40,273 nucleotides of DNA. Origin: Actinomycetes bacterium (lineage in GTDB: Bacteria > Actinomycetota > Acidimicrobiia > Spongiisociales > SHLN01). The notes beneath the pieces are model-generated. The model was not told the DNA's origin. It ran no database searches and saw only the letters and a program-made list of their open reading frames with translations. This document shows, one piece after another, positions 1 to 40,273 of the stretch. Position 1 is the stretch's first letter. Every line of letters begins with the position of its first letter. Location: positions 1 through 40,273 of the forward strand of contig JAHEJY010000006.1 of the NCBI GenBank assembly GCA_024638625.1. Reading direction: 5' to 3'. The position numbers were made by a program, and so were the translations under genes.

Positions 1-1
1 G

Positions 2-472
2 GCCGATCTCCAGACTGCGGTGCAGGAGCAAGAAACGTTAGAGGCGAGAATCACCAGGCTCGTGGAATTGCAGCGTCAGCAAGGTCAATTTGACGCTGCG
101 GTGGCTGAGATCTCGGTCTCTATCCCGGAAGATCCGAGCGAGGCGGCACTGCTCGAATCCATCAGAGCACTGGCCCGTGACTCGGGGTTGGTGATCAACC
201 AACTTTCGGCGGTACCACCGGTCGAGTCACTTTTGGGTGAGGGACTGTACGAGATCGCTTTGAATCTGGGGATCGAGGGAGAGTATTTTCGAACGCTTCA
301 GTTTCTCTTCGATCTCGAGGATCTCGACAGGCTCATTCGTATCGACCAGATCTCGATCTCCGCAACGCTGGACGATGCAACCTCGACGAACAATCTCCAA
401 ACCAATCTTTCTGGCCGTGCATTCTCGACCAATCCGCTGCCGGGAACACTCGAAGAGGTGGAGGGCAACTGA
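2..472 (+). CDS. pilO: Type IV pilus assembly protein PilO-like, 5' end outside window
   Basis: Frame is open to the window edge (ADLQTAVQEQETLEARITRLVELQRQQGQFDAAVAEISVSIPEDPSEAALLESIRALARDSGLVINQLS...). Coiled coil followed by a PilO-type ferredoxin-like domain; immediately followed by a PilP-like gene. Confidence 0.7.
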   Translation, partial: ADLQTAVQEQETLEARITRLVELQRQQGQFDAAVAEISVSIPEDPSEAALLESIRALARDSGLVINQLSAVPPVESLLGEGLYEIALNLGIEGEYFRTLQFLFDLEDLDRLIRIDQISISATLDDATSTNNLQTNLSGRAFSTNPLPGTLEEVEGN

Positions 473-984
473 TGACCAGACGAAGCTCGACTCTCATTAC
501 CACGATCCTGCTGCTCGCTGCGCTCGTGTCGATCAGCTGGTTGCTGGTGGCGCCCGGCGTGTTCGGAGCATCGCGGACGACGTTGGATGCGCCTCAAAAT
601 GTGGTCCTGCCGGCAGCGGCCGACGCCGGGGTGGTGGCCGGTGTCGCTACCGGCGACAGCTTGCTGCGAGGGTCCCGAGTCGTTGAGGCGTTTCAGGCCG
701 CCCAGCCGCGTGATCCGTTCCGTCCGCTGATCATCGGCGCCCCCGACATCACGGGAACCGAGGACCCTCTGGCCGGCAGCAATGTGACGGTCGTGGCGAT
801 CACCACCGACGCAGCCGGCAATCGCAGGGCGATCGTACGGGTCGATGGCACTGAGTACACGGTCGGAGTAGGCGAGACCTTTGCGGGCCGATACAAGATC
901 GTTGCCCTCGACGACGACAAAGTCACGTTCCTCTTTGGCGATTCCACCTTCGTGCTCGGTGAAGGTCAGCAGATACTGAAGTAG
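472..984 (+). CDS. PilP-like pilus assembly protein, single N-terminal TM
   Basis: N-terminal TM (TLITTILLLAALVSISWLLV), then a RDPFRPL segment and a C-terminal small beta domain (VRVDGTEYTVGVGETFAGRYKIVALDDDKVTFLFGDSTFVLGEGQQ), as in PilP/GspC-like proteins. 1-bp overlap with the PilO stop. Confidence 0.55.
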   Translation: MTRRSSTLITTILLLAALVSISWLLVAPGVFGASRTTLDAPQNVVLPAAADAGVVAGVATGDSLLRGSRVVEAFQAAQPRDPFRPLIIGAPDITGTEDPLAGSNVTVVAITTDAAGNRRAIVRVDGTEYTVGVGETFAGRYKIVALDDDKVTFLFGDSTFVLGEGQQILK

Positions 985-1018
985 CTCTCACCGGCCAGGC
1001 GGCCCTGTAGGCCACGGC

Positions 1019-1036
1019 TACCATCCTCCGAATATG
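1019..1036 (+). promoter_or_regulatory. Putative leaderless promoter -10 for aroC
   Basis: TACCAT (1019-1024), 9 nt, ATG (1034), no SD. Confidence 0.4.
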
Positions 1037-2185
1037 TTGCGCATGTTGACAGCTGGAGAATCTCACGGCCCCGGTCTGACCACGATCGTTGAGGGCCTCC
1101 CGTCCGGACTGCCGGTCTCCAGGCAAGGTTTGGCGGCCGAGCTCGCCCGGCGGCGGCTCGGCTACGGACGCGGCCGGCGGATGCAGCTCGAACAGGACGA
1201 AATCGAGTTCCTGGGAGGGCTACGTTTTGGTTTTACGCTGGGCTCTCCGGTTTCGGTGGTCGTACGCAACACAGAGTTCGCCACGAAATGGACTGATGAG
1301 ATGAACCCGGAAGCCGGTTCCAGTGTGCGCCCGGCAACTGCTCCCCGGCCCGGACACGCTGACCTCGCCGGCATGCAGAAATACGACACACATGATGCCC
1401 GCGACATTCTCGAGCGCGCTTCCGCGCGTGAAACCGCTGCGCGGGCCGTGGCCGGCTACCTGGCGAAGCAATTGCTGGAGCAGGTCGGTGTCGAGGTGTT
1501 CTCGCACGTCGTTGCGATCGGTGACGCGATCGCCGGTGGTCGAACCCCTACTCCCGATGATTTAGCGAAGATCGATGAGTCACCAGTTCGTACTGCCGAC
1601 CCTGCATCTGAAGCGGCCATGGTTGCGGCCATCGAAGCTGCAAAGGCAGACAGGGATACGCTCGGTGGAGTTGTCGAAGTGCTTGCGTACGGTGTCCCCG
1701 TTGGGGTGGGCAGCCATGTCCACTACGACAGGAGGCTGGATGGACTGCTGGCGATGGCGTTGATGTCGATTCAGGCGATCAAAGGTGTCGAGGTGGGGGA
1801 TGGCTTCGAATCGGCTCGCAGACGGGGATCCGCGGCTCACGACGAGATCGCGTATGACGGGGAGGAGTTCATTCGCGAAACGCATCGGGCCGGCGGCATC
1901 GAGGGAGGCATGAGCAACGGCCAGGTCGTGAGAGTCAGGGCTGCCATGAAACCGATTTCAACGTTGATGAAGGCACTCAAGACAGTCGATGTCGACACCA
2001 AGGATGAGAAGTCGGCCATTCGGGAGCGTTCTGACGTTTGTGCCGTACCCGCAGCCGGCGTCGTGGCCGAATCGATGGTTGCGATCGTGCTGGCCCAGGA
2101 GATGCAGCGCAAGTTCGGTGGGGACACCATCTCGGACTTTGTCGGCGCCGTTGAAGCGTATCGCAAGCGAATCGCAACCTTCTAG
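1034..2185 (+). CDS. aroC: Chorismate synthase
   Basis: MLRMLTAGESHGPGLTTIVEGLPSGLP; RRRLGYGRGRRM; RSDVCAVPAAGVVAESM motifs. Confidence 0.97.
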   Translation: MLRMLTAGESHGPGLTTIVEGLPSGLPVSRQGLAAELARRRLGYGRGRRMQLEQDEIEFLGGLRFGFTLGSPVSVVVRNTEFATKWTDEMNPEAGSSVRPATAPRPGHADLAGMQKYDTHDARDILERASARETAARAVAGYLAKQLLEQVGVEVFSHVVAIGDAIAGGRTPTPDDLAKIDESPVRTADPASEAAMVAAIEAAKADRDTLGGVVEVLAYGVPVGVGSHVHYDRRLDGLLAMALMSIQAIKGVEVGDGFESARRRGSAAHDEIAYDGEEFIRETHRAGGIEGGMSNGQVVRVRAAMKPISTLMKALKTVDVDTKDEKSAIRERSDVCAVPAAGVVAESMVAIVLAQEMQRKFGGDTISDFVGAVEAYRKRIATF

Positions 2186-2191
2186 GCGATC

Positions 2192-3220
2192 ATGTCTCAC
2201 CGGCTTCACGTCTCCGAGTGTGAAGTGGTTATTGGGCAGGGAATCGTGGAAACCGACCCGATTGTCACGAAGAGAGATCGCCGGCACGTGGCCATCCTCC
2301 ATCAGCCAGGTCCGGCGGCTGAGATCGCCAGGTCGCTGTCCGGCCGCCTCGCCGGCTCCAGCCTCTTCGAGCTACCGGATGGCGAAGCAGCCAAGAGCCT
2401 CGAAGTAGCCGGCCTGGTCTACCGGTGGTTGAACAACATCGGATTGAGCCGGTCGGATACCGTGGTCGGCATAGGGGGTGGGGCCGCGACGGATTTGGCA
2501 GGGTACGTGGCAGGTACCTACCTACGCGGTGTTGAGGCAATATACGTGCCGACGACGCTGCTCGGCGCCGTCGACGCTGCCATCGGGGGCAAGACCGGGG
2601 TCAACGTCGACGGCAAGAATCTTGTCGGTGTGTTCTCACACCCGGCCCGGGTCGTAATCGACACGCTCGTTCTTGATCGCCTTCCCGCCGACATCGCCCG
2701 CCAGGGCCACGCGGAAGCCATCAAAGCCGGATGTGTCGGGAGCACAAAGCTCCTGGAGCTGTACGAGCGTGACGGTGTCGACGTCGATCTCGATGAGGTT
2801 GTGCTCGAAGCGGTCCGTGTCAAAGCCGATGTTGTCACCGAGGATTGGCGTGAGTCGGGCCGGAGGGCAATTCTCAACTACGGCCACACGGTTGGTCACG
2901 CCGTGGAAATCGCGGGGCGCTTGCGCCACGGTGACGCGGTCTCCATCGGCATGGCGGTGGCGGCCCATATCTCGACGGACATGGTCGGATTCGATGCGGC
3001 GGAACGCCAGAATTCCATTCTCGCCTCGGTCAATCTTCCGACCCGGATACCAGGTCTCGGGCTCAACGACCTCCACGACCTGGTTGCATTGGACAAAAAG
3101 CGTGACGCACGCGGCCAGCGGATGGTCCTGTTACGCAGCTTCGGAAATCCGGTGGTAACCCATGTCGAGACCGAGCTCCTCGCCAATGCGATGGTTGCGG
3201 CCGGAGCGGCCGTCCAATAG
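2192..3220 (+). CDS. aroB: 3-dehydroquinate synthase
   Basis: GIGGGAATDLAGYVAGTYLRGV, PTTLLGAVDAAIGGKTGVN, RAILNYGHTVGHAVE motifs. Confidence 0.96.
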   Translation: MSHRLHVSECEVVIGQGIVETDPIVTKRDRRHVAILHQPGPAAEIARSLSGRLAGSSLFELPDGEAAKSLEVAGLVYRWLNNIGLSRSDTVVGIGGGAATDLAGYVAGTYLRGVEAIYVPTTLLGAVDAAIGGKTGVNVDGKNLVGVFSHPARVVIDTLVLDRLPADIARQGHAEAIKAGCVGSTKLLELYERDGVDVDLDEVVLEAVRVKADVVTEDWRESGRRAILNYGHTVGHAVEIAGRLRHGDAVSIGMAVAAHISTDMVGFDAAERQNSILASVNLPTRIPGLGLNDLHDLVALDKKRDARGQRMVLLRSFGNPVVTHVETELLANAMVAAGAAVQ

Positions 3221-3261
3221 GCTCAATTCCATTGTGACACATTTCGACGCCACGAGGCCCA

Positions 3262-3312
3262 CCGGCAATTTGCGCCGGCGACTTATGAACCCGGCGCTTT
3301 AACGCAGCCGGG
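3262..3312 (+). promoter_or_regulatory. Two consecutive GC hairpins in the aroB-leuA intergenic region (terminator or leuA leader structure)
   Basis: CCGGC-aatttgc-GCCGG (3262-3278) and CCCGGC-gctttaacgca-GCCGGG (3290-3312). No U-tract follows. Confidence 0.45.
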
Positions 3313-3361
3313 ACCCATTCGTTCCCATCACGTCACGTCACAATTCTCCGGGAGTTCAACC

Positions 3362-5044
3362 ATGAACCGCATGCCCGTCCACAAATACAAACCCTTTCCG
3401 ACTGTCGAACTCGAACGGCGGACCTGGCCCGATGCCCGCATCTCAACGGCTCCACTGTGGTGCAGCGTCGACCTGCGGGATGGCAACCAGGCGCTGATCG
3501 ATCCCATGGATCCGGATCGCAAGCTCTTGATGTTCCAGACGCTCGTTGACGTGGGTTTCAAGGAGATCGAAGTCGGGTTCCCGGCTGCCTCTGCGACCGA
3601 TTTTGATTTCGTTCGCATGATCATCGAGGAGGACCTCATTCCCGATGACGTGACGATCCAGGTATTGACCCAGGCTCGACGCGATCTGATTGAGCGTTCA
3701 TACGAAAGCCTGGTCGGGGCCCGTGAGGGCATCATGCACCTCTACAACTCGACGTCGACAACGCAAAGGCGCGTGGTGTTCGGGTTGGATGAGGCCGGCA
3801 TCATCGACATTGCTGTACAAGGCGCTCAGTACTGCAAAGAATTTGAAGCCGCCATGGGCGACACCCGCATTCGCTATGAATACTCGCCAGAGAGCTTCAC
3901 GGGTACCGAGTTGCCCTTTGCCAAGCAGGTTTGTGAGGCGGTCATGGACGTGTTCGACCCCACTCCCTCCGACAAGGTCATCATCAACCTTCCTGCCACC
4001 GTCGAAATGTCCACGGCCAATTTGTTTGGAGACATGATCGAATGGATGCACACCAACCTCGACCGTCGCGATGCAATTGTCTTGAGCGTTCATCCGCACA
4101 ATGATCGCGGAACTGCCGTCGCCGCCGCCGAGTTTGGCGTGATGGCCGGTGCGGATCGAGTCGAAGGAACCCTGTTCGGCAACGGCGAACGGACCGGAAA
4201 CGTCGACGTCGTCACGCTGGCGCTCAATCTCTTTAGCCAGGGAGTGCCACCCCAACTGGACCTCAGTGACATCAACGAAATCCGTCGGGTAGCCGAACAC
4301 TGCAATCAGCTGCCCGTACATCCACGCCACCCGTATGTCGGCGATCTCGTATACACCGCCTTCTCCGGGTCACATCAGGACGCGATCAAGAAAGGATTTG
4401 AGGCTCAGGAGAAGGAGGACGCCGCGGTAGGGGGAGAGGCGCTGTGGGACGTGCCCTACTTGCCCGTCGATCCGGCAGATCTCGGCCGGTCGTACGAGGA
4501 CGTGATCCGGGTCAATAGCCAGTCCGGAAAAGGCGGAGTCGCCTACGTGCTGAAAACCGAACAAGCCATGGAGCTGCCGCGGCGCCTGCAGATCGACTTC
4601 ATGCGCGTCATCCAGTCGGTCACGGATGAGACCGGTAGAGAGATCCAACCGAATGAGATCTGGACCGAATTCCGCCAAACCTATATCAACCCGCCTGGAG
4701 CAAAGTATCGCTTGGTTCGCCACAACAGCTCGCAAAACGCCAGAGGGAATGACAGGACGACGGTCGAAGCATTGATTGAAGCCGCGGGCGAGGAATGGAC
4801 GATCGTCGGTGAGGGAAACGGCGCTGTAGACGCCTTTGTCGCCGCAGTGGAGGATCGCCTGGGCGTGTCGCTGCGCGTGATGGACTACCACGAACATGCG
4901 ATTGGTACCGGAACCGACGCCGAAGCCGTGACATATCTCGAGATGCGGGTCGATGGCGACGAAATCTGGGGGGTCGGCCTCCATTCGGATATCACGACGG
5001 CATCGCTGCGCGCCGTGATGAACGCGGTCAATCGGCACCTCTGA
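3362..5044 (+). CDS. leuA: 2-isopropylmalate synthase
   Basis: [68 protein letters not shown]-terminal LeuA regulatory domain. SD gggag upstream. Confidence 0.97.
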
Positions 5045-5089
5045 GACGCCTTTACACTCCGGCCCGCAGAAGCAGTTCCAAAGGAAACC

Positions 5090-5650
5090 ATGGCATCCAC
5101 CAACGACGTTCGACCAGGCCAGTCGCTCGACCTTCCGGAAGGTTTGTTCCAGATCGTCGACTACCAGCACGTCAAGCCCGGCAAAGGCAAAGCCTTCGTC
5201 AGGATGAAGCTCAAGAATCTCCACAGTGGAGCCGTCATCGACAAGACTTTTCGGGCCGGAGAGGATGTCAAACAGGCCGTCATCGATCGTCGAGATCATC
5301 AGTTTCTCTATCGATCGGGATCAGAGTTTCACTTCATGGATCTCGAGACGTACGCCCAGTTCTCTCTCGGTGCGGATCAGGTCGGTGACGCGGCCGACTA
5401 CCTCAACGACGGCGCGACCGTCCAGCTACCGGTGTATGACGGGTCACCACTATCGGTTGACCTACCGGCATCGGTCGAACTGGCCGTTACGCACACTGAA
5501 CCGGGCGTCAAGGGAGACCGGGTCTCGGGGGCGACCAAACCCGTTACCTTATCGACCGGACTCGTGATCCAGGCCCCACTGTTCGTCAACATCGGCGACA
5601 CGGTCAAGGTTGATACGCGAACCGGGGAGTACATGACCCGGGTCTCATGA
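5090..5650 (+). CDS. efp: Elongation factor P
   Basis: QHVKPGKGKAFVRMKLKNL and C-terminal GDTVKVDTRTGEYMTRV. Confidence 0.97.
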   Translation: MASTNDVRPGQSLDLPEGLFQIVDYQHVKPGKGKAFVRMKLKNLHSGAVIDKTFRAGEDVKQAVIDRRDHQFLYRSGSEFHFMDLETYAQFSLGADQVGDAADYLNDGATVQLPVYDGSPLSVDLPASVELAVTHTEPGVKGDRVSGATKPVTLSTGLVIQAPLFVNIGDTVKVDTRTGEYMTRVS

Positions 5651-6000
5651 GCGAACCACGTGAGAAAGCGCTCATCGCCTTGTACGAACGGCATGCACGT
5701 GGCGTCAGCGAGATACCGGACGGGCGGGCAGGCATGCTGGTCGAGGGAGTGGTAGACCATATCGACCAGATCGATGAGTTGATCGAGAACGCCGCCAGCA
5801 ATTGGTCCTTGAAACGGCTCGCGGCGGTCGATGCCGCAATCCTTCGTATGGCGACCTTCGAGTTGCTGACCCGGGCAGAAACGCCGACAGCCGTGATCAT
5901 CAACGAAGCCGTCGAGCTCGCCAAGCGCTATTCGACCGAACAGTCAGGATCCTTCGTCAATGGCGTTCTGGCCGCGATCGCCCGCTTCACCCGATCGTAG
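5647..6000 (+). CDS. nusB: Transcription antitermination factor NusB
   Basis: REKALIALYE, LAAVDAAILRMATFELL, TAVIINEAVELAKRYSTEQSGSFVNGVLAAI. Confidence 0.95.
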   Translation: MSEPREKALIALYERHARGVSEIPDGRAGMLVEGVVDHIDQIDELIENAASNWSLKRLAAVDAAILRMATFELLTRAETPTAVIINEAVELAKRYSTEQSGSFVNGVLAAIARFTRS

Positions 6001-6081
6001 ATCCGGCATTGCACGACAGGATCGGCGTCGAAAGACCACAAATCTTTCGCGATCCGCAAGGAGAGAATCAGTGCTCTGGCT

Positions 6082-6131
6082 ACCGGTCGCTAATCTCCGG
6101 GAGACCTTTAAGACCGGTCCTGTGAGGCCGG
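6082..6131 (+). promoter_or_regulatory. pyrR leader: PyrR-binding-loop-like hairpin over the pyrR SD, plus a mutually exclusive upstream fold
   Basis: CCGG-TCCTGTGAGG-CCGG (6114-6131) contains the TCCNGNGAGG PyrR-loop signature and abuts SD ggaaagga (6130-6137). ACCGGTC (6082-6088) is complementary to GACCGGT (6112-6118), enclosing the hairpin TCTC-cgg-GAGA (6094-6104). Confidence 0.72.
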
Positions 6132-6141
6132 AAAGGAAACC

Positions 6142-6774
6142 GTGATCGAATCCAGACCTGCTAGCGAACCCGCAAGCCAACATGCCGGCCAACCCGCAAG
6201 CCAACCTGCCGGCACCCACCAACGAGCGACGTTCCGCTCGGATGCTGCGCCTCTCCTGTTGACGCCTGACGAGATAGGTCGGGCGCTGCGGAGAGTATCT
6301 CACGAGATCCTCGAACAGCTCCCTGACCTCTCGCAGGTTGTGCTGCTCGGCATCCCGACCCGCGGTGTGCCGCTGGCCCGGCGAATTGCATCGGTGATCA
6401 AAGAGTTTGAGGGGATTGACGTGCCGGTCGGCTCGGTGGACGTCGGGCTCTATCGAGATGATCTGGATTACCGACCCACCACCCGGCTTGGGCCGACTGA
6501 GGTTCCGGTCAATCTCGACGGTCGCACGGTTGTGTTGGTGGACGACGTGTTGTTCACCGGCCGAACCATTCGGGCCGCTTTGGACGCTCTCGCGGACCTC
6601 GGCCGCCCCCGCAATGTCCAACTAGCTGCGCTGGTCGACAGGGGACACCGCCAGCTTCCGATTCGGGCCGACTACGTCGGAAAGAACCTCCCCACCTCGG
6701 TGGAAGAGCGTGTGACGGTTCAGCTCGAAGAAACCGATGGTACCGAGGGTGTTTGGCTGGAGCGAGCCAGATGA
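6142..6774 (+). CDS. pyrR: Bifunctional pyr operon regulator / uracil phosphoribosyltransferase PyrR
   Basis: [55 protein letters not shown] (PRPP loop). GTG start. Confidence 0.94.
6167..6214 (+). repeat. 24-bp tandem direct repeat (2 copies) in the pyrR N-terminal coding region
   Basis: aacccgcaagccaacatgccggcc / aacccgcaagccaacctgccggca, two mismatches; encodes an [16 protein letters not shown]-type linker. Confidence 0.85.
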
Positions 6775-7685
6775 ACCATCTGCTCTCGACCGAGTATCTG
6801 TCCGCGACCGATCTCACGAGAATTCTCAATATGGCTGATGAAATGGCCGAAGTGCTCGATCGGCCAATTCCGAAAGTACCGACATTGCGCGGCAAAACGG
6901 TCGGCCTGGTGTTCTTCGAGAACTCAACCAGAACCCGGCTGAGCTTTGAGCGGGCTGCCAAAGCGCTCTCCGCAGACACCATGACGTTCGGTTCGCAGGG
7001 ATCTTCCATGACCAAGGGTGAGAGCTTGCGCGACACGGCGTTGACGCTCGAAGCCATCGGTGCCGACTTGATGGTTGTGAGGCACTATGCCGTCGGAGCC
7101 GCCCACCGTATCAGCGAGTGGGTCGACGTCCCGGTCATCAATGCCGGAGATGGCACAAATCAACATCCGACCCAGGCGTTGCTCGATGCGCTGACCCTGC
7201 GTCAGAGGTTTGGCAAGCTCGACGGGCTGGCGGTCGCCATTGTGGGCGACATCAGGCATAGCCGGGTTGCCCGCTCGAACGTTTTCGCCTTGAACGCGCT
7301 CGGAGCCGAAGTGACGCTGGTTGCGCCTGCGACCCTGCTCCCGACCTCATTGGAGGGTTGGCCGGTCAAGGTGGCGTATCACATAGACGAGGTTGTAGAA
7401 GACACTGATGTCATGTACCTGTTGCGCATCCAGGCCGAACGAGGCGGCGACCAGGTCGTACCGTCGTTGCCCGAGTATGTGAGCCGGTTCGGGCTGACCG
7501 AACAGCGTTATGCTCGCATGTCGGGAGATTCTGTCGTGCTGCATCCGGGTCCGATGAACCGGGGGGTTGAGATTGCCCATGGCGTCGCCGAGGCCGAACG
7601 GTCGTTGGTGCTGAGCCAGGTGCGAAATGGGGTTGCGGTTCGAATGGCCGTCATGTTGACACTGTTTGGTGCCCATCATGATTGA
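6771..7685 (+). CDS. pyrB: Aspartate carbamoyltransferase catalytic subunit
   Basis: [55 protein letters not shown] overlaps the pyrR stop (atga). Confidence 0.97.
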
Positions 7686-8961
7686 CGTGCTTCTGGCCTC
7701 CGGTCTCGTCCTCACGGCAGGTGGAATGGAAGCCGCAGACATCCTCATCCGAAACGGGACCATCGTCGCGATCGGCACCGACCTTCCCGTCGAGGACCTT
7801 GCTGGTGTCGAACGTATCGATGTCAAAGGATGCTGGATCGGCCCCGGATTCGTGGATCTTCACACTCATCTTCGTGAACCGGGATTCGAGTACAAAGAAG
7901 ATATCGAATCAGGTTCCCGAGCAGCTGCCCGTGGCGGATTCACCGCCGTCGTGGCGATGCCCAATACCTCGCCGGCTATGGATTCGGGCCACGTTGCGGC
8001 GCTCGTCGCAGCTCGCGGAAGCGAAGTCGGTTTGGTCGAGGTCCAGCCTGCCGGTGCCGTGTCACTCGGTCGTCAGGGTTCTCAGCTTGCGCATCTCGAT
8101 GATCTATGGGACGCCGGTTGCCGGATCTTCACCGATGATGGCGATCCCGTGTCCGACGCAGGTCTCATGCGCCAGGCACTCGAATACATAGGGGATTTAG
8201 GAGGCATCGTGTCGCAACATTGCGAAGATCGGGGCCTGTCGCGAGGCGGACACATGCACGAAGGCGCCGTGTCGTCGGTGCTGGGGATCCGGGGAATTCC
8301 CCACGCTTCGGAAGACGTCATGGTCGCCCGTGACATCCGGCTTGCGGAAATGACCGGTCGCCGAATCCATTTTCAGCACCTCTCGTCGGCAAGATCGGTG
8401 GATCTGATCGCTGATGCACGCGCCCGGGGGATCGCGGTGACGGCAGAAGTCACACCACACCATCTGATGTTCACGGATAAAGAGATTGAGGCCGGTACGG
8501 ACCCGTCGTTCAAGATGCACCCTCCGCTGCGTTCAGAATCAGATCGTCAGGCTTTGATTGCCGGGCTTCGAAAAGACGTCATAGACGTGATCGCAACCGA
8601 TCATGCTCCCCACGTGGCCGCCGACAAGGAAGTTCCCTTCGAGGAAGCTGCCAATGGGGTCATCGGTCTCGAAACGGCCGCGGCAGTGGTCAACACGGTT
8701 CTGCAACCGGAGGCATCGGAGCTGTTCGCGTGGATGTCGATCCGTCCGGCACAGATTGCCCAGATGGCTCATCAAGGGCAGCTTCCGTCTATAGGTCAAG
8801 AAGCGAACATGGTGGTTTTCGACCCCGCTGCGACGTGGAGCCCGCTCTCTTATGTATCGAAATCGACGAACTCGCCCTACACCGGGATGACCTTTACGGG
8901 TCGTGTCCTCCTGACGATCTCCCGGGGCCGCCTCACTTCCAGGAACGGAGAATTGGCATGA
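7678..8961 (+). CDS. pyrC: Dihydroorotase
   Basis: GPGFVDLHTHLREPGFEYKEDIESGSRAAARGGFTAVVAMPNTSPA, EVTPHHL, VIATDHAPH. ATG at 7678 overlaps the pyrB end; the track start (7666, TTG) is less likely. Confidence 0.95.
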   Translation: MIDVLLASGLVLTAGGMEAADILIRNGTIVAIGTDLPVEDLAGVERIDVKGCWIGPGFVDLHTHLREPGFEYKEDIESGSRAAARGGFTAVVAMPNTSPAMDSGHVAALVAARGSEVGLVEVQPAGAVSLGRQGSQLAHLDDLWDAGCRIFTDDGDPVSDAGLMRQALEYIGDLGGIVSQHCEDRGLSRGGHMHEGAVSSVLGIRGIPHASEDVMVARDIRLAEMTGRRIHFQHLSSARSVDLIADARARGIAVTAEVTPHHLMFTDKEIEAGTDPSFKMHPPLRSESDRQALIAGLRKDVIDVIATDHAPHVAADKEVPFEEAANGVIGLETAAAVVNTVLQPEASELFAWMSIRPAQIAQMAHQGQLPSIGQEANMVVFDPAATWSPLSYVSKSTNSPYTGMTFTGRVLLTISRGRLTSRNGELA

Positions 8962-8998
8962 GGCTTGAGGTGCAGATTCCAGCAAAGCAGGTGACACC

Positions 8999-10150
8999 AT
9001 GACGCAGGCCGTACTCGTGACAGCCGACGGCCAGGAGTTTGTCGGTGAATCGGTTGGTGCCGACGGTATAGCAACCGGTGAAGCCGTGTTCAACACGTCC
9101 ATGACCGGTTATCAGGAGATCCTCACTGATCCATCGTATGCCGGACAGGTTGTGGTGATGACAACCTCCCATATCGGAAACTACGGTGTCGCCGCCGCTG
9201 ACAATCAGGCCGATCTTCCCCATGCCTCGGCATTCGTGATGAGGTCGATGGCACGACTGCATTCGAATTGGAGAGCCGAAGGTGGCTTCGGCGATTATCT
9301 CACTCGCCATGGCGTTGTCGGGATCGGCAACATCGACACACGGCGGCTAACCCGCCATTTGCGCGACCGGGGGGCAATGCCGGTCGCTGTGGGAGTCGAC
9401 TGCGATGTCGCTGAGCTGGTTGACCGGGCGGCCCAGGCCCCACGCATGGAAGGACGTGATCTCGCCAGCGGAGTCAGCACCGTAGAGCCCTATGTGGTCT
9501 CGCCCCCCGGGGACCCGATTGGCAGAGTCGTAGCGTTTGACCTGGGGATCAAGCGCGACATCCTGTCCCAACTGGTTCAGCGCGGTCTTGAAGTCCATGT
9601 GGTGCCTGCCGGCACCACGGCACGCGAGATACTCGCTCTGCGACCAGGTGGCGTGTTTGTCAGTAATGGTCCCGGCGACCCTGAACCCCTCACGGCGCCG
9701 GTCGCAGCTGTGCGTGAGCTGCTGGGTAACGTGCCAATATTCGGCATATGTCTCGGGTTACAGGTTCTGGGCCTGGCTCTCGGTGCAACCACCTACAAGC
9801 TCGGATTCGGTCATCACGGTGGGAATCATCCGGTCCGCAACCTGGAATCGGGAAACGTGGCGATCACGGCACAGAACCACGGGTTCGCAGTCGATCTCTG
9901 GTCGCTCACCGACACCGAACCCCCTGCTCGATCCGGAATCCCCACGCCGGAAATGCTCCCTGCCAGGGTCTCGTCGGAGTTCGGTGTCGTCGCCTCGACC
10001 CACCAGAACCTGAATGACGGAACGATCGAGGGATTCGCGTGTCTCGATGTGGCTGCTTTCGGAGTTCAGTACCACCCGGAGGCGGCTCCTGGACCCCACG
10101 ACGCGGTCGGTTTGTTCGACCAGTTCGTAACGACCATGGGGCTTTCCTGA
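8999..10150 (+). CDS. carA: Carbamoyl-phosphate synthase small subunit
   Basis: [65 protein letters not shown]. Confidence 0.97.
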
Positions 10151-13100
10151 TGCCCAGGCGAACCGACATCTCGTCGATCCTGGTAATCGGCTCGGGGCCC
10201 ATCATCATCGGACAGGGTTGCGAGTTCGATTATTCCGGGTCGCAGGCCACCAAGGCGCTTCGGGCAGAGGGATATCGAGTGATCCTGGTCAATTCGAATC
10301 CCGCCACGATCATGACCGATCCGGAGTTCGCCGATGCGACCTACATCGAACCGATCACGCCTGAGGTGATTGCAAGGATCATTGAAAAGGAACGACCCGA
10401 TGCCGTGTTACCGACCCTGGGAGGTCAGACGGCACTCAACGCCACCACTGCGCTCGGATCGATGGGGATTCTGGAGAAACTCGGCGTCGAGGTCATCGGA
10501 GCACCGTTGGCGGCTATCGACATGGCAGAAGATCGCGGGAAGTTCAAGGCTGCAATGGAATCGGCTGGGATCGCAACGGCTCGCGCCGAGTATGCCCGGT
10601 CGATGTCTGAAGCGATTGCAGCTGCCGAGACCATCGGTTTTCCGGTCATGGTCCGGCCATCGTTCATTCTGGGCGGGGGAGGAACCGGTCTCGCCAAGGA
10701 TCTCGAAGAGTTCAAAGCGGTGGTTGAGCTCGGCCTCGCCACTTCGCCGATCTCTGAGGTTCTCATCGAAGAATCGCTGTACGGTTGGAAAGAGTTCGAG
10801 CTCGAGGTCATGCGGGATTCGGCAGACAACGCCGTCATCGTCTGTTCCATCGAGAATCTCGATCCCATGGGAATTCACACCGGCGACTCGGTGACCGTCG
10901 CCCCGATTCAGACTCTTTCGGATCGCGAGTATCAACTGATGCGCAATGAAGCCATCAAGTGTCTGTCGGTGATCGGGGTCCAGACCGGCGGATCGAACGT
11001 TCAGTTTGCGGTTGACCCGGAGTCGGGTCGACGAGTGATTGTCGAAATGAACCCACGGGTATCCCGGTCTTCGGCGCTTGCGTCAAAAGCGACCGGATTC
11101 CCGATTGCCAAGATCGCGGCTTTGTTGGCTGTTGGTTATACGCTCGACGAAATACCGAACGACATCACCTTGGCAACCCCTGCCTCCTTTGAACCGGCTC
11201 TCGACTACGTAGTGGTGAAGATCCCTCGGTTCGACTTTGCCAAGTTCCCCTCGGCTGATGGAGTGCTGACGACATCTATGCAGAGCGTTGGGGAAGTGAT
11301 GGCGATCGGCCGGACCTTTCCCGAAGCACTCCAAAAAGCCGTGCGAAGCCTCGAAACCGGACACAGCGGGTTGGTAGCCACCGCTCTGGAATCACGCTGG
11401 GAGACGATGACCAGAACCGAGCTCATGGACGCGGTTGCCGTACCGACGCCGGAACGCATCTTCCAGATGGCCGAGGCGCTGCGGCGGGGGGCGTCCGTCG
11501 CCGAAGTCGCGTCGGCCACCTCGATCGATCCATGGTTTGTGGATCAAATAGCGGCGATCATCGAAGTGCGACGGGAGCTCGAGGTCTCTCAACCGACCTC
11601 ACAGTCGGTGCGCATGGCTAAGCAGCTTGGCTTCAGTGACATGCAGCTCGCAAGGATTTGGGGCACGACGGCCGCGGACATCCGCACCAAGCGCCGGGAC
11701 GCGGGTATCGAGATCACCTATAAGACCGTCGATACGTGTGCGGCCGAATTCGAGGCGGCGACGCCATACTTCTACAGCACATACGAAGAGGAGAATGAAG
11801 CACCCCGCGCCGGCGCGAAGACCGTCATCGTCCTCGGATCGGGACCCAACCGCATCGGTCAGGGGATTGAGTTCGATTACTGCTGTGTGCACGCTTCCAT
11901 GGCTCTTCGCGACGCCGGCTACGAAACGGTGATGGTCAACTGCAACCCCGAAACCGTCTCAACCGACTATGACACGTCCGACCGCCTCTATTTCGAGCCG
12001 CTGCATGTCGAGGACGTCCTGGCCATCATTGACCAGGAACAACCCATCGGCGTGGTGGTTCAACTGGGTGGACAAACGCCATTGAACCTGGCTGCGGCGC
12101 TTGCCGAACATGGCGTTCCGATTGCCGGAACCCAGCCCGACGCCATTGACATGGCTGAGGACCGAAAACGGTTTGACGCCCTCTGTCGAGAATTGGGGGT
12201 CCCTCAGCCCCCCAACGGAATCGCTTCGTCAGTGTTGGAAGCCGAGGAGATCGTGGATACGATCGGATTGCCCGTCATGGTTCGACCCTCCTACGTGCTG
12301 GGAGGCAGAGCCATGCGGGTCATCTACTCCGTCGAAGAGTTGACGGCGTATATCGACAATCTCTCCATTTCTGGAGATGGCTCCCTGGATCTCAGCAAAG
12401 CACCGCTCCTGATCGATCGATTTCTGGAGGCGGCCGTTGAAGTAGATGTCGATGCCATCTTTGACGGTGCTGAGCTCTATGTCGGCGGTGTGATGGAACA
12501 CGTCGAAGAAGCCGGCGTCCATTCGGGTGATTCTGCGTGCGTTGTACCACCCCCCACGATCTCGGAAGAGGCTCAGAAGCTGATGAGGACCTATACGCGC
12601 GCTCTGGCAACTGGTCTTGGTGTCCGGGGATTGATCAACATCCAGTATGCCGTCAGAGACGACGACGTCGTGGTCCTCGAGGCCAATCCGCGCGGGTCGC
12701 GAACGGTGCCCTTCATCTCGAAGGCGACCGGGGTGCCCCTCGCCAAGGTGGCGGCCAGGGTCATGCTGGGCGCCTCGCTCGAAGAACTGCGCGCCGAGGG
12801 GGTGCTGCGAGACCCTCCAACTCACAATGGTTTCGTCGCCGTCAAGGAGGCAGTGCTTCCCTGGAATCGCTTCCCAGGCGAAGACAGCGTGCTCGGTCCC
12901 GAGATGAGAGCAACCGGCGAGGTGATGGGGATTGCCCGAGATACGCCGACCGCCTATGCCAAGGCGTTTATGGCGACTGGTCAAGGGTTGCCGACTGCTG
13001 GAACCGTGTTCATCTCACTCGCCGACCGTGACAAAACTGAAGGTGTGCACGTCGCACGCCGCTTTGCCGACATCGGATTCCGGATTCTGGCTACACACGG

Positions 13101-13392
13101 AACAGCCCGCTACCTCGCCGAATACAACGTGGCCTCGGTCGCTGTCGACAAAGTGGGTGACGGCCCCTGGGATCCGGTTCGACTGATTTCCGAGGACAAG
13201 GTGGACCTGGTCATCAACACGCCGCGAGGCCGCCGGGCAAGAGGCGACGGTCGTTTGATTCGGCAGGCTTCACAACGCGCCGGGATTGCATCAGTGACGA
13301 CTCTGGCAGGAGCGCGGGCGGCCGTCGAGAGTATCGAGACCGGCTCGGAGGGTGTGATATCGGTTTCCAGCTTGCAGGAGTACCACTCGTGA
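10150..13392 (+). CDS. carB: Carbamoyl-phosphate synthase large subunit
   Basis: [33 protein letters not shown]; second half [20 protein letters not shown]; two ATP-grasp halves and a C-terminal MGS domain. ATG at 10150 overlaps the carA TGA; the track start at 10039 is inside carA. Confidence 0.97.
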
Positions 13393-14297
13393 ATCTTGCC
13401 GTCGAATTGGGCGGCACGAACCTCCGCTCGCCTTTGATCGCAGCGTCCGGGACCGTCGGGTCGGTTGTCGAGTTCGCCCAGGTCGCTTCCTTGCGGCCAT
13501 ATGGCGCCGCGGTCGCAAAGTCGGTGGCGCCAGTCGCCTGGAAGGGCAGGAAGCCGCCACGCATGGCTCCGGTCGGTGGCTCCATGCTCAACAGCATTGG
13601 TATCCAGAACCCGGGCGTCGACGCCTGGTTGCGCGAGATCGTCCCGTTGCTCAGGGACCTCGACGTCGATGTCTGGGCATCAATCGTCGGACACACCGTC
13701 GACGAGTTCGCCAGAGTGGCAGCCGCGATCGACGGCGTAGCGGACGTAAAAGCTGTCGAGGTCAACCTTGCCTGTCCCAACCTTGACCATGAGATGTTTG
13801 CTCTGGACGCCGGCGCATCTGCCAAAGTCATCGCCGAGGTGAGAGCGGTCACCGATAAGCCGATCGGCGCGAAACTATCGCCGAATAGCGAGGATATCGT
13901 GAGGATCGCCGCCGCCGTCCAACAAGCGGGCGCAGATTGGGTGGTCCTCACCAACACCGTGTGGGGCTTCGGAATCGATATCGATACCAGAAAGCCCTTG
14001 CTGTCCGGAGGCATCGGTGGATACTCCGGGACCGGGCTGAAGCCGATTGCCTTGCGATGCGTGTGGGAGGTTCACAACGCTTTGCCCGAGTTGGCGATCG
14101 TTGGCTGTGGCGGAGTTCGGTCGGGAAGGGATATGGCTGAGTACTTCATGGCAGGCGCTTCAGCCGTCCAGATCGGATCGGTCCATTTCGCTGAGCCTCG
14201 CGCCGGTAGACGAATCCTCAAAGAGCTCGAGCATTGGATGAAGCGCAACGGTGAATCGTCGGTCACAGACCTGGTTGGAAGTGCTTCGCCTTGGTAG
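13389..14297 (+). CDS. pyrD: Dihydroorotate dehydrogenase, class 1B-like catalytic subunit
   Basis: [93 protein letters not shown]. Confidence 0.93.
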
Positions 14298-15001
14298 CCA
14301 GCCGGATTCTGGTCGCGCTTGATCTTGCCAGCGCAGACGAGGCAGTGACGACAGCCCAGAAACTCACCGAACACGTCGCAGGATTCAAGATCGGCCTCGG
14401 GCTCCTCATGGGGCCGGGCCCCGCCACCGCCGCTGCGCTGGCGCGTCTCGGCTTGCCAGTGTTCGTCGATGCCAAACTCCACGATATCCCGTCACAGGTC
14501 GAGATGGCCGCCCGCCGGATCGGGCAATACGGTGCCCGGTGGGTGACCGTTCACGCCTCAGGCGGACAAGCGATGATGGAAGCCGCCAACGAAGGATTAC
14601 AGGCAGGGGCAGGCAGCCAGGAGGCCGGGGTGCTTGCCGTCACCGTGCTCACGAGCCTCAGTCCGGAAGATCTCGAGAGATTCGCGCCAGGGACGTCGCC
14701 CGGCAAACTCGTTTCTCGCCTCGCGCGAGTCGCCAGGGACGCCGGGGTCGAAGGTGTTGTGTGCGGGGTTCCTGAACTCGGTGTTGTTGCCGATGTGGCT
14801 CCCGAACTGGTCAAGGTGACGCCCGGGATTCGTCCAGGTGCGATGGACCCGGGCGACCAACGCCGGTCTGCGACGCCCGCCGAGGCCGTGTCTCGCGGCG
14901 CCGATTATCTGGTGGTCGGGCGCGCAATCACATCCGCCGACGATCCAGTTGCAGCTGTCGGAGCAATCAACGACGAAATCACGAATGCGGCCCGTGACTG
15001 A
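14291..15001 (+). CDS. pyrF: Orotidine 5'-phosphate decarboxylase
   Basis: ILVALDLASADEAV, VFVDAKLHDIPSQV, VTPGIRPGAMDPGDQRRSATPAEAVSRGADYLVVGRAITSADDP. Probable TTG start. Confidence 0.95.
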   Translation: MVASRILVALDLASADEAVTTAQKLTEHVAGFKIGLGLLMGPGPATAAALARLGLPVFVDAKLHDIPSQVEMAARRIGQYGARWVTVHASGGQAMMEAANEGLQAGAGSQEAGVLAVTVLTSLSPEDLERFAPGTSPGKLVSRLARVARDAGVEGVVCGVPELGVVADVAPELVKVTPGIRPGAMDPGDQRRSATPAEAVSRGADYLVVGRAITSADDPVAAVGAINDEITNAARD

Positions 15002-15833
15002 GAGAAACGAAGTCCTGGAACAGGCCGCGAAGTTTCGGAGCCTCCGCAAAGGCGCCCGTGCCGCGCTGCGCACCCGGTCGATGACATTGCAAGAGCTTTT
15101 CGATCAGGCCTCCTCAGATCCGCTGCTCGGTTCCTCCAAGGTGGCGTCACTCATGTGGGTCATTCCAGGAGTCGGAAAGGTCAGGACACTGCAGCGACTC
15201 GAGGAACTGGGGGTTGCCGAAACGGTCACCATCGGCGATCTCACCGCGGCGCATCGCGCATCGCTGATCGAGCTGGCCCGCGGTCGATTGCTGGTGGTTT
15301 CGGGGCCAAGCGGCGTGGGCAAAGGAACTGTGATTCGGGCCCTGGCCGAAGAAACGTCCTTTCATCTGTCGGTCTCTGCGACGACGCGAAACATGCGTCC
15401 GGGAGAGGTCGATGGTGAGAACTACTTCTTTCTCACGGAACCCGAATTCCGGAAATGGGTCGCGGCAGATCGCATGCTCGAGTGGGCAGAGTATGCAGGA
15501 AACCTCTACGGAACTCCCCGTGCGCCCGTCGAAGCGCATCTGGAGGCGGGGCGTGACGTCGTGCTCGAAATTGAGGTTCAGGGAGCCCGCCAGGTCAAGA
15601 TGGCGATGCCCGAATCGATACTCGTATTCATACTCCCTCCGAGTATCGAAGAGCTCGAAAAGCGTCTGGAGGGGAGAGGCGATACGGCCAACGTCGCCGA
15701 GCGCCTCGAGACCGCCAAACGAGAACTGGAAGAAGTTCCATTCTTTGATTTCACCGTCGTCAACGACGATGTAGAGCGTGCTGCCGGCGAGCTGCGCTCT
15801 ATACTGCGAATCCTCCCCAAGTTTCGGATGTAG
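14985..15833 (+). CDS. gmk: Fusion protein: N-terminal actinobacterial integration host factor (mIHF/sIHF-like) + C-terminal guanylate kinase
   Basis: One uninterrupted frame. N-terminal RNEVLEQAAKFRSLRKGARAALRTRSMTLQELFDQASSDPLLGSSKVASLMWVIPGVGKVRTLQRLEELGVAETVTIGDLTAAHRASLIE matches the mIHF pattern. It leads directly into GRLLVVSGPSGVGKGTVIRALAEE...SVSATTRNMRPGEVDGENYFFLTEPEF (Gmk). ATG 14985 or GTG 14994. Confidence 0.93.
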   Translation: MRPVTERNEVLEQAAKFRSLRKGARAALRTRSMTLQELFDQASSDPLLGSSKVASLMWVIPGVGKVRTLQRLEELGVAETVTIGDLTAAHRASLIELARGRLLVVSGPSGVGKGTVIRALAEETSFHLSVSATTRNMRPGEVDGENYFFLTEPEFRKWVAADRMLEWAEYAGNLYGTPRAPVEAHLEAGRDVVLEIEVQGARQVKMAMPESILVFILPPSIEELEKRLEGRGDTANVAERLETAKRELEEVPFFDFTVVNDDVERAAGELRSILRILPKFRM

Positions 15834-15835
15834 TA

Positions 15836-16069
15836 ATGATCAACCCGCCCATCGAAGACGTCCTCAGCGAGACACAATCCCGCTTCACCCTCGTTGTTTT
15901 GTCAAGCCGCCGGGCACGCCAGATCAACGCCTATTACAACCAGCTGGGCGAAGGTATCGGGACCTACGCCCCGCCACAGGTGCAGACGCTGTCCCGCAAG
16001 CCGCTATCCATTGCGCTGGAAGAGATTGCGGCAGGCAAGGTTGCGGTAGACATCGTCGAGCCGGAGTAA
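15836..16069 (+). CDS. rpoZ: DNA-directed RNA polymerase omega subunit
   Basis: INPPIEDVLSETQSRFTLVVLSSRRARQINAYYNQLGEG; KPLSIALEEIAAGKV. Confidence 0.92.
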   Translation: MINPPIEDVLSETQSRFTLVVLSSRRARQINAYYNQLGEGIGTYAPPQVQTLSRKPLSIALEEIAAGKVAVDIVEPE

Positions 16070-16070
16070 C

Positions 16071-17246
16071 GTGCTCGCCGGTCGGCGAGTTCTGCTTGGA
16101 ATCAGCGGCGGGGTTGCGGCCTATAAGGCTGCGTATTTGGCCAGACGCCTCATTGAAGCCGGCGCTGACCTCGAAGTCATATTGACCGACGGGGCTCAAC
16201 AGTTCGTCGGCAAACAAACCCTGGCTGCGATTGCCGGCCGGCCTGTCCATACCAGGCTCTTCGATGGCCTCTCCGCCAGTCCTCACACCGATCTCGCCCG
16301 ATGGGCTGAGATCATCGTCGTCGCACCTGCGACGGCCAACTTCCTGGCACGGGCGGCCCTCGGTGAAGGCAGCGACCTGCTGTCGGCAACCCTTCTGGCT
16401 TCAAAGGCTCCGCGACTATTCGCCCCTGCCATGCACACGGAGATGTGGGAGCAACCGGCTACCAGGCGCAATTCGGATCAACTCGTGGCCGACGGTGTCC
16501 ATCTGGTTGGTCCCATCCAAGGTGCCCTTACGAGCGGGGATCACGGAACAGGACGAATGGTCGAGCCCGATGAGATATTGGCCGAGGTGATTCGCATTCT
16601 CGGCCCCGGTGATATGGCGGGGCTATCGGTGCTCGTTACAGCCGGTGGCACGAGAGAGCCGATCGATCCGGTGCGGTACATCGGCAACCGCTCCAGCGGA
16701 AAAATGGGTAACGCGATCGCACTCGATGCTGCAAGAAGGGGAGCCAACGTGATTCTGATCACCTCAGCTGAAGCACCGGACCACGAGAACATAGCCGTGG
16801 TCGAGGTGGAATCGGCACAACAAATGGCCGACGCAGCCTGGTCGAGCCTCGAAGGGCTCGATGTTGCCGTGATGGCAGCAGCAGTAGCCGATTTTCGACC
16901 GGGCAGGACATCAGATACGAAAATGGACAGATCCGCCGGACCACCCACCCTGGCCATGGAGCCGACCCCGGACGTACTGGCGGGCGTGGCTGAACGAAGC
17001 CCCGAGACCTACCTCGTGGGATTCGCCGCCGAAGTCGGTCCGCTGGATCGAGCGATCGACAAGGCCAAGCGCAAGAAAGTCGATCTCCTCGTGGCGAATG
17101 ACGTTTCCCGTCCGGATTCCGGATTCGGGACCGACACCAATCAGGTCATGCTGGTAACGCCCGACGGCCATCGCGATGTGTGGCCGACCATGAGCAAAGC
17201 CGAAGTCGCTCATCGGCTATGGGACACGGTGCTTGAGCGACGCTGA
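16071..17246 (+). CDS. coaBC: Bifunctional phosphopantothenoylcysteine decarboxylase / phosphopantothenate-cysteine ligase
   Basis: VLLGISGGVAAYKAAYLARRL, APATANFLAR, PAMHTEMWEQPAT, VTAGGTREPIDPVRYIGNRSSGKMG. GTG start. Confidence 0.96.
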   Translation: MLAGRRVLLGISGGVAAYKAAYLARRLIEAGADLEVILTDGAQQFVGKQTLAAIAGRPVHTRLFDGLSASPHTDLARWAEIIVVAPATANFLARAALGEGSDLLSATLLASKAPRLFAPAMHTEMWEQPATRRNSDQLVADGVHLVGPIQGALTSGDHGTGRMVEPDEILAEVIRILGPGDMAGLSVLVTAGGTREPIDPVRYIGNRSSGKMGNAIALDAARRGANVILITSAEAPDHENIAVVEVESAQQMADAAWSSLEGLDVAVMAAAVADFRPGRTSDTKMDRSAGPPTLAMEPTPDVLAGVAERSPETYLVGFAAEVGPLDRAIDKAKRKKVDLLVANDVSRPDSGFGTDTNQVMLVTPDGHRDVWPTMSKAEVAHRLWDTVLERR

Positions 17247-19014
17247 ACCGGGGCTCATAGCACAGATCGTTCCGGCGATTCCCACGTTCGCGGTCGACGA
17301 CGGTTTCAGCTATTCGGTTCCCACAGGCCTCGACGTGCGGGTTGGCTCGATTGTCAGGGTTCCCGTTGGAAACCGCCGGAAACGTGGCTACGTGATCTCC
17401 ATGCGGCACGGCGGCGGCGAAGGATTGAAGCCAATCGCGTCTGTATCGGGCGACTACCCGGCGTTTTCGTCCGCGGGAGTCGAGGTTCTCCGGTGGATCG
17501 CAACTCACTACGTGGCACCCATGTCGGTCGTCCTGGCAAAAACCACACCCCCCAATCTCCCCAGAGCCATCCGCTTGCCGAAGCTGTCGGAACCGGCCCG
17601 AACGCCCGCGTCGCCCGATCCTATGTTTACAACCGCGGCAGCGGCGCGGAAACGAACTCCGGCGAGCGCGATACTCGTGCGAGAAAATGTGCCGGCGGCC
17701 ATCGCCGGACTGGTGGGTCCGGCCCTTCATCATTCGTTGTCGGCCATGGTCATCGCTCCTACCGTCGTCGAGGCAGAACGAATCGGTGCGAGCCTCGAAG
17801 TCTGGTTTGGCAATCGCGTGGTCGTCACACATAGCCAGCTCGAGCCGAAGGTGAGAACCAGGGCCTGGGTGAGATCGGCAGCCCAGAGAGGCAACGTTCT
17901 GGTCGGGACCCGCGAGGGGGCCCTGTGGCCGGTGGCTGATCTCGCAATTGCCATTGCGATTGAAGAGGAACGACCGGCCATGAAGGAACCGCAAACCCCG
18001 ACGTTGCATGTGCGAGAGGTGTTGCGAAAACGGGCAGCCATTGAGAAGTTTGCGATGGCTTACGTTGGGCCTTCGGCGTCGACTGATCTCATCGCAGCAG
18101 GCGTGCGGGTTGTGACCACCTCGACCAGACTATGGCCGCTCGTCGAGGTGGTCGACCGTTCGGAGGAACCCCCGGATGGGCGATTGCTCAGTCCGGCGGC
18201 CACATCCGCTCTCAGGAACGCTTTCAAGGGCGGAAAGCGCCTGTTCGTCTTCGCCCATCGCCGCGGCTACGCACCTGCATTCCGGTGCGTGCAATGCCGG
18301 GCAGTTCGGACGTGTCCTTCGTGTGAAGCACGCTTGGGTCGGGGGAGCACATGTGAACGGTGTGGCAACGAGTCCGGTGCATGTTCCCGCTGCGGCGGAG
18401 ACCGGTTCGAGCCCCTCGGTGCAGGTGTGGATCGGATCGCCGAACGGGTCGGTCGGATGCTCGACGCTGATCCGTCCCAATCCACCTATCGCAGGCAGGT
18501 TTCCGTCGGGACCGAAGCTGACCTCGCGGCAGCCTCATCCGTAGACCTCGCCCTGGTTGTGGATGCGGATGGGTTGATCTCGGCCCCGCACTATCGGGCC
18601 CGCGAACGAGCCCTTCAGGTGATGATCCGGGTGGCGAGACTCGTGGAGCGGGGGCGGGGGAACCGGCTGATCGTCCAGACCAGTCACCCGTCCGATCCGG
18701 TCGTAGTGGCTTTGCGTAGGGGCGACGCGTCCGAGTTCATGATGGATCAATTCGAAGAGCGTGCTCGTCTGGTCTTGCCGCCGGCGGGTGAGGTACTCGT
18801 CGTCGAGACGTCCGACCCTACGGAAGAACTCCCGGGCCTCGCGGCTGCCCGGGGCGTTGACGTATTTGGCCCTGCGCCCGCCGGACACGGGTTCCGGTGG
18901 CTGGTCCAGGGTCGCGATCTGCGTGCCTTTCGCATCGGATTGCGTGATGTGGTTCACACCTGGAGACAAAACGGCATCACTGTGCGCGTCGATGCAGATC
19001 CACGAGACCTGTGA
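17233..19014 (+). CDS. priA: Primosomal protein N' (PriA), helicase motifs degenerate
   Basis: N-terminal PriA fold (DDGFSYSVPTGLDVRVGSIVRVPVGNRRKRGYVI), Zn-binding region CVQCRAVRTCPSCEARLGRGSTCERCGNESGACSRCGG, C-terminal PriA domain. No Walker A GxGKT; DEEH is replaced by IEEE. Confidence 0.88.
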   Translation: MSDAEPGLIAQIVPAIPTFAVDDGFSYSVPTGLDVRVGSIVRVPVGNRRKRGYVISMRHGGGEGLKPIASVSGDYPAFSSAGVEVLRWIATHYVAPMSVVLAKTTPPNLPRAIRLPKLSEPARTPASPDPMFTTAAAARKRTPASAILVRENVPAAIAGLVGPALHHSLSAMVIAPTVVEAERIGASLEVWFGNRVVVTHSQLEPKVRTRAWVRSAAQRGNVLVGTREGALWPVADLAIAIAIEEERPAMKEPQTPTLHVREVLRKRAAIEKFAMAYVGPSASTDLIAAGVRVVTTSTRLWPLVEVVDRSEEPPDGRLLSPAATSALRNAFKGGKRLFVFAHRRGYAPAFRCVQCRAVRTCPSCEARLGRGSTCERCGNESGACSRCGGDRFEPLGAGVDRIAERVGRMLDADPSQSTYRRQVSVGTEADLAAASSVDLALVVDADGLISAPHYRARERALQVMIRVARLVERGRGNRLIVQTSHPSDPVVVALRRGDASEFMMDQFEERARLVLPPAGEVLVVETSDPTEELPGLAAARGVDVFGPAPAGHGFRWLVQGRDLRAFRIGLRDVVHTWRQNGITVRVDADPRDL

Positions 19015-19016
19015 CC

Positions 19017-19034
19017 TATCCTCACTCCGCCATG
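19017..19034 (+). promoter_or_regulatory. Putative leaderless promoter -10 for def
   Basis: TATCCT (19017-19022), 9 nt, ATG (19032); no SD between. Confidence 0.4.
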
Positions 19035-19517
19035 GCGATATACCCGATTAGAACGTTTGGCGATCCCATTCTTCGAACGAAAGCCGAGCCCGTCTCGGAC
19101 TTCGACCGTCATCTCGAACGGCTGGTGGAAGATATGCTCGAAACCATGTACGACGCGCCCGGTGTGGGCCTGGCTGCCCCACAAATTGGGATCTCGAAGC
19201 GAGTGTTTGTGTACGACATCGGAGAAGGACCGGGGGCGGTCGTCAATCCGGAGATCTTGGAAACAAGCGGGACGTTTGAGTTCGACGAAGGTTGCTTGTC
19301 TATCCCGGGCCATTTCTGGCCCATAACCCGGCCCGAATATGCCCGGGTGGCGGGACAAGACGTTGACGGCCAACCGATCGAGCTGGAAGGCGACGAGCTC
19401 ATGGGAAGAATGCTTCAGCACGAGGTTGACCATCTCGCAGGTACGTTGCTCATCAAGAGGCTCGAACGAGACCTGAAGACCGAGTTCATGCGCGAGTGGC
19501 GCCAGGCGCAGCTCTGA
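19032..19517 (+). CDS. def: Peptide deformylase
   Basis: GVGLAAPQIG, EGCLSIPG, HEVDHLAG motifs. ATG 19032 preferred over track start 19011. Confidence 0.96.
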   Translation: MAIYPIRTFGDPILRTKAEPVSDFDRHLERLVEDMLETMYDAPGVGLAAPQIGISKRVFVYDIGEGPGAVVNPEILETSGTFEFDEGCLSIPGHFWPITRPEYARVAGQDVDGQPIELEGDELMGRMLQHEVDHLAGTLLIKRLERDLKTEFMREWRQAQL

Positions 19518-19533
19518 TTCCGGGATGCTCTAA

Positions 19534-20448
19534 ATGACCCGTGTTGCCTTCTTTGGAACTCCGTCAGCGGCGGTCCCCTCACTGGCTGCCATCTCTGAAG
19601 TCGCCGAGGTCGCGTTGGTGGTAACCCGCCCAGATAGACCCCAGGGCCGCTCGAAGCAGTTGGTGGCCCCCCCGGTGAAAGTTGCGGCAAGCCAATGGGG
19701 CATGAGGATCGCTCAACCCGATCGGCCGGGCGAGCTCATCGATGAGATGATGGGAGTGGACGTCGCAGTTGTTGTTGCCTATGGCCAGATCATCCCCAAC
19801 GCGTTGCTTATTGCGCCGAGACGTGGATTTGTAAACCTCCATTTTTCCCTGCTACCCCGCTGGCGTGGGGCGGCGCCGGTTGCCCGGGCCATACTCGCCG
19901 GCGACGATCACACCGGCGTGAGCCTCATGCAACTCGACTCGGGTCTCGATACCGGCCCGGTCTTTGCCACGTGGCGCACAGCGATCGACGGATTAGAAAC
20001 CACGGGAACCCTGACGGCCAGGCTCGCGGGTGTCGGGGCAGCACTTTTGGCAAGTCAGCTGCAGGAGTATGCCGACGGAACCATTCAACTGATGGATCAG
20101 GTCAACGAGTATGCGACGATGGCACCCAAGCTCGAGACATCCGAAGCCCAACTCGATCCCCGGATCGACCGCGCTCAGGCGCTGTGTCACGTTCGGGCAT
20201 TCAATCCGAGCCCGGGCGCATGGATTGATGTTGACGGTGAACGCATCAAAGTCTGGAAGGCAACCCGGGCTCCGGTACAGGTGCCGTCTGGATTCTTGGA
20301 TGTGAGCTCCGGGGCGGCTCTGCTTGGTCTATCGGACGGAACGATTGAACTCCTCGAGGTGCAACCAGCCGGCAAACGGCGCATGCGAGGAGCGGAATGG
20401 GCGCGAGGTGTCACATGGGAGTCCCTCCCGCTTGATCGGCCGGGATAG
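19534..20448 (+). CDS. fmt: Methionyl-tRNA formyltransferase
   Basis: VAFFGTPSAAVPSL, AYGQIIPNALL, NLHFSLLPRWRGAAPVARAI, TGVSLMQLDSGLDTGPV. Confidence 0.97.
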   Translation: MTRVAFFGTPSAAVPSLAAISEVAEVALVVTRPDRPQGRSKQLVAPPVKVAASQWGMRIAQPDRPGELIDEMMGVDVAVVVAYGQIIPNALLIAPRRGFVNLHFSLLPRWRGAAPVARAILAGDDHTGVSLMQLDSGLDTGPVFATWRTAIDGLETTGTLTARLAGVGAALLASQLQEYADGTIQLMDQVNEYATMAPKLETSEAQLDPRIDRAQALCHVRAFNPSPGAWIDVDGERIKVWKATRAPVQVPSGFLDVSSGAALLGLSDGTIELLEVQPAGKRRMRGAEWARGVTWESLPLDRPG

Positions 20449-20500
20449 CAGAAACGTACACTGCAGGCGCTACGCCAGGAATCCAGGAATAGGGAGATCA

Positions 20501-21157
20501 GTGAAGCCAGCCAAGATCTATGCGTCCCCTCTTGCAGCCGATTTCTCCCGTCTCGGCGAGGAGATCAAGCTTGTCGAGGAGTACGTCGACGGTATTCATC
20601 TCGACGTGATGGATGGCCACTTCGTGCCGAATCTGTCCTTCGGAGCCGCCGTCATCAAATCCCTGCGACCGCTCACCAAGCTGCATTTCGACACGCAACT
20701 GATGATGACCAACCCGCACGAATACTTCGCCGACTTCGCCGAGGCCGGTTGTGAAGCGGTATCTGTGCATATCGAGGTCTATCCGGATCCCACAGCCGTC
20801 GCGGAAAAAGCGCGAGAGCATGGGCTGAAGTTCGGGCTTGCTCTCAATCCGCCCACGCCTGCCGATGCCGTCGCGCCTTATATGGATCTGTGCGACCATT
20901 TCCTCGTAATGACCGTGAATCCGGGCTTTGGCGGCCAGAGCTTCCTGGAATCTGTGCTGCCGAAAATCGAAAAAGTGCGAGAAAGGGTTGATTCGAACGA
21001 CCTAGGTGCCGATGTACAAGTCGACGGTGGGATCACCGCCACGACAGCGCCATTGGCCCGATCAGCTGGAGCCGAGGCCTTTGTGGTGGGCACTGCTCTT
21101 TTTCGAGCAGACAACCCCGTCGATGCAGCGAAAGCGATACGAGAGGCTTTGAGTTAG
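20501..21157 (+). CDS. rpe: Ribulose-phosphate 3-epimerase
   Basis: ASPLAADFSRLGEEI, HLDVMDGHFVPNLSFG, VMTVNPGFGGQSFLESVLPKI, VDGGITATTAPLARSAGAEAFVVGTALF. GTG 20501 with SD agggaga. Confidence 0.96.
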   Translation: MKPAKIYASPLAADFSRLGEEIKLVEEYVDGIHLDVMDGHFVPNLSFGAAVIKSLRPLTKLHFDTQLMMTNPHEYFADFAEAGCEAVSVHIEVYPDPTAVAEKAREHGLKFGLALNPPTPADAVAPYMDLCDHFLVMTVNPGFGGQSFLESVLPKIEKVRERVDSNDLGADVQVDGGITATTAPLARSAGAEAFVVGTALFRADNPVDAAKAIREALS

Positions 21158-21159
21158 GT

Positions 21160-22086
21160 ATGGGTCAGCGGATCTTTGTCGCCGATGATGATCCAGACAT
21201 CGTTCATTTCGTCCGGGTCAACCTGGAACTCGATGGCTACGAGGTGGATTCGGCCAGTGACGGCAAGCAGGCGCTTGCGGCCATTACAGCCAATCCTCCT
21301 GATCTCGTGATCCTCGACATCATGATGCCCGGAATGGACGGACTGTCTGTGTTGCGTCGCATGCGGACGCATCCTGCCACGGCCAATATCTCCGTCATCA
21401 TCCTCACGGCAAAAGCACTCCCGCAGGATCGCGTCGAGGGTCTCCAACTCGGAGCCGATGACTATGTAACAAAGCCATTCGAATTCGACGAGCTCGTCGC
21501 CAGAATCCAAACCGTCCTGGCCAGAGCACAGGCCAACCGCGACCTGTCGCCGCTGACGGGACTACCTGGCAACTTTCGCATCTCGCAAGAGCTCGAGCGT
21601 CGGATCGACTCAGGTAAGCCGTTTGCGCTCGTGCATGCAGACCTCGACAATTTCAAAGCCTTCAACGATCACTACGGCTTCATGCGCGGCGACGGTGTGA
21701 TCAAGTTCTCTGCACATGTGCTGCTCGAAGCCCAGGCTGCCTTGGAAGAGGCGGAGCCATTCATTGGACATATCGGCGGCGACGACTTCATCGCCCTGGT
21801 CGATCCCGAGCGTGTCGAGGACTTCTGCAAAACCGTGATTCGCACGTTCGATGAAGGCGTGCTCGATTTCTATGACACGGCCGACGTGCTGCGCGGCTAC
21901 ATCGAAGTGGTCGACCGTCGCGGTGAGCGTCATGCGTTTCCGCTGACGTCGATCTCGCTGGGTGTTGTCACCAACCAGCATCGCCCCATCCAAAACCAAT
22001 GGGAGGCGTCGGCGATCGCATCCGAGATGAAGGAACACGCCAAACGTCAGGCCGGCTCTGTCTACGAGATCGATCGCCGTACTTAG
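21160..22086 (+). CDS. Response regulator receiver + GGDEF-type domain (putative diguanylate cyclase)
   Basis: REC: VADDDPDIVHFVRVNLELDGYEV...DLVILDIMMPGMDG...ILTAKA...GADDYVTKPFEFDEL. GGDEF domain: SPLTGLPGNFRISQELERRI, HADLDNFKAFNDHYGFMRGDGVIK, signature GGDDF. Confidence 0.9.
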   Translation: MGQRIFVADDDPDIVHFVRVNLELDGYEVDSASDGKQALAAITANPPDLVILDIMMPGMDGLSVLRRMRTHPATANISVIILTAKALPQDRVEGLQLGADDYVTKPFEFDELVARIQTVLARAQANRDLSPLTGLPGNFRISQELERRIDSGKPFALVHADLDNFKAFNDHYGFMRGDGVIKFSAHVLLEAQAALEEAEPFIGHIGGDDFIALVDPERVEDFCKTVIRTFDEGVLDFYDTADVLRGYIEVVDRRGERHAFPLTSISLGVVTNQHRPIQNQWEASAIASEMKEHAKRQAGSVYEIDRRT

Positions 22087-22300
22087 GGGCGGCGGTTACA
22101 CGCTCCACTTGGCCGGACCTACCGTACGCGGGAAGTGGTCTAAGTCGGCCGTGATCGTGGCTTTGGGGAGCTACCGCCTTGATGGCATGCCGAATGAGCC
22201 TCAAGCCCCTTTGCGTAGATCTTCTGCTAACGACCAACGTTAATTCTTGTCGTAGAGCCGTAGTAAGTTCCAATTCGACGCAGCGACAGAAGGAGACATC

Positions 22301-23104
22301 ATGCCGACGCGAGACAGTTACGCCCATGGAGTGCCAAGTTGGGTTGACCTGGGGACGACCGACGTCGAAGGTGCCAAGAAGTTTTACGGAGCAGTGTTTG
22401 GGTGGGAGGCAGAAGATGTGCCGACCGAGCAGGGGATGGAGTACACGATGTTCCGCCAGAACGGCAAGGCGGTCGCCGGGATGGGACCGATTACACCAGA
22501 GCAGGCCGAAGCCGGGATGCCCCCTTTTTGGGGCAGCTATGTCAATGTCGATAGCGTTGACGACACTATCACCGCGACGACGGCGTCGGGTGGCAGCGTT
22601 GTGATGCCGGCAATGGATGTCATGGATACCGGTCGGATGGCCTTTATCAGTGATCCCACCGGTGCTTCGATCGGCTTGTGGCAGGCTGGCACCCACAAGG
22701 GCGCCGAGCTCGTGAACGAACATGGTTCGCTGTTCTGGAATGAGCTGATGACCGACGACACCGCCGCGGCAACGACGTTCTACGGAGACGTTTTCGGCTG
22801 GCTGCCTGAGGTCACCGATATGCCGACCGGGCCATATACATCCTTCTGGGCGGGAGGCAAGGTCGAGGGCAATTCGGCTGCGGGAATGATGGGAAAGACC
22901 GAGGATATGGGCGAGTTTCCGAACTACTGGAGCGTCTATTTCGCGGTCGACGATGTCGATGCCATGCTTGGATCCGTCAAGGACAACGGAGGACAGGTCA
23001 TCATGGCGCCAATGGACATTCCGGAGGTAGGTCGGTTTGCAGTGGTTCAGGACCCACAGGGTGCAACCTTCTCGGTCATGAAGCCGGCGAACCCGCAGAC
23101 GTAG
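22301..23104 (+). CDS. VOC (glyoxalase/bleomycin-resistance-like) family protein, two tandem domains
   Basis: HGVPSWVDLGTTDVEGAKKFYGAVFGWEAED and GSLFWNELMTDDTAAATTFYGDVFGWLPEVT repeats. SD aaggag. Confidence 0.88.
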   Translation: MPTRDSYAHGVPSWVDLGTTDVEGAKKFYGAVFGWEAEDVPTEQGMEYTMFRQNGKAVAGMGPITPEQAEAGMPPFWGSYVNVDSVDDTITATTASGGSVVMPAMDVMDTGRMAFISDPTGASIGLWQAGTHKGAELVNEHGSLFWNELMTDDTAAATTFYGDVFGWLPEVTDMPTGPYTSFWAGGKVEGNSAAGMMGKTEDMGEFPNYWSVYFAVDDVDAMLGSVKDNGGQVIMAPMDIPEVGRFAVVQDPQGATFSVMKPANPQT

Positions 23105-23293
23105 CCAAAGCAAAGTACCGGGGCCCGGGAAGTGCTCTCACAGAGTTATGGCGCCCGGTTCTTGGTTGTAGGGCCTCACCGCCCAACGGCGATTCACGCA
23201 GATGTTATTCCGGCCTTTCCTCTGGTGTCCGGGTGACACGTCCTGCCGTGAGGTAGTGAGGCTGGTCTGACCTTTCCCGTGCCGATCAGGCCA

Positions 23294-23308
23294 TATGCTT
23301 TCGGGATG
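23294..23308 (+). promoter_or_regulatory. Putative leaderless promoter -10 for the MFS gene
   Basis: TATGCT (23294-23299), 6 nt, ATG (23306). Implies translation starts at MGRVSLRTLL, not at the GTG at 23279. Confidence 0.35.
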
Positions 23309-24457
23309 GGTCGGGTCTCGTTGCGTACGCTTTTGGTCATTGCGTTTGCCAGCTTTGCGGGACTCGGGCTGGCCAGCAATCTCCTCGGGACGTCATGGCC
23401 GAGCATGCAAGTCGAGTTCGACCGCCCCGTGGCCGACCTCGGCTTCCTCATTGCGGTAGGCATTGCTGCCGGTGGCGTGGCCGCGGCAGCGAGTGGCCGG
23501 ATCGGACGGTTGATCGGCTCCGGTGCGATGCTGGTGACCGCCATGACAATGTTCACAGGCTCCCTCGTTGTGTTCTCTCTGGCGTCGGAGTGGGGATTCA
23601 TCGTGTTGGCCATGGTCGTTGGAGGCATCGGCCATGGCCTGCTCGATCCGACGATCAACACGCACGTCGCAAAAGAGCACGGCACCCGGATGATGAACCT
23701 TCTTCATTCGAGCTTCGGCATCGGAGGTATCTTCGGGCCACTTCTGGTGGCCTGGTCGCTCACCGGCAGTGGGAGCTGGCGCTGGGCCTTCGGAGCTACC
23801 GGCGCGGCCGGCCTACTGATGCTCGCATCGGTGTTCGCAACACGAAATGATTGGCACAAGGTTCCGCCGCCGACGCCGAATGCACCGCGAGATGTCGATA
23901 TCTTCTGGTCGTCACTCCCGTACTTGCTGTCGTTCTCGCTGGCCGTCGGGGTTGAGATCGCTCTCGGCCAATGGGCTTTCTCCGTCCTGACTGAACGGGG
24001 TACGGCGGTAGCGGCTGCCGCGCGCTTTGTCGCCTCATTTTGGGGTGGGCTCACGGTGGGCCGTCTGATCGGGGTGGTGGTCGGCGACCGCGTCCCGCAG
24101 CGAACGACTCTCATGATGAGCGCCTCGGGAGTCGGGTTCGGTCTTCTGGTGTTGGCGATCAATCCCGCAGGGCTCGGACCCTGGGGACTACCGATCGCAG
24201 GCTTTGGGATGGCGCTCGTGTTTCCGACGATGGTTGTCGCCTCGGCCAGGCGATTCGGCGACCAGGCCGACATTGTCATCGGATGGTCGTTGGCGGCGGC
24301 ATCCGCCGGCGGAGCGGCGGTTCCCTGGATCGTCGGGATCGCCGGATCCCGACTTGGTCTCGATGCGATTCCTCCGCTCTTGTTGCTGGGTGTGGCAGCT
24401 CTGACCGTGACCTTCTGGATAGCTACTTCGCGACGCTTTCGGGCTGTGGCATCCTGA
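23306..24457 (+). CDS. MFS transporter
   Basis: About 12 hydrophobic helices; fucose-permease-like MFS pattern (ASFAGLGLASNLLGTSWPSMQVEF...). Start 23306 or 23279. Confidence 0.85.
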   Translation: MGRVSLRTLLVIAFASFAGLGLASNLLGTSWPSMQVEFDRPVADLGFLIAVGIAAGGVAAAASGRIGRLIGSGAMLVTAMTMFTGSLVVFSLASEWGFIVLAMVVGGIGHGLLDPTINTHVAKEHGTRMMNLLHSSFGIGGIFGPLLVAWSLTGSGSWRWAFGATGAAGLLMLASVFATRNDWHKVPPPTPNAPRDVDIFWSSLPYLLSFSLAVGVEIALGQWAFSVLTERGTAVAAAARFVASFWGGLTVGRLIGVVVGDRVPQRTTLMMSASGVGFGLLVLAINPAGLGPWGLPIAGFGMALVFPTMVVASARRFGDQADIVIGWSLAAASAGGAAVPWIVGIAGSRLGLDAIPPLLLLGVAALTVTFWIATSRRFRAVAS

Positions 24458-24476
24458 CGTAAGATGGAGTTGTCCT

Positions 24477-24637
24477 ACTTCAGGGCAGGGTGAAATTCCC
24501 TACCGGCGGTGATGCTGGTTCCGGCAATAGTCGGTTCGCACGCAAGCCCGCGACTCCTGAGGAACGCGCGAGCGTCCCCCGGGACTGATCTGGTGAAACT
24601 CCAGAGCCGACGGTCACAGTCCGGATGGGAGAAGTGG
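24477..24637 (+). ncRNA. FMN riboswitch (RFN element)
   Basis: CAGGGCAGGGTGAAATTCCCTACCGGCGGTGAT ... AGCCCGCGA ... GATCTGGTGAAACTCCAGAGCCGACGGTCACAGTCCGGATGGGAGAAG; classical RFN conserved blocks, upstream of ribD. Confidence 0.97.
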
Positions 24638-24788
24638 ACGAACAACGAGGCCGCTCGGCGCCGCTTCGCTCGACCTGTCGGTGTTACCCCGGCGATCGAG
24701 ATGACGGCGATGCCCGATGCCTGGTCGTTGGTCGACTCCTGGTTTCGCACACCTGCGTACCTCCCTGAAGCAGGCAGGAAGGACGACC

Positions 24789-25823
24789 TTGAACGACCGA
24801 GAATCACTAGCCATGTCACGTGCTGTGGAGATAGCGCGACAGGCCCGCCCCCATCCCAATCCGCGTGTGGGGTGCGTGCTGCTCGACGCGACTGGCAACG
24901 TCATCGCCGAAGGTTTCCACGAAAAAGCAGGGGAAGCCCACGCCGAACAGCTCGCGCTGGATCTAGCGGTTGTCCCCGTTCACACGGCCGTCGTGACACT
25001 GGAACCGTGTTCTCATACCGGTCAGACGCCCCCGTGCACGGAGGGCCTGATAAGAGCCGGTGTTGCCAGAGTTGTCGTAGGCTCGATTGACCCCGATCCC
25101 AGGGTGTCGGGCCGGGGTATCCGGCGCCTGACTGAAGCCGGGCTCGATGTCGAGCTCACGGGTCCCGATATTGCCGAGGTCGACCCGGGGTATGCCTGGC
25201 ACCGCCGGACCGGTCGACCGCGGGTCACTCTGAAGATGGCGGCCACGCTCGACGGGCAGACGGCTACAGACACGGGTGAGTCACAGTGGATCACCGGTGA
25301 GCGAGCCCGGGCGGATGCTCAGGTCCTGAGATCGGAAGCAGACGCGATTGTGGTCGGTATCGGAACCGCCATCGCTGACACACCGAGGTTGACGGTGAGA
25401 ATCGACGGTTATCAGGGACCGCAGCCACGGCCGGTGGTGATCACCGGCGATAGGTCGTTGCCGGACGAACATCGGCTTCAAGATCCTCTGGTCTATGGAC
25501 CGCATGGGGTAGCCGGCGTTGTGGGTTTCCCCGGGCCCGCCGGTGTCGATCTCAATGCTGTCATCGCAGACCTCGGCGAGCGCGGCTACCTCGACATCAT
25601 GGTCGAAGGCGGCGCCACACTGGCGGCCAGTTTTTGGGCGGAGGACCTTGTCGACGAAATCGTGCTGTATCTGGCAGCCAAAATCGCCGGCGGATACGGA
25701 CAGGGCCTCTTCGCGGATGTATTCACCGATCTCGCCGATGCGCGATCCGTTGCTATCCGCTCGATTGACCGCGTAGGCGAGGACATCGTTCTGCGCGCCT
25801 CTGTTGCTCGGGACGGAACCTGA
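24789..25823 (+). CDS. ribD: Bifunctional diaminohydroxyphosphoribosylaminopyrimidine deaminase / 5-amino-6-(5-phosphoribosylamino)uracil reductase
   Basis: RPHPNPRVGCVLLD, GEAHAEQLAL, TLEPCSHTGQTPPC, RPRVTLKMAATLDGQTA, VEGGATLAASFW. TTG 24789 with SD aggaagga inferred; an in-frame ATG exists at 24717. Confidence 0.94.
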   Translation: MNDRESLAMSRAVEIARQARPHPNPRVGCVLLDATGNVIAEGFHEKAGEAHAEQLALDLAVVPVHTAVVTLEPCSHTGQTPPCTEGLIRAGVARVVVGSIDPDPRVSGRGIRRLTEAGLDVELTGPDIAEVDPGYAWHRRTGRPRVTLKMAATLDGQTATDTGESQWITGERARADAQVLRSEADAIVVGIGTAIADTPRLTVRIDGYQGPQPRPVVITGDRSLPDEHRLQDPLVYGPHGVAGVVGFPGPAGVDLNAVIADLGERGYLDIMVEGGATLAASFWAEDLVDEIVLYLAAKIAGGYGQGLFADVFTDLADARSVAIRSIDRVGEDIVLRASVARDGT

Positions 25824-26416
25824 TGTTCACCGGTATCGTCGAAGCGCTTGCAGACGTCGTCGGCGTCGAGCGCAAGGGCGAGGGGGCGCGCATCGTTGTG
25901 TCGCATTCCCTGGCTGCCGAGCTCGCAATCGGAGAGTCGGTCGCCGTCAACGGAACCTGCCTCACGGTCGTGGAACGTTCATCTCATGAGGTTGCCTTCG
26001 ACGTCGTAGCGGAGAGCCTCATGAGAACGAGCCTGGGTGATCTGGCACCGGGCGCGGTCGTCAATATTGAACGCGCCATGCCGGCCAAGGGGCGTTTCGA
26101 CGGTCACATCGTGCAGGGCCATGTCGATACGACGGTCGTCGTGCGCGACATCGAGACGGAGGGCGATGGGGTTCGCATGTGGTTCAATATCGATCCCGGG
26201 CTCGGGCGGTACATCGTCGAGAAAGGGTCGGTGACTCTCGACGGGGTGAGCCTGACGGTGGCAACTGTCGATGGTGATGGTTTCTCGGTCGCCCTCATCC
26301 CTCACACGCTGAAGGTCACGACGCTCGGGAGCCGCAAAGTCAGAGATCGCATGAATCTCGAGGTGGATGTGGTGGCCAAGTACGTGGAACGCATGTTGGA
26401 AAGGACCAGGCGATGA
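25823..26416 (+). CDS. ribE: Riboflavin synthase (alpha)
   Basis: MFTGIVEALADV, VAVNGTCLTVV, GRFDGHIVQGHVDTT, VEKGSVTLDGVSLTV; duplicated lumazine-binding halves. Confidence 0.96.
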   Translation: MFTGIVEALADVVGVERKGEGARIVVSHSLAAELAIGESVAVNGTCLTVVERSSHEVAFDVVAESLMRTSLGDLAPGAVVNIERAMPAKGRFDGHIVQGHVDTTVVVRDIETEGDGVRMWFNIDPGLGRYIVEKGSVTLDGVSLTVATVDGDGFSVALIPHTLKVTTLGSRKVRDRMNLEVDVVAKYVERMLERTRR

Positions 26417-27606
26417 ATCTTGTTCGGATCGAGGAGGGCATCGAGGCGTTTCGCAATGGCGAGTTCTTGATCGTGATCGATGCGGCCGACAGGGAAAACG
26501 AAGCAGATCTCATCATGGCAGCCGAGAAGGTGACGCCTGACGCCGTTGCCTTCATGGTTCGTTTCACGTCGGGTTTGATATGCCAGCCCATGCTGGGCGA
26601 GCAGCTAGACGCATTGGAACTTCCTCTGATGGTTCCTGCCGCGGGCGACGTTCACCATACTCAGTTCACGGTTTCTGTCGATTACACCCCCGGCACCACG
26701 ACGGGAATCTCAGCCGAGGATCGAGCAAACACCGTTCTCAGCCTGATAGACCCGGGAACCCGCCCGATGGATCTGGCGCGGCCCGGTCACGTTTTTCCGC
26801 TGAGGTATACGAGCGGCGGGGTGCTCCGCCGTCCGGGCCACACAGAGGCCGGGGTCGACCTTGCGGTGCTGGCCGGACTGTATCCCTCTTCGATCCTGTG
26901 TGAGCTGGTCAACGACGACGGAACGATGTCACGTGGCACCGACCTCGAAGATTTCAGTAGAGAACACGGCATCAAGATGGTTTCCATCGAAGACCTCATT
27001 TCGTACCGACTGCAAACCGAAAACACCGTGACACGCAGGGCCAAGGCTTCCCTTCCGACCGTGCACGGAGATTTCACTGTCTTCGGTTACCTCGATCAGA
27101 TCACAGGAGCCGAACATGTGGCACTCGTGAGCGGCGAGCCAACCGATGGGATGCTGGTCCGGGTTCACAGTGAATGCCGGACCGGTGACGTGTTCAATTC
27201 GACGCGCTGCGACTGCCGATGGCAGCTCGTTGCGGCCATGGAACAGATCTCCGCATCCGGCAGCGGCGCAGTCATCTACATGGACGGACACGAAGGACGA
27301 GGAATTGGATTGTTGAATAAGCTCGCGGCGTATCAGCGTCAGGACGAAGGCGGGGAAGACACGGTTGAAGCCAACCTGAGTCTGGGTTTTCCCGCCGACG
27401 CCCGGCGCTTCGAGGCGGCGGCCCACGTCCTGGATGACCTCGGGGTGGGATCGGTACGGCTTCTCTCGAATAACCCGGACAAGAGGGCCGGCCTCGAAAA
27501 TGCAGGCGTCAAAGTGACCGAGATCGTGCCTCTGGTTGCACCGGCAAACGACGTAAACCGCGGGTATCTCGAAACGAAGGCATCGAAGATGGGCCACTCG
27601 CTTTGA
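26413..27606 (+). CDS. ribBA: 3,4-dihydroxy-2-butanone-4-phosphate synthase / GTP cyclohydrolase II
   Basis: IDAADRENEADLIMAAEKV, HTEAGVDLAVLAGL; VHSECRTGDVFNSTRCDC, GHEGRGIGLLNKLAAY, LLSNNPDK. Confidence 0.95.
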   Translation: MNLVRIEEGIEAFRNGEFLIVIDAADRENEADLIMAAEKVTPDAVAFMVRFTSGLICQPMLGEQLDALELPLMVPAAGDVHHTQFTVSVDYTPGTTTGISAEDRANTVLSLIDPGTRPMDLARPGHVFPLRYTSGGVLRRPGHTEAGVDLAVLAGLYPSSILCELVNDDGTMSRGTDLEDFSREHGIKMVSIEDLISYRLQTENTVTRRAKASLPTVHGDFTVFGYLDQITGAEHVALVSGEPTDGMLVRVHSECRTGDVFNSTRCDCRWQLVAAMEQISASGSGAVIYMDGHEGRGIGLLNKLAAYQRQDEGGEDTVEANLSLGFPADARRFEAAAHVLDDLGVGSVRLLSNNPDKRAGLENAGVKVTEIVPLVAPANDVNRGYLETKASKMGHSL

Positions 27607-28031
27607 GCAGAGCTTCCGGTCTTCGGATCGGGATAGCCGTTGCATCGTTCAACGAAGTGATTACGTCGGCTTTGCTGGCGGGTGCGGAGTCGAGATTGGA
27701 AGACGCCGATGAGTTGGTCGTATTCCGGGTTCCCGGTGCGTGGGAGCTTCCCCTCGGCGTGCGAAACCTGGCTCAAACCGGGGTCGACGGCGTCGTGGCC
27801 ATCGGCGCCGTGATCGAGGGGGAGACCGATCATTACCAATTCATCGCAGCGGAGGCTTCACGTGGTCTCCAGGCCGTCATGCTGGAGACCGGCGTGCCGG
27901 TGGGCAATGCACTCCTGACCGTGCGCCTGCTGGAGCATGCGCGCGAGCGGAGTGCGCCCGGCGCAGGAAACAAAGGGGCGGAGGCGGCCGATGCAGTTGT
28001 CGATATGATTCACGCTTTACGTTCGATATAA
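27603..28031 (+). CDS. ribH: 6,7-dimethyl-8-ribityllumazine synthase
   Basis: IGIAVASFNEVITSALLAGAE, FRVPGAWELPLGVRNLAQ, GAVIEGETDHYQFIAAEASRGLQ, NKGAEAADAVVDMIHAL. Confidence 0.95.
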   Translation: MSRASGLRIGIAVASFNEVITSALLAGAESRLEDADELVVFRVPGAWELPLGVRNLAQTGVDGVVAIGAVIEGETDHYQFIAAEASRGLQAVMLETGVPVGNALLTVRLLEHARERSAPGAGNKGAEAADAVVDMIHALRSI

Positions 28032-28053
28032 TCCTGGTTTCCATAGAGCAAGC

Positions 28054-28069
28054 GGAAGCTGCTGCTTCC
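28054..28069 (+). promoter_or_regulatory. Hairpin in the ribH-infC intergenic region; possible antiterminator partner
   Basis: GGAAGC-tgct-GCTTCC perfect stem. Contains CTGCTGC (28059-28065), complementary to GCAGCAG in the downstream terminator 5' arm. Confidence 0.4.
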
Positions 28070-28157
28070 CACCGGGCCGCCCATGCGAGCGCCGGTTAAT
28101 CATCGCGTATCCCGTCCTACGTGGATGTCCCGACGTCATGTTGGATGCGGTGCCATG

Positions 28158-28184
28158 AACGCAGCAGTCGTGCTGCGTTTTTCT
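28158..28184 (+). terminator. Intrinsic terminator (end of rib operon and/or infC-operon attenuator)
   Basis: AACGCAGCA-gtcg-TGCTGCGTT followed by TTTTCT; 9-bp perfect stem. Confidence 0.88.
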
Positions 28185-28222
28185 ATGGTCGGTAGAGATT
28201 GAAGATTTGAGCACAAGACAAA

Positions 28223-28298
28223 GCCACATCACGATCAAAGCCGAAACATAGAGTCGGCCACTTATCAGACAGCCACTTACAACAGCCACATATCAACA
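28223..28298 (+). repeat. Four short imperfect direct repeats in the infC upstream region
   Basis: gccacatcacgatcaaa (28223), gccacttatcagaca (28257), gccacttacaaca (28272), gccacatatcaaca (28285). Confidence 0.55.
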
Positions 28299-28331
28299 AA
28301 AGGGAGTGGACAATACGAAGGAGCATCCAAC

Positions 28332-29063
28332 ATCGCTGAACCACGCGTAAACGATCGAATCCGGGCCAAAGAGGTCCGGGTTGTGGCCCCCGACGGGAGC
28401 CAGGTTGGCGTCAAATCAATCGAAGAAGCCTTATGGCTCGCAAAGAATCTCGACATGGATCTCGTAGAGGTGTCGCCGAATGCCGACCCACCGGTATGTC
28501 GGCTCATGGATTACGGCAAATACAAGTATGAACAATCGGTTCGAAATCGCGAGGCCCGTAAGAAACAGACCCGCACTGTGGTGAAAGAAGTCAAGTTTCG
28601 CATCAAGATCGACGAGCACGACTTCCAGACCAAGATCCGACAGGCCCGCAACTTTCTGATGCACGGCCACAAGATCAAAGCCATCGTCATGTTTTTTGGA
28701 AGAGAAATCACGCACACCGAACTGGGAGCAGCCCTCTTGGATCGGATGATCGCAGCACTCGCCGACGTTTCCGAGATCGAGTCGGAGCCAAGACGTGAGG
28801 GGCGCAGCATGAACATGACACTTATCCCGGATAAGGCGAAGATAAAGGCGTTGAAGGCCGCAGAGGCCGCCGAGGCCGAGGCCGAGGCCGAGGCCGAGGC
28901 GGTCGCGGCGGCACAAGCGGCGAGCACCACCAGCGACGCAGAGGCTGCCGTTGCTGCCGGCGAGACCGCACCGGACGCCGGCGAACCAGACATGAAAGAA
29001 GAGGATGCAAGCGAACCGGCGGCCGGGGAGGTCGCCCAGGTTGCCGTCCCCGAGGAGGCGTGA
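28332..29063 (+). CDS. infC: Translation initiation factor IF-3, AUC start codon, acidic Ala/Glu-rich C-terminal tail
   Basis: IAEPRVNDRIRAKEVRVVAPDGSQVGVKSIEEALWLAKNLDMDLVEVSPNADPPVCRLMDYGKYKYEQ. SD gaaggag (28317-28323), 8 nt, ATC. No in-frame ATG/GTG/TTG between the upstream stop (28200) and 28332. Confidence 0.92.
   Translation: MAEPRVNDRIRAKEVRVVAPDGSQVGVKSIEEALWLAKNLDMDLVEVSPNADPPVCRLMDYGKYKYEQSVRNREARKKQTRTVVKEVKFRIKIDEHDFQTKIRQARNFLMHGHKIKAIVMFFGREITHTELGAALLDRMIAALADVSEIESEPRREGRSMNMTLIPDKAKIKALKAAEAAEAEAEAEAEAVAAAQAASTTSDAEAAVAAGETAPDAGEPDMKEEDASEPAAGEVAQVAVPEEA
28870..28900 (+). repeat. Hexanucleotide GAGGCC/GCCGAG microsatellite in infC
   Basis: cgaggccgaggccgaggccgaggccgaggc encoding an (EA)n run. 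Confidence 0.85.
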
Positions 29064-29257
29064 TGCCAAAACAGAAAACACATAGTGGGTCGAAAGACCG
29101 GTTCAAAGTCACGGGTACCGGCAAACTCCGTCGTCGACAGGTGGGCAGAAACCACCTGAAAATGACCAAGAGCAGCCGTAGGCTGCGTCGTCTGACCGGC
29201 GAGACCGAGGTAGCCAAGGCCGATGTGCCGGAAGTAAAGCGACTGTTGGGAAAGTAG
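29063..29257 (+). CDS. rpmI: 50S ribosomal protein L35
   Basis: [36 protein letters not shown] overlaps the infC TGA. Confidence 0.95.
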
Positions 29258-29261
29258 AGAC

Positions 29262-29621
29262 ATGGCACGCGCAAAACGTTCCGTTCATGCAAAGAAGAAG
29301 CGTCGCAAGGTTCTGGAAAGCGCCAAGGGATACCAGGGCGCGCGCAGCCGCCGGTACCGGACAGCTCGCGAGCAAGTCATCGGGGCCGGCGATGATGCGT
29401 TCCGTCATCGGAGGGCCAAAAAGGGCGACTTTCGACGAGTGTGGATTGCGAGGATCAACGCAGCTGCTCGCCAGCACGGCTCGACGTATTCACAGTTCAT
29501 CAGTGGTCTCAAGGCAGCTGAGGTGGAGGTAGACCGAAAGATGCTGGCCGACCTCGCCGTGCACGAGCCAGATGCCTTCAAGCAGTTGGTTGATGTCGCC
29601 ATGGCGGCCAACGACAAATAG
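29262..29621 (+). CDS. rplT: 50S ribosomal protein L20
   Basis: [39 protein letters not shown]. Confidence 0.97.
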
Positions 29622-29641
29622 GACTCGTTCGAGCCGTCCCC

Positions 29642-30382
29642 GTGGACCCCATCTCGTCCCGCGCGAACCCGGTCATTGTTTCGGCATCACGATTGGGCCG
29701 CAATCGGCCTGAAGGTGTTTGTCTCGTAGAGGGTCCGGTTGCTTGTCAAGACGCCGTAGTCGGCGGCGCCATCTTCGATCGAATATTTGTTGTCGAGGGT
29801 GACGTGCGCGGCATCGCCATCGCCGGATCGGCCGGGCTGGCCCCGACCATGGTGACGCCGGGCGTACTCGCCAAGGTGGCGACGACAGACAGTCCGCAGT
29901 CTCCGATTGCCATCGTGCGTATTGCCGACTCGGATCTGGAACAGGACGAGCCGGTATTGGTGTTGTGGGAGCTGGCGGATCCGGGAAACGTCGGAACGCT
30001 GATCAGAACGGCCGCGGCCTTTGGACTGCAGGTACTCGTTGTTGGCGGTGCCGATCCGTGGGCCAGCAAGTGCATGCGATCTGCTTCTGGCGGTCACTTC
30101 AGAACCCCGGTCATCAGAGCCGATGTCATGCGGGCTCACGACCTGCTGGCACCATGGGATTGGTTTGCGTCCGTCCCCAGGGGCGGTGATGCTCCGTCCG
30201 TATTGGGCGGTTCAGGCAGTCCGGCGATCATGATTGGCAACGAAACGCATGGACTGCCGGCGGCAGTCGTCGAGGCAGCCCATCTCGTGTCCATCCCCAT
30301 GGTCGACACCACAGAATCGCTGAACGCCGCGCAGGCGGGAGCCGTGTTGATGTGGGAGTGGTCGCGGATCACCGCTGGCTAA
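29642..30382 (+). CDS. TrmH/SpoU-family RNA 2'-O-methyltransferase
   Basis: VLVLWELADPGNVGTLIRTAAAFGLQVLVVGG, MIGNETHGLP, SIPMVDTTESLNAAQAGAVLMWEW. GTG start. Confidence 0.93.
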   Translation: MDPISSRANPVIVSASRLGRNRPEGVCLVEGPVACQDAVVGGAIFDRIFVVEGDVRGIAIAGSAGLAPTMVTPGVLAKVATTDSPQSPIAIVRIADSDLEQDEPVLVLWELADPGNVGTLIRTAAAFGLQVLVVGGADPWASKCMRSASGGHFRTPVIRADVMRAHDLLAPWDWFASVPRGGDAPSVLGGSGSPAIMIGNETHGLPAAVVEAAHLVSIPMVDTTESLNAAQAGAVLMWEWSRITAG

Positions 30383-30397
30383 GGTTTTGCGCCCATG
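30380..30397 (+). promoter_or_regulatory. Putative leaderless promoter -10 for pheS, overlapping the upstream stop codon
   Basis: TAAGGT (30380-30385; TAA is the methyltransferase stop), 9 nt, ATG (30395); no SD. Confidence 0.35.
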
Positions 30398-31390
30398 AAA
30401 CGACTCGACGCCATTTTGGAGGCCGCCCCCGGCCTGATCGACGGCGCGGCCGACCTACCGGCGCTTGCGTCGGTCGAAGCAGAACTCCTGGGCAAGTCCT
30501 CGGTCGTGGGCGAGCTCAGACGAGGGATGGGCAAACTCGATCCTGAGCAGCGCCCGGTCGTCGGAGCGAAGCTGCAGGAGGCCGCCGATCAGCTCAAGAC
30601 GCAGGTCGCGCGGCGGCGGGAGGTGCTGGAGATGGCTGCTGAGCGAGAGCTTCTCATCTCGGATCGCCTCGATCTCACTCTCGACGCCTGGGTCCCGACG
30701 GTTGGGACAAGGCACCTGATCACGCAGGTGATCGAAGAGGTGACAGATATCTTTCTTGGGCTTGGATACGTCGTTGCCGACGGACCGGAGGTCGAAAACG
30801 TCTGGTACAACTTCGATGCCCTCAATACTCCCGATTGGCATCCGAGCAGGTTGGAAAGTGACACGCTCTATGTCGAGTACCGGGAGCGCGACGACGTGCT
30901 CATGCGGGTGCACACCTCGCCGGTTCAGGCTCGCTACATGGAGGCCAACGATCCCCCCGTGTACATCATTGCGCCCGGCCGCACCTTCCGCACCGACACA
31001 TGGGACGCAACCCACAGCCCGTCCTTTCATCAGATAGAAGGGCTTGTCGTGGACGAGCACATCACGTTCTCAGACCTCAAAGGAACCCTCATCCACTTCG
31101 TCCATGAGTTCTTCGGTCCCGATACCGAAGTTCAGTTCAATCCCCATTTCTTTCCTTTTACCGAGCCATCGGCCGAATTGCATGTGAAACTCGATGGCAC
31201 CTGGCTCGAGATGCTCGGCTGTGGTGTCGTTGATCCGGATGTGTTGGTCAACGTCGGGTATGACCCGGACAAATACAGCGGGTTCGCCTTCGGTATGGGC
31301 GTCGAACGGCTTGCCATGCCCAAGTACGGGATTAAAGATATCCGGCGCTTCTACGAAAACGATCTTCGGGTTCTGAGGCAATTCCCGTGA
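30395..31390 (+). CDS. pheS: Phenylalanine-tRNA ligase alpha subunit
   Basis: VADGPEVENVWYNFDALNTPDWHPSRLESDTLYV, LMRVHTSPVQARYM, GRTFRTDTWDATHSPSFHQIEGLVV, GFAFGMGVERLAMPKYGIKDIRRFYENDLR. Confidence 0.97.
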   Translation: MKRLDAILEAAPGLIDGAADLPALASVEAELLGKSSVVGELRRGMGKLDPEQRPVVGAKLQEAADQLKTQVARRREVLEMAAERELLISDRLDLTLDAWVPTVGTRHLITQVIEEVTDIFLGLGYVVADGPEVENVWYNFDALNTPDWHPSRLESDTLYVEYRERDDVLMRVHTSPVQARYMEANDPPVYIIAPGRTFRTDTWDATHSPSFHQIEGLVVDEHITFSDLKGTLIHFVHEFFGPDTEVQFNPHFFPFTEPSAELHVKLDGTWLEMLGCGVVDPDVLVNVGYDPDKYSGFAFGMGVERLAMPKYGIKDIRRFYENDLRVLRQFP

Positions 31391-33789
31391 GAGCATCGCT
31401 GCGATGGCTACGCGAATTCGTCGACATTCCGGAAACCGACCCCGACAAGCTCGCTCATGTCCTGCTGATGCTGGGGCTGGAGGTCGAGTCGATCGATCGC
31501 TACGAGGCCAGGTTTACGGGGGTTGAAGTGGGGAGGGTGGCATCGATCAGGCCGCACCCTGATGCCGACAAGATCCGCCTGGCCACGGTTGAACGTGCCT
31601 CAGGGTCGCAGGAGGTCGTTTGCGGCGCCTGGAACTTTGGTGAAGGCGATCTGATTGCGCTTGCAGTGGACGGCGCTGTGTTACCCGGAGGATTTGAGAT
31701 CGGGGCTCGCGAGATCAGAGGCGTCGTCTCCCATGGAATGATTTGCTCAGAGCGGGAATTGGACCTGGGAGATGACCACGAAGGCATCCTGGTTCTCGAC
31801 GAGTCCTTCGAGATCGGCGACAACTTCGCCGAAGTGATCGGCCTGCCCGATGTCGTGTTCGACATCGATGTGACGTCGAATCGACCCGACGCCATGAGTA
31901 TCCACGGGATCGCCCGTGAGCTGTCGGCCTATTACCAGGTGCCCATCCGCTACCCGGATCATGATCTTGGTGGCGTCGTCGGAACCAGCGATGTCAACGT
32001 TACGATCGAGGCGCCCGACGGCTGTCCGCGGTTCGTTGCGCAGGAAATGACGAACGTGACCCTGGCGAGGTCACCTTTCGCAGTTCGTCAGCGGTTGCGG
32101 ATGTTGGGAGTCCGGCCGATCTCGAACGCCGTAGACGTCACCAATTATGTGATGTTCGAGTTGGGACAGCCACTACATGCTTTCGATGCGGATCGGGTCG
32201 CCGGGAAATCGATAACTGTCAGACGCGCCGCAGCAGGAGAACGGCTGACCACCCTCGACGGGGTTGAGCGCACGCTGGTCGAAGGTGATCTGCTCGTGTG
32301 CGACGCCGACGGCCCCAGCGCGCTCGGCGCGGTTATGGGCGGCGCTCAGTCGGAAGTGAACGAGGAGACGACGAGCGTGATCATCGAGGGTGCGGCATGG
32401 CATGCACCAACGGTTCTGCACACGAGCAAACGGCTCGGCCTGCGAAGCGAAGCCTCCGCGCGATTCGAACGAGGGGTGGATCCAAATCTTCCGCCGTCGG
32501 CTGTGGCCAGGGCTGCCCGATTGCTCATGGACTGGGCGGGTGCGGTACCCGTAGGCCAGCCGGTTGACGTGTATCCGATCGAGGTGACACCCTGGACGGT
32601 CGATTTACCCAGAGGCGAGCCCGAAAGACTGCTCGGCGTCCAGTTCGATGATGCGACGATTGTTGATTACCTGGAGCGATTCGGTCTGGCCACGATCGGC
32701 GGTGAGCCGTTGGTCGTCACCATTCCCACCTTTCGACCGGATCTGACGAGAACTGCGGACCTGGTCGAAGAACTGGCACGGTTACACGGCTACGAGAAAT
32801 TCCCCGAAACGGTTCCCGTCGGCCCCGGTGGCGGCCTGACAGCAGGACAGATCGCGGAACGTCGACTGCGCGCCACCATGCAGGGAGTGGGGTTCAACGA
32901 GGCCCAGGTGTCGAGCTTTGTTGGTCCGGAAGAGATCACCATGTTCGGGGATCCGATTGAAACGGCCGTTCGGATCACCAATCCGCTTCGGGAAGAAGAA
33001 GGCTACTTGCGGACATCTCTCCTGCCGGGGCTCCTGCGGAGTGTCGCGTTCAATCAGGGTTATGGCCAGAGCGACGTAGCTTTGTATGAGCTGGGGCGTG
33101 TTTTCCGACAGGAACTATCACCGGAGTTCGAGGACCTTCCTGACCAACCCCGGCGGCTTGCGTTCGCGGCAGTCGGCAACCCGCGCAGCTTCGGACTCGC
33201 AGCCCCCGACGTCCCGGTAGATGGACATTTTGCGGCCGGAGTGGCCCGCTCGTTGCTGGCCGGAAACCTGACCGGCGCAATCCGTTCTTCCTCCGAGCTC
33301 ATCAATATCGAGGGCTCCGGTCTCCACCCGAGCCGGGGAGCGGAAGTAGTCGTCGATGGGCTGCCCATCGGCCAGGTCGGGGAGCTGCACCCTCGAATCG
33401 GCAGGCGGCTCGGAATTGAGGGCCGGGTCATCATCGGCGAGCTCGACCTCGCACCGTTCGTCTCCGTTCAGGCCGACCATCATTTTGTGGAGCCCAGTAC
33501 CCAGCCACCTGTGATATTCGATCTGGCTTTCGAGCTCGACCGCGACACCCCGGGAGGCTGTCTCATCGCTGCTCTCCACGGTGCCGGTGTTGCCGAGCTG
33601 GAGTCGGCGACGATCTTCGATGAGTTCAGCGCCGGACCCCTGGCCGAAGCGGGACGCAAGAGTGTGGCGGCGCGGGTGGTCTTGCGACGTAGGGGGAGCA
33701 CGCTCTCAGACGAAGACACGGTGCCGCTCCGTCAGCGTTTGATCGAACACGTCGAGGCTTCCTGCGATGCCCGCCTCAGAGGTACCTAA
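31387..33789 (+). CDS. pheT: Phenylalanine-tRNA ligase beta subunit
   Basis: MRASLRWLREFVDIPETDPDKLAHVLLMLGLEVESID, tRNA-binding domain, B3/B4 and B5 domains, DVTNYVMFELGQPLHAFDAD. Confidence 0.97.
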   Translation: MRASLRWLREFVDIPETDPDKLAHVLLMLGLEVESIDRYEARFTGVEVGRVASIRPHPDADKIRLATVERASGSQEVVCGAWNFGEGDLIALAVDGAVLPGGFEIGAREIRGVVSHGMICSERELDLGDDHEGILVLDESFEIGDNFAEVIGLPDVVFDIDVTSNRPDAMSIHGIARELSAYYQVPIRYPDHDLGGVVGTSDVNVTIEAPDGCPRFVAQEMTNVTLARSPFAVRQRLRMLGVRPISNAVDVTNYVMFELGQPLHAFDADRVAGKSITVRRAAAGERLTTLDGVERTLVEGDLLVCDADGPSALGAVMGGAQSEVNEETTSVIIEGAAWHAPTVLHTSKRLGLRSEASARFERGVDPNLPPSAVARAARLLMDWAGAVPVGQPVDVYPIEVTPWTVDLPRGEPERLLGVQFDDATIVDYLERFGLATIGGEPLVVTIPTFRPDLTRTADLVEELARLHGYEKFPETVPVGPGGGLTAGQIAERRLRATMQGVGFNEAQVSSFVGPEEITMFGDPIETAVRITNPLREEEGYLRTSLLPGLLRSVAFNQGYGQSDVALYELGRVFRQELSPEFEDLPDQPRRLAFAAVGNPRSFGLAAPDVPVDGHFAAGVARSLLAGNLTGAIRSSSELINIEGSGLHPSRGAEVVVDGLPIGQVGELHPRIGRRLGIEGRVIIGELDLAPFVSVQADHHFVEPSTQPPVIFDLAFELDRDTPGGCLIAALHGAGVAELESATIFDEFSAGPLAEAGRKSVAARVVLRRRGSTLSDEDTVPLRQRLIEHVEASCDARLRGT

Positions 33790-33790
33790 C

Positions 33791-34690
33791 GTGCATTTCC
33801 TGAGCGCGGGGGATTTCAACGCACAGGTATGGGAGCGGGTGGTGCACAGAGCTCTTGACATGAAGGCCCACCCGGACGACTACGCCACCAAACTCGATGG
33901 GCGCAGCGTCGGGCTGTTTTTTGCCAAGCCGTCCCTTCGGACGCGGCTGAGCAGCTTCGTCGGCGTTGCGGAATTGGGTGGCCATGCACTTGTGATTTCT
34001 CAAGAACAGGTTGGCGTCGGGACCCGCGAGCATCCCGGCGACGTTTCACGCGTGATGGAGCGATACCTGGCAGCAGTTGCCATGAGGGTGTTCGAACACG
34101 ACATGCTCACCGGCTTCTCAGAAACCACGTCGATGCCGGTGATCAACCTGCTGTCGGATGCGGAACATCCTTGCCAGGCGGTCGCCGACGTGGTGACCAT
34201 TGCCGAGCACCGTCCGATCGAGGGAACCGTCGTCGCATATGTCGGGGATGGCAACAATGTCGCCCACTCTCTGATGCTGGCCGCTCAGCGCACGGGTATG
34301 AAGATTCGGGTCGCCGCTCCTGCCGGATACGATCCGGCGCCTCGTTTTGTAGAGCAGGCTGGAGCAGCGGTCGAGCTGATCAGGGATCCACGGGAGGCGG
34401 TTGACGGTGCCCATGTCGTCTACACGGACGTGTGGACATCGATGGGTGATGAATCAAAGGCAAACGAGCGCCGGTCCGATTTCTCTGCGTATCGAGTCAC
34501 GCCCGAGCTGATGGGGTTGGCCGACCCGCAGGCCATATTCATGCATTGCCTACCGGCCCACGACGACGAAGAAGTAAGCCGTGACGTCATCGAAAGCGCT
34601 GCTTCCCGGGTCTTCGATCAGGCTGAAAACCGCCTTCATGCGTTCAAGTCGATTCTGATCGAATGCCTAAGCGATCCAGATACCTCATGA
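33791..34690 (+). CDS. argF: Ornithine carbamoyltransferase
   Basis: VHFLSAGDFNAQVWERVV; FFAKPSLRTRLSSFVGVAELGGHALVIS; HPCQAVADVVTI; DVWTSMGDE; MHCLPAHDDEEV; AENRLHAFKSIL. GTG 33791 preferred over track start 33767 (overlaps pheT). Confidence 0.9.
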   Translation: MHFLSAGDFNAQVWERVVHRALDMKAHPDDYATKLDGRSVGLFFAKPSLRTRLSSFVGVAELGGHALVISQEQVGVGTREHPGDVSRVMERYLAAVAMRVFEHDMLTGFSETTSMPVINLLSDAEHPCQAVADVVTIAEHRPIEGTVVAYVGDGNNVAHSLMLAAQRTGMKIRVAAPAGYDPAPRFVEQAGAAVELIRDPREAVDGAHVVYTDVWTSMGDESKANERRSDFSAYRVTPELMGLADPQAIFMHCLPAHDDEEVSRDVIESAASRVFDQAENRLHAFKSILIECLSDPDTS

Positions 34691-35241
34691 TAGATCTCAT
34701 CGGCCCACCACACGAGATCGCCCCGCTTTTGCTCGGATGTCGTCTCCGGACCGAGTTTGAAGAGGGTGCGACCGAAGTCGTCATCACCGAGGTGGAGGCC
34801 TACTCGGGGGGCGATGATCCGGCCAGCCACGCGTTCAACGGCAGGACAGCGCGCAATAGCCACATGTTTGGACCAGCCGGACACCTGTATGTGTACAGAT
34901 CGTACGGGATGCACTGGTGTTCCAACATCGTCGTCAACCCTCCCGGTCAGCCGTCTGCGGTGCTGATTCGTGGAGGCGAGGTGAGCGAGGGCACCGAGAT
35001 CATCAAGCAGCGTCGCGGCCGATCAGACCAGTTGACAGACGGCCCCGGGAAGTTGTCCCAGGCGCTCGGGATCACGGGCGATCACGACGGCGCCGGCCTC
35101 GATTCCGGCCCGATACGCCTGATCGAGGGCAAGCCGCTTGGTCGACCGGTCTTGACGACACCACGGGTCGGGATCAGCAAGGCCGTTGATTACCCGTGGC
35201 GATTCGTGGCCGCAGCTGAGATCGCCACTGGTAACACCTGA
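34687..35241 (+). CDS. mpg: 3-methyladenine DNA glycosylase (AAG/MPG family)
   Basis: LLLGCRLRTEFEEGATEVVITEVEAYSGGDDPASHAFNGRTARNSHMFGPAGHLYVYRSYGMHWCSNIV; DGPGKLSQALGI. ATG overlaps the argF stop. Confidence 0.93.
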   Translation: MIDLIGPPHEIAPLLLGCRLRTEFEEGATEVVITEVEAYSGGDDPASHAFNGRTARNSHMFGPAGHLYVYRSYGMHWCSNIVVNPPGQPSAVLIRGGEVSEGTEIIKQRRGRSDQLTDGPGKLSQALGITGDHDGAGLDSGPIRLIEGKPLGRPVLTTPRVGISKAVDYPWRFVAAAEIATGNT

Positions 35242-35247
35242 CTGAGG

Positions 35248-37632
35248 TCAACCTTCGCCAGGATTCACCCAGATCACAGCCGCCTCATCCGGAATCGATC
35301 CGGCGGGCGGGCTCTGGCTCCAGACGCGTCCGGCCCGGCGGGTTGCGTCGGACTCGACGTCTTCGGCCTGTTCGACAATCCGAACCGGTATGCCTTTGAT
35401 CGTGAGCTCTGCGACCGCGGCTTGCTGTGTGAAGGCGAGGACATTGGGCATTTCGGCCCCAGGTTCTGGCCCGACAACCGAGATGAGCACGGTAGAGCCA
35501 TACGGTAATGCGCTTTCGGCGACCGGGTCCTGGTCGACGATGGTGCCATTGACGTCCCCGTCGACCCAGCTGACTTTGACTTCGTAGCCGAGAGCGTTGA
35601 GATCGGCCACGCCATCGGTTATCGGTCGGTCGACGACGGGCGGCACGAATCCCGGTTTCAGATTGGAACCCGACGAGCGAAGCGTCTGCAACGTGCAGGT
35701 TTCGGTCGGGATGGAATCAGGCGGGAGGTGCATCATCACCACAAACTCTCGCGGACAAGCTGGTCCGGCAAGTAGGCCGGTCACCGTGTCGATCGCAACC
35801 GGGATGAGTCCGAGATCGTGGGTCCCGGTCAGGCCTCCGTACGAGACGCCGTTGAGCACGCCGGCCGCGAAGTTCGCCCAGATCTCGGCCGGCCAGGTGC
35901 CGCCGGTAACGCTGAATGGTGTGTTGGGTTCCTCCATCGGCGCCGGAGATTCTGCATAACCCACCCAGACTGCGGCAGACAGCTGGGGGGTGTAGCCCAC
36001 GAACCATGCGTCCTTGTGGTCTTGCGAAGTACCCGTTTTTCCGGCGACCGGACGGCCGATATTGGCACGGCGCCCGGTCCCCCGATCGACGACCTGCGTC
36101 AGTGCCGTGGTCACCTGATCGCTGATCCACGTGTCGATGACCCGGGTCGCGGGCGGAGCATTGTCGATGAGAACCTCTCCTGTGGTGGACTCGATCTTGG
36201 TGAAGAAGATCGGTTCTGTATGGAGGCCGCCCGCCGCAAAGGTCGAATACGCCGATGCCATGTCGATCGGCGAGACCTCCTGTGCGCCGAGCGCCAGTGC
36301 GTGATATGGCAACAGGGGACCGGTGATTCCGAGGCGGCCCGCGATTTCGGTCACCCGATCCGGTCCGACGATGTCGACCAGCCGTGCGTAGGCCACATTC
36401 ACGGAGAAAACGGTGGCCTCCAGGACAGGTAGATCCGGAAAGCGGAGACTTGCGTAGTTCTCGACCTCCCACGGCTTGGCATCCGTCTCGATGACCACGT
36501 CCCGCCCCCCCGCGATCACGTCACCGAGTTCGATCCCACTCTCGAGCGCTGCGGCGAGCACGAACGGCTTGAACGCCGATCCCGGTTGTCGTCGACCCTG
36601 GGTCGCCAGATTGAACATTGCGATCGGGTCGTTCTGGTCGTAAAAATCCCTGCCCCCAATCATGGCGCGGACCATTCCAGTTCCTGGCTCAATGGCCACG
36701 AGGGCGACGTCTGGACCATCCTGCGGGACGACATTATCAATGGCAAGTTCAGCTGTGGCTTGGGAAGCCGGGTCGATGGTGGTGTAGATCCGCAGGCCAC
36801 CTTTGAAGAGCGTGTTGTAGCGATCGGTCGGCGTGGCCCCCAGGCGTTCGTCGTCAAGTAATCGGGATTTGAGCTCCTCCACGAAATACGGATAGCGGGT
36901 CCTGAGGCTGTCGGTTGGCCGGGGTGCCAGCACCAGAGGCTGGACATTGGCCGTCGCCGCCGTGGCGTAATCGACGTAGTCGAGTTCGACCATCTTCTGG
37001 AGAACCAGCTCACGCCTGGCCAATGCGCCTTCCGGATTGTTCCTGGGGTCGATCGACGAGGGAGCCTGGATGAGACCGGCCAGAAGCGATGATTCTGAGA
37101 CAGTCAGGAGCGAAACGGGTTTTCCGAAATAGTTGGCTGCGGCCGTCGAGATCCCATAGGCCCCTGATCCGAAGTAAACGGTGTTGAGGTATCGCTCGAG
37201 AATCTCCTCTTTGTTCAGCGTCGACTCCAGCTTGAGCGCGAGGCTGGCTTCCTCGACCTTGCGTTCGAGCGTGACCTCGTTCGTCAGGAGGGTGTTCTTG
37301 ATGTATTGCTGGGTGATGGTTGATCCACCCTGAACAATCGAGCCAACCTCGGTATTGACTCGGGCTGCCCGCAGGATCGCTTGCACATCGACTCCGGCAT
37401 GCGTCCAGAATCGCTCGTCTTCTATCGCTACGACGGCATCGATCATGTGCTGGGGAACTTGATCGAGCGTCGTCATGATTCGATCCTCACCTGCGTGCCA
37501 TTCGGCGAGGACGCTCCCATCTGCTGCGAAGACAAGCGTTGTGAGCGCGTGGTCGCCGATGCCCGGATCGTCGGTTTGCTGGATTGTGCAGGCTGAAACG
37601 ACCAGCGCCATCGCCAGCAGGAACTTTTTCAT
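35248..37632 (-). CDS. Class A penicillin-binding protein (GT51 + transpeptidase) with lipoprotein-type signal peptide and C-terminal PASTA domains
   Basis: MKKFLLAMALVVSAC (lipobox VSAC); GT51 AIEDERFWTHAGVDVQAILRA, GGSTITQQYIKN, LNTVYFGSGAYGISTAA; TP SAFK, SVN, KTGTSQDHKDAWFVGYTP; two PASTA repeats. SD caggag 5 nt before ATG. Confidence 0.94.
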   Translation of the reverse strand: MKKFLLAMALVVSACTIQQTDDPGIGDHALTTLVFAADGSVLAEWHAGEDRIMTTLDQVPQHMIDAVVAIEDERFWTHAGVDVQAILRAARVNTEVGSIVQGGSTITQQYIKNTLLTNEVTLERKVEEASLALKLESTLNKEEILERYLNTVYFGSGAYGISTAAANYFGKPVSLLTVSESSLLAGLIQAPSSIDPRNNPEGALARRELVLQKMVELDYVDYATAATANVQPLVLAPRPTDSLRTRYPYFVEELKSRLLDDERLGATPTDRYNTLFKGGLRIYTTIDPASQATAELAIDNVVPQDGPDVALVAIEPGTGMVRAMIGGRDFYDQNDPIAMFNLATQGRRQPGSAFKPFVLAAALESGIELGDVIAGGRDVVIETDAKPWEVENYASLRFPDLPVLEATVFSVNVAYARLVDIVGPDRVTEIAGRLGITGPLLPYHALALGAQEVSPIDMASAYSTFAAGGLHTEPIFFTKIESTTGEVLIDNAPPATRVIDTWISDQVTTALTQVVDRGTGRRANIGRPVAGKTGTSQDHKDAWFVGYTPQLSAAVWVGYAESPAPMEEPNTPFSVTGGTWPAEIWANFAAGVLNGVSYGGLTGTHDLGLIPVAIDTVTGLLAGPACPREFVVMMHLPPDSIPTETCTLQTLRSSGSNLKPGFVPPVVDRPITDGVADLNALGYEVKVSWVDGDVNGTIVDQDPVAESALPYGSTVLISVVGPEPGAEMPNVLAFTQQAAVAELTIKGIPVRIVEQAEDVESDATRRAGRVWSQSPPAGSIPDEAAVIWVNPGEG

Positions 37633-37736
37633 GCTTACTCCTGCGCGGAAGGTACCTATCGGTTGCCGGAAATCGCGGCATTTGGATCACCAGAATTGTC
37701 AAGACGGGGCCGTGAAACGCCGATGAATCAGGTGTG

Positions 37737-38969
37737 ATGGAAAAGACCAAGGCCGGTGCCCCGTTTCCCAAGAACGAGGAAGCGCGCCTCGCAGAACTCG
37801 ACTCCCTGAACATCCTGGACTCGCTCCCGGAAGAGGCCTATGACGCCATCACCCTGCTGGCAGCCCAGATCTGCGATGTGCCCATCGCTTTGATCAGCCT
37901 CATCGATTCTGATCGACAATGGTTCAAGTCGCGCGTCGGTGTAGACGTCTCTGAAACTCCCCGTGAACAAGCCTTTTGTGGCTATGCGATCCTGGAACCG
38001 GATGAGATGCTCGTCGTCCGGGACGCAGCGGAGGATTACCGCTTCGCAGACAATCCGCTGGTTGCCAAAGCACCTTCCATCAGGTTCTATGCAGGGGTAC
38101 CGCTCGTCACGAGCAATGGAAGTGCGCTGGGAACGCTATGTGTGATCGATCGGGAGCCCCGCCTCCTGACCGACGATCAGGAGCAGGCGTTGCGAGCGCT
38201 TTCGACCCAGGTAATGGCCCTGCTCGAACTCAGGTGGACGGTCGACGAGCTCGAGCGCCGCCACCAGGATCTCGAACGGACGATGAAGCAGAAGGAGACT
38301 TTCATCGCAACGGTCTCGCACGAGATCCGGACGCCCCTGACGTCCATCATCGGTTTTATCGAAACACTCGTGGATCCCGTCATCGACCTGACCTTCGATG
38401 AACGGCGATCGTTGCTGCAGACGGTGGGAAATCAGGCGGCGGATGTGTCCGGGCTCATTGAGGATCTCCTGGTTGCCGTCAAAGCCGAATCTGGCTCTCT
38501 TCGCGTCCAGAGCGTGAATGTCGATCTCCACGCACAGACGGCGCAGGTGTTGGAAGGTCTCGACCCTGATCTGAGCGCCAATGTGGAGATCGACAGTGAC
38601 GAGGTCGCTTGCCGGGCCGTCGGCGATCCCGCCCGAATACGCCAGGTTGTTCGCAATCTCCTCACCAATGCCTTTCGCTACGGAGGCTCCCGGGTGGTCG
38701 TGAAGATACGCAAGACCGGAGATCGTTGTCTCGTTTGGGTCATGGACGATGGACCCGGCGTATCCGACGATGACCGTGAACGCATCTTTCAAGAATTTCA
38801 GCAGATCGACACCGGCACTCTCGTCTCCGGATCGATGGGACTCGGACTGCCGGTGTCACGCATGCTCACCGAAAAGATGCATGGACGGCTCAGCTATGAC
38901 GGTGCCGATGGAACCAGCAGCTTTCGCATGGATCTCCCGGCAGCTGCCGCAGCAGAGCAGGCCGCCTGA
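37737..38969 (+). CDS. Cytoplasmic sensor histidine kinase with N-terminal GAF domain
   Basis: GAF region (LDSLPEEAYDAITLLAAQICDVPIALISLIDSDRQWFKSRVGV...), coiled coil, HisKA FIATVSHEIRTPLTSIIGF, HATPase (VVRNLLTNAFRYGG, VMDDGPGV, MGLGLPVSRML). No TM segment seen. Confidence 0.94.
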   Translation: MEKTKAGAPFPKNEEARLAELDSLNILDSLPEEAYDAITLLAAQICDVPIALISLIDSDRQWFKSRVGVDVSETPREQAFCGYAILEPDEMLVVRDAAEDYRFADNPLVAKAPSIRFYAGVPLVTSNGSALGTLCVIDREPRLLTDDQEQALRALSTQVMALLELRWTVDELERRHQDLERTMKQKETFIATVSHEIRTPLTSIIGFIETLVDPVIDLTFDERRSLLQTVGNQAADVSGLIEDLLVAVKAESGSLRVQSVNVDLHAQTAQVLEGLDPDLSANVEIDSDEVACRAVGDPARIRQVVRNLLTNAFRYGGSRVVVKIRKTGDRCLVWVMDDGPGVSDDDRERIFQEFQQIDTGTLVSGSMGLGLPVSRMLTEKMHGRLSYDGADGTSSFRMDLPAAAAAEQAA

Positions 38970-39004
38970 TTCCTTCGTCAGGGGTTCAGCCCACGCATTG
39001 AGCT

Positions 39005-39049
39005 ATTGACGCGACGACTGGCGATCCCGCCATAAGCTCCCTTCCCATG
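39005..39049 (+). promoter_or_regulatory. Putative leaderless promoter for tyrS
   Basis: TAAGCT 8 nt before ATG 39047, no SD; a TTGACG box lies about 21 nt upstream of it (long spacing). Confidence 0.3.
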
Positions 39050-40228
39050 GACCGAACGAGACTGATGCACGGAACGGACACGGTTGTACCGGAGTCCGAG
39101 CTGGACCACAAGCTGGAGCTTGGTCGCCCACTGCGCGTGAAGCTCGGTATGGACCCGACCGCCCCGACGGTCACCCTCGGTTGGGCCGTCGTGTTGCGAA
39201 AACTGCGGCATTTCCAGGAACAGGGGCACACAGCCGTGTTGATCGTCGGCGATTTCACCGCCCAGGTAGGAGATCCGAGCGGAAAGAGCTCCACCAGAAA
39301 ACGTCTCACAGCCGACGAGGTGCGCGGACACGCCGAAAACGTTCTCGAGGGATTTCGAAGGGTATTGCTTCCAGAACCTCTGGAAATCCGATACAACTCG
39401 GAATGGCTGGCCGACATGAACATGGTCGACGTCCTCGAGCTGACGTCTTCGACCACGGTCGCCCAGATGCTCGAGCGTGACGACTTCTCGAAGCGGGCGG
39501 CGGCGAACGAGCCCATCTCGATGCTCGAGTTCATGTACCCGTTGTTGCAGGGCTATGACTCGGTGGCGGTTGAGGCCGACATCGAGCTCGGTGGAACCGA
39601 TCAGCTATGGAATCTCTTGATGGGGCGGGCAGTCCAGGCACGGTATGGTCAGGAACCTCAGGTGGCCATGACCGTGCCGCTCCTGGTCGGCACCGACGGT
39701 GTCCAGAAGATGTCGCAGTCGCTCGGTAACTACATAGGCGTCGACGACGAAGCGAACGACATGTTTGGCAAGGTCATGAGCGTGTCAGACCAGGCCATGG
39801 ACCAGTACTTCCGGCTCGCCACGGAGCTTTCGGTGGCGGAGGTTGACGACATCATGGGCAGTCTGGCCAGCGGCTCCTTGCATCCCGGCCAGGCGAAACG
39901 CCTGCTTGCCCGGACCATCGTGACTCTCTACTACGACGAGAGTACGGCCGCGGGTGCCGAGGCCGCCTTTGACCGGGTTTTCGTCGATCATGGTCTCCCC
40001 GACGATATCGCCGAATTCGGTCTCGGCGACGTTGATCCGGTCTGGCTTCCGGGCGTCCTGGCGGATGCAGGTTTGGTCACATCAAACGGAGAAGGCCGCC
40101 GTATGATCGACCAGGGGGCAGTACGGATCGATGGGGGCGAGGCGGTGACGGTCGAGGAGTTCGGACGCTCGGAGTTGTTGGGCCGGGTCGTACAGGTCGG
40201 CAAACGCCGATTCGTCAAGTTGGTGTAG
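39047..40228 (+). CDS. tyrS: Tyrosine-tRNA ligase
   Basis: RVKLGMDPTAPTVTLGWAVVLRKLRHFQEQGHTAVLIVGDFTAQVGDPSGKS, GGTDQLWNLLMGR, KMSQSLGNYIG, C-terminal S4 domain. Confidence 0.97.
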   Translation: MDRTRLMHGTDTVVPESELDHKLELGRPLRVKLGMDPTAPTVTLGWAVVLRKLRHFQEQGHTAVLIVGDFTAQVGDPSGKSSTRKRLTADEVRGHAENVLEGFRRVLLPEPLEIRYNSEWLADMNMVDVLELTSSTTVAQMLERDDFSKRAAANEPISMLEFMYPLLQGYDSVAVEADIELGGTDQLWNLLMGRAVQARYGQEPQVAMTVPLLVGTDGVQKMSQSLGNYIGVDDEANDMFGKVMSVSDQAMDQYFRLATELSVAEVDDIMGSLASGSLHPGQAKRLLARTIVTLYYDESTAAGAEAAFDRVFVDHGLPDDIAEFGLGDVDPVWLPGVLADAGLVTSNGEGRRMIDQGAVRIDGGEAVTVEEFGRSELLGRVVQVGKRRFVKLV

Positions 40229-40273
40229 CGAGAGCCCTCTCCAGCCCTTCGGTCGGGTAATAGCGGCCGTCGT

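Follow-up and report, generated by a model that had tools for sequence, protein, structure and literature searches.

Gene and domain organization

On the forward strand of the window (the whole stretch of 40,273 nucleotides that was analyzed) a frame without stop codons extends from 14985 to 15833 and could encode 282 amino acids. The initial annotation had described it as an in-frame fusion of an integration host factor (mIHF) and a guanylate kinase (Gmk), and the domain searches agree: residues 28–96 match H2TH_5 (PF22525) with 38.2 bits, above the cut-off of 27, and residues 100–275 match Guanylate_kin (PF00625) with 157.3 bits. The product is probably 279 amino acids long, starting at the GTG codon at 14994 rather than at the ATG codon at 14985, since this GTG is common to both members of the genus and has the same overlap with the stop codon of pyrF in each (gtgactga / gtggctga). 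The features are collected in Table 1. The small open reading frame downstream is one that we take to be rpoZ-like. In M. tuberculosis gmk is likewise followed by rpoZ (PMC6155035). Elsewhere in the window, two 24-base tandem copies (6167–6213) lie at the 5' end of a pyrR-like ORF (6142–6774) and give rise to its N-terminus; the true pyrR start probably lies downstream of these copies.

Table 1. Features of the mihF–gmk region (positions in the window)
Feature	Position	Strand	Description	Basis
pyrF	14291–15001	+	Overlaps at its 3' end with the beginning of the fusion gene	ORF list
mihF–gmk fusion gene	14994–15833	+	GTG start at 14994 (probable); 279 aa	Conserved with sister genome G001
Alternative start of the fusion gene	ATG 14985	+	282 aa; start chosen in the initial annotation	Open frame
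mIHF-like domain (helix 1 and H2TH_5)	15000–15272	+	NF041260 match 15000–15272; H2TH_5 match 15066–15272	Pfam/NCBIfam
H2TH hairpin	15135–15191	+	Best-conserved core, SKVASLMWVIPGVGKVRTL; 18/19 residues identical in sister	Pairwise alignment
Site of the RRxRGLG arginine loop of mIHFs	15225–15245	+	VTIGDLT; 0/3 Arg left	Column table against 61 standalone mIHFs
Junction	15273–15281	+	Residues LAR	Pfam domain limits; AlphaFold2 model (helix 88–97 to Gmk strand 102–106)
Guanylate kinase domain	15282–15809	+	43/44 strongly conserved Gmk columns	PF00625 match; fold search
Small ORF, presumably rpoZ-like	15837–16070	+	MINPPIEDVLSETQSRFTLVVLSSRRARQINAY...; downstream neighbour as in mycobacteria	Direct sequence reading

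The match of the actino_IHF model (NF041260) starts at residue 6, and the mIHF/H2TH part covers approximately residues 6–96. The model scores 57.2 and 57.9 bits on the fusion, slightly below its cut-off of 60, and 58.8 bits on the sister protein. In comparisons with PDB entries residues 6–96 matched sIHF of S. coelicolor (4itq/6bek, 3.4e-9) and mIHF of M. tuberculosis (6tob, 3.8e-7), and the kinase half matched many guanylate kinases. Only about three residues separate the two domain matches, in line with the very short junction proposed earlier. In an AlphaFold2 model based on 14 sequences the protein forms two compact domains (mean pLDDT 92, pTM 0.83), with helix 88–97 running into the first kinase strand.

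The kinase half is intact. It scores 222 bits with guanyl_kin (TIGR03263, cut-off 160), the P-loop and the conserved GMP and lid residues are present, and a Foldseek search matched its fold to Gmk of E. coli and M. tuberculosis. Compared to standalone guanylate kinases such as Rv1389 of M. tuberculosis, it has the same fold and all but one of the strongly conserved columns, but carries an N-terminal extension of about 97 residues. The kinase half is probably an active GMP kinase.

Internal initiation near 15282, which could give separate products, had also been raised. In-frame ATG, GTG or TTG codons are absent between 15153 and 15288, and the flanking candidates are an ATG within the H2TH core (15153) and a TTG within the first Gmk strand (15288), so that a separate Gmk product would have no ordinary start codon. 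A TTG precedes Gmk by a few codons in the sister genome, but the window has CTG at the same place, and a separate Gmk start is thus not conserved.

Conservation and selection in the genus

The one other member of the genus that was examined, the Acidimicrobiia MAG G001, carries the same fusion with 79% overall identity. The comparison has a thin basis, being restricted to two genomes that are both MAGs. The N-domains share 67% of their amino acids (dN 0.26, dS 1.6, dN/dS about 0.16) and the Gmk parts 84% (dN 0.10, dS 1.0–1.3), in both cases from two sequences and with dS near saturation. These values indicate purifying selection on both parts, acting less strictly on the N-domain, whose dN exceeds that of Gmk by a factor of about 2.5. 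Within the N-domain the H2TH hairpin, SKVASLMWVIPGVGKV(R/K)TL, is preserved best.

The presence of the fusion in both genomes and the selection on its two parts show that it does not stem from a sequencing error. An assembly or base error, or the production of two proteins from one frame, has a negligible probability. Such artefacts do occur, as an apparent fusion in another genome (G666) turned out to be an N-filled gap, but the independent assembly shows the same open junction at 79% identity with mostly synonymous changes, which also speaks against the frame break near the junction that had been considered earlier, and the lack of an ordinary start codon before the kinase speaks against two products.

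Occurrence in related genomes

The statement that the window contains no separate mIHF gene can be extended to the entire MAG (2.8 Mb, 86.5% complete), where neither a second H2TH_5 gene nor a second Gmk gene was found and the fusion is the sole match for each. All 40 genomes of the first set, including that of the window, have an actino_IHF match, and the six other genomes of the family have it in a gene distinct from gmk. In sister genera (L042–L045; G002, G003, G004, G006) the start of gmk falls, in another reading frame, within the 3' end of mihF, in the part encoding the RRIRGLS loop, and in many other actinobacteria mihF and gmk are in one frame with a single stop codon between them. In either layout a small deletion or the loss of a stop can create a fusion.

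Whole-protein searches of the order (138 genomes) and the class (395 genomes) gave no true stop-free match of both halves in one frame outside the genus among the matches listed; these were the best 150 or so, and a low-scoring fusion could be missed. Several candidates were rejected. In G221 and G403 the mIHF and Gmk sequences are in different frames and the open frame occurs by chance, in L034, L036, L037, L039 and L040 they are separate genes, and the same holds for the many genomes of the class and phylum with mIHF, a stop codon and Gmk in one frame. The N-filled gap of G666 (L104) would be wrongly listed as a fusion by automated domain counts. A genome of the same order (G034, L048) encodes a standalone mIHF of about 108 amino acids that is also devoid of the RRxR loop (ISEFERIGTLDVDQ), with no recognizable Gmk beside it on the stretch examined.

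Elsewhere, a contig match (L035) pointed to a second group of mIHF–Gmk fusions, and five genomes of one family (f111) in the phylum sample carry such a fusion. This family is presumably Microbacteriaceae, since a Microbacterium record encodes a fusion protein of this kind (Microbacterium sp. NIBRBAC000506063, WP_223172673.1); in this one annotated record that was checked the protein is named only 'guanylate kinase'. The gene lies between pyrF and rpoZ (NZ_CP072877.1, 438421–441459; L139), with two Fic-like ORFs preceding rpoZ. The pyrF annotation of the same record consists of two overlapping parts immediately upstream of the fusion.

In a sample of 150 Microbacteriaceae genomes, 148 gave a match, and by counts made by eye from the matches listed a one-frame fusion is present in 137 of these; in two others a contig end or a frame break interrupts it, and in nine Gmk lacks the N-domain. 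The mIHF–Gmk architecture is thus not new but near-universal in Microbacteriaceae, and the novelty that the initial annotation had supposed for it is lost. Our literature searches found no paper describing the fusion. A separate H2TH_5 gene scoring over the cut-off was not found in the five Microbacteriaceae fusion genomes that were checked. In the nine species without the N-domain (G763, G844, G766, G847, G818, G823, G884, G833, G895) no H2TH_5 match reaches the cut-off anywhere in the genome; the best matches score 14–22 bits and are probably ribosomal protein S13. In these species, seven of which have genomes of 1.1–1.7 Mb, mIHF appears to be lost altogether.

Independent origin of the fusions

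In a Gmk tree the window protein falls within its own family (99/92), apart from the fusions of Microbacteriaceae. A single clade comprising both fusions was rejected in the AU test (lnL difference −84, p-AU 1.6e-50), which indicates that the fusion arose at least twice and that the one in the window originated independently of that in Microbacteriaceae. The two have the same domain order in one frame and the same pyrF–fusion–rpoZ neighbourhood, and in both the mIHF part has departed from the canonical family, but they lack common descent, and the linker in Microbacteriaceae is some 10–15 residues longer whereas in the window there is almost none. The window fusion is a real oddity, probably convergent, and does not represent a new type of system.

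The arginine loop and nucleic acid binding

The N-domain has the helix 1 and H2TH fold and the PGVGK hairpin of standalone mIHF and sIHF proteins (PF22525, NF041260; 4itq, 6tob), and its coding sequence likewise follows pyrF immediately and precedes that of Gmk. Unlike these, it is not a free protein and does not have the RRxRGLG loop. In standalone mIHFs this loop follows the H2TH hairpin and its three arginines are present in 57, 57 and 56 of 61 sequences. The window has V-T-x-G followed by D-L-T instead of G-L-G, and the sister protein V-R-x-A; a column table against the 61 standalone mIHFs shows that the GLG turn is lost in the genus. In the structure alignment the rows of the standalone mIHFs end before the loop. 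The Microbacteriaceae fusions differ from the window in having K-R-x-G with the GLG turn, with K in 34/34 at the first position, R in 33/34 at the second and G in 34/34 at the third.

In M. tuberculosis mIHF, Sharadamma et al. reportedly found that the RRxR arginines contact DNA and that their mutation abolishes DNA binding. Nucleic acid binding by the mIHF part in the window has probably been remodelled and weakened, to judge by its residues. Substantial DNA binding may nevertheless persist: the N-domain has a net charge of +5, retains the hairpin as well as R11, R22, R25 and K56 (standalone-reference numbering), and sIHF reportedly contacts DNA at two or more interfaces (Nanji et al., in work from 2019). 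The nucleoid-associated DNA-binding module of the initial annotation is therefore doubtful and only partly supported: its H2TH hairpin and basic first helix have been kept, its arginine loop and GLG turn have not.

Possible roles of the fusion

The explanation that we favor, with somewhat more than even confidence, is that the protein works as a GMP kinase and carries an N-domain derived from mIHF, of weakened binding, which serves as a structural extension or weak tether. The neighbouring mihF and gmk genes, overlapping out of frame as they are in the sister genera, would have been joined in an ancestor of the genus upon loss of the mihF stop codon and of the overlap. After fusion the mIHF part would have kept its fold and H2TH hairpin and lost the arginine loop. 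In view of this loss it is probably no longer a full nucleoid-compacting mIHF, and its most likely function would be that of a structural extension of the kinase or a weak, non-specific nucleic acid tether.

In a second, less probable scenario the protein is bifunctional. The mIHF half would still bind and bend DNA with its H2TH hairpin and its basic first helix, either keeping Gmk on the nucleoid or allowing nucleotide state or ppGpp to tune compaction. This would be in agreement with the fusion being the sole mIHF found in the MAG, with the hairpin being the best-conserved part of a positively charged N-domain, and with the essentiality of mIHF in mycobacteria (PMC6155035, PMC10028186), which makes outright loss surprising. 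Also, (p)ppGpp inhibits GMK in several phyla, and oligomer contacts influence the active site (PMC6783271). However, neither genus member has kept the arginine loop, the 34 Microbacteriaceae fusions examined all have it in an altered form, and nine Microbacteriaceae species have dropped the N-domain.

Alternatively, the fusion could have been a neutral accident, with a decaying mIHF part that is merely tolerated on the kinase. Loss of the arginine loop, the higher dN of the N-domain and its absence from several Microbacteriaceae would be consistent with such a relic, yet the low dN/dS and the near-invariant H2TH core suggest that selection is still acting, the N-domain has a confidently folded model, and a comparable fusion has been kept across 137 Microbacteriaceae genomes. 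We consider this option improbable. That the fusion would simply fix the stoichiometry of the two proteins, as was suggested initially, fits poorly with the divergence of the N-domain and its loss in several Microbacteriaceae.

A further, rather speculative idea, to which we give little more weight than to a relic, is that two actinobacterial lineages independently made mIHF a regulatory domain of Gmk, in which nucleic acid binding and the conversion of GMP to GDP, together with its inhibition by ppGpp, interact. In two separate lineages of actinobacteria no free mIHF gene was found and an mIHF with a changed DNA-contact loop is joined to Gmk, even though mIHF is reported as essential in mycobacteria. 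Since the Microbacteriaceae fusion occurs in cultured organisms, a possible tie between the role of mIHF and Gmk, and the possible retention of a nucleoid protein for some other reason after losing its grip on DNA, are directly testable.
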